Of a stretch of DNA of 64,000 nucleotides, positions 1 to 64,000 are shown piece after piece; the stretch's first letter is position 1, and every line of letters begins with the position of its first letter. The position numbers were made by a program, and so were the translations under genes. Under the pieces are notes generated by a model. It saw only the letters and a list, made by a program, of their open reading frames with translations. It did no database searches and was not told the DNA's origin. The DNA comes from Chitinophaga terrae (ex Kim and Jung 2007) (GTDB taxonomy: Bacteria; Bacteroidota; Bacteroidia; Chitinophagales; Chitinophagaceae), in assembly GCF_900107795.1 (NCBI RefSeq), contig NZ_FNRL01000026.1:1-64000 (forward strand), in the 5' to 3' direction.

Positions 1-505
1 GTCATGAAAAATGATAAGTAACTCATTTTTTGAAAACTATTTATTTATGACATCCGTATGTTTTTATAGCATTAGGAATGTCCATGTACTATTTGTCAAT
101 CGTAAAAAAAGCATCATGGAACCAATTTCTAAAACCTTCAGCTCCTTGCCTCCCTAGTATCCAGGGACCTTTTCCTCTGTTTTGACTTTGTTATGCAATT
201 GTTATTACGCTGTTTGTTCGATTTCAAATCTTTAAATTCGAACGAAAGTACTTTGGATTAAGACATTCCTAATGCTGTTTTTGAATGTACTACACCAAAT
301 GAAATTTTTCATAATAACATTGTACTGTGGAATTTTGAGCTGTGTAGCTCTCAAAAAAACGTCACTCGTCCACAGGTAATTCACAAATACGATAGGTAAA
401 TTAGACTTGCATGGGTTTACCCATGATGCCTGTCATTTGCCACAACCAAAGTCACGGTTAAAAACAGAAATCGTAAATCCAACCTTCCGAATTCAATTTA
501 CGTTT
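1..505. other. AT-rich intergenic leader, no gene recognised
   Basis: I find no convincing coding region here. The stretch is strongly AT-rich and carries one perfect 15-bp inverted repeat, listed separately. An open frame can be extended upstream of the thioredoxin-like gene to a TTG at 407, but that extension (aa 1-33) is not like a signal peptide and is probably not translated. No clear TAnnTTTG promoter was found, so the promoter of the gene at 506 remains unplaced. Confidence 0.5.
68..276. repeat. 15-bp perfect inverted repeat, arms 179 bp apart
   Basis: AGCATTAGGAATGTC at 68-82 is matched exactly by its reverse complement at 262-276. The 209-bp span has no transposase and no gene. It could be the trace of a small non-autonomous element or simply chance; I see no target-site duplication. 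Confidence 0.45.
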
Positions 506-1831
506 ATGAAAAATTCCGCTCGTAACATGGCATTGCCGTGCCTGATTATTTGTCTTATGCTACTTCAATCACAACGAATACTCGCCGAAAATTACCAAAT
601 ACCGGTAAAAATTGGAGAAAAAATCCCCAACATTACACTGAAAAATTTCATGAATGAACCAGGAAAAGAAGTTTTATTTAGTGATCTGAAAGGGAAAGTA
701 GTAATAATTGACTTTTTTGCTACCTGGTGCCCATCGTGTGTTGCATACTTGCCACACATGAATGATTTGAAGCAAAAGTTTGGTGATAAATTGCAGATTT
801 TGGTAGTTACAAAGGAATCCGAAGAAACAATAATTAAATACTCTGAAAAATATGGCAATATTAAGAACAATTCTATACCAATCCTCTGTAATGATTCAGT
901 ATTATCTAAACTATTTCCACATCTATCTATTCCTCATGAGGTCTGGATTGATACAAAAGGAGTAGTTCGAGGCATATCGGATGCTAAATTTGTGACTGCT
1001 GATAACATTGAAAATTTGATAGTTAATAACCAGCTTGCAATTCCTGTCAAAAATGATTTCTTTGACTTCGATCACACTCAAACACTTTCTTATAATCTCG
1101 CAAACCCTAAAAATAGACCTCAATTTTTATATCGTTCAACCTTTACTTCTCATTATCCAGGTGTAGTGTCACTTACAGGAAGCAAGGCCGATAGTATTTC
1201 AAAGACAATATATTTCGTAAACAATACGATTCTATCATTATATAGCTCCTTCATAGAAAAAGACCTCTGGGCGGGTCGTGTTGAAATTGAAGTGAAGGAT
1301 ACTACTCGTTTTGTCGCTCCAGCTGAATTAGTAAAAATCAACAAAGATTGGGACGAGTCAAATACTTTTTGCTACGAACTAACAACACCTGCCAGCCTGG
1401 ATCGTAAAAAAATTCAACGCTTAATGAAAGGAGATCTGGATCGAAACTTTGATCTCACGACAACTATAGTTGAAAAAATCAAAAAATGTTGGGTTGTTAA
1501 AATTTCGGATCAACGATTATTCAATAGAACTATTTTGAAAAAAGAAATTACTCTTGGAAAACCGAAAGCAATATTGATCGAAAATGCCCCTATGGATAAA
1601 TTAATAAAAAGATTAAATTCTTCGGATTTTGTAAATATTAATGCTCCCATATTTATAGATCAGACAGGATACAATGGAAAAATATTTATAGAAATACCTG
1701 TTTCTCTCTTTCCAGAGAACAATTCAGAAACAAATATTGAGCCGTTGAAAAAAATTCTAGAACAGAAAGGGCTAACATTAGTAGCTGCTAAGGTTCCGTT
1801 GAAAGTTTTTGTATTCAGAGATGCTCAATAA
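506..1831 (+). CDS. TlpA-like thioredoxin with C-terminal DUF3738-like region
   Basis: Probable periplasmic or envelope thiol-disulfide oxidoreductase. I place the start at the ATG at 506 (441 aa), because a signal peptide follows directly (hydrophobic residues 8-22). A longer frame begins with TTG at 407. Residues about 33-170 form a TlpA/redoxin domain with the active site W74-C75-P-S-C78. The last 60 residues contain an IDQTGYNGK stretch and end LTLVAAKVPLKVFVF, which resembles the closing part of DUF3738 (TIGR03435-type); that domain call is from memory of its motif. The middle third is unassigned. The gene lies 26 bp upstream of a SusC gene on the same strand, so the two are probably cotranscribed, and the protein may process or protect something taken up by that transporter. 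The DNA is AT-rich like the rest of the island. Confidence 0.85.
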   Translation: MKNSARNMALPCLIICLMLLQSQRILAENYQIPVKIGEKIPNITLKNFMNEPGKEVLFSDLKGKVVIIDFFATWCPSCVAYLPHMNDLKQKFGDKLQILVVTKESEETIIKYSEKYGNIKNNSIPILCNDSVLSKLFPHLSIPHEVWIDTKGVVRGISDAKFVTADNIENLIVNNQLAIPVKNDFFDFDHTQTLSYNLANPKNRPQFLYRSTFTSHYPGVVSLTGSKADSISKTIYFVNNTILSLYSSFIEKDLWAGRVEIEVKDTTRFVAPAELVKINKDWDESNTFCYELTTPASLDRKKIQRLMKGDLDRNFDLTTTIVEKIKKCWVVKISDQRLFNRTILKKEITLGKPKAILIENAPMDKLIKRLNSSDFVNINAPIFIDQTGYNGKIFIEIPVSLFPENNSETNIEPLKKILEQKGLTLVAAKVPLKVFVFRDAQ

Positions 1832-1857
1832 AAATTGGAAATTAAAAAAAAGGGATC

Positions 1858-4800
1858 ATGAAAAATTATAGGTTATTAATTTATATACATCTTCTAATAC
1901 TATTTGTCCATTCTAATAATGTCAATGGTCAAAGTGTGTCGGAAAGTGGAATTGTGATTACTGGTACTGTCCTTAGTAAGGATAAGAAAGTTGCTCTTTC
2001 TGGTGCCAGTGTAAAAATAATCGGAACAAATGTTGGTACTCAAACAGATGCCGATGGTAAATTTTCAATAAAATTAAATAATAAAAGCCAATCTCTGCAG
2101 GTAACATATATTGGCTTTGAGCCGTCAGTAATCGATTTAAAAAATGCAGATCATGATGGTAATATTACTGTATGGCTTCATTCTTTTGAAAGAACACTTG
2201 AAGCCGTTACAGTCTCTACTGGTTATCAAAATCTTCCAAAGGAAAGAGTATCTGGATCATTTGAAAATGTGAATAACAAAACGATAAATCAAAGAGTTAC
2301 TTCTACTGTAAAAAGCAGACTTGAAGGATTGACTACTATTGCATTTGATAAAGGTAATGCAAGGCCGCAAATGGTAATACGTGGTATTAGTTCTATTAAT
2401 GGCTCAAATGCTCCGTTAATAATACTCAACGGGTTTCCTTTTGAAGGCGATTTTGATAGAATAAATCCAGATGATATCCAGGATATTACCATTCTTAAGG
2501 ATGCTGCCGCTTCCAGTATATGGGGAACTAGGGCTGGAAATGGAGTTATAGTAGTAACAACTAAAAAAGCCTCTTTTAATCAACCCTTGAATGTTAGTTT
2601 GAATAGCAATGTGACATTCATACAAAAACCTGATTTATTCTATCTGGATCAGATGACTCCTTCTGAATACATTGATGTAGAAAAATTTCTTTTCTCAAAG
2701 GGGTATTACAACTCTCAAGAGAATAATAAGTACGCTCGTCCCTTTTTAACTCCTGTTGTGGAGCTTCTTATAAAGCAGCGGGATGGGTTAATTAATAATG
2801 CAGATGAATTAATTGACTCATACCGTAATCAATCAGCCAGAAAAAGTTATCAGGATTTAATTTATAAAACTGGGTTTATTCAACAACATACAGTTAATCT
2901 TAAAGGAGGTGATACCAAAGGTAATTACTTTTTATCCGCTGGTTATATAGGAATGGATGATGAATTCGGAGCTATTAATAATCGGATTACAATAAATTCA
3001 GATGCAAACTACCGTTTTAATACCAAATTCAAAATGAATTCTGGAATCTCCTATATTCAAAGGAACTTACGATCGGGAGCGCCCACCTTTCAATCAAAAA
3101 ATTCAATATATCCATATTTTAGGTTAAATAATAGTGACGGTAGAGATGCCGGTATCCCTCTGTATCGGAAGCCATACTTAGATACAGCTGGAGCAGGAAA
3201 ACTACTGGATTGGAATTATTATCCAAATTCGGACTATAGGCATTCAGTCACTAAGCAGAATGGTCAAAACTTAATTGCCAGAATAGGATTACAGTACGAT
3301 TTATTTAAAGGCTTTAGTATCCAAGGCAATTACCAATATGAAAGGCAAGATGATCAAATCTCCGTGCTTAACGATATCTACAGTATAACGACCAGGAATC
3401 TTATTAACAAATTTACAATAGTAGACGCTCAAAGTGGTAATGTAAAGTATAACCTACCATTTGGAGCAATTGGTGATGAGTCCAATGGTTCCATGCAAAC
3501 ACATAATGCCAGAATACAGTTAAACTATAATCTGAATGCAAAAGACTTTGTTGTTAACGCCATTGGAGGTTTTGAAGTAAGAAGCATTTTATCGAAAAAT
3601 AATTCGTTCCGAAATTATGGATACGATCCAGATGTGCTTACTATTTCTAAAGTTGATTATGTAAATCCATATCCAACATTTGTAAATGGAACAAATGAAT
3701 ATATCCCGTTTTTAAGTTCCCTGGGAGAAACATCAAATAGGTATGTTTCGACATATTTAAATGCGGGGGTTACATATCTTGAAAAATACATTTTGACTGC
3801 TAGTGGACGAAGGGACGCCTCAAATTTATTTGGAGTAAATACAAATGATAAGTGGCAGCCACTTTGGTCGGTTGGTGGTGCATGGATTGTTACAAACGAG
3901 AATTTTTTCAGTTGGAGCGCATTATTATCACTAAAATTAAGAGCCACCTATGGATATTCAGGAAATGTTGACTTATCTCGTTCAGCAGTAACTGCAATTC
4001 AGTATTTGCCTTTACCGAGCAGTTATACAGGCTACCTTATGGCCTATGTTAGCCAGTTTGCCAATCCAGACTTACGATGGGAAAAAAATCGAATAATCAA
4101 CTTTGGTATTGACTTCAATTTGAAAAATAATATTGCTACCGGCAGTATTGAGGCTTATTTTAAAAAGGGCTCAGATTTATATGGCGCTACCCCAATCGAT
4201 CAGACAGCGGGAGTTGGAGAGACTATCGTGAAAAACGTTGCAAATATGAAAGGGCACGGTGTTGAGCTTAATATCACAAGCAATATTATTAACCGAGCTG
4301 TAAAATGGAGTAATACTGTGATTTTTAGCTATAATAAATCAAAGGTAACTAACTATTATTTAAGTGCAGACATAGGTTCCAGTTATATAAATAGTGGAAC
4401 CTCCATTAAGCCCCTGGTCGGTTATCCAGTATATTCTATATTTACTTACAAATATGCTGGTTTGGATGATATAGGGAATCCTCAAGGTTATATTGAGGAC
4501 AAGACATCCACTAACTATACAAGTATATTGGGTACCGGTACAAAAGTAAAGGATTTGGAATATGGAGGTTCAGCTGTTCCTCAATATTTTGGATCATTCA
4601 TAAATACGGTGCGATGGAGAGGATGGACAATATCTGCCAATATTGGATATAAGTTTGGGTATAGCTTTATAAAGCCTTCAATAAACTATTCTTCATTGTT
4701 TGCAGGAATAATTCAATCCTCTGATTATGCTAACAGATGGCAACAGCCTGGAGATGAAAAGCATACTGATATACCAGCTATGATCTACCCTGCAGTTTCG

Positions 4801-5061
4801 GCCAGGGAAACTTTCTACAACAGTTCAGCTTCCCTAGTTCGTAAAGGTGACCACATTAGATTGTCATATGTGAATCTCAGCTATGATTTCAATCAGACCT
4901 TCCTAAAATCTTTAGGGATAAACCAGTTCCGAATATATACTTCTGTTTCAAACCTGGGGATATTATGGAGAAAGAATAAGGATGGAATTGATCCAGATTT
5001 TATAGCTGGTCAAATTCCTCCAGGAAAGGCCTTTTCTGTGGGTATTCAAACTAATTTTTAA
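1858..5061 (+). CDS. SusC/RagA-family TonB-linked outer membrane protein
   Basis: Outer-membrane TonB-dependent transporter of the SusC type, 1067 aa, the usual size for the family. A signal peptide occupies about residues 1-25. A carboxypeptidase-regulatory-like beta domain follows (about 34-112, with the typical GASVKIIGTNVGTQTDADG core), then a plug domain with RGISSINGSNAPLIILNG and the VTTKK end, then a long barrel ending in an aromatic-terminated strand (TNF). It has no STN domain, so ECF sigma signalling is not expected. It sits between a TlpA-like gene (26 bp) and a SusD gene (10 bp), forming one operon. The substrate cannot be told from sequence; without glycosidase genes nearby, peptide or another ligand is as likely as a glycan. 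Confidence 0.93.
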   Translation: MKNYRLLIYIHLLILFVHSNNVNGQSVSESGIVITGTVLSKDKKVALSGASVKIIGTNVGTQTDADGKFSIKLNNKSQSLQVTYIGFEPSVIDLKNADHDGNITVWLHSFERTLEAVTVSTGYQNLPKERVSGSFENVNNKTINQRVTSTVKSRLEGLTTIAFDKGNARPQMVIRGISSINGSNAPLIILNGFPFEGDFDRINPDDIQDITILKDAAASSIWGTRAGNGVIVVTTKKASFNQPLNVSLNSNVTFIQKPDLFYLDQMTPSEYIDVEKFLFSKGYYNSQENNKYARPFLTPVVELLIKQRDGLINNADELIDSYRNQSARKSYQDLIYKTGFIQQHTVNLKGGDTKGNYFLSAGYIGMDDEFGAINNRITINSDANYRFNTKFKMNSGISYIQRNLRSGAPTFQSKNSIYPYFRLNNSDGRDAGIPLYRKPYLDTAGAGKLLDWNYYPNSDYRHSVTKQNGQNLIARIGLQYDLFKGFSIQGNYQYERQDDQISVLNDIYSITTRNLINKFTIVDAQSGNVKYNLPFGAIGDESNGSMQTHNARIQLNYNLNAKDFVVNAIGGFEVRSILSKNNSFRNYGYDPDVLTISKVDYVNPYPTFVNGTNEYIPFLSSLGETSNRYVSTYLNAGVTYLEKYILTASGRRDASNLFGVNTNDKWQPLWSVGGAWIVTNENFFSWSALLSLKLRATYGYSGNVDLSRSAVTAIQYLPLPSSYTGYLMAYVSQFANPDLRWEKNRIINFGIDFNLKNNIATGSIEAYFKKGSDLYGATPIDQTAGVGETIVKNVANMKGHGVELNITSNIINRAVKWSNTVIFSYNKSKVTNYYLSADIGSSYINSGTSIKPLVGYPVYSIFTYKYAGLDDIGNPQGYIEDKTSTNYTSILGTGTKVKDLEYGGSAVPQYFGSFINTVRWRGWTISANIGYKFGYSFIKPSINYSSLFAGIIQSSDYANRWQQPGDEKHTDIPAMIYPAVSARETFYNSSASLVRKGDHIRLSYVNLSYDFNQTFLKSLGINQFRIYTSVSNLGILWRKNKDGIDPDFIAGQIPPGKAFSVGIQTNF

Positions 5062-5071
5062 ATTTTATTGT

Positions 5072-6442
5072 ATGCGCATATCACTTTATTTGAAATATAA
5101 CTATTTAACTTTTCTCCTTCTTTTATGCTTAACTACAGGATGTAAAAAATATCTTGATGAAAAGCCGAGAAAAAATCTAACAGTTCCTTCTACACTTAAA
5201 GATTTACAAGCTCTTCTTGATGAAAATAATACTATGAACATTGGTCAAGCAAATGTCAGTGATGCAGGCACTGATGATTATTATCTTACAATGGAAGATT
5301 GGAATAGTTTAGAGAACGATGGTGATCGAAATAGTTATATCTGGGGCGATGAACTATTTTATAATTCACCCAATAATCAATGGCAAATTCTTTACAAACA
5401 GGTATATACAGCAAATGTTGTCTTAGAATTTGTAGATAAAGTTCAGCCTGGGGAAGATATGGTTACTAGAAATAAAATAAAAGCCGCTGCACTTTTTTTG
5501 AGGGCAAGAGCCCATTTCACTGTGTTAATGACTTGGGCTAAAGCTTACAGTTCAAATAGTGCTTCGAACGATCCAGGAATACCTCTAAGGCTACTGTCTG
5601 ATTTTAATATTCCTTCAAAGAGGTCATCAATAGAGCAATGTTATGATCAGATATTAACGGATTTGACCACATCTATTTCCATATTTCCCGTCGTGAAAGA
5701 ACACGTAATGAGACCCTCAAAGGCTGCTGCCTGGGCATTAATTGCCAGAGTGTATCTTAACAAAGCTGATTATGTAAATTCACTAAAAGCAGCTGAAGAG
5801 AGCTTGAAATTAAACGATAATTTGATGGATTTTAATACAATTGATTCTTCGTCCACATATCCCATTCCGCGGTTTAATTCAGAGATACTGTTTTCCTGTT
5901 CAGGTGGTTGGCGCACACTGTATAACTTTACTGCCAAGATTGATACAGTTCTTTTTAGAATGTATGAAGATAATGATTTAAGAAAATCACTTTTTTATGC
6001 TACTAATGAAAATGGAACAAAAGCTTTCAGAGGAAGTTACGATGGTTCTTTCGATTTCTTTCTGGGTCTGGCAACGGATGAAATCTATTTAATCAAAGCT
6101 GAATGCCAGGTAAGACTTGGTAACATAGAGTCTGGATTACAAACATTAAACCAGCTGTTGGTTAAACGCTATAAATCCGGCACATATATTAATAAATCAG
6201 GTTTGGATAAAGTCGTAGCCTTACAAACTATAATTAATGAAAGACGAAAGGAACTTTTAATGCGCGATATTCGCTGGCAAGATATTAAGCGCCTTAACAT
6301 TGATAATTCATTACAGCCTATAACTATTAAACGTATCATTGGAACCAATACATATGAACTAAAGCCCAATGATCCGAGATATGCACTTCCAATCCCTACA
6401 GTAGTGATTAGTTTGACTGGAATAAGCCAGAATCCAAGATGA
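5072..6442 (+). CDS. SusD/RagB-family outer membrane lipoprotein
   Basis: Surface lipoprotein that would form the lid of the adjacent SusC transporter and bind its substrate. It is 456 aa, rather short for SusD proteins. The lipobox LTTGC puts the lipidated cysteine at residue 24, followed by the usual KKYLDEKPR start of the mature protein. The TPR-like helical region contains an AAALFLRARAHF stretch typical of the family. The C-terminal part has the NERRKELLMRDIRWQDIKRL signature seen in most SusD proteins. It begins 10 bp after the SusC stop and ends 10 bp before the convergent small gene at 6453. Confidence 0.92.
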   Translation: MRISLYLKYNYLTFLLLLCLTTGCKKYLDEKPRKNLTVPSTLKDLQALLDENNTMNIGQANVSDAGTDDYYLTMEDWNSLENDGDRNSYIWGDELFYNSPNNQWQILYKQVYTANVVLEFVDKVQPGEDMVTRNKIKAAALFLRARAHFTVLMTWAKAYSSNSASNDPGIPLRLLSDFNIPSKRSSIEQCYDQILTDLTTSISIFPVVKEHVMRPSKAAAWALIARVYLNKADYVNSLKAAEESLKLNDNLMDFNTIDSSSTYPIPRFNSEILFSCSGGWRTLYNFTAKIDTVLFRMYEDNDLRKSLFYATNENGTKAFRGSYDGSFDFFLGLATDEIYLIKAECQVRLGNIESGLQTLNQLLVKRYKSGTYINKSGLDKVVALQTIINERRKELLMRDIRWQDIKRLNIDNSLQPITIKRIIGTNTYELKPNDPRYALPIPTVVISLTGISQNPR

Positions 6443-6452
6443 GCAGAATATA

Positions 6453-6758
6453 TTAATTATTTGGCCGGTATGCTACATTGTAGGCTTCTGGACGATCTGC
6501 GGGATCACCGGCATCAAGTAGTGGGACATCTATATATGTTATTGAAGGGTCTTTCTCAGCTAGGATTTTACATACTTTTCCCCCACCTATGCAATCTGGC
6601 ATTACGGAAATAACGTAGCTCTCTGGATTATCGGTTGGAAGACCTGGTAGACGATACCACCACATTGGTACACGGTATTTATTTGCGATTGCTGTTTTGG
6701 ATGCAATGCCAAAGGCTATGAGTAAAGCAACAGCGATTATTAATCTTAAGAGTTTCAT
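6453..6758 (-). CDS. Small secreted two-cysteine protein, copy 1
   Basis: A 101-aa protein with a clear signal peptide (about residues 1-25, hydrophobic IIAVALLIAFGIA). The mature part keeps a pair of cysteines in the form DCIGGGKVCKILAEKDPS and a C-terminal LLDAGDPADRPEAYN. It is a paralogue of the product of 6867-7172 with the same length and the same conserved core. It resembles small secreted Bacteroidota proteins grouped as DUF6520, but that name is from memory. The function is unknown. Its neighbour upstream is the second copy, then a MauE-like gene, which suggests that the cysteines form a disulfide and that the protein belongs to a thiol-redox context. Confidence 0.75.
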   Translation of the reverse strand: MKLLRLIIAVALLIAFGIASKTAIANKYRVPMWWYRLPGLPTDNPESYVISVMPDCIGGGKVCKILAEKDPSITYIDVPLLDAGDPADRPEAYNVAYRPNN

Positions 6759-6826
6759 GTATTGATATTTTAAATGTGAAACTTTTGATTATTTCATTTT
6801 ATCTGCTACTCTCCTTTCTTTAAGAA

Positions 6827-6859
6827 GAATGGCCGCTTCAATTATGAATGCGGCCATTT
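6827..6859 (-). terminator. GC-rich hairpin after small secreted gene
   Basis: AATGGCCGC (6828-6836) pairs with GCGGCCATT (6850-6858), with a 13-base loop. The hairpin lies 8 bases beyond the stop of the gene at 6867 on the minus strand. There is no strong U-run, so it may terminate or stabilise rather than act as a classical terminator. It implies that the two small paralogues are not simply one transcript. Confidence 0.55.
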
Positions 6860-6866
6860 CACAATT

Positions 6867-7172
6867 TTAGTTAGTTGGCCTGAAAGAAGCGCTATAAGCA
6901 GTTGGGTTACTAGCTGGGTCGCCTGCAGACAGTAAAGGAACATCCTGAGTGGTTACTGAAGGGTCCTTTTCTGCCAATATTTTGCAGATTCTGCTACCAC
7001 CGAGGCATGATTCAGAACCAGCAAGCTGATAGCTAAATTGGTCGTTAGTAGGCGCATCTGCAATACGATACCAGGTTTGAGCCACGCGGGCTTTGGATGC
7101 GTTTGCATTACTAACGGCGAAACCGGATACTGCAACTACAGCTGCGATTGCGGCTAAACGTAATTGTTTCAT
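6867..7172 (-). CDS. Small secreted two-cysteine protein, copy 2
   Basis: A 101-aa paralogue of the product of 6453-6758. Signal peptide about residues 1-26 (LAAIAAVVAVSGFAVSNANA). The cysteine pair is in SCLGGSRICKILAEKDPS, and the tail LLSAGDPASNPTAYS matches the sister copy. Outside this core the two copies differ, so they are not a recent duplication. The function is unknown. It starts about 140 bp downstream of the MauE-like gene on the same strand. A spurious 60-residue frame overlaps it and is ignored. Confidence 0.78.
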   Translation of the reverse strand: MKQLRLAAIAAVVAVSGFAVSNANASKARVAQTWYRIADAPTNDQFSYQLAGSESCLGGSRICKILAEKDPSVTTQDVPLLSAGDPASNPTAYSASFRPTN

Positions 7173-7315
7173 GTTTATATATTTTAAATGTTAAAGAAAA
7201 GAAAAACCGTGTACATTAATCTGTAATTCGTTTAATTACATTGTATTGTAATATATGAGTCGATAGTTCTGTCCACCTTTAAACCGTGGAATAATTGATT
7301 AATAGGTTTGTCTAT

Positions 7316-7774
7316 TTATGAATGAGCTATAAATTTGTCCTTACTAATCTGTTCTCTTTTACTGTAATAGAACTCATTACTTACTCCCCAAAAAGATAGA
7401 ATCAGAAAAACAATATTTATCCCCAAATGCTGCCACCAACTTAATTCTGCCATTATAGCTCCACAACTGCATGGAAGATGTGGCACAAATACCATGAGTA
7501 CGCCTATATAAATTGTGAAAGCTGAAAAAAGGATAAATGACGTAATAAAACCCCATTTTCTGATCGGCAGCCAGAGAAGCATCAAACATATTATCATCTC
7601 TGTTAGGGGAACTGCCCAGGCAAAAAAATATGCGTTGTTTGAAACCAATGACCATGGTGATTCACTCATTTGTAATCTAGTTATGGGGAAATTCATGAGC
7701 TTATCACGTCCTGTTGATATTAACAATGCAATAATACATAATGAAACAAAGGTTGTTACCCATTTCTTACGCAT
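7316..7774 (-). CDS. MauE/DoxX-like redox membrane protein
   Basis: Four-helix inner-membrane protein resembling MauE/DoxX. I prefer the ATG at 7774 (152 aa, MRKKWVTTFV), which places the first membrane helix at the N-terminus; a longer frame starts at 7810. The region contains FAWAVPLTEMIICLMLLWLPI and a cysteine pair in VPHLPCSCGAI after the third helix. In MauE-type proteins such a Cys pair next to the membrane is thought to pass electrons or disulfides to a periplasmic thioredoxin. Its neighbours are two small secreted two-cysteine proteins downstream and a TlpA-like protein in the convergent operon, so a thiol exchange role is reasonable but inferred. Confidence 0.75.
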   Translation of the reverse strand: MRKKWVTTFVSLCIIALLISTGRDKLMNFPITRLQMSESPWSLVSNNAYFFAWAVPLTEMIICLMLLWLPIRKWGFITSFILFSAFTIYIGVLMVFVPHLPCSCGAIMAELSWWQHLGINIVFLILSFWGVSNEFYYSKREQISKDKFIAHS

Positions 7775-8054
7775 AGATCTTAGGATTTTACAAAGCCTTT
7801 CCTGCTGCATTAGTAATGCAATCAGGTAGGCTTGTTGTCAATTATAAAAAAGCAAAATTCTGCTAGTGCTGTTGGCGTTGTCGTCGTGTCCTTCCAATCT
7901 TAAATAACTACTTCAGATAATCGATGTGGCTAACTGATCCCGGTTTTGGTTATTTTCTTTGTACTTCTAATTTCCAAACTTATTTCTAATTTAATGTTGT
8001 CCATTTGCAGATATATGTCTTGTTATTTTGCATAAATTTTCACATTATTACCTT

Positions 8055-9053
8055 CTAACTCTTTGTAGCATTGGATTCCCATTTATTCCTATACTCGCCT
8101 GGGGCGAGTTTATACCTTGCCTTAAATGATTTTGAGAATGCAGGAGAATCGGAATAACCAAGTGTGTCTGCTATGTTGCCAATCGATTTTTTTGTTTCAA
8201 CGAGAAGCTTTACTGCCAACTCCATTTTTTGTTCGTTGATGAAGTCATGTATTGTAGTTCCAGTATGTTTTTTAAACTCCCTCTGAAGCGTGGTAATATG
8301 AATTTTATTTAGGTCTGCAATTGTTGATATAGGGGGAAGAGAAAGAATATTGCCTTTGATATAATTTGAAATTTCTTGTATTAGTGCATAACGCCTTTCT
8401 TGTGTACTTTTTTGATTACTATTTTTGAACTGGACCCCCTGTAGGTATTGTAGCACTATATCACTGATTCGATTCTGTACGTAAATTCTATGTCCAGGAA
8501 GTTGTGGATTGGCATCCCTGATTTTTGTGATAGACTCAACAATATGGATATTAATATTGCTAAAATCAAGTTGTATTCCGGTATCAGATTCCTGTCTTAG
8601 CGCTTCATAAAGCGGCTCTAAATTCGGATAGTCCTTTACAAAGTAGTGAACATATGCTTCTTCCAACTCAAAATTGATGGTTTCATAATATCCTTTTTTG
8701 AAAAATGCGACATGCTTTATCGCTGGAAGATAGTAAAGAGCATATTTGTTCTCAATTAATGGAACTCGCCCTACCCCCTGAAGAATACAGGTGAGATTGC
8801 CTCTTAGCATACAATTTAAAGAAACTGTAGGTTTGGGCGCATATGGGTATAATCTTATTTCCCGATCAATAAAAAACTGTTGTTGGCAAATCGTATAGTA
8901 TTCAGTTTTCAACTGCTGCCATAGAATTGAACCAAACGGTCCTTCAGTATATTCAGGTATGGCGCCTGGAAGCTCATATTTTTTGTATTTTTGAGGCAAA
9001 TAGTTTTGAACTGACGCCATAGTACTCATCTTTGGGGATAATTCAAATTTCAT
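8055..9053 (-). CDS. AraC-family transcriptional regulator
   Basis: A 332-aa DNA-binding regulator. The last ~100 residues hold the two helix-turn-helix motifs of the AraC/XylS family (ISTIADLNKIHITTLQREF, then SIGNIADTLGYSDSPAFSKSF, ending YKLAPGEYR). The N-terminal ~220 residues are a sensing domain that I do not recognise as a cupin with confidence. The ATG at 9053 opens the frame; ATGs eight and eleven codons later are possible alternatives. It lies upstream of, and on the same strand as, the MauE-like and small secreted genes, with a 280-bp gap, and may control them. A perfect inverted repeat is present upstream of its start. Confidence 0.9.
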   Translation of the reverse strand: MKFELSPKMSTMASVQNYLPQKYKKYELPGAIPEYTEGPFGSILWQQLKTEYYTICQQQFFIDREIRLYPYAPKPTVSLNCMLRGNLTCILQGVGRVPLIENKYALYYLPAIKHVAFFKKGYYETINFELEEAYVHYFVKDYPNLEPLYEALRQESDTGIQLDFSNINIHIVESITKIRDANPQLPGHRIYVQNRISDIVLQYLQGVQFKNSNQKSTQERRYALIQEISNYIKGNILSLPPISTIADLNKIHITTLQREFKKHTGTTIHDFINEQKMELAVKLLVETKKSIGNIADTLGYSDSPAFSKSFKARYKLAPGEYRNKWESNATKS

Positions 9054-9088
9054 AATTGCTTTAATTTTGGTGCTTTTAGCATCCTCTT

Positions 9089-9108
9089 ACAGGATACTCT
9101 TATCCTGT
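9089..9108. promoter_or_regulatory. Inverted repeat upstream of AraC gene
   Basis: ACAGGATA-CTCT-TATCCTGT is a perfect 8-bp inverted repeat with a 4-base spacer, 36 bp upstream of the AraC start codon. Its position suits an operator or a leader hairpin. No promoter box was recognised beside it, so the role is inferred. Confidence 0.4.
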
Positions 9109-9699
9109 TAAAGGAGCAATCATGGTTTTTATTTTTTTTTATCAATCAGAAACAAGGTCTTTAAGCCTAATTCTATTGAAATTGTATCTGGCTAACGATG
9201 TTAATTACCCTCCTGGAGCTTGGAGATAATTGGTTATTTTTCATAATGGATGTTTTAAGATTGACCAATTACAAAATAGGTTACAAAACAATAACAAGTT
9301 TTTGTGCTGGGTCAGGTATATTTTATGAACTACAAAAGTAATTTACAATATAATTCTGTTAAAATAAACACTGCATTGTGCTCGCAGTATAAGTTTCATT
9401 TATTTTGGTTAAATAATATTTGCTTTTTGAAGTAATAACTTTGGGCAGGTAGATCGCGACTATTGGACCTTTTGCGCATTTTATAAAAAGGTTTACCTAT
9501 CTTGTTTTGTCGTATTTATACAGAAACATGATGTGCCCGATACACTTTAAATGTAATCTATTGTATTGCGCTTCTTTGTTACATTTTCAAAGGTATAGCA
9601 GAATAAAGGTGCAATTAATATAAGAGTCATTCTTGCAATTTGTATATTGTTATCTTGATCAGTTAAAATCATTCAATATTATCAAGTTGCGGGTCCTAA

Positions 9700-9885
9700 T
9701 ACCCCCATCACGACTACCGATTGCGTGTAACCGCATGGGGGTGCAGGATCTTCCACGACTTACTCGATCTGCACTTCAAACTTACGGAGCTCTATCACCT
9801 TTACCGCAGCCGGACGACCTATCTGGAACAAGTGCGCAATGGCTTTATCAAAGACGATTACGGACGGTTCGGTGATCTCTTATAA
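9700..9885 (+). pseudogene. Truncated coding remnant, family unknown
   Basis: A stop-to-stop stretch of 61 codons reads like the C-terminal end of a real protein: it includes FHDLLDLHFKLTELYHLY and ends NGFIKDDYGRFGDLL before TAA at 9883-9885. There is no start codon and the frame is closed upstream by a TAA at 9697-9699. It has normal amino-acid composition and higher G+C than its flanks. I do not recognise the family. It is probably a leftover from an earlier mobile-element insertion or deletion. Confidence 0.35.
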
Positions 9886-10060
9886 TATTATACCGTCAAC
9901 ACCGATTTTCCCTAAAAACGTCCGGCAAAGAAAGCCGGGCGCAAGGTGAGCGGAATAATATATCAAGAAATTCGGGAACAGTTTTGCCATTTATGGAGTA
10001 GAAATGATAGATTTAGTTAAATTAGCATTATTCTAAACCAATTACTTATCCCATAAACTC

Positions 10061-11800
10061 ATGAGCTACATTCCCAAAACCATCAGCGAAGTTGTAACTG
10101 AATACCTTAACAACAACACATTCCTGCCGGCTATACAAAGAGAATACGTTTGGAACACACCAGCTATTGAAAAATTGTTTGATTCCATAATGGGCGACTA
10201 TCCAATCAGCACCTTCCTGTTTTGGAAAATAAGAGAAGAAAATAAAAACCAATGGACAGCCTATGAGTTTATTAGAGATTTCGATGGAGAAAAACCTCAT
10301 AATAAAGAGGCGAACCTCGCTGGTGTTAACCAAGACATCATTTTGGTGTTGGATGGTCAACAGCGCTTAACTTCACTTTTTATTGGTTTGAAAGGATCAT
10401 ACAGGTTCTTTTATTACAAATGGCATAAGACCAGGTTGTATTTCAATCTTCTTACGCCCGAAGTTGAACCTGAAAATCCCGAAGAACTTACGTATGATTT
10501 TAAATTTCGCACAGACAAATTACCCGATCCAAGAAATCCAAAACCTCAATACTGGTATTTAGTAGGTGATATTCTTAATCATGTCGATGCTGAAGATGCC
10601 AAGAAAAGTATTAAGGGCGACCTGGCTAATTTCACCGAGGAGCAAAGGGATACTGCAAACACGCATATTGGTCGCTTACATTCCCGCATTCATACCCTAC
10701 GTCTATTGAACTACTATGAAGAAAAGTCGCAGAGTTATAATAAAGTTGTAGAAGCATTCATTCGCGCCAACACAGGCGGAGTGAAATTAGGATATAGCGA
10801 CATTCTGTTATCGACCGCTACGGCGAAATGGAACACACTAAACGCAAGGGAAGAAATACATGAATTTACTGATGATATTAATAAGATCGGGAACGGCTAT
10901 TCTTTTGAAAAGGACTTTGTACTGAAAGGTTGTCTTTATTTGACGGACAATCTTCCGATTCAATATAAGGTAGAGAATTTTACTCGTACAAATCTGGAAA
11001 AAATTGAAAACAATTGGGAGGTAACAAAAAGTTCTATTGAAAAAGCCATAAAACTTGTTTCAAAATTTGGCTTCAACGATAAGAATCTTGTTTCTAAAGG
11101 TGCTTTACTACCCATTGCGCTATATATTCAGCTTCTTAACAAGCGAAACTTTGTTGAATCCACGGCTAGTGCAGATGTACTAAATCAACTATCAATTCAG
11201 CGGTGGCTTACTGTGGCTTTGTTGAAAAATGCTTTTGGTGGATCATCAGATAGGACTTTAAAATTAGTGCAAGACGTTATAAAAGGTCAGCAGGGATTAA
11301 CAAAGTTTCCTTTTGATGAAATAAATAAACGATTGAATATCGATGCTTCATTTAACGAAATAGAGATTGAGCAATTACTTAGTGTTAGTTACAGTACAAA
11401 GTACAGCTATCTACTATTATCGTTACTATATCCAAACCGCGATTGGAAGGATAACAAGTATCATGAAGATCACATATACCCGAAGTCTGAGTTTACTACT
11501 GCTAAACTTAAACAACGTGGGTATGATGAAGCCACTATCAAAGAGTATCAACGGCACTATAACACACTCGCCAATCTACAACTGCTAACAGATAAGGAAA
11601 ATATCGAGAAAAAAGCCGCGGACTTTGATAAATGGATCGCCAGCCGCGACGAGAACTTTAAGATTCGACACACGATTCCAGACCTAAGTTCTTACAATTT
11701 TGATAGTTTTTTGGAATTTATCAATCATCGAAGCGGGCTTATAAAAGGGATGTTGAAACAAATCGTTATGGAAATGGATACGGTGGAAGAAGTGGCTTGA
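10061..11800 (+). CDS. DUF262/HNH nuclease, GmrSD-like (probable phage defence)
   Basis: A 579-aa protein. The N-terminal DUF262 domain carries the ParB-like motif D98-G-Q-Q-R102 followed by LTSL, the nucleotide-dependent part in GmrS-type proteins. The C-terminal part resembles DUF1524, an HNH-like nuclease, with H468-E-D470-H471-I-Y-P-K and a downstream NTLANLQLL. The whole plan is that of single-chain GmrSD type IV restriction enzymes, which cut phage DNA with modified bases; the function here is inferred from family. It stands alone, with no methylase or partner gene, between a decayed fragment and an integrase, which is typical of small defence cargo. The ATG at 10061 is preceded by a long non-coding stretch. 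A hairpin terminator follows. Confidence 0.85.
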   Translation: MSYIPKTISEVVTEYLNNNTFLPAIQREYVWNTPAIEKLFDSIMGDYPISTFLFWKIREENKNQWTAYEFIRDFDGEKPHNKEANLAGVNQDIILVLDGQQRLTSLFIGLKGSYRFFYYKWHKTRLYFNLLTPEVEPENPEELTYDFKFRTDKLPDPRNPKPQYWYLVGDILNHVDAEDAKKSIKGDLANFTEEQRDTANTHIGRLHSRIHTLRLLNYYEEKSQSYNKVVEAFIRANTGGVKLGYSDILLSTATAKWNTLNAREEIHEFTDDINKIGNGYSFEKDFVLKGCLYLTDNLPIQYKVENFTRTNLEKIENNWEVTKSSIEKAIKLVSKFGFNDKNLVSKGALLPIALYIQLLNKRNFVESTASADVLNQLSIQRWLTVALLKNAFGGSSDRTLKLVQDVIKGQQGLTKFPFDEINKRLNIDASFNEIEIEQLLSVSYSTKYSYLLLSLLYPNRDWKDNKYHEDHIYPKSEFTTAKLKQRGYDEATIKEYQRHYNTLANLQLLTDKENIEKKAADFDKWIASRDENFKIRHTIPDLSSYNFDSFLEFINHRSGLIKGMLKQIVMEMDTVEEVA

Positions 11801-11836
11801 CAATCGCCGTTAAGACAAATGACTTTGATAAGAGTA

Positions 11837-11859
11837 ACGCCCGGTTGTTAACCGGGCGT
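11837..11859. terminator. Bidirectional hairpin between nuclease and integrase
   Basis: ACGCCCGGTT (11837-11846) pairs perfectly with AACCGGGCGT (11850-11859) around a 3-base loop. It lies between the convergent stops at 11800 and 11864, so it can serve both genes. Confidence 0.75.
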
Positions 11860-11863
11860 CCTG

Positions 11864-12991
11864 TTATATATTTAAAAAATATGGGAGTAACTCCGGCGTA
11901 GGTAGTTGTGCAATAGTGCCCTGCTGATCTTTTGGCCGATGCCGTTTGTAGGTTTTCTGTACCTGCACGGTTGTGGCATGCCCAAGTAGGTAGGCAATGG
12001 TCACATCATCTACTAACCTGTCCTGCAAGAGTATGGAGAAACTTAATCTTGCACATGACCAGGTGATATGTTTGTTGATAGCGGTAGCGCTTACCCATTG
12101 AAGGAGTAATTTGTTAGCGCCATCAGCACTCGGTAAACTAAATACCAACTGCGCATTTATATCCGTGCCTTCCGCAAAAGTGGCTTCCAAAATTCGCTTG
12201 CGTTTCTCCAAAATCATCCTGGCAATAGGATGGAGTGTTAAAGTTACCGGCAACCCTGTTTTTGCTTGTATGATCCGGGTAGTAAGAACAGCACCTTTAA
12301 TTTGCTGCCAGCAAAGCTGGCTTACATCCACCCAGCGCAAACCGGTGTAACAGCAGAAAATAAAGGCTTCCTGTATCTCCCTGTTATGAAATGGTGTATT
12401 AAGCAATTCCAGATATTCTTCAACTTCCAGGAAGTCCTTTAATTTACTGCTGGGATTAGATTTTGCGCTCACTTTTTCTGTAGGATTTTGCCGATAATAA
12501 CCGTCAGCAGTAGCCGCAGCCAGTACCCACTTAAACCGCGTATAATAATCCGATGGCGTTTCACCAGTATATTTATCCAACAGGTAGCGGCGAAACGACT
12601 TACAAAGATTCTCGTTTACTTCTATAGGTGCTACATAATCTTTGCCCATAAATTTTTTAAACTGTGTCAGGCTACACTGCAAATGCCGGTTGCCTTTGCG
12701 CTTATGTGCCTTTACATATTCCTCGTAGTAATCGAGAAAATTTGCCTTGAATTTATGCGGCGGGATAAAGCCGGTACCTACGGCCTGGCTTTCGATGATT
12801 AACTGGCTTTTCTTTAATTCAATGAGCGAAAGGGCTTGTTTGTTATGGTTTTTTTCGGTCTGATCTTTTGGTTTGGTATAAACGAAAATGCCCGTTGAAG
12901 GTCGTTGACCCTTGCCTCTGCCAAAATCATAATAGAAAACGATCTTATCGCCTTTCTTTGTCTTCCTCTCTAAGAAATTCATATTGCACAC
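11864..12991 (-). CDS. Tyrosine recombinase (phage-type integrase)
   Basis: A 375-aa site-specific recombinase of the Bacteroidota integrase type. An N-terminal arm-binding region (about 1-80) precedes a SAM-like core-binding domain (about 85-180) and the catalytic domain (about 185-360). Catalytic residues visible: R219 in TGLRW, K244, R315, H338 in LLGH and nucleophile Y348. The usual first histidine of the HxxR box is a serine (S312-C-A-R315), which is odd. The start may be the ATG at 12982 instead of 12991. The gene sits about 360 bp from the 3' end of a tRNA-Leu gene, with repeated TGTGTCA motifs between them, so it is probably the integrase that placed this island. Confidence 0.93.
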   Translation of the reverse strand: MCNMNFLERKTKKGDKIVFYYDFGRGKGQRPSTGIFVYTKPKDQTEKNHNKQALSLIELKKSQLIIESQAVGTGFIPPHKFKANFLDYYEEYVKAHKRKGNRHLQCSLTQFKKFMGKDYVAPIEVNENLCKSFRRYLLDKYTGETPSDYYTRFKWVLAAATADGYYRQNPTEKVSAKSNPSSKLKDFLEVEEYLELLNTPFHNREIQEAFIFCCYTGLRWVDVSQLCWQQIKGAVLTTRIIQAKTGLPVTLTLHPIARMILEKRKRILEATFAEGTDINAQLVFSLPSADGANKLLLQWVSATAINKHITWSCARLSFSILLQDRLVDDVTIAYLLGHATTVQVQKTYKRHRPKDQQGTIAQLPTPELLPYFLNI

Positions 12992-13137
12992 ATTTTAAAG
13001 GTGATGCAATTCCGGCACAATGATGATGCCGTGCCGGCTTTCAAATCAGCGCTGGTAGCGCAATCGGAAGTGATAGGGAGAAAGGCTGCGTAAGATTTAT
13101 TTTCGTACACAACTGCCGGTCTGTCAGAAATTTTTGG

Positions 13138-13258
13138 TGTGTCACAAACGCGGAAAAAGTGTCTTATTTGGGTGTCATAAAAAGCACAAACGTGCCGGTC
13201 TTGTTCTCCCACCCGCACACGAATTTGGTGTGTCATTTTGTGTGTCAATTTTGTGTCA
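13138..13258 (+). repeat. TGTGTCA direct repeats, candidate integrase arm sites
   Basis: TGTGTCA occurs at 13138-13144, 13229-13235, 13241-13247 and 13252-13258, with a variant GGTGTCA at 13171-13177. The last three are in register about one helical turn apart (12 and 11 bp), each preceded by T-rich sequence. Such clusters beside an integrase gene are the usual form of arm-type binding sites. Confidence 0.6.
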
Positions 13259-13312
13259 ACGATAGTGGGAGAAAGCGGAGGAAATGCGGGGAAAACGGAA
13301 TTGACTGAAAAT

Positions 13313-13347
13313 AAAAAAGGTTGTAAATCAATGACTTACAACCTTTT
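13313..13347 (-). terminator. Terminator of tRNA-Leu
   Basis: On the minus strand AAAAGGTTGTAA and its complement form a perfect 12-bp stem (13315-13326 with 13336-13347), followed by a T-rich run. It begins 4 bases beyond the mature 3' end of the tRNA. Confidence 0.8.
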
Positions 13348-13351
13348 GACG

Positions 13352-13435
13352 TGCCCAGAACTGGATTCGAACCAGCACACCCTTGCAGGCGCTGCGACCT
13401 GAACACAGTGCGTCTACCAATTTCGCCATCTGGGC
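13352..13435 (-). tRNA. tRNA-Leu, anticodon CAG
   Basis: The 84-nt molecule folds as a class II tRNA. The acceptor stem pairs GCCCAGA with TCTGGGC, and the discriminator is A. The anticodon arm is CTGTG-TTCAGGT-CGCAG, giving CAG for leucine. A variable arm (GCGCCTGCAAGGGTGT region) and a T arm with GGTTCGAATCC follow. No CCA is encoded, as is common in Bacteroidota. Its 3' end faces the integrase gene, making it a likely island insertion site. A near-ideal promoter lies just upstream. Confidence 0.95.
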
Positions 13436-13446
13436 ATTCAGGACCG

Positions 13447-13477
13447 CAAAGATAAGCAGCCTTTCCTTTTTTCCAAA
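13447..13477 (-). promoter_or_regulatory. Bacteroidota-type promoter of tRNA-Leu
   Basis: On the minus strand a TTTG box (13474-13477) and a TATCTTTG box (13447-13454) are 19 bp apart, matching the TTTG / TAnnTTTG consensus. The mature tRNA begins 11 bases downstream. Confidence 0.75.
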
Positions 13478-13491
13478 TTTAATACTGGAAA

Positions 13492-13499
13492 TATTTTTG
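13492..13499 (+). promoter_or_regulatory. Possible -7 box for CorC-like gene
   Basis: TATTTTTG matches TAnnTTTG and lies 50 bp before the start codon at 13550. A good TTTG upstream element is not visible, so the call is tentative. Confidence 0.4.
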
Positions 13500-13549
13500 C
13501 TGTAACCCCTCATAAAACAATACCAATCACCCGTTGTTTTAATTGAATT

Positions 13550-14815
13550 ATGATCTCTGTTATTATTATACTCGTTCTGATCGCCCTGAATTTCTACTTC
13601 TCCATCGCAGAAATAGGCCTGATCTCCGTAGATAAAAACGCTTTGCAGCTAAAGGCTGATGGCGGCGACAGCAAAGCGGCTGAAGTACTTAACCTCGTCA
13701 AAGATCCCGACGAATTCCTCAGCGCCGTGCAGGTAGGCATTACCCTGGTGGGCATACTGGAAGGACTATACGGGGGCGACCTGATGGCTGCCTGGCTGGA
13801 ACCCGTATTCGTACGCTGGGGGCTACACGAATACATAGCTCACCTGATCGCGCTGGTTATAGGCGTTGGCACCATCACCTACCTGACCATCGTATTTGGG
13901 GAACTGATCCCTAAAACAATGGCGCTGGTAAATCCGAACAAGGTGTCTTACCTGATCACTCCTACTATGATCATCTTCTCCAAGATCACCTACCCTTTCA
14001 TCAAGCTGTTAACCGCCAGCACAAAGTTCATACTGGGATTGTTCTCTATTAATGCCATACAGGAAGAGAAACTAACGGAAAACGACCTACGCAGCATGCT
14101 CACTACCGCGTATAAACAGGGATTGATCGATAAAGGAGAATTCACCCTGCATAAAAACCTCTTTGCCAGCTACGACCTGACAGCAGAAAACATTATGACG
14201 CCAGGCAGCATTATTACGTTTGTTACAGAACAAATGAGCCGGGAAGAAATTATTGAAGTGATAAAACATAGCATACACCGGACCTTCCCCGTAGTGAATG
14301 AAAACAGGGAGGTGATCGGCTGCCTGGGAGTTAAAGAATTCTTCCTCTATCCCGACAAGACCATCAGGGAAATGCTGTCCCCTATCTCTTACCTGTCAAC
14401 CAACCAGGGGGTGTATAATATATTCCAGACATTAAGGAAAGAAGGCAGCAACATGGCGGCGGTGATCAATGAATACGGCCAGTGTGAAGGCATTATCACT
14501 TATCATGATATCGTATCCGGCCTGCTGGGAACTTTGCCGGGCTTTAATGCCAATGAAAGGTTCCTGGTAAAACAGGGCGACGGTACCTGGCTCACGTACG
14601 GGTATACCCGTTTAAGTTACCTGAGAGAAAACTTTGCCTTCGAATGGCTGCGCGAATATGAGCTGGAAGATGTGACAGTGGCGGGACTATTGATCGACAG
14701 ACTAAAACACATTCCACAGGCCGGGGAGAAAGTGACACTAAACCAGCTTTCTTTTGAAGTAAAAAAGATGGATCACCACCGGATCGACGAAGTGATCATC
14801 CGGGTTACCGGCTGA
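13550..14815 (+). CDS. HlyC/CorC-family membrane protein (CNNM and CBS domains)
   Basis: A 421-aa inner-membrane protein of the hemolysin-C/CorC (CNNM, DUF21) family, related to magnesium or other cation efflux and its regulation; the name hemolysin is historical. Residues about 1-190 form the CNNM domain with several membrane helices, including the FSIAEIGLISVDKNAL and AVQVGITLVGILEGLYGG signatures. A pair of CBS domains follows (about 205-325, opening with MTPGSIITFV), then the CorC_HlyC domain (about 340-420). Length and order are standard. Its TGA overlaps the TGATCA palindrome that also gives the convergent ABC permease its stop, so the two genes abut with no spacer. Confidence 0.92.
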   Translation: MISVIIILVLIALNFYFSIAEIGLISVDKNALQLKADGGDSKAAEVLNLVKDPDEFLSAVQVGITLVGILEGLYGGDLMAAWLEPVFVRWGLHEYIAHLIALVIGVGTITYLTIVFGELIPKTMALVNPNKVSYLITPTMIIFSKITYPFIKLLTASTKFILGLFSINAIQEEKLTENDLRSMLTTAYKQGLIDKGEFTLHKNLFASYDLTAENIMTPGSIITFVTEQMSREEIIEVIKHSIHRTFPVVNENREVIGCLGVKEFFLYPDKTIREMLSPISYLSTNQGVYNIFQTLRKEGSNMAAVINEYGQCEGIITYHDIVSGLLGTLPGFNANERFLVKQGDGTWLTYGYTRLSYLRENFAFEWLREYELEDVTVAGLLIDRLKHIPQAGEKVTLNQLSFEVKKMDHHRIDEVIIRVTG

Positions 14816-15565
14816 TCACTTATTATCCCATTTAAAGTATTTCACGCCTACTATGATAAAAACCAGGGAATACGCTACAGAAGCGAAAAAGGCATAGGTA
14901 GTTTCCATATTCCAGGTAGCCGGCGCCAACCCTGCTGCCAATACTTTCCTAACAGTTCCGTAAGGCGACCAGGTAGCAAGCAATTCAACCTCTTTGCCTA
15001 AAACGCCAAATTCGCCGAACATGCCTATCATGATAAACGCAAAGTATACCAGGCGGGTAGTGGAGTTCACAGACTCTGGGTTACGGATCAACCCGACAAT
15101 AGCCTGGCCAAGTCCCAGGTATACGCCGCTCCCGATCACCGCCATCAATAGCCCAACGAGATAGCCGGAGGCGGAGATCTCGATATGATCAAAGAAATAG
15201 CCTACAACAAATATCAGTACCGTCATCAATACGATCATCGCTATCTGTACAACCAGGCGGCTGGTCATGATCGTCCAGCCGGCAACCGGGCCAACCCTCA
15301 GGCGCTGGAATATGCCCCTGTCGCGGTCCCGGGCTACGGAGTTGGAGTACCCCATCAACCCGATACTTGTTAACCCGATAGTGATGCAGGAAGAAAGTAC
15401 GAACACCCCGCCCAGTTTAGGAACCAGTCCTTTCCAGGAAACAAGGATCAGCAAAGGAACCAGCAACACCATCCTGAAAGAACGGCGATTACGCCATAAA
15501 GTAGTAAAATCGGCTTGCAGCAGGGCAGATAATATAGCGGAGTTTTTAGGAATATTTGTTTCCAT
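14816..15565 (-). CDS. ABC-2 type transporter permease
   Basis: A 249-aa inner-membrane permease with about six predicted hydrophobic helices. The first follows a basic stretch (TTLWRNRRSFRMVLLVPLL), and the RDRGIFQRLRVGPVAGWTIM loop is characteristic of ABC-2 permeases. It pairs with the ATPase gene 15 bp upstream on the same strand. ABC-2 systems export drugs, peptides, lipids or polysaccharide; the substrate is not shown. It lies downstream of a two-component system and a radical SAM gene, which makes peptide export or self-protection worth considering. Confidence 0.9.
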   Translation of the reverse strand: METNIPKNSAILSALLQADFTTLWRNRRSFRMVLLVPLLILVSWKGLVPKLGGVFVLSSCITIGLTSIGLMGYSNSVARDRDRGIFQRLRVGPVAGWTIMTSRLVVQIAMIVLMTVLIFVVGYFFDHIEISASGYLVGLLMAVIGSGVYLGLGQAIVGLIRNPESVNSTTRLVYFAFIMIGMFGEFGVLGKEVELLATWSPYGTVRKVLAAGLAPATWNMETTYAFFASVAYSLVFIIVGVKYFKWDNK

Positions 15566-15580
15566 TTCAGGCAGTTGATT

Positions 15581-16369
15581 TTATGAACGGATAGCAGAAC
15601 CGGTAAGACCGATGAACACATCTTCGAGGGTAACCTTTCCCTTACGAACCACTTCCAGCACCGCGGGATTGTTAAGGTTACGTTCTATCAGGGCGGCAGG
15701 AGAATCAATAGCAATAATACTTCCGTGGTCGATGATAGCGATACGATCGCAAACCGCTTCCGCTTCTTCCATGCTATGAGTAGTGATAACAACAGCATGC
15801 CCCAGGTCCCTGAACTGCTCGATCCGTTGCCAGAGATACCGCCTCGATTGCGGGTCGAGGCCCGTAGTTGGTTCGTCCAGGAGGATCAGCCTGGGATTAT
15901 GGATAGTGGAGATCAATAAAGAAACCCTTTGCTGCTGGCCGCCAGACAACTGGGCGATCTTCTTCCTGGCTGCATCTGCCAGGTTGATGGATGCGAGTTT
16001 TTCACGGATCTCATCTTCCGTGATGGCCACTCCATAGATCCGGGCATACAGGCGAACGATCTCGGTGATGGTGAGCTCCTGCTGAAAACTGGTTGCCTGC
16101 AACTGCACGCCCATATTGGCGCGGGCATGCAGGGGTTTGGCGGCTATATCGAAACCGCATACGGAAATGGCTCCTGCTGTAGGTTTCAGGAGGCCTTCAA
16201 TGGCGCTCAGGGTGCTGGTTTTACCGGCGCCGTTAGGTCCCAGCAAACCGAATATCTCCCCTCCTGCCACTTCAAACGAAATTCCCCTGACTGCCGTGAA
16301 GGTTCCATACTTTACATTCAGGTGATCCACTTCCAGGATCGGCGCCTGGCGGGTTACTTGATTACTCAT
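15581..16369 (-). CDS. ABC transporter ATP-binding protein
   Basis: A 262-aa ATPase energising the adjacent ABC-2 permease. Walker A is G44-PNGAGKT51, the signature LSGGQQQRV begins at 141, Walker B is LILLDEP at 161-167, and a switch histidine appears in VVITTHSMEEAE. The C-terminal LEDVFIGLTG is typical of DrrA/CcmA-like exporter ATPases. It lies 118 bp downstream of the response regulator gene on the same strand; whether it shares that transcript is not clear. Confidence 0.95.
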   Translation of the reverse strand: MSNQVTRQAPILEVDHLNVKYGTFTAVRGISFEVAGGEIFGLLGPNGAGKTSTLSAIEGLLKPTAGAISVCGFDIAAKPLHARANMGVQLQATSFQQELTITEIVRLYARIYGVAITEDEIREKLASINLADAARKKIAQLSGGQQQRVSLLISTIHNPRLILLDEPTTGLDPQSRRYLWQRIEQFRDLGHAVVITTHSMEEAEAVCDRIAIIDHGSIIAIDSPAALIERNLNNPAVLEVVRKGKVTLEDVFIGLTGSAIRS

Positions 16370-16487
16370 TAAGCTGTTGTTTTAGGCTTGGACCCGAAAA
16401 ATACATCAGGCCGGGGCAGCAATGTAAAACAAAAAGGTAAAAGCCTGAAAAATGACGGCGAAGAGGGGTAGTTTACCGGTTAACTGC

Positions 16488-17123
16488 TTAAAGGGAGATC
16501 AGTTGGCGGCGCAATGCCTCCAATACCATTCCTGTTCTGCTTTGCACGTTCAGCTTATGAAAAAGTGTTTCACGGTACCCGTCCACCGTTCTTTCCGTTA
16601 CGTTCATTTTTGCAGCGATGGCCTTGTAGGTCAGATCGCTGCAGGCGAGGCTAAGGAATTCCCTTTCCCGTTCGGTGAGGATCTGGTTTTGTTCGGTCTG
16701 TATCAGGAGCCTGCGATAGTTGACGTTAGCGGCATCGTTATAGTATGCACCGGTATCGTTAACTTCTCTCAGCGCCTTTTCCAGTTCAGCCGGATGGATG
16801 TCTTTTAACAGGTAAGCGCAGCATCCCGCTTTCAGCATTTCTATGATAGAAGCGTCATTGTCTTTCATTGAAAGCGCTATGACCTTGGTATTGGGATAAA
16901 GGGACAGGATACGTTGGGTGGTGGCGGCGCCGTCTAATACCGGCATATTTACATCTATCAGGATAATATCCGGGGGAATAGGCAGTTCGGTGAGCTTAGC
17001 CAGAAGTTCTTCCCCGTTCACTGCCTCAACGATGATTTGAAAACCTTCAAAACTGTTGATCAGCAAACTTAGGGATTTAAGGAATAGTTGATGGTCGTCT
17101 GCAATGCCAATGGTAATGTTCAT
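16488..17123 (-). CDS. NarL/FixJ-family response regulator
   Basis: A 211-aa two-component regulator. The receiver domain (about 1-120) has the acidic pair D9-D10, the phosphoacceptor D57 in LIDVNMP, and the conserved K in the LLKDIHPAEL stretch. A LuxR-type helix-turn-helix (about 145-211) contains LTEREREFLSLACSDLTYKA. It overlaps the kinase gene by 4 bp (ATGA), so the two are translationally coupled cognate partners. It probably regulates its own operon and perhaps the ABC exporter downstream. Confidence 0.95.
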   Translation of the reverse strand: MNITIGIADDHQLFLKSLSLLINSFEGFQIIVEAVNGEELLAKLTELPIPPDIILIDVNMPVLDGAATTQRILSLYPNTKVIALSMKDNDASIIEMLKAGCCAYLLKDIHPAELEKALREVNDTGAYYNDAANVNYRRLLIQTEQNQILTEREREFLSLACSDLTYKAIAAKMNVTERTVDGYRETLFHKLNVQSRTGMVLEALRRQLISL

Positions 17124-17905
17124 AAAGATTGTACTAAAGGTAAATTGATCACAACGGCTGTTCCGCCTGCGGTAGTTACTTCCCAGTTGATGTTGCCTTT
17201 CAGCAGCTTTGTCCGGTGTTGCATATTCCGGATGCCAAGTCCTTTTGCCATAACTGATTTATCGAAGCCGGCGCCATCATCTGCTATGATAACGATCAAT
17301 TGCTGGTTGCTTTGCCGCATGCTGATGTCGATGATCTGGGGTTGGGCATGTTTGATGCTGTTCTGAATGGCTTCCTGGATGATACGGAACAGGATGATCT
17401 GGGGCTCGGCCTGCAACGGTAAAACCATTACATCGTAAGAGAATTTAACGGTGATTGCCTTGCTGGCATTTATCCTGTCGATTTCTGCTTTGAGATTATC
17501 TACCAGGCTGAATTGATCGAGCCACTGACGGCTGAACGATTTCGACAGCGCCCGCAGGTGCTGGATAGCGGTGCTGAGCGTGGCTTCCGCAGTAAGTAAC
17601 GTATCCGGCACAATGGCCATATTACGCTGGGTTACATTGATCAGCAACTTGGTGCTACTGAGTAGCTGCCCGATGTCGTCGTGCAGTTCCTGGCCCAAAT
17701 GAGCAAAGGCCTCTTCCTGCATTTCGATCTGGGACCACATTAGCTGTTTGTCGTACTCTTCTTTCATTAATTTAAGCTGATGTAAATGTGCATCCTGCTT
17801 CTTTTTATAACTTATTACAGCTGCAATCACCACCAGTCCCATGACGATGACCAACAATGTAATAAATGTTACAGCTACAAAGAGATCCTGGTTGACCGGA
17901 AGCAT
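17120..17905 (-). CDS. Sensor histidine kinase, NarL-partner (HisKA_3) type
   Basis: A 261-aa membrane kinase with one N-terminal transmembrane helix (about 10-32), no extracytoplasmic sensor domain, and a short coiled stretch. The dimerisation/phosphoacceptor region carries H75 in QELHDDIGQLL, and the HATPase_c domain (about 165-258) contains IIQEAIQNSIKHA and ADDGAGFD. Because it lacks a sensor of its own, it may take its signal from the polytopic membrane protein encoded immediately upstream, whose gene overlaps it by 31 bp. It overlaps the regulator gene by 4 bp. Confidence 0.93.
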   Translation of the reverse strand: MLPVNQDLFVAVTFITLLVIVMGLVVIAAVISYKKKQDAHLHQLKLMKEEYDKQLMWSQIEMQEEAFAHLGQELHDDIGQLLSSTKLLINVTQRNMAIVPDTLLTAEATLSTAIQHLRALSKSFSRQWLDQFSLVDNLKAEIDRINASKAITVKFSYDVMVLPLQAEPQIILFRIIQEAIQNSIKHAQPQIIDISMRQSNQQLIVIIADDGAGFDKSVMAKGLGIRNMQHRTKLLKGNINWEVTTAGGTAVVINLPLVQSL

Positions 17906-18516
17906 ATTACCCCTTTTATGAGTATAATATACAACAGGTAATTGGATAATGAGTTGAGGACAGAGAAAAAGTGCCTGGCCCTGGCCGTATCATTTTCCAA
18001 TAGCAGGTTGTAAAATGCATTTACGCTCACTGAGGCTGCGAAATACACAAAAAAAGCAAGGGTTAACCAAAAATATGGATGCCGGAATATAGACGATTCA
18101 TCGGGGGTTATTGAAAAAAAGGATAAAAGGCACCAGCTAATAACCAAAAAGCTTTCAATGGTGATGTTGATACCCGGAAAGGCCCTCCATCCGCCCAAAA
18201 CAAAGCTGTAGAACAAAGAAACTATCCCGAAAATAAAAATGGAAACACCCATTAATAACCTGAAGCGGTAGTCTCTTATTCCAGATCTCAGGATAATCGT
18301 AATCAGACTATATTCCAGCACCACGAAAAAGTGATATACTATAAAAAACGCTTGCCCTTTTGTCCCGATAAACTCTACGATCACCTCTGTAACTATAGAT
18401 ACTGCCAGCAATAAGCTAAGCATTCTCACTTCCCTGTATTGAAGGTGAAATAAGCTCATTACAAAGCAGGCAACCAGTAATACATAGTAGGCGTAAACCC
18501 ATCCGTTCATCGGCAC
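17875..18516 (-). CDS. Polytopic membrane protein of unknown function
   Basis: A 213-aa integral membrane protein with about six or seven hydrophobic helices spread over its whole length. I recognise no named domain. The gene overlaps the kinase by 31 bp and starts 15 bp after the stop of the 182-aa protein gene, so it is in the same operon. A seven-helix-like sensor or a partner of the sensor-less kinase is a reasonable guess; similar proteins beside NarL-type kinases are familiar in Chitinophagaceae, from memory. Confidence 0.75.
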   Translation of the reverse strand: MPMNGWVYAYYVLLVACFVMSLFHLQYREVRMLSLLLAVSIVTEVIVEFIGTKGQAFFIVYHFFVVLEYSLITIILRSGIRDYRFRLLMGVSIFIFGIVSLFYSFVLGGWRAFPGINITIESFLVISWCLLSFFSITPDESSIFRHPYFWLTLAFFVYFAASVSVNAFYNLLLENDTARARHFFSVLNSLSNYLLYIILIKGVICFRSTRISL

Positions 18517-18531
18517 AAAATATTGGTTAAT

Positions 18532-19080
18532 TTATTTTAAGTGGCTCATGTCGGCTGTTGCCAGCGGAGAATTATGCGCTTTCAATGCCTCGAATATCTG
18601 ACCCAAAGACTCCAGTCCTTTACCTCCTCTTCCATTACCTCTTTCCTCGGTATTCGGATCGTCGGGGTCTCCCTCCAACATCCGGTTATCAATAGCTTTC
18701 TGCAGCAAATGCGCCTGCCCTAACTGCACAAACCCAGCATCCAATCCCTGGGCGGCCAGGCTGATCTTCTGGTTGGGCTCCGGGATCGCAAAATGAAAAC
18801 GAACGTATTCACAGTTCGGCTGGCTTAGGATACGCATCAGCGATGCTTTACTGAAATCGATAGCATACGTATCCTGGAACGCTTGTCCCACTTCGGGATG
18901 GCTCTGGATGTAATTATAAAAATTATTCAGCATTCCGAAAAAAGCGCCCACTGTTACAGGCATTCCATAGGTTTCTGTGGTGCTGGTAAATGGCATGTTG
19001 TAGTTGAGTTGCTCTGAACTTGGCTCCAGGTAACCCTGCCCGTTACATGCATAACCGGCATAAGACATTTGATCGCTCAT
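18532..19080 (-). CDS. Conserved small protein, possible substrate or signal
   Basis: A 182-aa soluble protein with no signal peptide. The N-terminus is rich in Tyr, Gly and Asn (YAGYACNGQGYLEP, Cys12). The core around residues 80-100 reads SLMRILSQPNCEYVRFHFAI (Cys90), a pattern I associate with a widespread unnamed family of small Bacteroidota proteins having an RIL..PGC..IR.YYG core. The C-terminal third has an acidic DPDDPN stretch followed by a flexible GNGRGGKG. It is encoded 86 bp downstream of the radical SAM gene and 15 bp upstream of the membrane protein and kinase genes. It could be a modified peptide precursor, a signalling partner or neither. I cannot assign a function. Confidence 0.65.
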   Translation of the reverse strand: MSDQMSYAGYACNGQGYLEPSSEQLNYNMPFTSTTETYGMPVTVGAFFGMLNNFYNYIQSHPEVGQAFQDTYAIDFSKASLMRILSQPNCEYVRFHFAIPEPNQKISLAAQGLDAGFVQLGQAHLLQKAIDNRMLEGDPDDPNTEERGNGRGGKGLESLGQIFEALKAHNSPLATADMSHLK

Positions 19081-19129
19081 ATTTGTTATCAGTTTAGTGT
19101 AAACAAATATTTTACTTTTTTACTATAAC

Positions 19130-19153
19130 AATACCGGGATTTTCCCCGGTATT
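19130..19153 (-). terminator. Hairpin between radical SAM and small-protein genes
   Basis: AATACCGGG (19130-19138) pairs with CCCGGTATT (19145-19153) around six bases. It begins 14 bases beyond the radical SAM stop. There is no U-run on the minus strand, so it may be an attenuator or an RNA-processing or stability element that sets different levels of the two products. Confidence 0.5.
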
Positions 19154-19166
19154 CTTCTTCAATAGT

Positions 19167-21365
19167 TTACAGATGCAAAAGTCCCTGCCTGTATAAGGTG
19201 TTAACCGGTTTGTTATCCCAGAAAAGTTCAAAATCCTCCAGCCCTGCCGCTTCATAACTGGCTTTAATTTCCTGTAACGTATATACTTTAGGGTTATCTA
19301 TCGCCAGGGAAGGCAGCAGGCCGGCCAGCCATCTTCCCTGTTCGGGGGCCACACTAATGCTCATTTTTTCCTTTTTCCCCTGGAAAGTAAATGAGGCCAC
19401 TTCCCAGGTATTTCCTTTTTTCGATTTGGTAATGATCTCCATTGTTGGCTGATGCCCCAGGTAGATCACCTTTGTTGTAGGTTTGATGGTTCCGGGTTCC
19501 GGCTCCAGCAGCGCATTGGTAATGAAGTCGGGCGGCACAGAGGTCTTTGGCACTTTAAAATCGAACCATTTAGACAAAGGATGATCCAGGCAGGCCCCAT
19601 GCATAAAGTTAAACAGGGATTTTTTCAAGCCAAAGCTGAATGCTTCGTGATCAGCCCCTGTAGGATCGATATGCATGATATCATTATTTGCGAAGGCTCC
19701 GACAACAGCAGTTTCTTTTTCTACTTTGAATTTGGCAGGTTCGAGTCCCACGGGGCTATGGGCCGTCATGGTGAACTGGTGCCAGAAGGCGCTTTGTAAA
19801 ATACCGGCTGCAAACATCTGCCTCACCATTTCCAGCGCGTCTATGGTTTCCTGGGCCGTTTGCGTAGGGAAACCATACATCAGGTAAGCATGCACCATAA
19901 TGCCCGCTTCACTGAAATGCCTGTTCACCCTGGCTACCTGGGCTACCGTAATCCCTTTCTGGATCAATCCCAGCAACCGGTCCGACGCTACTTCAAGCCC
20001 GCCTGAAACCGCAATGCATCCCGAAGCCTTCAGCAGCAGGCACAGGTCCCTGGTAAAACTCTTTTCAAAACGGATATTCGTCCACCAGCTGACGGTGAGC
20101 TTTCGTCGGATGATCTCCAGCGCTAAAGCCCGCATTAAGGCCGGGGGCGCCGCTTCATCCACAAAGTGGAAGCCCGTTTGCCCCGTTTGAGCGATGATCT
20201 CCTCCATCCTGTCGCAAAGCAGGGAAGCTGTCAACGGCTCATACACCCTGATATAATCCAGGGAGATATCGCAGAACGTGCATTTACCCCAGTAGCAGCC
20301 ATGCGCCATGGTCAGCTTGTTCCACCGCCCATCGCTCCACAGGCTGTGCATAGGGTTAACTACTTCGATGGCAGATATGTATTGGTCCAACAACAGATCG
20401 CTGTAGTCAGGCGTTCCTACCTGCGACTGCTTATAATCGCAGGTTTTTGAATCGTTGATATAAGTTACCTTGCCATCCTGCAGCAGGAAAGTGCGTTTCA
20501 AGGCTTCTACCGGTCTTTCTCCCTTAATATGCTGCAGCAGGTTTTCAATAGGCGCCTCGCCATCATCGAGGGTGATAAAATCTATAAACTCAAATACCCT
20601 GGCATCGCTCAGCGACCGTAGTTCGGTATTGGGAAATCCTCCTCCCATGACCACTTTTACAGCCGGCCAGTGCTGGCGTATATACTGGCCGCAACGCAGG
20701 GCTGCGTACAGGTTGCCGGGGAAAGGCACTGACAGCGCCACCATCGAAGGCTTTATTTCTTCTAGGTATTTTGCCAGCAACTCTATGAGCAGGGTATCTA
20801 TATATGTGTAGGGCGCTTTCAGCGCTTCATACAATTCATCAAAACTATTGGCAGAGCGGCTTAATTTCTCCGCATACCTGCTAAACCCGAAATGAGCATC
20901 CACGCACTCCATGATCAGGTCGGAAAGATCTTCCAGGTACATAGTGGCCAGGTGTTTGGCCCTGTCCTGTATCCCCATTGATCCGAAAGCCCAGTTCAGA
21001 TCATCCAGCTGTGCGAAGCGGGATGCTTCAGGCAAATAATCACGTTTGCTGATCAGGTGCGCCAGGGTCGGATTCTTTCCCTGCAGGAAGCTGATCACCC
21101 CGTCGATGGTTTGAATATATTCTTTTTGAAGTACCAGTATCCTTTTACTGTTCTCTGATATCTCTTCAACCGGGTTGGCTGCGATATAACCGAATAACTC
21201 CTGTAATCCTTTCCTGCAAAACAAGCGCAGGGTTACTTCTATACCCAGGTCTGCCTGCCGGGAAGGAACCTGTTTGGTGTTCAGGAACCCTTTCAGGTAT
21301 GCAGTAGCCGGGTACGGTGTATTGAGTTGTGTAAATGGCGGCGTTATCAGGAATACAGAATTCAA
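19167..21365 (-). CDS. Cobalamin-binding-type radical SAM protein
   Basis: A 732-aa protein. A cobalamin-binding-like domain (about 200-300, with VALSVPFPGN and KVVMGGGFPNTEL, no DxHxxG motif) precedes a radical SAM domain. Its iron-sulfur cysteines are C357-YWGK-C362-TF-C365, a CX4CX2C spacing rather than the usual CX3CX2C; I confirmed this codon by codon. Downstream TIM-barrel motifs include FHFVDEAAPP and SGGLEVASDRLL. The N-terminal ~200 and C-terminal ~150 residues are specific to the subfamily. Proteins of this class catalyse methylation or other radical chemistry on peptides, lipids or small molecules. The substrate is unknown. The next genes on the strand encode a small protein and a two-component system. 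The start at 21365 has a TATTTTTG box 19 bp upstream. Confidence 0.88.
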   Translation of the reverse strand: MNSVFLITPPFTQLNTPYPATAYLKGFLNTKQVPSRQADLGIEVTLRLFCRKGLQELFGYIAANPVEEISENSKRILVLQKEYIQTIDGVISFLQGKNPTLAHLISKRDYLPEASRFAQLDDLNWAFGSMGIQDRAKHLATMYLEDLSDLIMECVDAHFGFSRYAEKLSRSANSFDELYEALKAPYTYIDTLLIELLAKYLEEIKPSMVALSVPFPGNLYAALRCGQYIRQHWPAVKVVMGGGFPNTELRSLSDARVFEFIDFITLDDGEAPIENLLQHIKGERPVEALKRTFLLQDGKVTYINDSKTCDYKQSQVGTPDYSDLLLDQYISAIEVVNPMHSLWSDGRWNKLTMAHGCYWGKCTFCDISLDYIRVYEPLTASLLCDRMEEIIAQTGQTGFHFVDEAAPPALMRALALEIIRRKLTVSWWTNIRFEKSFTRDLCLLLKASGCIAVSGGLEVASDRLLGLIQKGITVAQVARVNRHFSEAGIMVHAYLMYGFPTQTAQETIDALEMVRQMFAAGILQSAFWHQFTMTAHSPVGLEPAKFKVEKETAVVGAFANNDIMHIDPTGADHEAFSFGLKKSLFNFMHGACLDHPLSKWFDFKVPKTSVPPDFITNALLEPEPGTIKPTTKVIYLGHQPTMEIITKSKKGNTWEVASFTFQGKKEKMSISVAPEQGRWLAGLLPSLAIDNPKVYTLQEIKASYEAAGLEDFELFWDNKPVNTLYRQGLLHL

Positions 21366-21383
21366 ATCATCTTATTTAGCCCG

Positions 21384-21391
21384 CAAAAATA
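21384..21391 (-). promoter_or_regulatory. -7 box upstream of radical SAM gene
   Basis: On the minus strand TATTTTTG followed by CGG matches TAnnTTTG in its extended form. A TTTG partner at normal spacing is not seen. The leader would be very short. Confidence 0.4.
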
Positions 21392-21451
21392 GGTCTTTTT
21401 TACCGGCTGGTAAATGATTTTCAAATAGTCTACAAAATTTATAGACTTTTA

Positions 21452-21483
21452 TTTGGAAATAATAAACATGCATTTTATCTTTG
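21452..21483 (+). promoter_or_regulatory. Bacteroidota-type promoter of TlpA-like gene
   Basis: TTTG (21452-21455), 20 bp, then TATCTTTG (21476-21483) fits the consensus closely. The start codon at 21605 is about 120 bp downstream, leaving a leader of roughly 115 nt in which I see no obvious structure. Confidence 0.6.
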
Positions 21484-21604
21484 TTTCACCACCACTGATA
21501 ATCCCCACCAACCTATCAGTATACCCACCAAAATCTTTATCGCCTGCTCCCGCCCCACCCCGGAAAGGCAATGATCTGCATTGTTAAACCAATCATATAC
21601 AATC

Positions 21605-22858
21605 ATGAAAACACATAAGCATTTTCTATTGACCGGTCTGATGGTGGCAGGACTCTTTTCCAACAGCCAGGCTGCTCCCAAGAAACCATTTATCAAAGAA
21701 GGAACATGGAGAGGCGTATTCAGCCTGAACGAATCCAACGTTCCATTCAACTTCGAACTGAAAGGAAAAGATGCCGAACATGCCGTATTTACCCTGTTGA
21801 ATGGCAGTCGCCGCGACGACTTCCATGTAGTACAAACCGCCCCCGATTCTATTTTCATCAAAATGAACACCTATGATGCCGCACTGGTAGCAAAGATCGA
21901 ATCCGATGGCAGGATTACGGGAGAATACAGGAGCCTGGTGCCTAACTTCCGAGGAAACGCCCTGCCCTTCGTTGCTGAATATGGCCAGGCATACCGCTTT
22001 GAAGAGTCAAAGACCACGGCGCCCGCAGCCTATAACATCAGCGGCAAATGGGATCTTACCATCTACAGCAAAGAACCTACTCCCAACCGTATAGGTCTGT
22101 TAAAACAGGAAGGCAACAAACTTACAGGCGTGATCATGTCGGTAGTTGGCGACAGCCGCGAACTGGAAGGCGTAGTACACGGAGATGAGTTTGAATTGTC
22201 AGGGTTTACCGGTCCAAGCCCCATTTACATCAAAGGAAAGATCAATGATGATAAATCATTAACGGGCGAATTGAGTTTAGGTATTTACAACAATATCAAA
22301 TTTGATGGAGCCAAGAATGCGGCGGCAGAACTTCCTGATCCTTACAAGCTGACATTCCTGAAAGAAGGCTACAAGAAACTTGATTTCACATTGCCTGACC
22401 TGAATGGCAAACCTGTATCGCTCAGTGATGAAAAATACAAGGGCAAAGTAGTGATTGTAGAAATTATAGGTACCTGGTGTCCTAACTGTACCGACCAGAC
22501 TTCCTTTCTCTCACCCTGGTTCAACAAGAACAAAGATCGTGGCGTAGAAGCTATTGCCATTGGGTTTGAGCAGAAAGATGACCTGGAATATGCGAAGTAT
22601 ACATTAGGAAAACTCAAGGAAAAATATAATATACAATATGATATTCTTTTTGGTGGCATTGCTGATAAGAAAGTGGCGTCAGAGAAATTACCAGCGCTCA
22701 ACCGTATGATGGCCTTCCCTACTACCATCATTATAGACCGCAAAGGGGAAGTAAGGCAGATACATACCGGCTATACCGGCGAAGTGACGGGTCAATATTA
22801 CAAAGACTATGTAGCTAAATGGAACAAGGACCTGGATGAACTGATCGCGGAAAAATAG
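21605..22858 (+). CDS. TlpA-family thioredoxin with N-terminal lipocalin-like domain
   Basis: Periplasmic thiol-disulfide oxidoreductase, 417 aa from the ATG at 21605; a longer frame begins with TTG at 21581 but would bury the signal peptide (MKTHKHFLLTGLMVAGLFSNSQA). The N-terminal ~240 residues are two beta-rich segments starting GTWRGVFSLNE and GKWDLTIYSKE, and have no catalytic motif. The C-terminal half is a TlpA/AhpC-like domain with active site C292-P-N-C295 in IGTWCPNC. Two-domain TlpA proteins of this kind are common in Bacteroidota, with an unknown target. It has its own promoter and is probably monocistronic, with YceI following after 83 bp. Confidence 0.88.
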   Translation: MKTHKHFLLTGLMVAGLFSNSQAAPKKPFIKEGTWRGVFSLNESNVPFNFELKGKDAEHAVFTLLNGSRRDDFHVVQTAPDSIFIKMNTYDAALVAKIESDGRITGEYRSLVPNFRGNALPFVAEYGQAYRFEESKTTAPAAYNISGKWDLTIYSKEPTPNRIGLLKQEGNKLTGVIMSVVGDSRELEGVVHGDEFELSGFTGPSPIYIKGKINDDKSLTGELSLGIYNNIKFDGAKNAAAELPDPYKLTFLKEGYKKLDFTLPDLNGKPVSLSDEKYKGKVVIVEIIGTWCPNCTDQTSFLSPWFNKNKDRGVEAIAIGFEQKDDLEYAKYTLGKLKEKYNIQYDILFGGIADKKVASEKLPALNRMMAFPTTIIIDRKGEVRQIHTGYTGEVTGQYYKDYVAKWNKDLDELIAEK

Positions 22859-22941
22859 TCCCATTTTTTTCCCGATCCCGTAAACACTGATCCTGAGGCC
22901 GGCCTTACCTTAGTAAACGAAAATTTAAACACACATACTTT

Positions 22942-23586
22942 ATGCAACGATTAGTATCATTGTTATTTATCGGCAGTTCTGTCTTTTTACTATCCTTTAC
23001 CACTCCTGCCAATAACAACGAAGGAAATAAACCTGCCAGATCTGTTACTGCCCGCAAAGCTGCCGTATTCCAGGTTAGCACAACCGACAGTAAAGTTAAC
23101 TGGACCGGCAAAAAGGTTACCGGTCAGCACGAAGGCACTATCAATATCACTGACGGCAAACTGGAATTGGATAACAACGTCCTGAAAAACGGCAATTTCA
23201 CCCTGGACACCCGCAGTATTGTAGTAACTGATATTAAAGATGCAAGCGGCAATGCCAAGTTGCTGGGCCACCTGAAAAGCGATGATTTCTTTTCTGTAGA
23301 GAAATTCCCAACTGCTACCCTGGCCACAACCAGTATTTCCAACAAAGGAAATGGTAACTACGAGATCACCGGGAACCTTACCATCAAAGGAATTACCAAT
23401 CCTGTCAGCTTTCCCGCTACTGTTACAGTTGCAGGCAATAAACTGACGGCAAAGGCGAAGGTGACCATCGACCGTACCAAGTATAATATTAAATATGGCT
23501 CCAAGAGCTTCTTTGAAGGCATTGGCGATAAAGCCATCTACGATGATTTCGACCTGGACGTGGTACTGGTTGCGAATCTGAAATAG
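22942..23586 (+). CDS. YceI-family periplasmic lipid-binding protein
   Basis: A 214-aa protein with a signal peptide (about residues 1-22) and one YceI domain (about 45-212), a lipocalin-like barrel that binds polyisoprenoid or amide lipids in known members. Family features visible are SKVNWTGKKVTGQHEGTIN, the FFSVEKFPTATL segment, the NLTIKGITNPVSFP motif and the final FDLDVVLVA strand. Length is standard. It follows the TlpA-like gene on the same strand and is itself followed by a strong hairpin. Confidence 0.92.
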   Translation: MQRLVSLLFIGSSVFLLSFTTPANNNEGNKPARSVTARKAAVFQVSTTDSKVNWTGKKVTGQHEGTINITDGKLELDNNVLKNGNFTLDTRSIVVTDIKDASGNAKLLGHLKSDDFFSVEKFPTATLATTSISNKGNGNYEITGNLTIKGITNPVSFPATVTVAGNKLTAKAKVTIDRTKYNIKYGSKSFFEGIGDKAIYDDFDLDVVLVANLK

Positions 23587-23624
23587 CTCATTCATTTTTC
23601 TGCTACCCCATTATACAATTCCTT

Positions 23625-23654
23625 GGGAATACAGGCACTATGGCCTGTATTCCC
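23625..23654 (+). terminator. 12-bp hairpin after YceI
   Basis: GGGAATACAGGC (23625-23636) pairs perfectly with GCCTGTATTCCC (23643-23654) around six bases, 38 bp past the YceI stop. There is no U-run on the plus strand, so termination efficiency is uncertain. Confidence 0.55.
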
Positions 23655-23783
23655 GGGAATGCCAATCAAAGACCAATATCTTTTTACAGCCCGACTACAG
23701 GTAACTTTATTTAATCAACCATTTACCGGCAGCTTCCCACCTGGCCGCCAGAGGTATTTTTTTCTTTATAATTCATTGCCGCC

Positions 23784-24758
23784 ATGCAACTGCAAAAAAT
23801 CATATTCTTTGCATTAGGTATTTTTTGTGTCTACGCTTTCCTATGTGGTTTCCAGATCAAACAATCCACCGAGCCGCCCATTACCAAAGTAAAGCTGGGA
23901 GAAAAATTATTTTTTGATCCTATCTTATCGCAGGATCGCAGCATCAGTTGCGCGTCCTGCCATAAACCCGAATTTGCATTCGCAGATACAACTGCCTTTA
24001 GCCTGGGCATACACAACACTCCTACCAAAAGGAATACCCCTGGCATCACGAATATGTCGGGCCGCCCCAGTTTCTTCTGGGATGGACGGGCCAGCAGCCT
24101 CGAAGAACAGGCATTGCAGCCGATCATCAATCCCGATGAAATGGGCTTGCCCATTGAAACCGCGATAGCACGACTCAAATCAGATTCCCTTTATCAACGC
24201 TACTTCCGTGAAGTATTCAATGCGCCGCCCGATAACAAAAACCTCCTGCAGGCCATTGCAGCATACGAACGTACCCTGGAAACGGCCAACAGTCCTTACG
24301 ACAGGTACATTGCCGGCGACGACAATGCCCTGTCGCCCGCTGCTATACGCGGCCGGATGTTGTTCATCGGGAAAGCCAATTGCAGCAACTGCCATTCAGG
24401 AGAGGATTTTACCGCCGACAGGCTTAAGAATATTGGCCTGTACAATGGCACCACATTAAAAGATGCCGGCAGGTTTGAGATCACAAAAGACTCCGCACAC
24501 CAGGGATTTTTTAAAGTGCCCGGGCTCAGGAATGTAGCTGTTACAGCCCCATACATGCACAACGGGATGTTTAAAACACTGAAAGAAGTGATCGCTTACT
24601 ATAACGAACCGGATAAAGTAGTACACAACGGGATAAAACGGGATCTTTCCCTGAATACCCCACTTCATCTCAGCGCGGAAGAAATGAACGACCTGGAAGC
24701 CTTCCTGGTAGCATTAACCGACGACCGATTCAACCAAAAAATCCATCATCAACCATGA
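23784..24758 (+). CDS. Di-heme cytochrome c peroxidase (CcpA/MauG family)
   Basis: A 324-aa exported protein with an N-terminal hydrophobic anchor (about residues 5-22). Two c-type heme sites are present: C56-AS-C59-H60 and C200-SN-C203-H204. Other family features are KLFFDPILSQDRSISCASC, the FFWDGRASSLEEQ motif and the PYMHNGMFKTLKEV stretch. Members reduce hydrogen peroxide or carry out MauG-like oxidations of protein side chains. The gene overlaps the next one, a TonB receptor, by 4 bp (ATGA), so the peroxidase and transporter are coupled, which suggests a task linked to metal or heme uptake; that is inference. Confidence 0.92.
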   Translation: MQLQKIIFFALGIFCVYAFLCGFQIKQSTEPPITKVKLGEKLFFDPILSQDRSISCASCHKPEFAFADTTAFSLGIHNTPTKRNTPGITNMSGRPSFFWDGRASSLEEQALQPIINPDEMGLPIETAIARLKSDSLYQRYFREVFNAPPDNKNLLQAIAAYERTLETANSPYDRYIAGDDNALSPAAIRGRMLFIGKANCSNCHSGEDFTADRLKNIGLYNGTTLKDAGRFEITKDSAHQGFFKVPGLRNVAVTAPYMHNGMFKTLKEVIAYYNEPDKVVHNGIKRDLSLNTPLHLSAEEMNDLEAFLVALTDDRFNQKIHHQP

Positions 24759-27310
24759 AAAAAAAGTTACTCAAAACCATTTCTTTATTGCTGGTATCGA
24801 GTCCCCTATGGGCGCAGGACAGTAAGCGGATAACCGATACCACCACACAGTTGGGCGAAATCCAGATCGTTGGCTCGCGAAGCGTCAACAGGACTAAATT
24901 GAATTCGCCGGTGCCAGTGGATATCATTGACCTGAAAGCCATCCAGGAATCAGCGCCCCAGACGAGCATTACGCAGATCCTGCAATACATCTCGCCTTCT
25001 TTTCACTCTGTGAATGGCAGTAATGCAGGTGATGCCGCATCGGCGCTGAACCTGGTGCAGCTTAAAGGCCTGGGAGTAGATCAGCTGCTTGTGCTGGTAA
25101 ACGGCAAACGCCGGCACAAAAGCTCTAACGTAAACTGGGGAGGATTAGGCAATGGCGCTACAGGATATGATCTTAATTCCATCCCCACTTCTGCTATTGA
25201 AAGGATAGAAATACTAAGAGATGGCGCAGCCGCACAATATGGCTCCGACGCCATCGCCGGCGTTATCAATATCGTGCTGAAGAAGCAGACGGAGAATATT
25301 ATTGCCAGCACCACCGGAAGCGTCAGGCGGCGGGGCGACGGAGCCGCTACCCGTACCGGTATCAATTACGGGGTTAAGATCGGCGACCGCGGGGGCTACC
25401 TGAACGCCAGCGTCGAATTTGCCACGCAGGCTGTTAGCCTGCAGCCCGGGCGTGATGATGCGGGTTTATATAACGGTCCTATCTACGGAGGCGGAGCCAA
25501 TACCAGGGGGTATGATAATATTTACACGAAGGAAATTGATGAAGCTATTTTAAAGAGCCGGGGCATAGACAGGCATTATTTTGATCAACGCGGCGGGGGT
25601 AGCAACAAAGCAAAAGATGCGCTGTTGTTTTTTAATACAGCCATTCCCGTTGGCGAGCATGCGGAAGTATATGCATTTGGAGGCATCAGTCGCCGCGCCA
25701 GCCAGTTCACCGCCGTATACCGCCTCCCCGGCTGGACAGAGCGCAACAATACTACGCTTTATCCCGATGGTTTCCTGCCGGCAATGGACAACAGCATCAC
25801 TGATAAATCGCTGGCTGTGGGTTTAAAAACCACGGTGAACAACTGGAAGATCGATGTATCCAATGTATATGGAAGAAATGATTTCGGCAACGTGATCTCC
25901 AATTCGCTTAATGCAAGCCTGGGCCTGAAGAGTCCTACAACTTTCGATGCCGGCAAATACAATGCCTCCCAGAACACGGCCAGCCTGGATATCAGCCGGT
26001 ACTTCGACAAAGCGCTGCATGGCCTGAACGTGGCATTTGGCGCACAATACAGGTCCGAAACCTACCAGATCATTGCCGGCGAAGAAGCATCGTATATCAA
26101 AGCCGACCTGCGACAGGTGTATAATGTAGATACCTCCGTAAACGGCGTGCCATACCTTGGCGACGGAGGACTGATCGCCCTGAACGGCCTTTCGCCCGGT
26201 TCGCAGATCCATGCAGGATTCCGCCCTTCCAACGAAGTGAACGTAAGCAGGGCCATCGTGGCCGCCTATGCCGACCTGGAACTGAATGTAACCTCTCACT
26301 GGCTTATTTCAGGTGCATTAAGAGCAGAAAACTTCTCCGACTTTGGGAATGTAACCACCGGTAAAATTGCCACCCGTTATAGTTTTGCACCCTGGCTCAG
26401 TATCAGGGGCGCCGCCAACACCGGCTTCAGGGCGCCAGATCTTGCGCAGTTCTATTATACCGAAACATCTACCAGCTTCCAGCAGGGACGGGCTATTGAC
26501 CAGGTGACTGCCTCCAATAAAAGTGCCGCCACCAGGGCGCTGGGGATTCCATCGCTCACACCCGAAAGATCTACGGGTTATACAGCTGGTATTACTTCCC
26601 AACCAGCGCAGGGAGTGGAACTCAGCGTAGACGCTTACCAGATCGATATCCGCAACCGGGTTGGCAATACCGGCAACTTCTCTGCTACAGATCAAAACCT
26701 GCCCGCCGATGTAAGAGCTTTGCTCCTGCAAACAGGAACTACCCAGGCGAAGTTCTTCTACAACGCATTCAGCACCCGCACAAGGGGAATAGAATTCACG
26801 GGAAGCTACAGGATACCGTTGCATAAAAAGACCTTGCAGATACTGGCGGGAAGCAACTTTGTAAAAAATGAAGTAACGGCGGTAAATACTCCCAAAGGGC
26901 TGGAGCTATACAGGAACATTATATTCAGCGAAGCTGAAAAAGCCAGGGTAACCACCAACATACCTCAACAAAAGATAACGTTGCAGGCTATACTGAGTTC
27001 AAAGAAAGTATCCGTACTGGCCCGCACCGTGTACTTCGGAAGCGTTACCACTGCAACCGCGCAAAATGCGAACTTTCCCAAACCTGATTACTATTTCCAG
27101 GAGCTGCATCCCATCTGGGTAACAGATGTTTCATTCAGCTACTGGTTCACCAAGGCAGTACAGGCTACTATCGGCGTGAACAACGTATTCAATGTGCTGG
27201 GCGATTATTCCGACCAGGCTATCTCCGGTTTAAGGAATCCCACTGTGGTAGGCATACAGAATGGCAGCGCAGGAATTCAACCATTTGCAAGATTGTTTGC
27301 ACGTTTCTAA
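24755..27310 (+). CDS. TonB-dependent outer membrane receptor
   Basis: An 851-aa receptor with a signal peptide (about 1-21). The plug domain (about 45-175) includes GLGVDQLLVLVNGKRRHKSS and ERIEILRDGAAAQYGSDAIA. The large barrel ends in PFARLFARF. It lacks the carboxypeptidase-like domain of SusC proteins and is therefore of the siderophore/metal/vitamin receptor style. It overlaps the cytochrome peroxidase by 4 bp and is followed 19 bp later by a DUF4397 lipoprotein, forming a three-gene operon. The substrate cannot be read from sequence. Confidence 0.93.
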   Translation: MKKKLLKTISLLLVSSPLWAQDSKRITDTTTQLGEIQIVGSRSVNRTKLNSPVPVDIIDLKAIQESAPQTSITQILQYISPSFHSVNGSNAGDAASALNLVQLKGLGVDQLLVLVNGKRRHKSSNVNWGGLGNGATGYDLNSIPTSAIERIEILRDGAAAQYGSDAIAGVINIVLKKQTENIIASTTGSVRRRGDGAATRTGINYGVKIGDRGGYLNASVEFATQAVSLQPGRDDAGLYNGPIYGGGANTRGYDNIYTKEIDEAILKSRGIDRHYFDQRGGGSNKAKDALLFFNTAIPVGEHAEVYAFGGISRRASQFTAVYRLPGWTERNNTTLYPDGFLPAMDNSITDKSLAVGLKTTVNNWKIDVSNVYGRNDFGNVISNSLNASLGLKSPTTFDAGKYNASQNTASLDISRYFDKALHGLNVAFGAQYRSETYQIIAGEEASYIKADLRQVYNVDTSVNGVPYLGDGGLIALNGLSPGSQIHAGFRPSNEVNVSRAIVAAYADLELNVTSHWLISGALRAENFSDFGNVTTGKIATRYSFAPWLSIRGAANTGFRAPDLAQFYYTETSTSFQQGRAIDQVTASNKSAATRALGIPSLTPERSTGYTAGITSQPAQGVELSVDAYQIDIRNRVGNTGNFSATDQNLPADVRALLLQTGTTQAKFFYNAFSTRTRGIEFTGSYRIPLHKKTLQILAGSNFVKNEVTAVNTPKGLELYRNIIFSEAEKARVTTNIPQQKITLQAILSSKKVSVLARTVYFGSVTTATAQNANFPKPDYYFQELHPIWVTDVSFSYWFTKAVQATIGVNNVFNVLGDYSDQAISGLRNPTVVGIQNGSAGIQPFARLFARF

Positions 27311-27329
27311 CTCTTAAAAATGCAGGAAA

Positions 27330-28094
27330 ATGAAAAAGACTTTTATACTTATCGGCAGCCTGATCAGCTTATTTGCCTGCAGGAAAGCCGATTACCTGGA
27401 TGTTAATGCGGGCGATCGCCCGCCTCTTACGGCCAATATCCGTTTTGTAAATGCCAGGACATCGGCCGCCGGTATACAATTCTGGACCTTTACCCAACAG
27501 GTTACAACTACCGCTTTAACTCCCGGCACTACTTCCGCCTACCTGCCTACCACTTACGGCAATGTGCAGATCAATATCACGGAAGGCAACGGCAGCAGCT
27601 ACCTGGTTTCCCGGCAGTTCGGCAATAGCGCTACCTACAGTGCAACCGGGGGACCTAACGGCCCTATCCCGGGATACTATCATACCGTAATCGCCGCTCC
27701 TACCCGGAACGACAGCAGCAAAGACTCGCTGATCCTTTTTTACGACGACCTTACAGCGCCGCCGGCAGGCAAAGCCAAAATACGTCTTGTACACCTGGCT
27801 TCAGGCATCAGCGCCGTTGCGGCACAGGCGATACAAAGCGGCAGCGAAACCAAACTGTCAGACAGCATACCTTATGGCAGCGCCAGCGGCAGCAATATTT
27901 TCGGGAAAGCATACGACAGCGCTCCTTTTACCCAGGTTAACGCCGGGAAGATCACCATACGGGTAACCAATAAAAGTACGGGAACGCCTATACTGATCAG
28001 CAACCTGCAGGATATAGAACTGGCGGAAGGAAAGATATACACTGTGTTCCTGCTCTCTAACGGCAAGGGCATTATAAGCGCCAATATATTGTAG
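27330..28094 (+). CDS. DUF4397 lipoprotein
   Basis: A 254-aa predicted lipoprotein, lipobox SLFAC with Cys17. Two DUF4397-like beta domains are visible: the first opens ANIRFVNARTSAAGIQFW and the second KIRLVHLASGISAV. Proteins with this domain are surface or periplasmic and mostly uncharacterised. It closes the operon with the di-heme peroxidase and the TonB receptor and may be an accessory ligand binder for that receptor. A strong terminator follows. Confidence 0.85.
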   Translation: MKKTFILIGSLISLFACRKADYLDVNAGDRPPLTANIRFVNARTSAAGIQFWTFTQQVTTTALTPGTTSAYLPTTYGNVQINITEGNGSSYLVSRQFGNSATYSATGGPNGPIPGYYHTVIAAPTRNDSSKDSLILFYDDLTAPPAGKAKIRLVHLASGISAVAAQAIQSGSETKLSDSIPYGSASGSNIFGKAYDSAPFTQVNAGKITIRVTNKSTGTPILISNLQDIELAEGKIYTVFLLSNGKGIISANIL

Positions 28095-28132
28095 TCCAAA
28101 CAACCAATTATACATCACATCAACCAAAATCA

Positions 28133-28159
28133 AAGGCCGGTCAGAGTTTGACCGGCCTT
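28133..28159. terminator. Bidirectional terminator, 11-bp stem
   Basis: AAGGCCGGTCA (28133-28143) and TGACCGGCCTT (28149-28159) form a perfect stem around five bases. It lies between the convergent stops of the DUF4397 gene (28094) and the BtuB-like gene (28180), with T-rich sequence just beyond. Confidence 0.85.
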
Positions 28160-28179
28160 CAGCATTTTAAGTTATTTTT

Positions 28180-30084
28180 TTACAACGCTCCTCTACCCAG
28201 GCGTACTTTGGCGCCTATACTCACCCAGCGCCCCGGCATCACTGCCGCGTTGGATTCGATGTAACTTACATCTGTAAGGTTATTTACATCTGCAAAGAGT
28301 TGGTAACGGGGTTGGGCATACGAAATACGCGCATCGATCAGCGTATAGTCTGTATAGCTTACCCGCATATTATACCTTGCTGTTGCCGCTACCGTGAAGT
28401 GATGCAGGAAAGTGGTGCGTAAATTGGCCGTAAACTGATGGCGCAGGCTTTCTATCACATACCGGGATATTTTGGTAGATAAAGGATCGCCTTTAAAGGT
28501 TGGAGATAAGTAATTGTAGCCTGCATTCAGGGAGATATTATCAAAGGCGGAACCGGGTTTGAACGCCGTATTATACCCTGCTGTGAGTGAAACGCCTTTG
28601 ATATCCGCCCGCTGGAAGTTCTGCGGCTGCCATTTGATAGTGCTCGGATCCGCAATACCAGCGGTATCTTTTACATAATCGATAAAATGGCTGATCTGCC
28701 TGTAGAATGCTGTGGCCGAATAGCTGAAATGGCCGTTGAATTTGCGAAGTCCCGCTTCCATATAGGTAGCTTTCTCGGGTTGCAGTTTATCGTTGCCTAT
28801 AATGTCTTTGCTTACGTAATAAAGGTCGGTGTAGGTCGGTATCCTCTGGGCGGTACTTGCATTTGCAAAGACCTTCAGATCAGGAGTAATGTTGAAGCCA
28901 ACATCGGCGCCGGGGAAGAACTGCCAGCCATAAGCGCTGTTGTAGTTCAGGTAACCGCCAACGGTGAAATTGAATCGCCTGTCCGCTTTGCTTTTGTATT
29001 CGCCCGACAGGCCGAAATTTGTTCTGTCGTGGTTGCCGAGGTTAGAACTTTTGATATGCTCATACCGGGCCTCCAGGCCTGCGCCGAATGTACCGATCCG
29101 GGTATCGAAAGTATTGTTCAGTTCCGCATCAAAGATGTGGGTATCGTGCAGGTTGCGGAATTTATCCGGTTTGATATAAACGTAATCATCTTTCGTGTAG
29201 CGGTAACTGATACGGGGCGCCAGGACCCATGACCGGTTGATCCTGGAAGTGTTGCTCACCGCAGCCAACGCGGTTCTCACTGTTTCCATGGATTCCTTGT
29301 CGCCCGGTGCGGCGTAAAAACCGTTGGCGCCATAGGTATTATACACGTAACCAGCCATAACATTGAACTGGTGCAGGGTGTCGTTGTTGAAAGCGCCCTG
29401 GTAAAACGCCCTGTAATTGTCATACGCTGTATTGTACCTATACCCGTTGCCCTGGTTGCGGTTTACAGAAACCGTTTGGCTATTGCCCCCATTGACAAGG
29501 GAACCGCTTCCATTAACGGAATAAGAACAATACAGGCGATCGTTCTCATTTTGTTTGAAACTGCTTCCCAGGCTTCCTCCGATCGTGGCGCCCGACTCTG
29601 TAGCTTTACGGGTAACGATGTTAATAGCGCCATTCAGTGCATTAATACCATATATCCTGGCTGCCGCTCCCCTGATCACTTCAATATGGTCAATATCCGA
29701 CAACGAGATGGGCAGGTTCATAATATTATGACCCGTTTGCGGATCTGTGATCTTAACGCCATTTAACAGGATGAGCGTCTGATCAAAAGTTCCGCCGTCG
29801 ATGCCAATATCTGTCTGCACGCCTTCCGGGCCCCGTTGACGCACATCCAGTCCCGGCACATATGCCAGCGCCTCGCTAAGCGAGGATACAGGCATTTCAC
29901 TGATCTGTTTGCGGGTAATTATGGTAATATTCCTGTTAAGCTCCTTAACGGGTCCGGAAAACCTGTTCTCCTGGACAATTATTTCATCCAGTTGCCTGGT
30001 CATCGCGGTATCCCGCTGCTGTGCGGCAGCCGTACCGCATATACCCAACAGTATGGGAATCAACGCTTTTCTGGTTACACTCAT
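28180..30084 (-). CDS. BtuB-like TonB-dependent receptor
   Basis: Outer-membrane receptor of the vitamin/metal type. I start it at the ATG at 30084 (634 aa), directly before the signal peptide MSVTRKALIPILLG; a longer frame begins at 30126 but would run through the promoter. A TonB-box-like region (LDEIIVQENRFSG) and plug (ITRKQISEMPVSSLSEALA, VIRGAAARIYGINALNGAIN) precede a 22-strand-type barrel ending RWVSIGAKVRLG. It resembles BtuB by general plan only. No cobalamin riboswitch is seen upstream; instead a 178-bp nested inverted repeat lies there. Confidence 0.85.
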   Translation of the reverse strand: MSVTRKALIPILLGICGTAAAQQRDTAMTRQLDEIIVQENRFSGPVKELNRNITIITRKQISEMPVSSLSEALAYVPGLDVRQRGPEGVQTDIGIDGGTFDQTLILLNGVKITDPQTGHNIMNLPISLSDIDHIEVIRGAAARIYGINALNGAINIVTRKATESGATIGGSLGSSFKQNENDRLYCSYSVNGSGSLVNGGNSQTVSVNRNQGNGYRYNTAYDNYRAFYQGAFNNDTLHQFNVMAGYVYNTYGANGFYAAPGDKESMETVRTALAAVSNTSRINRSWVLAPRISYRYTKDDYVYIKPDKFRNLHDTHIFDAELNNTFDTRIGTFGAGLEARYEHIKSSNLGNHDRTNFGLSGEYKSKADRRFNFTVGGYLNYNSAYGWQFFPGADVGFNITPDLKVFANASTAQRIPTYTDLYYVSKDIIGNDKLQPEKATYMEAGLRKFNGHFSYSATAFYRQISHFIDYVKDTAGIADPSTIKWQPQNFQRADIKGVSLTAGYNTAFKPGSAFDNISLNAGYNYLSPTFKGDPLSTKISRYVIESLRHQFTANLRTTFLHHFTVAATARYNMRVSYTDYTLIDARISYAQPRYQLFADVNNLTDVSYIESNAAVMPGRWVSIGAKVRLGRGAL

Positions 30085-30109
30085 ACTTCTTAAAGTTGCT
30101 TCGAGCGCG

Positions 30110-30117
30110 CAAAGATA
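30110..30117 (-). promoter_or_regulatory. -7 box of BtuB-like receptor gene
   Basis: On the minus strand TATCTTTG followed by CGCG matches the extended TAnnTTTG box and lies 26 bp before the ATG at 30084. The place of the upstream TTTG is taken by the border of the inverted-repeat element. Confidence 0.5.
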
Positions 30118-30132
30118 AGGTTTCACGCGTAA

Positions 30133-30310
30133 GTTTCACGCAGAGACGCAAAAGGAGCAAAGAGGCAAAGATTTTTGGATCGAAGCGAGTTTTAAGAAAG
30201 CAAAGGAAGTTGATAGTGTGTTATTACATAATCTCAACTTCCTTTGCTTTCTTAATTTCCTTAATAAAAAATCTTTGCCTCTTTGCTCCTTTTGCGTCTC
30301 TGCGTGAAAC
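30133..30310. repeat. 178-bp nested perfect inverted-repeat element
   Basis: The outer arms, 30133-30176 and 30267-30310, are perfect 44-bp complements. Inside them 30192-30213 and 30234-30255 are a second perfect 22-bp pair with a 20-base loop. There is no coding capacity. The outer arm begins GTTTCACGCAGAGACGCAAA, a type of sequence I remember as dispersed in Bacteroidota genomes. It looks like a mobile palindromic unit or MITE-like element, here in the promoter region between the BtuB-like gene and CDGSH. Confidence 0.85.
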
Positions 30311-30326
30311 CTCCCTGTCGAACCAG

Positions 30327-30548
30327 CTATTTTTTGGGAGGGAGTGCGAAGGCTACCGCTTCGTGTTCGAAGTGGCCTTTGTGGGAGCCATCGCAGAAAG
30401 GTTTGTTGGCGCTCATGCCGCAGCGGCAGATACTAACGATCTCGCGACCGCCGAGGTCATATTTATTACCGTTCTTGTCTACAATTTCGAAATCTCCTTC
30501 AACTCTTAAAGAGCCATTACTATTAACTGTGATCTTTGTTGCTGCCAT
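30327..30548 (-). CDS. CDGSH iron-sulfur protein
   Basis: A 73-aa soluble protein with the complete CDGSH-type 2Fe-2S motif: C41-R-C43-G-M-S-A-N-K-P-F-C52-D-G-S-H56. The three Cys and one His ligands are all present. Bacterial members of this size bind a redox-active, labile cluster; their roles in electron transfer or iron-sulfur handling are not settled. It lies 41 bp downstream of the metallo-beta-lactamase/rhodanese gene on the same strand, separated by a candidate promoter, so both sulfur-related genes may respond to similar conditions. Confidence 0.93.
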   Translation of the reverse strand: MAATKITVNSNGSLRVEGDFEIVDKNGNKYDLGGREIVSICRCGMSANKPFCDGSHKGHFEHEAVAFALPPKK

Positions 30549-30570
30549 AATGCTAATATCGTTTAGGCGG

Positions 30571-30578
30571 CAAAAATA
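30571..30578 (-). promoter_or_regulatory. -7 box of CDGSH gene
   Basis: TATTTTTG on the minus strand, followed by CCGCC, fits TAnnTTTG and lies 23 bp before the CDGSH start. It allows separate transcription from the gene at 30590. Confidence 0.4.
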
Positions 30579-30589
30579 GGGAAAAGCGT

Positions 30590-31921
30590 TTAAAAGGTGT
30601 TGACTGCTTCGCTGAGATCATACACCGGTACGCTGTTGCCGATCTTATCGGCGACAATACTGCTGGCGGCAGCGCTCCTGTAGCCGCCGGCGCAGTGAAC
30701 GACCACCGGCTTGTCGAGCGGGATGTCGTTGATCCGTTCGCGGAGCTGGTCTAAAGGGATATTGATAGCGTTGGGAAATATTTTACGGCCGGCGACTTCC
30801 GACGGCATACGGACGTCTACTATTGTATAGTTTTCCGGGTGCTTCCTGAAATCGTCGATCGACATCCGGGGCATCAGCACATCGCCGTCGTTCAGTACTA
30901 TGGCGGCTTCGATGAAGGCTTCGTAACCGATCTTGGATGCTTTGCCTATCACATGTTTCAGGTGAATGTCGTTTCCGCTGATAAGGTAAAACGGTTCTTC
31001 CGGTGATACTATGCTTCCCAGCCAGGTTTCGAACTTGCTGCCATCCTGGAGATTAATGGCATGCGGGAGATGCCCCTGTTTGAATACCTCCTGGGGGCGG
31101 GTGTCTATGATGGTAACTCCTTCTTCCAACTCCCCGGTATTGCCTCTTTTAACCCCTGCCAGGGCTTCGGCCAGGTTGGGGGCTCCTATCCTGTTCAACG
31201 CTACATCGAACGGGAAATATTTGGGAACAAAAGGCTGATCTGCCAGGAGCTTTTCAATAAAAGTTTCGGGCGTCATGGGCTGCACGCTCCAATTGCTGAC
31301 CCTTTCGGCGCCGATTGTGCTGCTATGGGCATCGCTCAGCGACTTGCCGCAAAGGGTGCCTGCGCCATGAGCAGGAAAAACCAGCACATCATCGGGCAGC
31401 ACCATCAGCTTTTCCCGGAGGGAATAATACATCTGCCGGGCCAGTTCTTCTTTTGCAGCCGTGATGTTGCCTGCTCCTTCCCGGAGATCGGGGCGCCCGC
31501 AGTCGCCGATGAACAGGGTATCGCCTGTGAATACGGCGGCATCGTGGCCCCGGTGAACCAATACTACGCTGATACTGTCGGGCGAATGCCCCGGTGTATT
31601 CAGCGCTTTTAAAACGATATCTCCTATCACTATTTCTTCCCCTTCATCAAACCCGGTATAGGGAAAGCTGGCGCCTACCAGCCGTGAACAGTAAACAGCT
31701 ACGCCATGTTTTTTATGTAACTCCAAATGCCCGCTCACAAAATCGGCGTGGGGATGAGTGATGATCACCCCGGCTATTGCCGCGTTCTTTGAATGGGTAA
31801 ATTCCAAATATGGAGTGAGATCTCTTGAAGGATCAACCAACACTACCTGGTTCGTCGCTTTACTGTAGATGGCATATGAATAATGCGCCAGCCCCTTATC
31901 TTCAAATTGTCTTATATCCAT
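30590..31921 (-). CDS. Metallo-beta-lactamase fold hydrolase with two rhodanese domains
   Basis: A 443-aa cytoplasmic protein resembling persulfide-dioxygenase/rhodanese fusions. The N-terminal MBL domain (about 1-230) has H56-P-H58-A-D60 with H65, then the NTPGHSPDSI and FTGDTLFIGDCGRPDL motifs of ETHE1-type enzymes, which oxidise glutathione persulfide. The first rhodanese domain (about 265-345) lacks a catalytic Cys at the expected loop (YLISGNDIHL) and is probably structural. The second (about 355-443) has the active Cys C410 in VVHCAGGYRS. The role would be sulfide or persulfide detoxification. It is followed by the CDGSH gene. Confidence 0.9.
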   Translation of the reverse strand: MDIRQFEDKGLAHYSYAIYSKATNQVVLVDPSRDLTPYLEFTHSKNAAIAGVIITHPHADFVSGHLELHKKHGVAVYCSRLVGASFPYTGFDEGEEIVIGDIVLKALNTPGHSPDSISVVLVHRGHDAAVFTGDTLFIGDCGRPDLREGAGNITAAKEELARQMYYSLREKLMVLPDDVLVFPAHGAGTLCGKSLSDAHSSTIGAERVSNWSVQPMTPETFIEKLLADQPFVPKYFPFDVALNRIGAPNLAEALAGVKRGNTGELEEGVTIIDTRPQEVFKQGHLPHAINLQDGSKFETWLGSIVSPEEPFYLISGNDIHLKHVIGKASKIGYEAFIEAAIVLNDGDVLMPRMSIDDFRKHPENYTIVDVRMPSEVAGRKIFPNAINIPLDQLRERINDIPLDKPVVVHCAGGYRSAAASSIVADKIGNSVPVYDLSEAVNTF

Positions 31922-32138
31922 TTAACTGCTTTTTGAATGAGGATAGCAGGATCTTTTCCCTACCTCTATACTAGCCTATAACGATCCGGCCGGCAAATAG
32001 TTTGATCGGCCCGGCGATATTCCTGCTGTAAATTACGGCTATAACAGATCGCGGCAAAGAGATAATAAGGCAGAACACGGCGGGGCGAGGCTTCACTGGG
32101 GACTGTAAGTTAACCGGCCCCTGCTGCCCGATCACCCG

Positions 32139-32167
32139 AATAAAACGGTTGACCACCCGGTTTTATT
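32139..32167 (-). terminator. Terminator of LytTR operon
   Basis: AATAAAAC (32139-32146) pairs with GTTTTATT (32160-32167), extended by a partly paired GC-rich inner part. It lies 37 bp beyond the stop at 32204 on the minus strand. The rest of the gap 31922-32203 shows no gene; one 61-codon frame in it is not convincing. Confidence 0.6.
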
Positions 32168-32203
32168 ATTCTTCTCATCCGTTGTGAAGGTTATAAACAC
32201 CAG

Positions 32204-32923
32204 TTATTGCTGGCGCCTGATCAGGGTATTGTTCACTATTTTCTCTAATATCTCATCTTTGGAATACTTGCTGACAGGGGCTTGCAAAGCGCCTATGTGC
32301 AGGGTATTGCCTTCAATGGCCGTAATAAACTGCATATTTACAAGGAAAGACTTATGGGGTTGGATAAACATAGAAACAGGCAGGTTTTCCTGCATGTTTT
32401 TTAACGTTACATGGGTAAGCAGTTTCCTGCCGCCCGTATACACTGCTACATAATTACCCAGGGCTTCGACCATCTGTATCTCATTAAAAAACACCTTTTC
32501 CAGTTTCTGGTCTACTTTAATAAAACAATACGAAATGGCTTCATTCTTTTGCTGACTGTTGAAATAATCGTAAGCCTTATTGGCGCTTTTAAGGAAACGA
32601 TCGAAAGATATAGGTTTTAACAAGTAATCCAATACATCAAGCTCATAACCTTCAATAGCGTATTGATCATAGGCCGTTGTAAATATTACTTTAGGCGGGT
32701 TAGGCAAGCCTTTTAAAAAGGCGATACCTGAAACATGCGGCATTTCTATGTCGAGGAACAACAGATCTACCGACTGTTGTTTCAACACGGCATTCAACTG
32801 CAACGCATCTTCACATCTGGCCACTAATTCCAGGAAGGGGATCTTAGCGACATATCCTTCCAATCCTTTTGCGGCAAAGGGTTCATCATCCGTAATGATA
32901 CACCTGATCTTTGGACTATTCAT
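32204..32923 (-). CDS. LytTR-family response regulator
   Basis: A 239-aa regulator with a receiver domain (about 5-120; D58 in LFLDIEMP) and a C-terminal LytTR DNA-binding domain (about 145-239; VEALGNYVAVYTGGRKLLTH and FIQPHKSFLVNM). It overlaps the kinase gene by 8 bp. LytTR regulators in Bacteroidota often act on a few nearby genes; the acyltransferase in the same operon is the obvious candidate. Confidence 0.95.
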   Translation of the reverse strand: MNSPKIRCIITDDEPFAAKGLEGYVAKIPFLELVARCEDALQLNAVLKQQSVDLLFLDIEMPHVSGIAFLKGLPNPPKVIFTTAYDQYAIEGYELDVLDYLLKPISFDRFLKSANKAYDYFNSQQKNEAISYCFIKVDQKLEKVFFNEIQMVEALGNYVAVYTGGRKLLTHVTLKNMQENLPVSMFIQPHKSFLVNMQFITAIEGNTLHIGALQAPVSKYSKDEILEKIVNNTLIRRQQ

Positions 32924-33947
32924 ATGTTAACGCCAGCTTTAGTTCTGCAATATAAAAATCATTATCCCGCTTTGTACGGAAGTTGTATTTGCCAGGATAC
33001 AACAATTCAAGCCGCCTGTTTAAATTCTCTAATCCTATACCCCCATCTCCCTTCGGAGGTTCGGGATGCAGGACACTGTTCTTCACTTCAAAAACAATAT
33101 TATCATCTTCCCTGTATAACCGGATATCAATCATCAGATCTCCACCCACATACTTGAAGGCATTCTCCACTAACGGCAGAAAGAGGAGCGGGTAAACCAT
33201 TTCATTGTCGAGACTTCGATCAAACAATACTTTTAACTGAAGGCGCTCTGCTACCCGGAGCTGCTGCACTTTAATGAAACTTTCCAGGTAGCGGGTCTCC
33301 TGGCCAATGCTGATCTGTTTATGTTGATGGTATAACTGGTAACGCAGTAACTCTGAGAATCTCTCTACTGTTTTCTTGGCTTCCTGCACATTCTCGTCCA
33401 TCTGGAAATAGATCGTATTCAGCGCATTGAAAAGGAAATGAGGATGGTACTGTGCTTTCAGGAATTTCAATTCCGTTTGCAGGTGATCATTGGTAACACG
33501 TTCCAGCTGAACTTTGCTTTCCACATACGCATTGAGGAAACTGACCGAACGGCGCACACCGTAATAGATCAGGGTATAGAACAAGGGAATGATGTTGATA
33601 TCTGCCACGTCATACCATTGCAAACCATCATCTGTAGACGCGGCCATGGTAGTGAGGAACGCATTCTGAACCAGCAGACTGACCACTACTACATAGAACA
33701 GTTCCTTTTTGAATACCTGGAAAGTAAAGCTCTGCCTGTTCTGCTGATCAAAATAGTTCAATACCCTGTTCACCAGCCAAATGAGCACATAGCCTGTCAG
33801 TATGCTGGTAATGATCTCGATGGCATTGATGGCAAAAGGACGGTACCAGAATTTCATCCCCGAGATGCTGTCTGTCAGCAACCGGATAGTAAAATATGCC
33901 AGCAACCCGAATACCAGTGGGAAGATATATTTCCAGAAGAATTTCAT
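32916..33947 (-). CDS. LytS-like sensor histidine kinase
   Basis: I start the protein at the ATG at 33947 (343 aa): it overlaps the upstream acyltransferase gene by 4 bp (ATGA) and begins with a membrane helix. A longer frame begins at 34070 and would overlap much of that gene. Four hydrophobic helices (about residues 5-130) form the membrane sensor. The His_kinase domain carries QYHPHFLFNALN (His168/His170), followed by an ATPase domain with LPLVENAFKYV. It is the partner of the LytTR regulator downstream. Confidence 0.92.
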   Translation of the reverse strand: MKFFWKYIFPLVFGLLAYFTIRLLTDSISGMKFWYRPFAINAIEIITSILTGYVLIWLVNRVLNYFDQQNRQSFTFQVFKKELFYVVVVSLLVQNAFLTTMAASTDDGLQWYDVADINIIPLFYTLIYYGVRRSVSFLNAYVESKVQLERVTNDHLQTELKFLKAQYHPHFLFNALNTIYFQMDENVQEAKKTVERFSELLRYQLYHQHKQISIGQETRYLESFIKVQQLRVAERLQLKVLFDRSLDNEMVYPLLFLPLVENAFKYVGGDLMIDIRLYREDDNIVFEVKNSVLHPEPPKGDGGIGLENLNRRLELLYPGKYNFRTKRDNDFYIAELKLALTYE

Positions 33948-35152
33948 AATACTGTAACTGCAACCGGGTGAACTATCAAATTTTCCTTTTCTTTCTTCTT
34001 TCCTGTTCCTTTCATTCCAAACAAAAATCTCATGACCGCAAAAGGACGTATAAACAAATGAAAGATACACATACTCAGAAGGAAAGTTACGATAACTGTG
34101 AATATATATTTCATACCTATCGGGTCCGGTACCTTAACCAGGTAAAAGGTGATTATAACGATCACCGTCTGGTGCAGGATATAGAAGGGATATACCGCCT
34201 GGTTCACATAAGCCATCCCTTTCCATGGCCTGTTAAGGTACTGTTTTCCGTAGCCTACCGCGGTGAACACCCACATGTAGGCATTCACGCCGCCAACAAA
34301 GGCAAAAAGGTAAAAACGATAGTCGGGGTTGAAATATCCTGTTGCAAACCATGGTTCGATCTTATTCCAGCGGCAATAATTGATGATCAGTATAGATAAT
34401 ACAGCGATGGCAAAGGATGTTCTCCTGTTACGGGCCAGGCTATCCATAAACGACTGGTTGGCAATACATATAAAACCTACCAGCACAAAGAAGAGATAGT
34501 AAGGAAAATAACCATAATCGTGGATCAGGTCATGAGTGGCGCGGAACCTGTTCATCCAGAAGGTATACACCAGTACTCCCGGCAGCGCCAGGAAATAGAT
34601 CCTGCTGCCTTTTGCCAGCCACTCCAGCCGCTGCATAAGTTTCCGGCCCTTCGACATCAGGTGTACGAACAGCGGCGTAAGTAAAATATCGTATACCAGC
34701 AGGTAGCAGATAAACCACAGGTGATGCCAGCTTAAATCTCCCTTCGGGTAAGCGCCTGTTTTAAACATATGCAGGTAAAATTGCCAGAAATTGCCCTGGT
34801 ACCCTGCCACCACTCTTTCCAGGTAGATCTGGGGAGGCACGATCACCAGAATACCCACTATAAGCGGAACGAATAAACGCAGAAAGCGTTGCCCCAGGAA
34901 CGCGCTGCCATTATATCGCTGCAGCATGAAATAACTGACGGCGCCGGAAATAAAGAATAAAAGCGGCATGCGCCAGCGGCTCATGAAATCATTTAATTCC
35001 AGGAGGGTGTTGCTGGTCTCGGGATTCTTGATATGCCACTCCCAATCTGCCACATAAGGCATTGCAGAGTGAAATAACAAAACGCCGATGATGGCAAATA
35101 TGCGTAACCAATCGATGTAGGTTTGACGGGAAGATAGTGGCGTAACTGACAT
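33944..35152 (-). CDS. Membrane acyltransferase (acyltransferase-3 family)
   Basis: An integral membrane acyltransferase, 402 aa from the ATG at 35152 (MSVTPLSSRQTYIDWLR), the first start consistent with the family's YIDWLRIFAIIGVLLFH opening. A longer frame begins at 35263. About ten hydrophobic helices are present. The R/H-containing early loop and the SWHHLWFICYLLV motif fit families that acylate sugars or glucans (OpgC/acyltransferase-3). The target is unknown. It is the first gene of an operon with a LytS/LytTR pair. Confidence 0.88.
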   Translation of the reverse strand: MSVTPLSSRQTYIDWLRIFAIIGVLLFHSAMPYVADWEWHIKNPETSNTLLELNDFMSRWRMPLLFFISGAVSYFMLQRYNGSAFLGQRFLRLFVPLIVGILVIVPPQIYLERVVAGYQGNFWQFYLHMFKTGAYPKGDLSWHHLWFICYLLVYDILLTPLFVHLMSKGRKLMQRLEWLAKGSRIYFLALPGVLVYTFWMNRFRATHDLIHDYGYFPYYLFFVLVGFICIANQSFMDSLARNRRTSFAIAVLSILIINYCRWNKIEPWFATGYFNPDYRFYLFAFVGGVNAYMWVFTAVGYGKQYLNRPWKGMAYVNQAVYPFYILHQTVIVIITFYLVKVPDPIGMKYIFTVIVTFLLSMCIFHLFIRPFAVMRFLFGMKGTGKKKEKENLIVHPVAVTVL

Positions 35153-35306
35153 TGTCTTTTTTTTGATAAACCTACGCCCATAGCTGCGCTTATTAAAAGA
35201 TAATTGACGTGTGGACAAGAACAGGTGATCAAAAGTCAGTTTTCGATAAATTTCTGTTGCCAAACAAAATGGTACGCTATCTGTTTAAAGGGCAAAAAGC
35301 ATTGCT

Positions 35307-36578
35307 ATGAAACACATTGTTATTATAGGAGGCGGTTTTGCTGGTATCAATCTGATCAGGAAGCTGGGTTCAAATGAGAACTATACAGTTACGCTGGTCG
35401 ACAGGAACAACTATAACTACTTCCCTCCCCTGGTATACCAGGTTTCAATGGCGTTTCTGGACCCGACAGACATCAGTTATCCTTTCAGGAAGCTGTTGCG
35501 CAAGCGGAAAAACGTGCGGTTTGTGATCGGTGAGTTCAAAGAAGTGATCCCTGAAGAGAATAAAGTTGTCTTATCTACCACTACCCTGAGTTACGACATC
35601 CTCGTATTTGCCCAGGGTACCACGAATAACTATTTCGGGATGGAAAGCGTGAAGAAAAACGCTTTGCCCGTTAAAACAGTTGACAACGCTTTGGAATTGA
35701 GGAACCATTTCCTCAAAGTGATGGAGCAGGCCTGCCTGACCCAGGACCCGGCAGAAAGGGCCAAACTGCTTACTATTGTGGTGGTGGGCGGCGGGCCAAC
35801 CGGCGTGGAAGTATCAGGGCTGCTGGCTGAACTGAAGAAAAACGTAGTGCCTAAAGATTACCCCGAGCTGGCCGGTAAAGGATATGAATCGCATATCTAC
35901 CTGGTAGACGGGTTGCCTAAAGTGTTAGCGGCTATGAGTGAAAAGTCACAGCAGGATGCCTTCAACGATCTAACCAGGATGGGTGTAGAGGTAAAACTGG
36001 GCATGCAGGTAAAGGATTATGTCAACGACGTGGTAACGTTTGCAAACGGCGAGTCGATCGCTACCAAAACGGTTGTATGGGCGGCGGGGGTAACGGTAGA
36101 CCCTATACCGGGCATACCTGATTCGTGCTACGGGCGTGGCAAACGTTTGATCGTAGACGAATATAACGCCGTTAAAGGTTTGAAGAACATATATGCGATC
36201 GGGGATGTTTGCCTGCAGACTTCAGATGAAGCCTTTCCTAACGGGCATCCGCAGCTGGCGCAGGTAGCTATCCAACAAGGGGTTCAGCTGGCCAAAAACC
36301 TGCGCGCGATGGCGGCATCCCAGCCGTTGAAGCCATTCAAATATTTTGATAAGGGAAGTATGGCGATCATTGGAAGAAATAAAGCTGTGGCCGATATACC
36401 CAAGCCAAAGATGCATTTCAGCGGTTTCATCGCCTGGTTTATATGGCTGTTCATTCACCTTAGCTTTCTCATCACCTACAGGAACCGTACAAAAACCTTC
36501 TTTAACTGGCTGATCGCGTATTTCACGAGGGACCAGTCGTTACGGTTGTTAATAAGGCCCGAAAGGAAACCTGACTGA
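35307..36578 (+). CDS. Type II NADH dehydrogenase-like flavoprotein
   Basis: A 423-aa NAD(P)/FAD oxidoreductase that would pass electrons from NADH to quinone without pumping protons. The FAD-binding motif VIIGGGFAGINLIRKL opens the protein. The NADH-binding motif VVVGGGPTGVEVSGLLAE lies near residue 160, and AIGDVCLQTSD near 295. The C-terminus has a hydrophobic helix (FIAWFIWLFIHLSFLI) for membrane attachment. Length is normal. It stands alone, divergent from the acyltransferase operon, and ends in a hairpin overlapping its stop. Confidence 0.93.
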   Translation: MKHIVIIGGGFAGINLIRKLGSNENYTVTLVDRNNYNYFPPLVYQVSMAFLDPTDISYPFRKLLRKRKNVRFVIGEFKEVIPEENKVVLSTTTLSYDILVFAQGTTNNYFGMESVKKNALPVKTVDNALELRNHFLKVMEQACLTQDPAERAKLLTIVVVGGGPTGVEVSGLLAELKKNVVPKDYPELAGKGYESHIYLVDGLPKVLAAMSEKSQQDAFNDLTRMGVEVKLGMQVKDYVNDVVTFANGESIATKTVVWAAGVTVDPIPGIPDSCYGRGKRLIVDEYNAVKGLKNIYAIGDVCLQTSDEAFPNGHPQLAQVAIQQGVQLAKNLRAMAASQPLKPFKYFDKGSMAIIGRNKAVADIPKPKMHFSGFIAWFIWLFIHLSFLITYRNRTKTFFNWLIAYFTRDQSLRLLIRPERKPD

Positions 36579-36590
36579 TCTCCTTCCGGG
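36558..36590. terminator. Hairpin between convergent genes
   Basis: CCCGAAAGGA (36558-36567) pairs with TCCTTCCGGG (36581-36590) with one mismatch. It overlaps the end of the NADH dehydrogenase gene and ends 7 bases before the convergent lipoprotein stop. Confidence 0.5.
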
Positions 36591-36597
36591 CGCATGC

Positions 36598-38307
36598 TTA
36601 TTTCCAAGCCACAACAACATCATCTACCAGCAGCTGGTTTCCATTCTTTTTTACTTTTCCTTTAACAGGAGTCAGTACAGTAACGGCTGCTGTGTTTGCA
36701 TTCAACGATAATTCATAGTCACCTTTTACATTCCGTGCGATAAACTGCCTGCTAACGGTATCGTATATATCAACAGCCGTTTCGCCGAGCGGCAGCATTA
36801 CTTTTTTTGTTTCAGGGTATGGGTTATAGTACAGGTAAGAAGGATAAGCCTTATCCCTGAAAAAGTCGGTCGCCAGCAGGTTTAGCTGCAATATGCCGTT
36901 CACATTGGTGTTCCGGATAATGCTGCCAAAGATGCCTACATGCCCGCTGCCATACACGCTGAACTGTGAAACATCCGGGTTGCCTTTGGCCCATAAAGGA
37001 CCATCGCCCTGCGCTACCGGCGCTTTCAGGTGAGCGTATTCAGGGTACGACGGCGAGTGGATAATACCCTCGTAGCCGATAACCCCCTTGGTAATGCCTG
37101 CTTTTTCCGGGATCGTTTCGTGTTCATCAGGCATATACTGGGTATAGAAGAAACGGGCTGCATTGGCTGCATTCAGCATCCATTTACCGATAGCAGCCGC
37201 ATAGGAAGGATCATAGCGTACCAACGGCACCAGCGGCCATGCGGCGTCGAAGGTATTCATCAGGAAACCGTATCCTCCCCTGTCGGTAGTGCTGCCCACA
37301 ATACCTGAAATATCTATCCCGTTCCAGTTGCCTACGAGTACGCCCCAGCCTATACGACATTCAGGATCGCCGTTGAATGTCCAATCGAGGAAGGGTTGCA
37401 CATTAAACGATTGCCCCTGTTCTGCATTCAGCCTCGCCGCCATTAAAGCGCCGAAAGGCATGAATATTTCGTAGAAGGTGTTTTTAGGTTGCTTCTGCAA
37501 AGTTCCCAGGGCATGAATAGCAGCTTTGAGATAACGGGGATCGTTAAACTTCTTATAAGCTGCATACAACACATAGGCATGCCCCGCGGCTGCATCGGGC
37601 TGGTGACAGATCTGGTTCGACTTAGGCGTCATTGCCGCATAGTCGAAGAACGTATGGTTGTAGTCGCCATTCAATACGGAATCCGCTGCACAGAACTGCT
37701 CCGCTATAGTGCGGGCTAATGAATCCAGCCCGGCTACGGAAGGATAACGGTCGTAGATACCGTAGAATAACATATTCGGGTATACGTCGTACCACCAGTC
37801 TCTCCCATACCCGCCGCCCAGCAACGCTACTTCTGGGCAGGTATTGTTCATCATGATATTCCATTTCGTTTCGCTGTTGAAATAGTTCTTCAACATACTC
37901 ACATAGTCCAGCCCCTGTTGACTGCTTTTATCTATGCCAACCAGCGAAGCGCCTAATGTTGCGCCCATAGTGGCCAACGCTTCATGGAACATTCCCTTGT
38001 TATGTGCGGGGCCCTGGCGCTGATCATCCATAGCCGTATATAAGCCCACGACGGGTTGCGGGAAGTTGTGTTTGGAGCTATCCCACCACACGAGCGGCCA
38101 ATGGGGCCCTGTAGCTTTAAAATCATACACTGTACTGTCGAACTGCCGGGCAAGGGTATACCAGTCAATTATCTGCAATGGTTGCGGTATGGCCGGCATC
38201 TGGTTCACCCTGGCTATTGCTTCCTGTTTTACCGGTTCCGGCGGCGTCTCCTTACAGGCTGTCCACGCCAGGCATAGCAGGATGGCTGTCTGTTTCAATT
38301 TTACCAT
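36598..38307 (-). CDS. Uncharacterised PUL lipoprotein, possible glycoside hydrolase
   Basis: A predicted outer-envelope lipoprotein, about 569 aa from the ATG at 38307 or 575 aa from the ATG at 38325, with lipobox LAWTAC. I recognise no named family. Repeated helical segments rich in aromatic residues (WWYDVYPNMLFYGIYD, YVLYAAYKKFNDPRYLKAA, DAAWPLVPLVRYDPSY) suggest an alpha/alpha toroid like many GH families, followed by a small C-terminal beta domain (about 490-575). Candidate acidic residues are scattered but no catalytic pair can be named. It overlaps the upstream MFS gene by 56-74 bp and is the last gene of a SusC/SusD locus, so a glycan-degrading role is likely by context. Confidence 0.75.
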   Translation of the reverse strand: MVKLKQTAILLCLAWTACKETPPEPVKQEAIARVNQMPAIPQPLQIIDWYTLARQFDSTVYDFKATGPHWPLVWWDSSKHNFPQPVVGLYTAMDDQRQGPAHNKGMFHEALATMGATLGASLVGIDKSSQQGLDYVSMLKNYFNSETKWNIMMNNTCPEVALLGGGYGRDWWYDVYPNMLFYGIYDRYPSVAGLDSLARTIAEQFCAADSVLNGDYNHTFFDYAAMTPKSNQICHQPDAAAGHAYVLYAAYKKFNDPRYLKAAIHALGTLQKQPKNTFYEIFMPFGALMAARLNAEQGQSFNVQPFLDWTFNGDPECRIGWGVLVGNWNGIDISGIVGSTTDRGGYGFLMNTFDAAWPLVPLVRYDPSYAAAIGKWMLNAANAARFFYTQYMPDEHETIPEKAGITKGVIGYEGIIHSPSYPEYAHLKAPVAQGDGPLWAKGNPDVSQFSVYGSGHVGIFGSIIRNTNVNGILQLNLLATDFFRDKAYPSYLYYNPYPETKKVMLPLGETAVDIYDTVSRQFIARNVKGDYELSLNANTAAVTVLTPVKGKVKKNGNQLLVDDVVVAWK

Positions 38308-39565
38308 GCTGTGAATTTTTTTCATTAAGTTCTGTGATCATCTCTTTTCCCTGGCGGATTATGCTACGGGCAACGATCAGCGACAACAACTGCAGCAGCG
38401 CAATAATTACGATAGCATAGCGCAATGCCGCTTCCCTTGAAAAATAATAAGCCAGGAAAATAAAAGTGGCTGCACCCAGGAAGCGGCCGGCATACAGGCC
38501 TACTTCATGGTTCAGTATATAGGCGAATTCATTTCTCCGCTCTTTCTTCGATAAAATATCTATCACATTAAACTGGATAGGAAAATAAGCCAGGTCCAGC
38601 AAGGGTTTGGCCAGCAGCAGGAACATCATGAATATGATCACTCCCGTTGCATTGAAAAGGGCGCCGTTGAATATAGCAGCAATGGCAAAGAAGACCAGCC
38701 CTGCTGCAAAAATGTACAAACGGTGCGCTGGCTTTGCCATACGGCCAATGATGTACATCAGTATCGCGGCAATGATGGCGCCTACCGACTGAGCGGTACC
38801 CAACGCGCCTTCTTTTCCCAGCAGTAACATGATGAGCATAGCAGGAGCAGTTACCAGGTAGCCCTGCGCCAGTCCCTTTAATGCAGCCAGCAATAACAGC
38901 TTGCTCCAGTAAGGATCAAATTTGAAGAAGATGAACCTTTGCTGTTTGGGATTGGAAAAATTCCCTCTGAAACACACTACAGATGCCGCGATGGTAACTA
39001 CAAACACGATGGCGGTAATGATGCGGTAAGCTACATTTACACTCTGTTTGTTCCCAACCAGTTCAATAAACCATCCTATGCAGATAGGTATTACCACCGC
39101 TATGATCGTATAAAAAAAGGTTTCGAGCCCATAGTAATAATTCCTGTTATGATCGTTGGTGATAGAGAGGGCGAGGTAATCCCTGTTGGCCCAGTAAAAA
39201 CCGAACGACATACCCATGATCATACCTGCAACGGCAATACCGGTAAGATCCAGCGTAGTCAGCGACATCATTACCATCATCGATACCCCGCTCAGCATCA
39301 TGCCTGCCGAATACAGGGTTTTAATGCTAAACCTGTTCAGCAGGAAACCATTGATAAGAAATGTGAGCGGTATTCCAGTATATATGGTAAGCTGGTAGAT
39401 CACCACCTTCGTTGGGTCGTTAGAGTTACGCATCACATAGGCGGCCACAAATATATCGATCACCGGCAGTACCAGGGCATAGATCATGTTGGTTAGTACC
39501 AGTATCCGGAAATCGTGCGGCTGTTCAGCGAAGTGACGGATCTCCGCCTTCAGATTCTTGAGCAT
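38252..39565 (-). CDS. MFS transporter
   Basis: A 437-aa inner-membrane protein with about twelve hydrophobic helices. It has the ILVLTNMIYALVLPVIDIF start and the RFSIKTLYSAG loop after helix 2, and it lacks a long insertion. In PULs such MFS proteins import the oligosaccharides released in the periplasm. The gene is 4 bp downstream of GH130, consistent with uptake of a disaccharide that the GH130 enzyme then splits in the cytoplasm. Confidence 0.9.
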   Translation of the reverse strand: MLKNLKAEIRHFAEQPHDFRILVLTNMIYALVLPVIDIFVAAYVMRNSNDPTKVVIYQLTIYTGIPLTFLINGFLLNRFSIKTLYSAGMMLSGVSMMVMMSLTTLDLTGIAVAGMIMGMSFGFYWANRDYLALSITNDHNRNYYYGLETFFYTIIAVVIPICIGWFIELVGNKQSVNVAYRIITAIVFVVTIAASVVCFRGNFSNPKQQRFIFFKFDPYWSKLLLLAALKGLAQGYLVTAPAMLIMLLLGKEGALGTAQSVGAIIAAILMYIIGRMAKPAHRLYIFAAGLVFFAIAAIFNGALFNATGVIIFMMFLLLAKPLLDLAYFPIQFNVIDILSKKERRNEFAYILNHEVGLYAGRFLGAATFIFLAYYFSREAALRYAIVIIALLQLLSLIVARSIIRQGKEMITELNEKNSQHGKIETDSHPAMPGVDSL

Positions 39566-39569
39566 AGCT

Positions 39570-40619
39570 TCACCGGTTTAAAGATGAAAGGATATCGGCA
39601 ATAGAAAATTTCGCTGCACACACTACTTCATCTGCCGCACCATAATAAATAGTCAGTTCATCTCCCCTGACCACATGACCATTGGTGAAAACCACCTGGC
39701 TGAAAAAACCTGTAAGTTCATAGGGCGCTTCGGGCGCCATGATCGGATCTTCGCTCCTGGCAAGCACTTTAGACGGATCGTCCAGGTCCAGCAGCAAAGC
39801 GCCTAACCCGTATTGCTGTTTTGCATTAGCGCCGTGGTAGATCTCCAGCCAGCCGGCTGAAGTTTTAATTGGCGCGGCGCCCGCGCCTACCCTGGCGCTG
39901 TCCCAATACCCTTCGCGGGTTTTAACCAGGCACTTATGGTGCCCCCAGTGCTTGCCGTCGGGCGACTTGGCCAGCCAGATATAGTTCCCTCCCAGGTCTA
40001 CGCTGCTCGGGCGGTGCAGGGCATAGTAATGATCATGTATCTTTTGTTCAAACAACGCGCAGTCCTTATTATGCGGCGGAATGATGACACCCTCACGGGT
40101 AAACGTTTTCCAGTCTTTCGTTGTACGCATTCCCACCGCTACGCCGTTTGGCGAAACAGCGGTATAGGTCAGGTAGTAGGTGTCGCCGATCTTCGTTACC
40201 CTGCAATCTTCAATCCCGAATGTTTCCAGTTGTCCTATTCCATGCAGCTGCGGGTATCCTTCCGGTTCATAAAACCTGATGCCGTCTTCACTGCACAGCA
40301 GCCGGAGGTGCGAAAGCGTGGTAAGATAATCGTCGCCCCGGTAGCGGATCACGCGGGGATCTGTTGCTACCAGGTCCGGATCTTTTTTGGATATTTCGAT
40401 GATCCTTATCCCGTTTTCCTCCAATACAGGAAAAGAGATCAGGTCCTGCTGCTGGTGAGGGCGTTCGGCCACCCTGACGATCAACCATATCTTATTATCA
40501 AACTCAAATACGCCCGGGTTCAGCAGGCAGGCTACTTCCAGTCCCGGCCTGCTGGGCTTTACATCTGCAGGTTTCAACAATGGATTCTCCATAAACCTGT
40601 TTACACTTACTTTCATCAT
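39570..40619 (-). CDS. GH130 glycosidase or phosphorylase
   Basis: A 349-aa five-bladed propeller enzyme without a signal peptide, so probably cytoplasmic. Motifs of GH130 are NPGVFEFDNKIWLIVRVAERP and FGIEDCRVTKIGDTYYLTYT, with D138 as the likely general acid. GH130 members act on beta-mannosides, either as phosphorylases or, in some subfamilies, as beta-1,2-mannosidases. I cannot decide between these from sequence alone. It lies between SusD (38 bp) and MFS (4 bp), so it should process what that transporter brings in. Confidence 0.9.
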   Translation of the reverse strand: MMKVSVNRFMENPLLKPADVKPSRPGLEVACLLNPGVFEFDNKIWLIVRVAERPHQQQDLISFPVLEENGIRIIEISKKDPDLVATDPRVIRYRGDDYLTTLSHLRLLCSEDGIRFYEPEGYPQLHGIGQLETFGIEDCRVTKIGDTYYLTYTAVSPNGVAVGMRTTKDWKTFTREGVIIPPHNKDCALFEQKIHDHYYALHRPSSVDLGGNYIWLAKSPDGKHWGHHKCLVKTREGYWDSARVGAGAAPIKTSAGWLEIYHGANAKQQYGLGALLLDLDDPSKVLARSEDPIMAPEAPYELTGFFSQVVFTNGHVVRGDELTIYYGAADEVVCAAKFSIADILSSLNR

Positions 40620-40657
40620 TCCATTTAAATATGAGGTGATGGCGGTTGTTTCGCCAA

Positions 40658-42160
40658 TTAGTATCCAGGATTTTGTTTTAGTCCCAGGAGATCCGTTTCC
40701 CGTTGCGGGATCGGTAATAGTTTATTAAATGATTGCCATCCGTTGCCATAGTCGTGGTACCCTTTGAGCGGATCTGCATCTGCCGCTTTTGCCAATACGG
40801 TTTTAGCCAGGTCCCAGCGTACCAGGTCGTAATACCGGTGCCCTTCAAATGCCAGTTCCACTCTTCTTTCATGCTGTATAGCTTTTAACAGGGCAGCTTT
40901 ATCAGAGGTTGTAACGGCAGGCAGGTTGGCGGCAGGATTAGCGGCATATTTTCTCGCGCGGGCCCTTACCCTTTCCAGGTCGGCTTTTGCCTGGTCGGGC
41001 ATATTCAGGTTGGCATGGCATTCTGCTTTCCATAAGATCACATCTGCCAGGCGGATGTAAACGAAATCAACTCCGCCATCGTCGATCGGGCTTACGTTGC
41101 TCATGAATTTGCGTACGTTATAACCGGTGAGCGGCGACCAGGCTGGATCATAGTTGCTGCCATCCAGGTATTTATCGCCCTGCATGAACAATGTGGCGGC
41201 CCTGCGCGGATCTCCTGTTTCAAACTCGTTTACCAGGTCCTGGGTTGGGATTTCGAAGCCCCAGCCCTTGCCTTGCGGTGCAAATACCGCATTAAGGATA
41301 CTGCCCTGTGAAGGCGCTTTGCCAGCGTCGTGACGGGCTGCAAAAATGATCTCTCCGGCTCTTTCTCCAACCCCGTTAAAATTGTCTTCGAATTTATCTG
41401 TCAGGATATAATTATTCTTCTCCACTTCCACGATCTCGTTGAGACAATCCTGCCAGCGACTGCGATACAGGTAGGTTTTAGCCAGCAACGCATGTGCGGC
41501 GCCGCTGGTAGCCCTGTGATAATTATCGTTATCGTTGTAGGCAGGCGGAAGCAGGCTGATAGCCTGTTTCAGGTCACTCTCTATTTGTTCGTACACCTGC
41601 GCAACGGGTGTGCGCACGGTGTTATCCTTTAACTGTTTTTCCGGTATGAGCAAAGGAATATCGCCGAAGTTCACTACCAGGCGGAAGTAGTAGAACGCCC
41701 TTAAAAAGTAAGCTTCTCCCTGCATCCGTTTCCATAAAGCGGCATCCAGTCCCGGCACTTTGCTTCCGTCCTGCGTCAGCAAGGTGTTAGCGGCATCAAT
41801 GCCTTTATAGTTGAACCGCCATACGCCTACCACGTTGTTGTTTTCAGGGAAAATGCTGAACGTCTGCATTCTTCTCATATCTTCCTGGTCGCCCAGGCTT
41901 CCTCCTCCCTTCACTGCGTCATCGCTCATTACATCTCCGATCACCCAGTCGCGGGGAATGCTGCTTCCGTTATCCCAGTCCCATTCGCCGCGGAAACGGT
42001 TGGTCAGCGGTACGTAGGCTGCATCTATTGCCATGAGGAAGTCGTTCGGCTGCGTGAACACGTTGTCTTCCGTCAGTTTACCCTGCGGGTATTTTTCCAG
42101 TTGTTTGCTGCAGCTGGTAAAAGTGAATGCAGCAACTATGATAGCAAATATCTTTTTCAT
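40658..42160 (-). CDS. SusD/RagB-family lipoprotein, HTCS-linked locus
   Basis: A 500-aa surface glycan-binding lipoprotein, lipobox FTFTSC (Cys17). Family features are the EKYPQGKLTEDNVFTQPND start of the mature part, the GEAYFLRAFYYFRLV helix and the HERRVELAFEGHRYYDLVRW signature near the C-terminus. It starts 19 bp after the SusC stop and pairs with it. Confidence 0.95.
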   Translation of the reverse strand: MKKIFAIIVAAFTFTSCSKQLEKYPQGKLTEDNVFTQPNDFLMAIDAAYVPLTNRFRGEWDWDNGSSIPRDWVIGDVMSDDAVKGGGSLGDQEDMRRMQTFSIFPENNNVVGVWRFNYKGIDAANTLLTQDGSKVPGLDAALWKRMQGEAYFLRAFYYFRLVVNFGDIPLLIPEKQLKDNTVRTPVAQVYEQIESDLKQAISLLPPAYNDNDNYHRATSGAAHALLAKTYLYRSRWQDCLNEIVEVEKNNYILTDKFEDNFNGVGERAGEIIFAARHDAGKAPSQGSILNAVFAPQGKGWGFEIPTQDLVNEFETGDPRRAATLFMQGDKYLDGSNYDPAWSPLTGYNVRKFMSNVSPIDDGGVDFVYIRLADVILWKAECHANLNMPDQAKADLERVRARARKYAANPAANLPAVTTSDKAALLKAIQHERRVELAFEGHRYYDLVRWDLAKTVLAKAADADPLKGYHDYGNGWQSFNKLLPIPQRETDLLGLKQNPGY

Positions 42161-42179
42161 GATCGCTTGTTTTGATGGG

Positions 42180-45100
42180 TTAGAAACTTAATTGTAATCC
42201 TACCGTGAAAGTCTTGGAAGGAGGATAAGTACCCATATCTATTCCTACTGCCAGATCCCCGTAATTCGCGAGGTTTTCGTTGGTGTACAGCTCTGGGTCC
42301 ATGCCTTTGTATTTAGTAATGGTCCAGATATTTTGTCCGCTTACATAAACGCGCGCCTGGCTGAATCCTATTCTTTGCAACAACTGCGGCGTCAGCGTAT
42401 ATCCCAGCATGATATTCTTAAGTCTCAGGTAGCTGCCGCTCTGGATATAGCGGTCTGAATTCCTGCGGTTGTTGTTCGGGTCCTGGAAGGTAGCGCGGGG
42501 TGTGGTAGTGCTTGTACCTTCGCCATGCCAGCGGCTGTTGTAGAAGTCTTCCTTGTTGTTGAATCCGCGTCCATCAAAGCTGTTGATGATATTATCCACT
42601 TCGTTGTAGATCTGGTTGCCCTGTACGCCGTTGAAGAAAACAGTCAGGTCAAACTGCTTGTAGTTCAGGCTGGCGTTAAGGCTGTACAGGAATTTAGGAT
42701 TAGGATTGCCGATGATGGTACGGTCGGCGTCGTCGATCTTACCATCGTTGGTTACATCCACGAAGCGGATATCCCCTGGTTTTGCGTTTGGTTGCAGCAG
42801 TTCTCCGTTGCTGTTCTTATAATCCTGTATTTCCTTTTCATTCTGGAAGATGCCGGCTGTTTTATAACCAAAGAAGGAGCTGATAGGTTGTCCTTCCCTC
42901 AGTATCACCCTGCCTGAACCGGCAGAGAAGATCTGTTCTTTTCCCTTGTACAATGAAACAACTTTGTTCTTCAGCGTGGTAACGTTTGCGGATACATTCA
43001 GCGACAGGTCTTTATTAAAGGCCTGTCGGTAGCCAACGTTCATTTCAAATCCCTTGTTGCTCATTTTTGCACCGTTCACGTAGGCTGGCGCGGCATCGCC
43101 ATTGGTATAGGAAGAAGGAAGCTGGATGAGGATATCGCTGGTTTGCTTATTGAAATAATCCAGGCTTAAAGACAGTGCGCCTTTAAAGAAAGCCGCGTCA
43201 ATACCAATGTTCGACTGGGTAGTTGTTTCCCATTTTACATCCGGGTTTCCCCTGCTCACTACCTGTAATACGTTGTTGGCAGTGGAGTAAATAGTGGAGA
43301 AAGGATACAGCCCGATGTTCTGGTTTCCGAGCTGGCCCCAGCCGCCACGGATCTTCAGGTCATTGAGCCAGGTAACGTCTTTCATGAAACTTTCCCTGGC
43401 AATGTTATAGCCGGCCGAGAAAGATGGGAAATAACCCCAGCGGTTGTTTTTAGAAAAGCGGGAGGAGGCATCTGCACGCATATTTACATTCAGTAAATAT
43501 TTGCTGTCGTAGGCATAGGTTATGCGACCGAAATAAGACATAAGGGCCCATTCTTCCAGGATACCGTCGTTAAACTGTTGTCCTGATCCGTAGGCGAGGT
43601 ATTGCAGGCTGGGCGACTGGTCTGCGCGACTGTCGTAGCCATTGCGGGAGGCAGAGAGATAGTCGGTTTTCGCCGTGATATACTCGCTACCCAGGGTAAC
43701 CCCTACATCATGTTTTTTATTAAAGATATGATTGTAGTTCAATACGTTTGTCCAGTTAAGCACGGTAGACCTGTTCCTGAACTTGTCGAGGCCCTTGTCT
43801 TTATCCTGGAGGGTTGTACGGTCGCCCGGAATTTGCCCGCTGTACTGCTGATGTTCAGCGAAGATAACGTCGGCGCCGGCGTCTGTTCTGAACTTGAAGT
43901 CGTTACCGATCCTTGCTTCTGCGAAAACATTTCCCAGCAAGCGGTAGTTACTGTTGTTGCTGAACCGGTAGTCGGCAATTGCCAACGGGTTCTTTCCATC
44001 TCCGTACAACAGTGCGCTTTTATAGAGGTCTGCCGGCGGCAGATCGGTGTATAAACCGGTTTTGCTATCATATACCGGAATAGCGTTAGGCCTGATCAGC
44101 GCATACCTTACCACACCCGGCAAGCTGCCGGGGCGGGCGCCGTCGCCGCTGGCTCCTACCTGTTTCGTACGGTCGTAAGTGAGGCTGAGGTTTTCCCCTA
44201 CCCGCAGCCAGTTTTTTACATCGCTGCTGATATTGGATCTCAGACCATAACGTTTGAAATTGGAATTAACGATAGTACCATCCTGGTTCAGCACATTGCC
44301 GGAAAGGTAATACCTGGTTTTTTCTGACCCGCCGGAGAAACTGAGGTTATAACGCTGGGTCAGGGCCTGGCGGAAAACTGCGTCCAGCCAGTTGGTATTA
44401 GGCAGTTTGGATGGGTCGTCCTGGTTGCGGGTAGCTGAGCCGTCGTTTGCAAATGCTTCGTTCTGCAGTTCAATGAACTGGGCGGTCGACATCATTTTAG
44501 GCAACCCGGATGCTTTGGCGATGCCATAGGCTACTTCCAGTCCTACTTCATTTTTGCCTGGCTGCCCGGATTTAGTGGTCACCAGTACCACGCCATTGGC
44601 GGCCCTGGAACCGTAGATCGCAGCAGCGGCCGCGTCTTTCAGTACTTCCATGGAGGCGATGTCATTGGGCGAGATAGTGGTGAGACCGCTGGTCATTGGC
44701 ACTCCGTCCACGATAAAGAGAGGATTGCTGTTATTTAAAGTACCGATACCGCGGATACGTATAACCGCTTCCGTGCCCGGGGCGCCGGTCGGGGAAGTGA
44801 CGGTTACGCCTGGCGCCTGGCCCTGCAGGGCTGTGCTCAGGTCTACTGCCTGCGTTTTTGCAAGGGCTTTACCGTCGATAGAGGAAATAGCGCCCGTGAT
44901 CTGGCTTTTCCGTTGTGTGCCATAGCCGATCACGACTACATCTTTCAAACCAACTTCATCTTTTAATAAAACCACATTTAAAGCTCCGCTGCCGGAGTAG
45001 TGAACTGTTTTGGTGATAAATCCCATAAAGGAGAATTGAAGGGACGCAGGCACCTTATCTACCAGGGTGAGCGACCATGTTCCGTCGGGCTGTGAAACCG

Positions 45101-45251
45101 TACCATTGCTGGTATTTTGTTGGAGGATGGTTACTCCCGGGATGGGAGCACCCTGAGCATCACTAACCTTTCCGCTTACTTTCACCTGTGCGAAGGCGCC
45201 TCCGACCAGCAGCAGGAATGCGGCAGTCATGAATACTGTCCAGTTTTTCAT
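42180..45251 (-). CDS. SusC/RagA-family transporter, HTCS-linked locus
   Basis: A 1023-aa TonB-linked outer membrane transporter. Signal peptide about 1-21. A carboxypeptidase-regulatory-like domain (about 25-100, GVTILQQNTSNGTVSQPDG) is followed by the plug (KDVVVIGYGTQRK, LFIVDGVPM, KDAAAAAIYGSRAANG) and the barrel. There is no STN domain, in keeping with control by a hybrid two-component regulator instead of a sigma factor. It is the first gene of the operon SusC-SusD-GH130-MFS-lipoprotein. The leader contains a small hairpin (GGCTC/GAGCC, 45267-45282), and a promoter with a candidate operator lies upstream. Confidence 0.95.
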   Translation of the reverse strand: MKNWTVFMTAAFLLLVGGAFAQVKVSGKVSDAQGAPIPGVTILQQNTSNGTVSQPDGTWSLTLVDKVPASLQFSFMGFITKTVHYSGSGALNVVLLKDEVGLKDVVVIGYGTQRKSQITGAISSIDGKALAKTQAVDLSTALQGQAPGVTVTSPTGAPGTEAVIRIRGIGTLNNSNPLFIVDGVPMTSGLTTISPNDIASMEVLKDAAAAAIYGSRAANGVVLVTTKSGQPGKNEVGLEVAYGIAKASGLPKMMSTAQFIELQNEAFANDGSATRNQDDPSKLPNTNWLDAVFRQALTQRYNLSFSGGSEKTRYYLSGNVLNQDGTIVNSNFKRYGLRSNISSDVKNWLRVGENLSLTYDRTKQVGASGDGARPGSLPGVVRYALIRPNAIPVYDSKTGLYTDLPPADLYKSALLYGDGKNPLAIADYRFSNNSNYRLLGNVFAEARIGNDFKFRTDAGADVIFAEHQQYSGQIPGDRTTLQDKDKGLDKFRNRSTVLNWTNVLNYNHIFNKKHDVGVTLGSEYITAKTDYLSASRNGYDSRADQSPSLQYLAYGSGQQFNDGILEEWALMSYFGRITYAYDSKYLLNVNMRADASSRFSKNNRWGYFPSFSAGYNIARESFMKDVTWLNDLKIRGGWGQLGNQNIGLYPFSTIYSTANNVLQVVSRGNPDVKWETTTQSNIGIDAAFFKGALSLSLDYFNKQTSDILIQLPSSYTNGDAAPAYVNGAKMSNKGFEMNVGYRQAFNKDLSLNVSANVTTLKNKVVSLYKGKEQIFSAGSGRVILREGQPISSFFGYKTAGIFQNEKEIQDYKNSNGELLQPNAKPGDIRFVDVTNDGKIDDADRTIIGNPNPKFLYSLNASLNYKQFDLTVFFNGVQGNQIYNEVDNIINSFDGRGFNNKEDFYNSRWHGEGTSTTTPRATFQDPNNNRRNSDRYIQSGSYLRLKNIMLGYTLTPQLLQRIGFSQARVYVSGQNIWTITKYKGMDPELYTNENLANYGDLAVGIDMGTYPPSKTFTVGLQLSF

Positions 45252-45360
45252 TCGTAAGAATTTATGGCTCTTTTCAGGAGCCGGTTTTCAAAAAAATTTA
45301 ATTACTCCTTAATTACCAGGAAAGTGGAATTCCGCTATTTCATACGTTGGAATCATGTCC

Positions 45361-45416
45361 CAAATCTAGCGGCTTGGGAAGGAAAATGACTGTACTATTA
45401 TTGCAAAAAACTGTAC
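45361..45416 (-). promoter_or_regulatory. Promoter and candidate HTCS operator of SusC
   Basis: On the minus strand TAGATTTG (complement of 45361-45368) matches TAnnTTTG. Upstream of it two identical heptamers, plus-strand ACTGTAC at 45389-45395 and 45410-45416, lie 21 bp apart, i.e. two helical turns, the spacing expected for an AraC-type dimer. The nearer one overlaps the -33 position. The gene encoding the HTCS ends at 45456, next to this site. Confidence 0.6.
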
Positions 45417-45455
45417 AATCGAAAAAATACATAATTGATAATCAACGAATTAATA

Positions 45456-48400
45456 CTACACAATGGTTTGCTGCTCCCTGAATTCGCTGGGCGAGCAGTG
45501 GTATAATTTTTTGAATTCCCTGAAGAAATAGGATTGGTTATTGAACCCTGTTCTATAAAAAATTTCTGCTACTGTAAGCTGGGTTTTGACGAGCAGGATA
45601 GCCGCCTGCTGCAACCTTACATACCTTATAAATTCGTTGGGCGTCATGTTGGAAAGTGTTTTCAGTTTCCTGTACAGCTGCATCCTGCTCAGCAGAAAAT
45701 GTTTCTCCAGCATTTCGGCATTCAACTCCTCTTCGTCCATATGTTGCTCTATAAATGCTACCAGTTCCTGCAGGAATTGTTTGTCTTTATCTTCAACCTC
45801 CGACTCTCCTAACTGGGCCAATGGAGTTTGGGTTTTAAAGATATCGTGTAAGCGCTGCCGGTATTCGAGCAGTTTTCGTACCCGTACCAGCAAATGGGCT
45901 GCATAAAATGGTTTGGGCAGGTAGGCATCTGCTCCCGCCTCATATCCCTCCGTCTGCTGGTCGATAGTGCCGCGGGCAGAGAGAATAATAAAAGGAATAT
46001 GACAGGAAGCCGGCGCTTCTTTTATTTTATTGCAAAGCTCCAACCCGTTCATGTCAGGCATCATGATATCGCTGATGATGAGATCCGGCATGGTTTGCCT
46101 GATAAATTCCAGGGCCTGGGCCCCGTTCTCTGCTTCATATATAATATAATAAGGCGCCAGCAACTCTTTCAGCAACTGCCTGATCGCTGCTTCATCTTCT
46201 ACCAGCAATATGCTTTTCTTGTCCGACTGCTGCGCACTCCGGATAATAGCCAGTTTATTAGGGTCCAGTTCCGGACGGGAATCTGTTCCCAGGTCGGCCA
46301 CGATAGATTTGAGCAGATAAGACGGGGTGGTACGCTCAACTGTTTGCCCTACCTGGGCAGGTAAAGGCAGGCTTACATGGAATGCGATACCGCCATCTTC
46401 GTTGCGGGCAAAGATGTTGCCTTTGAGCAGCAGCACCAGCTGCTGGGTAAATGCCAGTCCTATACCCGTTCCCGTATATTCCTGCGTGTGTTCGCCCGCT
46501 GTAAAGAACCGGGTAAAGATGCCCTCCAGCTGAGCGTCCGACAACTGGCTACCGCTGTTATACACGTAAATTTCCAGGGCATTGTTTTTCACCCCGGCAT
46601 TAAAAACTATGCGCTCTCCTTTTTTGGTGTACTTGCAGGCGTTGCTAAGGAGATTAAAAAGGATCTTCTCCAACTTATCTTTATCCATGCCTGCAACCAT
46701 ACCGGGAGCAATGTTTATTTCCCAATGCAACTGTTGTTTTTTGCCTAACGGCTGAAACAAGGCTACAATATTTTCTACCAGGTCAGAAATATTGAAAGTG
46801 GTATAATAGGTTTTCATGTAGCCTGCTTCCGCTCTCCTGAATTCCAGCAGTTGCTGTACCAGGTATGTTAAACGTGAGGCCTGCTGGTGAACCAGCGCCA
46901 TATTGTGAGCGTCAGTGGGGTTTTCCCTGCTCCTTTCGGCAGCGCCAACTATCAGCGTGAGCGGAGTTTGCAGCTCGTGTGCGATGTTGGTGAAGAAATG
47001 CAGTTGCGTGGCATGTACCTCTTCTTCCTTCTTGCGAAGCAGGTGTTCCATTTCCAGCTGGTGTTTCATCTCCATCTTATTCTTCCTGTAAAACCAGAAA
47101 GCCGTTCCTATGGCTGCCATCAGTACAAAGTACAGCACAAACGCAGGCCAGGTTAACCAGAAGAATTGTTCTACGGTGATATGCACCAATGTGCCGGGAA
47201 CGGTCCACTCTCCTTCTCCATTGCTCCATTTAACTTTGAGAACGTAATTGCCCGGGGGCAGGTTGCCATAGGCTACCTTACCTGTACCGCCGGAGTATTG
47301 CCACGACTGGTCAAAACCTTCCAACTGCCAGGCATACTCGCATTTTTCTGCCTGCAAAAAGCTCAATGCCCTTGCCTGCAATTCAAAAAAGTTATCGCGG
47401 CGCGACAACGTATAGGCAACTGCAGGATCTTGTCCTGGTTTCAATACCCACAAACCATTTTCTGTTCCTTTGCCCGCCAGTTGTAAACTTGTGACCAGCA
47501 GGTTCGGATACCAGCGCCGTTGCCGGATATTATCTGAATGGAAATAATTGAAACCGTAAATTCCGCCAAAGTACAACCGCCCTTCTTCATCCTTCCAGGC
47601 GGCGCCATCACTGAACTCATTGCTTTGCAAACCATCTGTTTCCTGGAAGTGCGCAATCTCGCCGGTAGCAGGGTCTATTCTTGCCAGTCCCTTGTTCGTG
47701 CTGGCCCAAACCTGGCCTTTGTCATCTTCCGTGATAGCATGAATAGTATTATTGGGCAACCCATTACCTGTATTGAAACGGGTAAACACCGGCTGCAAGC
47801 CTTTCAGTGAAGATTCCTGGATATAGTTAAGTCCATAACTGGTGCCTACCCATAAACGGCGCTGGCTGTCTTTGTATACGGCTAATACATCATTGTGCGA
47901 CAAACTGCCTTCATACCCGAAAGCTTTAAAGAAGGTGAACTGTTGGGTACCCTTGTTAAAGTAATTGAGCCCTCCATACCGGCATCCCACCCATAAACCA
48001 TTGTTGCTGGCCAAGGTGAGCGAGTAGATAATATCATTGGAAGGTCCCTGGCCGGTACCCTTATAGGTGTATTGTTGGAAGTCCGTCACTTTTAAACCCT
48101 TTGCTGTTCTCTGCATCTGCAGGTGAATGAGGCCGTAGCCGCTGGTGCCCAGCCATAGCGAGTTATCAGGGTCTTTCACGATCACGTATACAGAGCCAAA
48201 CGCAGGCAAACCGGCGCTGCCCTCTACCTGGGCCCATTTCAGGAAACGCCGGGAAAGCTGGTCGTATACGGTCAGGCCCTTCCCATCTGTTCCTATATAT
48301 ATGAGGCTATCCGCTCCTTTGCATAATGCGAAAACCGCATTGTTGTCCAGTTCTTCTGTAAAGAGTTGTTGTTTATCGACCTGCAATGTTCCGTTGACCT

Positions 48401-49514
48401 GTGGAATGCTGATAATGCCGCTTCCTTTGGTACCCACCCAGAGGTTGTTGCCATTGCTTACAAAAGCTCTAACCGGTTTGCTGTATGCGGGTCCGCCTGT
48501 TGCCCTGGTTACGCCGCCGAAGTAGCCCATTGGTGGGGCTATTTTCATGATCCCATTGCCGTCGGTGCCGCACCATAGAATTTCCTCGGTTCCGGTTGCC
48601 CAGGAAGTGATCCGGATATCCTTCAACCTGTATTGGATTTCCTGCATGAATTGGTCTGCCGGTTGAAGGTCGTTATCGTATACCCCGAAGCCCTGGGTAC
48701 TCCAGGCAAAAAGGTAATGGGATTTGTAATAAATAAGGGCGTTGACGGCATGGGGCAGTTGTCCGCGTTGCTGTACCACCAGGGTACGTGGGTCCACCAC
48801 CATCAGTTGGCGGGCATTGGTTACGAAAAACACCCTGCCATCGGGCACAAATAACGACTGCACATCGGGATGCCGCTGTACCAGGCGCCAGGTAGCGTTC
48901 TGTTGTTCGTATACTTCCAGCCCAGCATCTCCGCGCAGGACCCATAGCCTGTTGCCGCCATCGAACACTGCTTTAACCACCCGGTTATTGCTGCGGGGCC
49001 AGGAGTTGACAATAAAAGAGTCTTTTTCTGCATTATATTGAGTAAGCCCCGACTGCTGGTTCAGGCAGAAGAGCTGCCCGGAAGTATCCGTGAGTAACAG
49101 GAAATCACGCTCGCTGACCCTTCCGCTTCCCTGGCGGCTATAGAAGTAGTTAAAGCATTTACCTGACCGTTTATCGTATTGCGAAACGCCTTCAATGGTA
49201 CTTAGCCATATCCTGCCTTTACCGTCTTCTGTTACCTGCATCACTACGTTGTTCCCGATGCTTTGGCCGGGGTTTTCCTTGTTGTAGTTGAAAACCCTGA
49301 ATGCGTTGCCATCGTACATGTTCAGCCCATCCCAGGTAGCGACCCAGAGCAGCTGGTCGCTGTCTACATACAACGAATTAACGGCGCTGTTAGACAAACC
49401 ATTCCTGTTGTCCAGTTGCCATATATTATAAGGAAGAGGATCGCTGGCATATAACGCTGGCACGGTAAAAAGAATACAACACGATAATAGGCAGTGGAAC
49501 AACCATCTTTTCAT
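45456..49514 (-). CDS. Hybrid two-component system regulator (HTCS)
   Basis: A 1352-aa one-protein sensor and regulator. After a signal peptide (about 1-24) comes a periplasmic two-component-propeller sensor (about 28-710, repeated LWVGT-type blades such as LWVGTKGSGII), then a Y_Y_Y domain (about 720-790) and one membrane helix (about 795-815). The histidine kinase has AHELQTPLTL, an ATPase domain (about 950-1065), a receiver with LIISDIMMPDMNG (about 1110-1220) and a C-terminal AraC helix-turn-helix (about 1250-1350, ending HCSPSEFREQ). Such proteins bind an oligosaccharide in the periplasm and activate the neighbouring PUL. It lies directly upstream of SusC, on the same strand. Confidence 0.96.
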   Translation of the reverse strand: MKRWLFHCLLSCCILFTVPALYASDPLPYNIWQLDNRNGLSNSAVNSLYVDSDQLLWVATWDGLNMYDGNAFRVFNYNKENPGQSIGNNVVMQVTEDGKGRIWLSTIEGVSQYDKRSGKCFNYFYSRQGSGRVSERDFLLLTDTSGQLFCLNQQSGLTQYNAEKDSFIVNSWPRSNNRVVKAVFDGGNRLWVLRGDAGLEVYEQQNATWRLVQRHPDVQSLFVPDGRVFFVTNARQLMVVDPRTLVVQQRGQLPHAVNALIYYKSHYLFAWSTQGFGVYDNDLQPADQFMQEIQYRLKDIRITSWATGTEEILWCGTDGNGIMKIAPPMGYFGGVTRATGGPAYSKPVRAFVSNGNNLWVGTKGSGIISIPQVNGTLQVDKQQLFTEELDNNAVFALCKGADSLIYIGTDGKGLTVYDQLSRRFLKWAQVEGSAGLPAFGSVYVIVKDPDNSLWLGTSGYGLIHLQMQRTAKGLKVTDFQQYTYKGTGQGPSNDIIYSLTLASNNGLWVGCRYGGLNYFNKGTQQFTFFKAFGYEGSLSHNDVLAVYKDSQRRLWVGTSYGLNYIQESSLKGLQPVFTRFNTGNGLPNNTIHAITEDDKGQVWASTNKGLARIDPATGEIAHFQETDGLQSNEFSDGAAWKDEEGRLYFGGIYGFNYFHSDNIRQRRWYPNLLVTSLQLAGKGTENGLWVLKPGQDPAVAYTLSRRDNFFELQARALSFLQAEKCEYAWQLEGFDQSWQYSGGTGKVAYGNLPPGNYVLKVKWSNGEGEWTVPGTLVHITVEQFFWLTWPAFVLYFVLMAAIGTAFWFYRKNKMEMKHQLEMEHLLRKKEEEVHATQLHFFTNIAHELQTPLTLIVGAAERSRENPTDAHNMALVHQQASRLTYLVQQLLEFRRAEAGYMKTYYTTFNISDLVENIVALFQPLGKKQQLHWEINIAPGMVAGMDKDKLEKILFNLLSNACKYTKKGERIVFNAGVKNNALEIYVYNSGSQLSDAQLEGIFTRFFTAGEHTQEYTGTGIGLAFTQQLVLLLKGNIFARNEDGGIAFHVSLPLPAQVGQTVERTTPSYLLKSIVADLGTDSRPELDPNKLAIIRSAQQSDKKSILLVEDEAAIRQLLKELLAPYYIIYEAENGAQALEFIRQTMPDLIISDIMMPDMNGLELCNKIKEAPASCHIPFIILSARGTIDQQTEGYEAGADAYLPKPFYAAHLLVRVRKLLEYRQRLHDIFKTQTPLAQLGESEVEDKDKQFLQELVAFIEQHMDEEELNAEMLEKHFLLSRMQLYRKLKTLSNMTPNEFIRYVRLQQAAILLVKTQLTVAEIFYRTGFNNQSYFFREFKKLYHCSPSEFREQQTIV

Positions 49515-49744
49515 AACGGGCCTGATTAGCTTCGAAAGTTACTAAATTTCCCATTTCAGGCCGCAGGCTGATATTTGCGCGGTTGTGTCAACAAAACGGG
49601 GATTCGCGGGTTATTAATAGTGGTAAAGGGATCCGGCGCCTGGGATGGAAGAGTGAAGATGGTTGAGCGGAACTTATCGTGCGTTGCAATAAGCAATAAT
49701 TTGACGTTTCAAATAAAAGTCAGTTGTTTAGTTGATGGTTTAAG

Positions 49745-49772
49745 AAAGCCGGCTGGTATTCCATCCGGCTTT
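49745..49772. terminator. Hairpin after the gene remnant
   Basis: AAAGCCGG (49745-49752) pairs with CCGGCTTT (49765-49772); a run of T follows on the plus strand. It lies 14 bases beyond the stop of the remnant on the minus strand and may be its old terminator. Confidence 0.5.
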
Positions 49773-49785
49773 TCTGTTGCTTCGA

Positions 49786-49910
49786 TCAGATGTTTTCCAG
49801 GAATTTTGCCAGCAACTGGCTATAGGCATCCTGTATGGGCAGTTCTTCGTCTTTGAATATATACCGTCTTTCTACCGGCTGCGGATACCGCAAAAAATAA
49901 TTGCTTCCAT
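49786..49910 (-). pseudogene. Collapsed gene, ends of a possible P-loop kinase
   Basis: On the minus strand an ATG at 49910 opens MEAIIFCGI, the usual start of small AAA/P-loop kinases in this group, but the frame stops after 12 codons. A second frame running through the same DNA reads RRYIFKDEELPIQDAYSQLL and ends LAKFLENI before TGA at 49786-49788, like a natural C-terminus. The simplest reading is a gene whose middle was lost by an internal deletion that joined the first ~10 codons to the last ~35. The assignment is tentative. Confidence 0.35.
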
Positions 49911-49932
49911 TTAAACCGGGTTAACGATTTTA

Positions 49933-50337
49933 CTAATAATTAAAAATGAATCCGAAAGAAGTAATGCTGAATGGGTTGGCGCCCTTTGCCACAATGTAGA
50001 GATCATGTACGCCTTCGGCGTGCCGGAGATTACCGGTCAGTTTCAGCGCATATGTGCTATCACCGGTGTAAGGTACTGCCAACGTTCCTATGATCTTGCC
50101 TTTGGGCTTGTCTATCCTGAATTCGATCCTGGATTTGCCATTTTTATGCTCAGAAGCCACTTCCACACGGAACCCTATCTCCCCCATACTCAGGTTTACC
50201 TGGGCAAATGCCAGATAGCTGCCCTCCTTCATCCGGAACTCGGTAGACCTGTCTCCTTTTTTTGCTGACGGCGCAGTTGTTTGCCCAATAACGGGCAAGG
50301 GCAAAAACACTAACACCAGCATAAAAAGCAGCCTCAT
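49933..50337 (-). CDS. Secreted CBM6-like carbohydrate-binding protein
   Basis: A 134-aa protein with a signal peptide (about residues 1-20) and then a single beta-sandwich. The features IEFRIDKPKGKIIGTLAVPY, LRHAEGVHDLYIVAKG and the final ITSFGFIF strand are those of CBM family 6. It has no catalytic domain. It follows the GH76 genes on the same strand, after a long hairpin, and could help anchor the enzymes or cells to glycan. The protein comprises little more than the module itself. Confidence 0.75.
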   Translation of the reverse strand: MRLLFMLVLVFLPLPVIGQTTAPSAKKGDRSTEFRMKEGSYLAFAQVNLSMGEIGFRVEVASEHKNGKSRIEFRIDKPKGKIIGTLAVPYTGDSTYALKLTGNLRHAEGVHDLYIVAKGANPFSITSFGFIFNY

Positions 50338-50460
50338 AGGATAGGGTAATACGGTTCTCCCGGGTATTCAAGTTATATAATAATCGTATAAAATTAACAA
50401 ATTTTATAATATCAAAATCACCCTTTAAAGTATCGTTAAACTTTGTATGCCAGAAATATA

Positions 50461-50517
50461 AAAAGGAAGGAAACAAAAGGCGAGTTAAATGATCTCATCT
50501 TTTGTTTCCTTCCTTTT
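50461..50517. terminator. 19-bp perfect hairpin at the end of the GH76 operon
   Basis: Bases 50461-50479 pair perfectly with 50499-50517; the stem begins AAAAGGAAGG. It lies 29 bp beyond the GH76 stop at 50546. The long A/T-flanked stem marks the end of the operon, with the CBM6-like gene beyond it. Confidence 0.75.
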
Positions 50518-50545
50518 AAAATCTTTATACCCTGGCGGGGAACAT

Positions 50546-51622
50546 TTACTGCATGGCTGCCAAACGGGAATATATCTCTATCATGCCTGCCTGCCCAAGC
50601 AATTCCTTTTCCGGCCTGTTGCCTACCATATTGGTGCTGCGGTCCCTTTCCTTCTCCCAAACTTCATTAGCATATTCCTGCATGGCACGGATATACTTTT
50701 TGTTCCTGTCTGTTCTGTAAAGTTCTTCGTAGCCCCGTAACAGTACGGCATTGAACCAGTAGGATGACTTAAACCAGCCCCGATGATAGAATTCTTTATA
50801 ACTGCTTTCCGCTATTTGCTGCGCAGTTTTAAGATACTGTGTATTCCCTGTCAGATGGTACAACTTAACGCTTGCTTCCAGCATGGTTCCGCTGTTATAA
50901 GTATAAACGGCAGAATCGATCCTGTTATGCTCCTCCGGTTTCAGCGCATCCCAGTAAATACCATCGTCGCGGCGCAGGTAGCGGTTAACCCAGTTGTAAA
51001 GCAACAACGCGGTATCCAGGTAGCTTTTCTGACGGGTAACCTGGTACAACTGCAGGGCCAGTAAGGCTGCCGGACCATTGGAACAGGTGTTCTTGGTAGT
51101 TTTATCGCCTTCTTTCCAGTAGATGCCTCCTCCCGTTACGGTATCGTAGCCTGTCATCACAAACCTGTAGATCTCAGCTCCTTTGTTCAGGTACCATTGT
51201 TTACCGGTACGGGTGTAAGCATCCAGGAAGGCAATTCCTATCCATTGGTTGTCGTCATAATACCTGTCTTCCCGCCGCTCTTTCACCACGTAGGAAGCAT
51301 ACCCCGGGCCCGGAGGCAAGGGGTCGTAGTACTGGTTGATGGCGGCCACCACAGGTTTCATATAGTCCTGCCCGTGACTTATCCTTTCCAGTTCATTGCT
51401 GGCCTGTACCATCCCGCAAAGTCCCCACAGGTAGGTATGGGGATTAGGATTGGCGGCCTTATCGCTGGTCTGCAGGTACAGGCCAGTTCCGGGTTCGTAG
51501 AGGTATTTATTCACCGAACGCTGGATCAGCAACGCTTTTTCCTTGTTTGATTGCGCCTGCAATACGTTTGCCAGCAATGAACTGACCAGCACCACAACCG
51601 TCATGCTTCTGCCCAACATCAC
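50546..51622 (-). CDS. GH76-family glycoside hydrolase, first copy
   Basis: A 358-aa exported alpha/alpha-toroid enzyme with an N-terminal signal peptide (about 1-24). The adjacent aspartates D123-D124 in YYDDNQWIGIAFLDAY match the catalytic DD pair of GH76 alpha-1,6-mannanases. Other family parts are GGGIYWKEGDKTTKNTCSNG and YNWVNRYL. GH76 enzymes cut the alpha-1,6-mannan backbone of fungal or related mannans. The gene is 2 bp downstream of a second, lipidated GH76 gene. Confidence 0.9.
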   Translation of the reverse strand: MMLGRSMTVVVLVSSLLANVLQAQSNKEKALLIQRSVNKYLYEPGTGLYLQTSDKAANPNPHTYLWGLCGMVQASNELERISHGQDYMKPVVAAINQYYDPLPPGPGYASYVVKERREDRYYDDNQWIGIAFLDAYTRTGKQWYLNKGAEIYRFVMTGYDTVTGGGIYWKEGDKTTKNTCSNGPAALLALQLYQVTRQKSYLDTALLLYNWVNRYLRRDDGIYWDALKPEEHNRIDSAVYTYNSGTMLEASVKLYHLTGNTQYLKTAQQIAESSYKEFYHRGWFKSSYWFNAVLLRGYEELYRTDRNKKYIRAMQEYANEVWEKERDRSTNMVGNRPEKELLGQAGMIEIYSRLAAMQ

Positions 51623-51624
51623 AA

Positions 51625-52770
51625 TTACTTGATTAATCCCATTTGTTTCAGGTGATACGCGGCGTCTATTACCATTTCACCACTGAGTTGTTCGGTAAGA
51701 TCGCTGTTGGCAGCTATGGTCGTCCAGTTCTTATTAAAGATCACCTGCGGTTTGGCAGTACCTTTCACCCAAAGCGTTTCTGCATTCAGTTGAAGGAAAT
51801 TGGCAAACTTGGCAGCATCGGTGCTACTGATACCGCCGTCGGTGATCAGCAACATCAGGTAACGTACCAGGATGCCTTTAAAAAGACCTCCGTCGCCCGC
51901 GCCTTCATCTTTTAAGATGTTGGCATTGGTGAATGTGCCGCCTAACGCATTGTTGGCGGTTTTAAGCGCATCGTTCAGGTATACCTGCTGGCCTGTAAGT
52001 TTATACAACTCTACACCCGCACCAATGAATACACCCTGGTTATAGGTGAAGTTCCAGTTCTTGGTAACGTTTCCGCTGCCATCCTGGTTAATGCCATCCC
52101 AAACCAGGCCGGTTACAGGATCTACCAATGTAGACTTCTGCCAGTCATAGATCTTCTTTGCCCATGCAATGTCATCGGCATTTTGAGTAACGCCGTACAT
52201 GCGCGCCGCAATGATGCATGCAGGAGCATTAGCCGGCGTGTTCTTGTAATTCTTGGATTTATCTTTATTCCAGTGGATACCGCCGCCCCAGACATCATCC
52301 CAGCCACCTTTGATATCGTTCCACAACAGCACCGCCACATCTTTGTATTTGGTGTCGCCGGTCGCTTCAAAAGCTCTCAGGCAGGCTAAGGTCATCCACT
52401 CCATATCATCATAAAAATGATTGATGTAAGTGTTGCCATTCTTGACTTTCATCCCTGCCAGCAGATCATCCATCCGGGTTTTGATAGCCGGGTCGTTCTT
52501 CCGGATATAGGCATCTACCAATACATCCAGCGCGTGTGCATTAGGCCAGTAATTGAAGGTAGCGTTGCCGCTGTTGTTGGCATTGAAATACTTGTCCTGG
52601 TTCCAGTAGTTATTCAGCAAACCCTGGGTAGCCGAGTCGGCGATCTGGGGCCAGTTATAAACATACCTTTCCTTGCCGGCGCCCGGGCCCGGGCCATCAT
52701 CTACAGGTTCTTTCAAACATGCAGTGAAGGCCAGGGGGAGCAATAATATAGATAAATACTTTGCTTTCAT
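51625..52770 (-). CDS. GH76-family glycoside hydrolase lipoprotein
   Basis: A 381-aa predicted surface lipoprotein; lipobox LAFTAC (Cys18) followed by a Gly/Pro-rich linker. The catalytic aspartates D121-D122 sit in YDDMEWMTLACLRAF, and GGGIHWNKDKSKNYKNTPAN follows. It is clearly different from the neighbouring GH76 and probably sits at the surface next to the SusC/SusD complex, making oligosaccharides for import, while the other copy works in the periplasm. It is 8 bp from SusE. Confidence 0.93.
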   Translation of the reverse strand: MKAKYLSILLLPLAFTACLKEPVDDGPGPGAGKERYVYNWPQIADSATQGLLNNYWNQDKYFNANNSGNATFNYWPNAHALDVLVDAYIRKNDPAIKTRMDDLLAGMKVKNGNTYINHFYDDMEWMTLACLRAFEATGDTKYKDVAVLLWNDIKGGWDDVWGGGIHWNKDKSKNYKNTPANAPACIIAARMYGVTQNADDIAWAKKIYDWQKSTLVDPVTGLVWDGINQDGSGNVTKNWNFTYNQGVFIGAGVELYKLTGQQVYLNDALKTANNALGGTFTNANILKDEGAGDGGLFKGILVRYLMLLITDGGISSTDAAKFANFLQLNAETLWVKGTAKPQVIFNKNWTTIAANSDLTEQLSGEMVIDAAYHLKQMGLIK

Positions 52771-52778
52771 GATCGTCC

Positions 52779-53912
52779 TTATTTTACAATTACCTCGTGG
52801 GTGTAATTTTTATCAGTGTAGAAGTAAAGGTTAATGTCACAGTTCTTGTTATCTGCTTCCGCAGCAAACTTGTAACAGTAATTCCACTGATCGTTGTTGG
52901 CAATAGGGCGAAGTTCCCAGAAGCTCAGCGGGGTGCTGGAAGTAGGACGGCTGTTATCTGCGTTGGAGCTGCCGATCCATTCGCTGCCCGCGTTGCCGTC
53001 TGCATCTACCGTAGCAATGCGGAATTTATACCGTTCGTCGCGGCCCCAGCTTTCCTGTTTAAATTCTATAGGCTGGCTCTTGGCGCTCCAGGTGCTATGG
53101 CCTGCGTAGTTAATTTCGAACAGGAACTTGTTCAGCGGCGCGAACCACAGGCCAATGCTGGTGATCTCTGTTACATTGGCTGCGGCGTTGTTAAAGTCTA
53201 ACCTGATACGGTATACTTTAGTGCCTTTTGTTTGCTCGGATTCGCCGGCTTCTTTCACGGCAGTTCCGCTGATCGAGTAAGTAGTTGGCGTACCGGTGTT
53301 GCGGTTAGTGAAATGATACTTACCGTTTTTCAGGGAAGTATAGATCTCGTAAACGCCCGGAGCGGTAGATTTCATTTTCAGCGCATTGCCCAGCTCGGCG
53401 CCTGCTTCGGTAGCCTCGCCGGTCAGGTAAACATCTGTAGGAATTTCAGCGAAGCCGTTAGGACGCTCTACTTCTATCAGCTTGGATTCAGCGGCTTTCT
53501 GGATGTTGTAGCCCTTGGATGCCAGCACTGTCCATTTCAGTTTGCCTGTTGCCAGGGAAGCGATACCCGCTTTACCGGCAATGCTGTTCAGGTCTTTATG
53601 CGATAAGGTCAGTTTATTCTGTACCCCTCCCCCATCGGATGCATATTTTGCTACGGGGTTGGAGAAATCGCCGTTTTCCTTATCGAACGCTACTTCATAT
53701 AATACCAGTGAACCATCTTCGGCGCGGGCCTGGTCCCACTCAAAACTTACAGTGGCGCTGGTTGTAGGTTGCAGTTTAATATATTTATTGTCCAGCGGCG
53801 CGGTGAGTTTAGCTACCGGCTGGATATTAGTGTTCAGTGAGTAATCATCTTTTTTGCAGCTGAACATCATAATGCTGCATGCTATTAATAACAAATACTT
53901 TTGCATGTTCAT
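52779..53912 (-). CDS. SusE/SusF-like surface glycan-binding lipoprotein
   Basis: A 377-aa lipoprotein, lipobox MFSC (Cys19), starting KKDDYSLNTNIQPVAKL. It has a SusE-type N-terminal beta domain (about 25-125, SATVSFEWDQARAEDGSLVLYEV) and a second part with PTDVYLTGEATEAGAELGNAL, the SusF/SusE outer-membrane-protein repeat. It would bind the polysaccharide at the cell surface. It lies between SusD (19 bp) and the lipidated GH76 (8 bp). Confidence 0.88.
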   Translation of the reverse strand: MNMQKYLLLIACSIMMFSCKKDDYSLNTNIQPVAKLTAPLDNKYIKLQPTTSATVSFEWDQARAEDGSLVLYEVAFDKENGDFSNPVAKYASDGGGVQNKLTLSHKDLNSIAGKAGIASLATGKLKWTVLASKGYNIQKAAESKLIEVERPNGFAEIPTDVYLTGEATEAGAELGNALKMKSTAPGVYEIYTSLKNGKYHFTNRNTGTPTTYSISGTAVKEAGESEQTKGTKVYRIRLDFNNAAANVTEITSIGLWFAPLNKFLFEINYAGHSTWSAKSQPIEFKQESWGRDERYKFRIATVDADGNAGSEWIGSSNADNSRPTSSTPLSFWELRPIANNDQWNYCYKFAAEADNKNCDINLYFYTDKNYTHEVIVK

Positions 53913-53931
53913 TCAGTTTTTGCGTGTGGAA

Positions 53932-55539
53932 TTACCAATCCTGGTTTTGTGAAAGATTTTTATTTTGGTCGCGTTCTACGGTTGGTACAGGCCAGAGATA
54001 ATGCTTAGGATCTGTAAATAACCTGTTCTCTACAATTATATATCCTTTGGGATCTTTGTTAAAGGCCCCGGATGTTACCCTGATACCTCTTACCGGCCTG
54101 TTCAGCACAGTAGCGGCAATTTTCCAGCGGCGGATATCCAGCGCTCTCAAACCTTCGAATGCAAATTCCGCCCTTCTTTCGCGACGGATGATGGTTTGCA
54201 GTGCGGCTTTGTCCCAGGCTGCATTGAACTCTGTAGCTCCTGCATCGGTGAAGCCTGCACGTTTACGTATAGGCTGTATAGTTTGGTTCCATACCGCGGC
54301 GTTCATCTGTCCCAACTCGTTCTTTGCTTCTGCATACATCAGCAATACATCGGCGTAACGGATAAGGATCAGGTTCAGGCCGGAAGCATAGTTGGTAGCG
54401 GCGCGGTCGTAGTATTTATAGAAATAGTAACCGGTTGGAGACGCTCCCTGGTCGTCTACCGTGTTGGTAGAAGGAACTGATCCCGGTTGCGTGAGGATCG
54501 TTTGTACGTTACCGTTAAGATCTGTCACCTTGGAACCATGGTGAAGGATGGTAGCTTCGAAACGCGGATCGCGGTTCATGTACGGGTTATTCTCATCATA
54601 ACCTGAACCAGCTTCGTTGATCGCTTTACCGTTGGTCATGATATAATCGTCTACCAGGTCCTGCGTTGGCACCAGTACGCTTCTCAGGGCAGTAATGGTC
54701 TGCGGCATGAACGAACGTTGTTTATCGTTTGTTCTGCTACCGCCATATTGCAGGTCGAAGATCACTTCGCTGTTGTATTCATTAGCCACGGTGAACATGC
54801 CCGAATAGCTGTTGAACAGGGAGTAGGCGCCATCTGTTGTTTTGCCTATAAGCAATTCGCAATCGTTGACCACTTCCTGCCATTCGCTCCTGAACAGGTG
54901 TACGCGGGCGCTCATGGCTATAGCGGCGCCGCGGGTTACGCGTCCCCGGTCTTTCTGCTCCTGGGCGGTATTGGCCGGCAGGTCTTTGCGGATGTCGTTC
55001 AGCTCAGACAGTACAAATTGCTGAATGGTATTTTTATCCGTACGGCTGATCGTTCTTGAATTGTCAATAGAGATCAGGTCCAGGTAAAAAGGCACATCTC
55101 CGTACCAGGCCGTAAGCTGGAAATAAGCATAGGCGCGGATAAACCTGGCTTCCGCTACGATGCGGCGTTTCAGGGCGCTGTCTATACCCGGCACCCTATC
55201 CATGTTCAGGGTGATCTCGTTACACCGGCGGATGGTCGTATAGTAGTAAGACCAGGTATCTTTTACCCTGGCGTTGTTGCCATCGTAACCGCCATTGGAA
55301 ATAGCGTTCACGTTCAGCAAACCGGTACCGCTGTTGTAGGCGTTGTCGCTCAGCGCTTCATCGCCGTAGAAATAATCGTCTTTCGACAAATGCTCATAAC
55401 AGGCGGTTAAAGCATCCAGTCCATCCTGTGCATTGCGCCAGTAGGCATTTTCGGTGAACTCCTTCGTTATGGGCTGGTCGAGCTTCCGACAAGCAAATAA
55501 ACTGGCAGCTACCAATATAGATAAACATATTTTCTTCAT
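53932..55539 (-). CDS. SusD/RagB-family lipoprotein, sigma/FecR-linked locus
   Basis: A SusD-type surface binding protein, 535 aa from the ATG at 55539 (539 aa from 55551); the lipobox is SLFAC, Cys17 from the shorter start. Mature start RKLDQPITKEFTENAYWRNA, TPR helix VAEARFIRAYAYFQL, and C-terminal signature IRRERRAEFAFEGLRALDIRRW are all typical. It follows SusC closely (6 to 18 bp) and pairs with it. Confidence 0.95.
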   Translation of the reverse strand: MKKICLSILVAASLFACRKLDQPITKEFTENAYWRNAQDGLDALTACYEHLSKDDYFYGDEALSDNAYNSGTGLLNVNAISNGGYDGNNARVKDTWSYYYTTIRRCNEITLNMDRVPGIDSALKRRIVAEARFIRAYAYFQLTAWYGDVPFYLDLISIDNSRTISRTDKNTIQQFVLSELNDIRKDLPANTAQEQKDRGRVTRGAAIAMSARVHLFRSEWQEVVNDCELLIGKTTDGAYSLFNSYSGMFTVANEYNSEVIFDLQYGGSRTNDKQRSFMPQTITALRSVLVPTQDLVDDYIMTNGKAINEAGSGYDENNPYMNRDPRFEATILHHGSKVTDLNGNVQTILTQPGSVPSTNTVDDQGASPTGYYFYKYYDRAATNYASGLNLILIRYADVLLMYAEAKNELGQMNAAVWNQTIQPIRKRAGFTDAGATEFNAAWDKAALQTIIRRERRAEFAFEGLRALDIRRWKIAATVLNRPVRGIRVTSGAFNKDPKGYIIVENRLFTDPKHYLWPVPTVERDQNKNLSQNQDW

Positions 55540-55557
55540 AACTAATTTCATTTAGCA

Positions 55558-58500
55558 TCAAAACTTAAGATCTATACCAAAGGCAAACGTAGCAGCATTA
55601 GGGTAGTTACGACCTGCGATCGGGTTGTAGTTAGACATGCTGAGTTTGTCGTCGAACTGCGAGAATTCAGGATCTACGCCGATTTCGCGGAAACGTTTAG
55701 GCATGATAGTGATCAGGTTCTGACTGGTGAAATAAACTCTTGCTCCCTGGATCTTTGCTCTTTGCAGTAAAGAAGCCGGCAGGCTGTATCCAACCTGGAA
55801 ATTCTTCAGGCGCAGGTATTTGGTATCGAACAACCAGTAATCTGAATACGCAAAGTTGTTGGCATCCGCGGCCCCGATGGTCAGCCTTGGATAGCTAGCG
55901 TTAGGATTGGTTGGCGTCCAGCGATCCAGGTGCTGCACCATGGCGTGGTCTTCGTTGTTGTGGAACGCTTCCACGATATCCCCGCGCAGGAATTGCGTTC
56001 TTTTTCCAACGCCCTGCCAGAACATAGTCAGGTCGAAGTTCTTCCAGCTCACATTATAAGTAAATCCGAAGGTGTAACGAGGGAAAGGATTACCGAAGAT
56101 ATAACGGTCGTTCTCATCGATCACTCCATCTTTGTTCCTGTCGATATACTTGATATCGCCGGGCATTACCTGCTGGTTGTAAGCGAATGGCACTTTAGGC
56201 GCATTCTTCAGGTCGTCCAGGTTCTGATATAAACCATCTGATTTATACCCGTAGTAAGACGCGATCGGGTAACCTTCTTTAATAATAAAGGTAACATCAG
56301 ATCCTCTTACAGATTCCTGGCCGAACTTGATCACCTTGTTCAGGTTATCGGAAAGGTTAAAGCCAAAGTTATGATTGAAGGCGCCTGTCCTTAAACGGTA
56401 ATTGATCGTGAACTCCCAACCTTTGTTGTCTACCTTTCCTACGTTTTCCAGTGGCGCAGACGTACCCGCGGTTCCCGGCACTGTCTGGAACAGGTAAATA
56501 CCGCTGGTTTGTTTGTCGAAGTAATCGAACGTTGCTGTCAGCTTGCCGTTGAAGAAGTCGGCATCAATACCATAGTTGCTCATGGTAGAGATCTCCCATT
56601 TCAGCAGGTCGTTGAAGGTTGAGAAAGTAGAACCGTTGGCAGGCGAGTTATTGAAAGAATAATTGGCATTATTCAGCGCCACTCTTGCCAGGTAGTTAAA
56701 TCCGCCGATGTTGGAGTTACCCACCTGTCCCCAGGAATAGCGCAGTTTGAAATTGCCTATCCTCTCTTTGATGTCCTGCATGAAGGCTTCTTCTGTGAGC
56801 CTCCAACCGAGGGAGAATGCCGGGAAAAACTGCCAGCGGTGACCAGGAGCCAGTTTGGAAGACCCGTCATAACGCCAGGTGAATTCAGCCAGGTATTTAT
56901 CAGCATACACGTAGTTCATTCTTCCGAACAGGGAGTTCAGGGCGTATAAATTCGGGTTGATGATATCGTTATAGGTGCCTAAGTCGCGGTAATCGAAAGT
57001 TCCGTCAGGTTTCGGGATATAACCGCCGCCGATAGACCAGTCGTTGTCGAGATTGGTAGTTCCGAACCTGTCGGCTCTCAGGCCCCACGATTCGTTGGTC
57101 GCATCGCTACGTACGCCTACCTGGCCTTTCACGTAATGTTTGCCAAAGGTATTTTCATACTCGGCAGTGGTATATACGTTCGTGATCAGGTTTTTGTATA
57201 CGGAGGTATGTCGCTCGTTGTACAGGGGCGGCGTTGCGGTTGTATAATAAGGAGCGTAATCGAACTTGTTGATGCGGCGGTCGTTGTTCTCGATCGAATA
57301 ATTCGCAGAAGCGTTGAAATTGATCTTGAAATGTTTCACCGGGGTGATCACAACATCCAGTCCGCCCATGAGGTTATCGATCCCCTGGGTTTCATAGCCG
57401 TAGTCGGATAACAGGGCAAAAACGCTGTTGCTGGTAAGGCTTGGAACAACCCAGTTGCCCAGTGAATCTTTAACCGGGTAGATGCGCGGCACCCTCATGG
57501 CATCCCTCATCAGCATGCCGATATCGGCTGCCTGTTTGCGGAAGTTGGAACGGGTGTAGGCAGCGTTTCCTGTTACTTTCACGTATTGGCTAACGTCTAC
57601 GGATACATTGAGGCGGGCGTTATAACGTTTGTAGTAGAAATCCTGCGGCACATATTTGTTCTGCAACATGTTGCCCTGGTCGAGGTAGCCGAGCGAGAAC
57701 AGGTAGCTGCTGGATTTGCCGCCGCCGGTAACGCTCAGGCTATGGTTTTGCTGCGGCGTGTATTTGCGGATCATTTCCGTGAGCATAGCTGGTTCCGAAC
57801 CCCGGTCGTGCCAGTATTGGATATTTTCAGGCGTAAACTGCGGCGTTTTTCCTGAGTTCACCAGTGCTTCGTTTTTCAATGTCATGTATTGCCATGCTTC
57901 CATCTGGCGGGGCAAAGTGGTAGGCGTTTGCCAGCCATACATGCCATTGTACTGCACAGAAGGGCGTTCGTCTTTATTTCCTTTTTTCGTGGTGATGTAG
58001 ATCACGCCGTTAGCAGCCTGGGAGCCGTAAATAGCGGCGGATGCGGCATCTTTCAGCACGGAGATATTCTCAACATCATAAGGGTTCAGGTTACGCAAAC
58101 CATCGCCACCTGCAACGATACCGTCGATGATGATCAGCGGTTCGTTACCGGTTAAGCTACCTACGCCACGGATGTTCATGGTGAGTTTGGCGCCCGGTTC
58201 AGCAGTGTTCTGCTGGATGATGAGGTTAGGCGCCTGTCCCTGGAGGGCCTGGTACATATTCACTACCGGGCGGCCTGTAATGTCTTTAGACGATACGGTG
58301 CTGATAGCGGCGGTCACCTGTCCTTTTTTCTGCTGACCATAGGCGGTAACAACTATTTCGCCCAGGTCTTTGGAGTCGGTGTTCAGCATTGCCACGATGC
58401 TTTTGCGGCCGTTGATGGCAATTTCTGAAGGCGTATACCCCACAGATGAGATGAGCAATGTACCGTTTGCCTGGGCAGCAGGAATTTTGAGGGAATAGTT

Positions 58501-59046
58501 GCCTTCCCCGTTGGTCACTGTTCCTATGTTCTGTCCTTTTAGGCGGATATTGGCACCGGGGATAGGTTCTCCTTTCTGGTCCACCACGCGGCCGGTGATG
58601 GTGATGTCTTGTTGCTGATTTCCTATAGTGGTGGCCAGCTCTGCGCGTTTGAGGATGATCTTGTTGGCGATGAATTCATAGTTGATGTTCAGCGGCAGCA
58701 GGATCATTTGCAAGACATCTTCCAGGCGGTTATCCTTTACATTCAATGAAACTTTCTGCGCTGATTTAAGATCGTCGTTTGAGTAAACGAAAACCAGCGA
58801 AGTCTGAGCTTCTATCTGATCCAAGACCTGTACGAGATTTGCATTGTCTACTTTCAGGCTAACCAGTTGGTTAGGTGCAACACTTGCAGGCGGCCGTTCA
58901 TGTTCTTTTTCCTGTTGATTTTGCCTCCGGGCGCTGGACGCATACGCTACCTGGGCCTGGATATCCAGTACACTTATCATCGATAGCCCAAGAACCAGCG
59001 GCAGGAAGGACGGTCTGAAAGAAGGCCTGTAAAGTTCCTTTCTCAT
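55558..59046 (-). CDS. SusC-family transporter with STN signalling domain
   Basis: An 1162-aa outer membrane transporter. Signal peptide about 1-32, then an STN (secretin/TonB short N-terminal) domain (about 62-130, VDNANLVQVLDQIEAQTSLV), a carboxypeptidase-like domain (about 148-225, GEPIPGANIRLKGQNIG), a plug (VVTAYGQQKKGQVTAAIST) and the barrel. The STN domain means the transporter passes a substrate-binding signal to the FecR anti-sigma factor encoded directly upstream. It leads the operon SusC-SusD-SusE-GH76-GH76. Confidence 0.96.
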   Translation of the reverse strand: MRKELYRPSFRPSFLPLVLGLSMISVLDIQAQVAYASSARRQNQQEKEHERPPASVAPNQLVSLKVDNANLVQVLDQIEAQTSLVFVYSNDDLKSAQKVSLNVKDNRLEDVLQMILLPLNINYEFIANKIILKRAELATTIGNQQQDITITGRVVDQKGEPIPGANIRLKGQNIGTVTNGEGNYSLKIPAAQANGTLLISSVGYTPSEIAINGRKSIVAMLNTDSKDLGEIVVTAYGQQKKGQVTAAISTVSSKDITGRPVVNMYQALQGQAPNLIIQQNTAEPGAKLTMNIRGVGSLTGNEPLIIIDGIVAGGDGLRNLNPYDVENISVLKDAASAAIYGSQAANGVIYITTKKGNKDERPSVQYNGMYGWQTPTTLPRQMEAWQYMTLKNEALVNSGKTPQFTPENIQYWHDRGSEPAMLTEMIRKYTPQQNHSLSVTGGGKSSSYLFSLGYLDQGNMLQNKYVPQDFYYKRYNARLNVSVDVSQYVKVTGNAAYTRSNFRKQAADIGMLMRDAMRVPRIYPVKDSLGNWVVPSLTSNSVFALLSDYGYETQGIDNLMGGLDVVITPVKHFKINFNASANYSIENNDRRINKFDYAPYYTTATPPLYNERHTSVYKNLITNVYTTAEYENTFGKHYVKGQVGVRSDATNESWGLRADRFGTTNLDNDWSIGGGYIPKPDGTFDYRDLGTYNDIINPNLYALNSLFGRMNYVYADKYLAEFTWRYDGSSKLAPGHRWQFFPAFSLGWRLTEEAFMQDIKERIGNFKLRYSWGQVGNSNIGGFNYLARVALNNANYSFNNSPANGSTFSTFNDLLKWEISTMSNYGIDADFFNGKLTATFDYFDKQTSGIYLFQTVPGTAGTSAPLENVGKVDNKGWEFTINYRLRTGAFNHNFGFNLSDNLNKVIKFGQESVRGSDVTFIIKEGYPIASYYGYKSDGLYQNLDDLKNAPKVPFAYNQQVMPGDIKYIDRNKDGVIDENDRYIFGNPFPRYTFGFTYNVSWKNFDLTMFWQGVGKRTQFLRGDIVEAFHNNEDHAMVQHLDRWTPTNPNASYPRLTIGAADANNFAYSDYWLFDTKYLRLKNFQVGYSLPASLLQRAKIQGARVYFTSQNLITIMPKRFREIGVDPEFSQFDDKLSMSNYNPIAGRNYPNAATFAFGIDLKF

Positions 59047-59101
59047 AACGTAGTGGTGATTAATAATGAAAATGAATAAATATTAAACGTGTTGGCTGTT
59101 A

Positions 59102-60106
59102 CTATTCTCCTATAACTAATGTTGAATCGGTGATCCGGTAGTGGAAAGCCTTGGATTTACTCAGGTAATACATAATGTCTTCCAGGCTGTTGTTATGAAA
59201 GGAACCTGTAAGTCGGAACTGTTTTGGTGCATCGGCTTCAAACAGCACTTTCTTATCGAATTTCCGTTCCAGGCCGGCCCCGATCTCCTCCAGTGTAGCG
59301 TTCCGGAAGATGAGCCGGTCTTCCGTCCAGGCTTTATCTTCCTTATCTATCATGGTTGATTTTACGATAGTGCCGGTGCTGGCAGTATAGGTCACTTTGA
59401 TATCCGGTGTAATAACGATGGTATCGCTTACCTTTTTGGCTTCTTCGTAACGTGGGATGAATGCTACCTTACCGGTTATTACTGAAGTCTGGACAGGTTC
59501 ATTATCGTATGCTTTTATGTTAAACGAGGTGCCCAGTACTTTTACTGTTCCTTTTTTCAGGTGAACGATAAAAGGCCTTGCACTCGGTGCAATTTCGAAG
59601 AAGGCCTCTCCTTCCAGGTAAACAGTGCGGCTTTTGCTGTCGAACTTTTGCGGGTAGGTTACCTGGCTGGCGGCGTTCAACCATATGACGCTTCCATCGG
59701 CCAGTTCTATGTAAGCCTTCCTGGCATTGCCGTTTTTCTGTTTTACCCAGTGCAGTGGTTTTGATTCGGCCTGTTCTTTTTCCCTGTTAAAAAAGAATAT
59801 CGCTGCGCCGAGCAATGCGCAGGCAGCAGCAACTGCCGCGTATTTCCGCCACCTGATAGGTCTTACTACCGCAGGAGCGGCGGTATTGGCAGCCTGTATC
59901 TTGGCCCAGGTTCTTTCGAGCGCCTGTTCGGTATCGGCAGCTGCCGGTTGTTGTGTTTCCCTGAAATAATGTTCTAAGTGTAGGTATCGTTCTTTCAGCT
60001 CCGGGTGCCGGCTGATCATTTCCTCCAGCGTGGTAATTTCTTCCAACGTGGCCACCCCGGTGAGTTTTCGTGTTACCAGCAGCACAAATTGTTCTTCGTC
60101 AATCAT
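59102..60106 (-). CDS. FecR-family anti-sigma factor
   Basis: A 334-aa single-pass membrane regulator. An N-terminal cytoplasmic anti-sigma part (about 1-80) is followed by one membrane helix (about 88-106), the FecR domain (about 115-210, with the AYIELADGSVIWLNAASQVTYP motif) and a DUF4974 domain (about 255-334). It holds the ECF sigma factor until SusC with its STN domain signals. It lies 73 bp downstream of the sigma gene and 55 bp upstream of SusC. Confidence 0.95.
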   Translation of the reverse strand: MIDEEQFVLLVTRKLTGVATLEEITTLEEMISRHPELKERYLHLEHYFRETQQPAAADTEQALERTWAKIQAANTAAPAVVRPIRWRKYAAVAAACALLGAAIFFFNREKEQAESKPLHWVKQKNGNARKAYIELADGSVIWLNAASQVTYPQKFDSKSRTVYLEGEAFFEIAPSARPFIVHLKKGTVKVLGTSFNIKAYDNEPVQTSVITGKVAFIPRYEEAKKVSDTIVITPDIKVTYTASTGTIVKSTMIDKEDKAWTEDRLIFRNATLEEIGAGLERKFDKKVLFEADAPKQFRLTGSFHNNSLEDIMYYLSKSKAFHYRITDSTLVIGE

Positions 60107-60179
60107 AAAATGGAATCGTGTTCTGGTATAAGGACAGGTAACGGGAGGAAAACTACTTACAAAAAAGAAAAAATTTTTT

Positions 60180-60794
60180 TTAGCCCTGGAACAAAGCGGT
60201 TAGCCCCATTAATATAATAAAGGGAGGAAGCATTTTTTTGCGGGCGGAGATAGCGCCTAATTCAGCATTGAGCTTGCGCATGGCGCGGAAAAGCTGCGTT
60301 TCCACGGTGCGGGGGGAAATATTGAGGATTTCGGCCACTTCCTTGTATTTGAAACCATCTTCTTTTATTAACTGGAAGATGCGGCGGCATTGGGCCGGGA
60401 GTGTTGCAACGATCTTATCCAGTTTGAACCTGATCTCTTTCCATTCGAGGTCTCTTTCCAGGTCTACGCTGTTCTGCAGATCGGCGGTATCGGAGCCTGC
60501 CAGGGGGACTATGCGCAGGTGACTGTATTGTTCGAGGTAGTTCAGCGAATGGTTTTTAACGGCTACGAACAGGTATACCTGCAGGTTGGCGATATTTTCC
60601 AGTTCACTGCGTTTATTCCAGAGTTTTACAAAAACGTCGGAAACAATTTCTTCTGCCGCTTCCCTGGCTGGCACATAACGCAGGCAAAAATTCAGTAAGC
60701 GTTCATAAAAATGACGGAACAATTTAGCAAATGCCTGTTCATCATCATCACGTGAAATATGTAGTTGCCATTCACGAACCTCGTCTCTAATCAT
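60180..60794 (-). CDS. ECF RNA polymerase sigma-70 factor
   Basis: A 204-aa ECF sigma factor. Region 2 (about 20-90) has FAKLFRHFYERLLNFCLRYV and region 4 (about 130-185) has YKEVAEILNISPRTVETQLFRAMRKL (split here for clarity: the helix-turn-helix is the NISPRTVETQLFRAM part). It is the partner of the FecR protein downstream and should direct transcription of the STN-type SusC operon in response to the glycan. The C-terminus ends in a hydrophobic tail, PPFIILMGLTALFQG, which is a little unusual. Confidence 0.94.
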   Translation of the reverse strand: MIRDEVREWQLHISRDDDEQAFAKLFRHFYERLLNFCLRYVPAREAAEEIVSDVFVKLWNKRSELENIANLQVYLFVAVKNHSLNYLEQYSHLRIVPLAGSDTADLQNSVDLERDLEWKEIRFKLDKIVATLPAQCRRIFQLIKEDGFKYKEVAEILNISPRTVETQLFRAMRKLNAELGAISARKKMLPPFIILMGLTALFQG

Positions 60795-60906
60795 GTGGCT
60801 AAAACGTTTTTGCTAAAACAGAGAAAAAAAAGGAAACTGCTGGTTTCCAGACCTGGTTGACTAAATTCCTGTAACAGCCGGCGGATTTATGAGCAATAAT
60901 AAATAA

Positions 60907-60929
60907 AAGGTTTAAAATAAACAAACCTT
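60907..60929 (-). terminator. Terminator of PAS-LuxR gene
   Basis: On the minus strand AAGGTTT pairs with AAACCTT around nine bases and is followed by TTTTATTTATT. It starts directly after the stop codon at 60931-60933. Confidence 0.75.
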
Positions 60930-60930
60930 C

Positions 60931-61692
60931 TTAGCACCATCCTTCCTGGACGGCTTTCACGAGTATGGCGGCGATGGTGGGCTGACCAGATTTTTTCAGC
61001 ATGTTTTTACAGTGTTGGTCAACGGTTTGTTTGCTGATGCTTAATTGTTCGGCTACCTGGTACCTGTTCAGGCCTTCCAGCAACAACCGGAGCACTTCTA
61101 CTTCGCGGCGGGTAAATGAGGGGCCGCCTGTCAGCACTTTTTTAATAGGGATCTGGAATTCCTGCTGGTCATTATCCAGGTCGACCAGGGTGAGCACGGG
61201 CGTACCTGTGGTTTTGAGAAAAGAAATATCAGTATGCACTACCAGCGATCTTAAGAGCGTGCCTTTTTCGTCGTATTGCAGGGGAATGCTTTGCTGGAGG
61301 AGCCGGATATAGTCGCCATTAGCCTTCCTGAAGCGGATGTCGTAACGTACTTTATAGGAGAAGCGTTCTTCCAGGGGAAGGCTGTAGAAGAAATCGACCA
61401 CCGAGTTTTCGAAATCGAAGAACCAGGGTCTGTCGTCGGGATGGATCATATCTATCAGGCGGGCTACCGACATCTCTTCGGGCCTGTACCCCATGATCCG
61501 GGTAACACTTTCGTGCATATAATCGAGGCTTCCCTGTGCAACATTGAATATAAAGTAATAGAAATCGCCTACCTGGAAGAATTTAAGTACCTTTTTATGT
61601 ACTTCCATGCCCAGTGTCAGCTCAGGTGGTTCTCCAGTTTCAGACATGATGCGCCATATCTTCTTGGCATCTTCATATAATTGTACATTCAT
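60931..61692 (-). CDS. PAS-domain LuxR-type transcriptional regulator
   Basis: A 253-aa regulator. A PAS fold with PAC-like tail (about 40-155; SVTRIMGYRPEEMSVARLIDM and LVVHTDISFLK) precedes a LuxR-type helix-turn-helix (about 188-250; FTRREVEVLRLLLEGLNRYQ and AEQLSISKQTVDQHCKNM). No receiver or membrane domain is present, so it should sense something directly in the cytoplasm. It is 14 bp downstream of a small membrane protein gene on the same strand and is probably cotranscribed with it. Confidence 0.9.
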   Translation of the reverse strand: MNVQLYEDAKKIWRIMSETGEPPELTLGMEVHKKVLKFFQVGDFYYFIFNVAQGSLDYMHESVTRIMGYRPEEMSVARLIDMIHPDDRPWFFDFENSVVDFFYSLPLEERFSYKVRYDIRFRKANGDYIRLLQQSIPLQYDEKGTLLRSLVVHTDISFLKTTGTPVLTLVDLDNDQQEFQIPIKKVLTGGPSFTRREVEVLRLLLEGLNRYQVAEQLSISKQTVDQHCKNMLKKSGQPTIAAILVKAVQEGWC

Positions 61693-61706
61693 GCTCAGGC
61701 AACAGC

Positions 61707-62009
61707 TTATTTCATTAAGTTAAAAGATACAAAAATTATGGTTATGCTGATGCAAACCAACGCTACCAGGAACGTATAATCGGCGATCAATTCCAGGCGG
61801 GCGCTGAAATTTTCGCGCCGGCTCCTCATCGATAAAAAAGATAACAGGCAGCTGGCCATGAGCAGGATGGCTGCTATGCCGGTAAAATCGTCGATCAGGG
61901 TGGCTGCCGAAAAACCCGTCACCTTGATAGACGTCAGGATGATCAAACAAAATCCCAATAAATTGGTTGATGTATTTAAGATATGCGGCGACTTATTATG
62001 ATTTGTCAT
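61707..62009 (-). CDS. Small membrane protein of unknown function
   Basis: A 100-aa protein with three hydrophobic helices (about 17-33, 40-58 and 72-95) and a basic loop RSRRENFSARLE between the second and third. I recognise no family. It precedes the PAS-LuxR gene by 14 bp, so the pair probably forms one unit. A 22-bp palindrome lies 10 bp upstream of its start codon. Confidence 0.65.
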   Translation of the reverse strand: MTNHNKSPHILNTSTNLLGFCLIILTSIKVTGFSAATLIDDFTGIAAILLMASCLLSFLSMRSRRENFSARLELIADYTFLVALVCISITIIFVSFNLMK

Positions 62010-62018
62010 GTTGTCCTA

Positions 62019-62040
62019 TTTGTTAATTACAATTAACAAA
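62019..62040. promoter_or_regulatory. 22-bp palindrome in divergent intergenic region
   Basis: TTTGTTAATT-AC-AATTAACAAA is a perfect 10-bp inverted repeat with a 2-base spacer. It sits between the divergent small membrane protein gene (start 62009) and the thioredoxin-like gene (start 62101). The size and symmetry suit a dimeric regulator; the PAS-LuxR protein is a candidate. Confidence 0.6.
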
Positions 62041-62100
62041 GATTTCGTAAACATATGAGAATGTTTTTGTTGATAGTTTTATTCCGATAACATAACCCAT

Positions 62101-63288
62101 ATGAATAAACTGATGCTTGTCACGTTATTGAGCTGGCCTATGCTTTCCAGTGCACAGGAAGGCAGGTTCGTCATTAACGGAAGAATGGAAAAAATCGACA
62201 TTCCAACAAAAATATACCTCACTACTGTAGTGGATGATATCATGACAATGGATTCCGCCACCATTCAAAACAACCAGTTTCACTTCGAGGGCAAGGTGGA
62301 AGGTCCTATTAAAGCTTCGCTGTTCATTAACGACATCAGACCCGCCGACAAAGCGCCAATCACTGTTCAATATAAGAACAACATGCGAATTTTCGTGCTG
62401 GAGCCGGGTGAAATAAAAGTTAATGGTAAGGAACTGTTGAAGACCGCTACTGTTTCTTCCCCCATTAACAACCTGGAAAAAGAATACAAGGAGTTGTTGA
62501 GAGATATCACGAAAACCATGGATAAAGTGGAGTACCAACTGGCCGCCCTGCGTGCGAATAACGGCAAGCCAAACCCGGAAAAGGAACAAGAGCTGGCCAT
62601 GCGTCATCAACTTTCCTACGGCGCCCGTAAAATGCTCCAGCAAAAATATATCAACGAACACCCGAAATCCTTTTTCAGCCTGCTGGCACTGGAAGAGGTG
62701 GCCGGCTACACCTACGACCCTGTTTACATTTATTCTATGTTCGAAAGACTGGATTCCTCTGTCATCAATACTCCCGAAGGCAAACTCTTCAAAGCAGAAC
62801 TGGACAGGGGTATGAACCTGCTGATCGGCTCAGAAGCGCCCGATTTTAAAGTAACCGATCTCCGTACAGGCAAGGAAGTGAAACTCTCCGATTTTAAAGG
62901 AAAGTATGTACTTGTCGACTTCTGGGCCACTTATAACGAGTATAGCCGGAACGCCCACCAGGTAATGACGGACGTATACAAAGAATTTGCAGACAGCAAT
63001 TTCACCATTATCAGCGTTACCGTAGATGCCCCTTCCAACCGCGACGCTATCATGGAAGCCATTGAAAAAGATAAGATGGAATGGACAAACCTGGGCGACT
63101 CTCTCAGGCAACGGAACGATGCAGCAAAACTCTTCAACATCTTTACATTACCCCAGATTTACCTGATCGATAACAATGGTCATATCTTCAATAAAAACTT
63201 CCCGATAGAAAACCTAAGGACTGAAATTATTAAAATGAGACATCCGAAACGAGAAACCGAAGACAGTGCACTGCAAAGTGCCAATTAA
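62101..63288 (+). CDS. Thioredoxin-like TlpA-family protein lacking CXXC
   Basis: A 395-aa exported protein with a signal peptide (about 1-18). The N-terminal DUF4369-like domain (about 20-115) is followed by a helical middle and a TlpA/AhpC-like thioredoxin domain (about 240-380; SEAPDFKVTDLRTGKEVKLS). At the position of the active site WCxxC it has Y278-N-E-Y281 in VDFWATYNEYSRNAH, so both redox cysteines are gone and the domain should not catalyse thiol exchange. Otherwise the fold is intact, including the LPQIYLIDNNGHI cis-proline strand. It may be a scaffold or binding protein. It is divergent from the PAS-LuxR operon. Confidence 0.88.
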   Translation: MNKLMLVTLLSWPMLSSAQEGRFVINGRMEKIDIPTKIYLTTVVDDIMTMDSATIQNNQFHFEGKVEGPIKASLFINDIRPADKAPITVQYKNNMRIFVLEPGEIKVNGKELLKTATVSSPINNLEKEYKELLRDITKTMDKVEYQLAALRANNGKPNPEKEQELAMRHQLSYGARKMLQQKYINEHPKSFFSLLALEEVAGYTYDPVYIYSMFERLDSSVINTPEGKLFKAELDRGMNLLIGSEAPDFKVTDLRTGKEVKLSDFKGKYVLVDFWATYNEYSRNAHQVMTDVYKEFADSNFTIISVTVDAPSNRDAIMEAIEKDKMEWTNLGDSLRQRNDAAKLFNIFTLPQIYLIDNNGHIFNKNFPIENLRTEIIKMRHPKRETEDSALQSAN

Positions 63289-63301
63289 AGAAAATTTACC
63301 C

Positions 63302-63346
63302 TACATTTGCCCTTATCAATTATAAATATAATTTATTATAAATATA
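63302..63346 (+). promoter_or_regulatory. Promoter and repeats before XRE-S24 gene
   Basis: TACATTTG (63302-63309) matches TAnnTTTG. Downstream, TTATAAATATA occurs twice in direct repeat (63320-63330 and 63336-63346), between the -7 box and the start codon at 63353. The repeats would suit a site where the repressor controls its own gene. Confidence 0.45.
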
Positions 63347-63352
63347 TAAGGA

Positions 63353-64000
63353 ATGGGTAAACAAACCCTTTATTGGGCATCAAACCTGAAATGGCTTAGG
63401 ACGAAACAGCAACTTTCTCAATACCGGTTAGCAGACATACTCGGATTCAACAGGAACAAGATCACTGCCCAGGAAAGCGGTAAAACCAAAAATCCACGGA
63501 TGGAAGACCTGGTACTGATAGCTGATTATTTCCAGGTGCCGATCGACCACTTCATTAAAACAGACCTTTCTACCTTCCCGGATGCTGAATTGGAAACATT
63601 GATGAAGAAACAACCGGATCTCACGGGGAAACATATACGCGTTTTGCCAATCACCGTTGACCAGCAGAACGAAGAGAACATGGAATATGTTCCGGCCAGG
63701 GCCAGGGCAGGCTACAGGAGCGGATTCAGCGATCCATCCTTCATTGCGGCGCTGCCTAAGTTCACGTTACCGGATCTTCCGAAAGGGAAAACAATCCGCA
63801 TGTTCCCTATCAGCGGCGATTCTATGGAGCCCATACCCAGCGGCAGCCATGTGATAGCTCAATACCAGCAGGATTGGGCCGCTATAAAGAATAATACTCC
63901 CTGCGTCCTTATCCTGAAAGGAAGCGAAGAGGATATCGTTTTTAAATTAGTAGTGAACGAGATTAAAAAGAATGGTACCCTATCTTTAGTGTCACTGAAC
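63353..64000 (+). CDS. XRE-family repressor with S24 (LexA-like) domain, partial
   Basis: The gene starts at the ATG at 63353 and runs off the window; 216 codons are visible without a stop. An N-terminal Cro/C1-type helix-turn-helix (about 8-65; LRTKQQLSQYRLADILGFNR and NPRMEDLVLIADYFQVPID) is followed by a linker and an S24 peptidase fold. The catalytic pair is visible as S157 in ISGDSMEP and K198 in VFKLV. Such proteins are often stress- or phage-type repressors that cleave themselves, although in Bacteroidota many act as general regulators. AT-rich repeats precede the start. Confidence 0.9.
   Translation, partial: MGKQTLYWASNLKWLRTKQQLSQYRLADILGFNRNKITAQESGKTKNPRMEDLVLIADYFQVPIDHFIKTDLSTFPDAELETLMKKQPDLTGKHIRVLPITVDQQNEENMEYVPARARAGYRSGFSDPSFIAALPKFTLPDLPKGKTIRMFPISGDSMEPIPSGSHVIAQYQQDWAAIKNNTPCVLILKGSEEDIVFKLVVNEIKKNGTLSLVSLN

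Follow-up and report, generated by a model that had tools for sequence, protein, structure and literature searches.

In the sensory rhodopsin II/HtrII system, a separate seven-helix sensor lies beside a membrane transducer that signals to a histidine kinase. In LytS-type kinases such as BtsS, and in 7TMR-DISM and 7TMR-HK receptors, polytopic membrane sensing and the histidine kinase are instead combined in one protein (PMC10653868). The LiaFSR system of Firmicutes comprises an accessory membrane protein, a small kinase without a sensor domain and a regulator, and in enterococci the additional protein LiaX is linked to the system (PMC7191749, PMC10269926).

Here, we analysed a locus from Chitinophaga terrae (ex Kim and Jung 2007) which encodes a small protein (p182), a polytopic membrane protein, a kinase and a regulator between a radical SAM gene and an ABC exporter. 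We propose, with a probability of roughly 0.7, that the four middle genes form one signalling cassette which controls its own promoter, and that the radical SAM enzyme and the exporter lie outside it. A search of the open-access literature turned up no account of such a set of genes, although one may exist elsewhere, and the cassette is apparently new to the literature. The features within the window, which is the whole 64,000-nucleotide stretch that was analysed, are as follows.

19167..21365, minus strand: radical SAM gene, 732 residues, TTG start; B12-type; apparently an independent neighbour outside the cassette
19132..19151: palindrome TACCGGG-N6-CCCGGTA; proposed operator, centred at about -42 of the p182 promoter
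19104..19111, minus strand: AATATTTG; 7/8 match to the Bacteroidota -7 element TAnnTTTG
18532..19080, minus strand: p182 gene, 182 residues; cassette gene 1
17875..18516, minus strand: membrane-protein gene; predicted seven-helix bundle, proposed detached sensor
17120..17905, minus strand: histidine kinase gene; HisKA_3/HATPase_c, one N-terminal transmembrane segment
16488..17123, minus strand: response regulator gene; NarL/LuxR-type, putative binder of the palindrome
15581..16369, minus strand: ABC ATPase gene; DrrA-like, a neighbour that appears to have its own history
14816..15565, minus strand: ABC-2 permease gene; a probable neighbour, pairs with the ATPase

An open reading frame check of the window placed all seven minus-strand genes at these coordinates and, together with the domain matches, bore out the families and spacings given in the preliminary description. 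The radical SAM and p182 genes are separated by 86 bp and the p182 and membrane-protein genes by 15 bp, while the membrane-protein and kinase genes overlap by 31 bp and the kinase and regulator genes by 4 bp. The same seven genes follow one another in C. qingshengii, C. polysaccharea and C. eiseniae, so the order is not due to chance. Thus, the co-occurrence of all seven genes, which the preliminary description had put forward for checking among relatives, was found in several Chitinophaga, all from one group of the genus.

The tight linkage of the middle four genes, also given in the preliminary description, extends much further. The cassette is present in 23 of 79 Chitinophaga genomes, and in all 23 the distance from p182 to the kinase is constant (638–676 bp); the distances from the radical SAM gene to p182 and from the kinase to the permease range over 74–7107 bp and 1555–4743 bp, respectively. 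The membrane-protein family was found in 50 of 296 genomes of the family-level set by single-sequence search, and in 48 of 296 sampled Bacteroidota genomes, representing 30 of 140 genera, by profile search. Among 63 membrane-protein entries, a kinase lies downstream in 58, a regulator downstream in 52 and a small gene upstream in 61, the last count following a loose upstream-gene rule and some entries repeating a cassette already counted. From sequence comparison, which defines the gene unit, its spread, and the operator and its place, the four middle genes are a unit found across Bacteroidota, best read as a self-contained signalling unit.

The kinase matches HisKA_3 (26.3 bits, cut-off 24) and HATPase_c (41.5 bits, cut-off 26.4), carries ELHDD at the phospho-acceptor His74, and possesses a single hydrophobic segment and no sensor domain. 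The regulator matches Response_reg (81 bits) and GerE (49.6 bits) and retains the receiver Asp57; PADLOC gave a weak match to its C-terminal part and otherwise nothing. Judged by both domain assignments, a HisKA_3 kinase and a NarL/LuxR regulator, the pair is a two-component system, in agreement with the earlier reading of a NarL-type kinase lacking its own sensor domain beside its response regulator.

The membrane protein belongs to no Pfam or NCBIfam family (15 family members in the Pfam scan), and the 7TMR-DISM and LytS-type Pfam models were not matched by any of those members. Its predicted model contains seven helices (pLDDT 80.5) and found no match below an E value of 0.06 in Foldseek. 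Comparison of the model to the rhodopsin-like fold gave Z scores of 12–13, with Foldseek E values above 0.06, and such Z scores are common among helical bundles. We looked in the family for a conserved lysine in the last helix, the position of the helix-7 retinal lysine, and it was absent.

Protein p182 has neither a signal peptide nor a transmembrane segment, and its Cys90 and DP-x2-EERGNG motif are invariant. Searches of Pfam, NCBIfam and PADLOC gave no match, and those against PDB sequences gave chance-level matches alone (best E 0.47). An AlphaFold model built from four sequences had a pLDDT of 40.5 and was excluded from the fold search. By profile, p182 resembles small proteins of other cassettes (hhalign 92–96%). 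Kinship among the cassette small proteins is not provable for all of them.

Next, we examined the region preceding p182. The palindrome is the sole exact full-length match in the genome, and in the window no other site has fewer than three mismatches. A composite of CGGG-N6-CCCG, 22–27 nt and TATTTG lies upstream of p182 in all 23 genomes, its final part resembling the -7 promoter consensus of Bacteroidota, TAnnTTTG (PMC6847099). On this comparison, the palindrome is the proposed operator, with a set position before p182, and the weak -7 element, with no clear -33 element, suggests activation. In one genome both arms of the palindrome are altered together. Beyond p182, extra composite sites exceed expectation only in p182-bearing genomes (18 vs 6.7 expected, P 2e-4, with related genomes counted as independent), and their number matches expectation in the other 56 (16 vs 16.3). 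The palindrome also precedes unlike first genes in three of eight other cassettes with regulators 55–61% identical (background P about 1e-5); these three are the strict matches among the eight regulator relatives outside the clade, and three more have a relaxed match, using the specific pattern since a generic inverted-repeat score did not discriminate. Of five near-matches inspected in this genome, four lie inside genes and the fifth, on contig C41, is a candidate target. Elsewhere in the genus, five of nine exact full-length palindromes inspected lie inside an open reading frame, and the intergenic ones are terminator-like or ambiguous. Another protein may bind the palindrome, or it may act in RNA.

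We propose that the seven-helix membrane protein would act as a sensor detached from its kinase. It would receive the signal and control this kinase, which spans the membrane with a single helix only and whose gene comes next and overlaps that of the sensor. Phosphorylation of the NarL-type regulator by the kinase would follow, and we infer that the regulator would bind TACCGGG-N6-CCCGGTA near -42 of the p182 promoter and raise expression of its own cassette. The regulator probably acts on a few other promoters, including that of a methyltransferase/amidotransferase/YpdA operon. The first and most variable product, p182, would be the main output, and it probably acts back on the membrane protein or presents the signal to it.

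Alternatively, p182 could be a sensed or sensing partner, such as a ligand-binding protein or an inhibitor of the membrane protein, with the real outputs in other operons such as that containing YpdA. The first gene is the most variable between cassettes, and its product may be cytosolic, lipoprotein or membrane-anchored, as would fit a specificity-setting part. The composite operator precedes the YpdA-containing operon here and in three related genomes. Many cassette small proteins end at the C-terminus in CPP or CPxxC; a signal of thiol or redox nature would agree with the CPxxC ends, with the unvarying cysteine of p182 and with YpdA as a target. However, the site is found in all 23 genomes only at p182, compared with four at the YpdA operon, p182 itself lacks CPxxC, and the redox reading draws on motifs alone. 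We consider this role for p182 possible but rather unlikely.

A further possibility is that the regulator drives the ABC pair, which would then serve the cassette as a pump for resistance or export. Both ABC_tran and ABC2_membrane are matched above cut-off, and the ATPase scores 248.7 against the narrower TIGR01188 (drrA) model, below its cut-off of 312. The pair lies downstream on the same strand, and in 21 of the 23 genomes it has stayed next to the cassette, but a 118-bp gap precedes the ATPase gene (15 bp separate ATPase and permease), the operator is absent upstream of the pair, an FtsX-type gene is inserted between regulator and ABC genes in relatives, as seen in one mapped locus, and the pair also occurs where the cassette is absent. 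Thus, we regard control of the pump by the cassette as improbable, and the exporter looks like a neighbour.

It is more doubtful still that the palindrome is a radical SAM terminator or RNA hairpin, with the cassette read through from the radical SAM gene. In this genome, a strong inverted repeat does lie just past the radical SAM stop codon; however, it is not followed by a T-run, and it stands upstream of the conserved -7-like element at fixed spacing. In five loci the palindrome keeps its place before p182 even kilobases from the radical SAM gene, and none follows that gene there. A sigma-70/terminator scan fell below shuffle expectation and was set aside.

The radical SAM gene product matches Radical_SAM above cut-off, with a sub-threshold B12-binding match and no match among PDB sequences. 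It is encoded in 74 of 79 Chitinophaga genomes, 51 of which lack p182, and in six genomes (gene maps for four) lies near the ABC permease in the absence of the cassette. In four loci, inserted genes, often on the opposite strand, separate it from p182. Across Bacteroidota its neighbours vary, with none conserved over 80 loci beyond genus-level synteny, and cassettes elsewhere contain p182-like proteins, with no radical SAM gene in those flanking regions that were inspected. All 23 cassettes of the genus sit downstream of the radical SAM gene, which could reflect a weak functional tie. The preliminary description joined modifier, small polypeptide, sensing pair and exporter into one peptide locus, in which the enzyme would modify p182, the ABC pair export it and the two-component system sense it; the shared strand, the seven-gene order and the nearest NCBIfam model, the RiPP maturation C-methyltransferase TIGR03975 (94.4 bits, cut-off 281.85), speak for this, but in most relatives the enzyme lies beside unrelated genes, the outcome that the preliminary description itself had named as refuting its reading, no precursor gene is kept beside it over the 80 loci, and neither a leader nor a core peptide is obvious in p182, making such a locus very improbable. 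As the evidence stands, the adjoining enzyme does not have p182 as its substrate and looks like an independent neighbour, and setting this reading aside removes a false lead.

Returning to the proposed self-controlling cassette, we tentatively suggest, at rather less than even odds, a phylum-wide class of four-part systems. Here, a detached, family-less seven-helix receptor would be matched one-to-one with a fast-diverging small partner that sets specificity (cytosolic or lipoprotein, often with a CPP or CPxxC end), and the regulator would mainly control its own genes through a palindrome. If the cassette reading is right, Bacteroidota hold a common unannotated signalling module that divides sensor, kinase, regulator and a variable small partner among separate proteins. 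With a probable site for the regulator and one more probable target now named, binding and output are directly testable.

Comparison to the described systems indicates both differences and similarities. The radical SAM enzyme and TIGR03975 are both B12-type, but their similarity is weak, below the cut-off, and no precursor gene accompanies the enzyme. The membrane-protein model superposes almost full-length onto sensory rhodopsin II (Z about 12–13, common among helical bundles), whereas the conserved retinal lysine is absent. Polytopic sensing, as proposed for the cassette, also occurs in the LytS/7TMR-type receptors, while only in the cassette would sensor and kinase be separate. Unlike LiaF, the membrane protein is predicted to have seven helices and matches neither Pfam nor NCBIfam, and the kinase scores 83.8 bits against a cut-off of 450 for the sole LiaS model listed, which is streptococcal. 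The cassette resembles LiaFSR in combining an accessory membrane protein, a small sensorless kinase and a regulator of the same class, and the enterococcal system likewise has an extra protein, LiaX, tied to it.

Seven minus-strand genes had been proposed in a preliminary description to form one peptide-product or peptide-signalling locus. All seven ORFs and their overlaps are present as described, and family searches assigned the kinase, regulator, ABC pair and radical SAM enzyme, while p182 and the membrane protein gave no family match in these searches.

19167–21365 (−), radical SAM gene
19132–19151, palindrome before p182, putative operator
18532–19080 (−), p182, 182-aa protein
17875–18516 (−), membrane protein
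17120–17905 (−), kinase
16488–17123 (−), regulator
15581–16369 (−), ABC ATPase
14816–15565 (−), ABC-2 permease

The radical SAM ORF starts with TTG (window 21365), and several relatives have TTG and no obvious ATG at the same place. Its cluster motif (GCYWGKCTFC, window 20271–20300) reads C-x4-C-x2-C versus the usual C-x3-C-x2-C.

A single peptide-product locus with the radical SAM gene did not hold up on comparison. The gene has at least 590 relatives in a scan of species genomes, and among the best 80 of these (66–84% identity over almost the full length) the immediate neighbours differ; those in common come down to synteny inside a genus (Flavobacterium is one case) or to members of large families, response regulators among them. 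One group with shared synteny (L018, L045, L047) has a different cassette of lipoprotein, membrane protein, kinase and regulator convergent to the radical SAM gene. Within Chitinophaga the radical SAM gene occurs in 74/79 genomes versus 23/79 for p182, and across a phylum sample the enzyme is found in 53/296 genomes and the membrane-protein family in 48/296, several genomes having just one of the two. Gene distances, taken from genus-wide coordinates of radical SAM, p182, kinase and permease matches, tell the units apart: p182 to kinase is 638–676 bp in 23/23 genomes, radical SAM to p182 is 74–7107 bp in the same genomes, and kinase to permease is 1555–4743 bp. Where the intervals are longer, other genes have been inserted, several of which run on the other strand (L177, L179, L187), and at L188 an FtsX-type gene separates the regulator from the ABC ATPase. 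In cassette-less genomes the radical SAM gene still lies near the ABC pair, with opposite-strand genes in between (L173, L174, L175, L186). Radical SAM looks like an independent neighbour of the cassette formed by p182, membrane protein, kinase and regulator. The ABC pair may have a looser tie to the cassette, since it lies nearby in 21/23 genomes.

The cassette is widespread. Around the membrane-protein relatives the order is constant: a small gene comes first, then the genes for membrane protein, kinase and regulator, adjacent genes overlapping or lying a short gap apart. Among 63 membrane-protein entries, in which certain cassettes are entered more than once, a small gene lies upstream in 61, a kinase is present in 58 and a regulator in 52; some genes are missing because the flanks are short, and a few upstream small ORFs are probably spurious because the upstream-gene rule is loose. 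C. terrae has a second cassette (L220, contig C33:42500–49500, locus 1497–4197), encoding a 141-aa protein with CPTYC close to its end, then membrane protein, kinase and regulator. The small proteins are highly divergent, 57 distinct proteins falling into 41 clusters, and 18 of the 57 carry CPP or CPxxC within the last 45 residues versus 0.12 expected from shuffles. By inspection, some resemble lipoproteins or membrane-anchored proteins; no hydrophobic segment was found in p182. Profile comparison related p182 to four other small-protein groups (probabilities 92–96%) and gave no demonstrable similarity to the lipoprotein group.

The p182 upstream sequences of 23 genomes have in common the palindrome TACCGGG-N6-CCCGGTA, or a close form, and a conserved AATATTTG-like element 3' of it. 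A generic scan placed the palindrome 21–23 nt ahead of TATTTG in 14 genomes, and in the other nine settled on a nearby repeat that overlaps it, on arms that were shifted or on a degenerate version; the composite CGGG-N6-CCCG, 22–27 nt, TATTTG precedes p182 in 23/23. The element agrees with the −7 consensus TAnnTTTG (PMC6847099) at 7/8 positions, and such a −7-like match would put the palindrome centre near −42. Both arms are altered together at L171. In genomes where p182 and the radical SAM gene lie far apart, the site accompanies p182. The full palindrome has a single exact match in the C. terrae genome.

We compared eight other cassettes whose regulators are 55–61% identical to that of the p182 cassette in C. 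terrae, accepting no more than one mismatch over 12 positions. The palindrome precedes the first gene in three (L099, L181, L182), a background P of ~1e-5 that serves as a guide, the pattern having been picked after the sequences were inspected. Relaxed matches occur in three further cassettes (L092, L106, L185). The first genes of the palindrome-bearing cassettes are unlike p182 or just distantly similar; therefore, the putative operator appears to follow the regulator rather than the first gene. In S-type cassettes, whose regulators are more distant, a flipped palindrome such as ACCCCGTTATTTTACGGGGT lies upstream of the first gene (L194, L103, L118) and may serve a related regulator as its operator.

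Besides the p182 sites, genomes with p182 contain 18 composite sites versus 6.7 expected from a reversed control (P 2e-4), an excess that is suggestive because related genomes were counted as independent; 56 genomes without p182 contain 16 versus 16.3 expected. One extra site is common to C. terrae and three other genomes (G314, G316, G332), all four carrying p182:

contig C41:58500–72000, locus 3976–6670 (L277; also L270, L271, L272), site of the methyltransferase/amidotransferase/YpdA operon

The genes following it encode a SAM-dependent methyltransferase (TIGR00027), a class I glutamine amidotransferase and a YpdA-family putative bacillithiol disulfide reductase. In C. terrae the palindrome lies 21 nt from TATTTG, which lies 70 nt from the ATG. 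Judged from these sites, the operon is a probable second target of the regulator. G313 and G367 have a composite site ahead of a gene for a ferritin-like protein (L273:1984–2030, L274:3550–3596), with an FAD-type oxidoreductase gene alongside. A signal of thiol or redox nature would be in keeping with YpdA, the CPxxC motifs and an invariant cysteine in p182, as a guess.

AlphaFold modelling of seven membrane-protein sequences gave seven helices (pLDDT 80.5). Almost the entire model can be superposed on 7-TM receptors and sensory rhodopsins with Z of 12–13, values that helical bundles can reach through a shared arrangement alone. It is not a retinal protein, because helix 7 has no conserved lysine. 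We propose that a signal would act on this protein, which would pass it to the kinase and thence to the regulator, which would control its own cassette promoter and a few others, with p182 as an output or feedback partner. Because the cassette would work like LiaFSR and LytS-type systems but fails the family tests applied, we file it as a variant of the two-component system.
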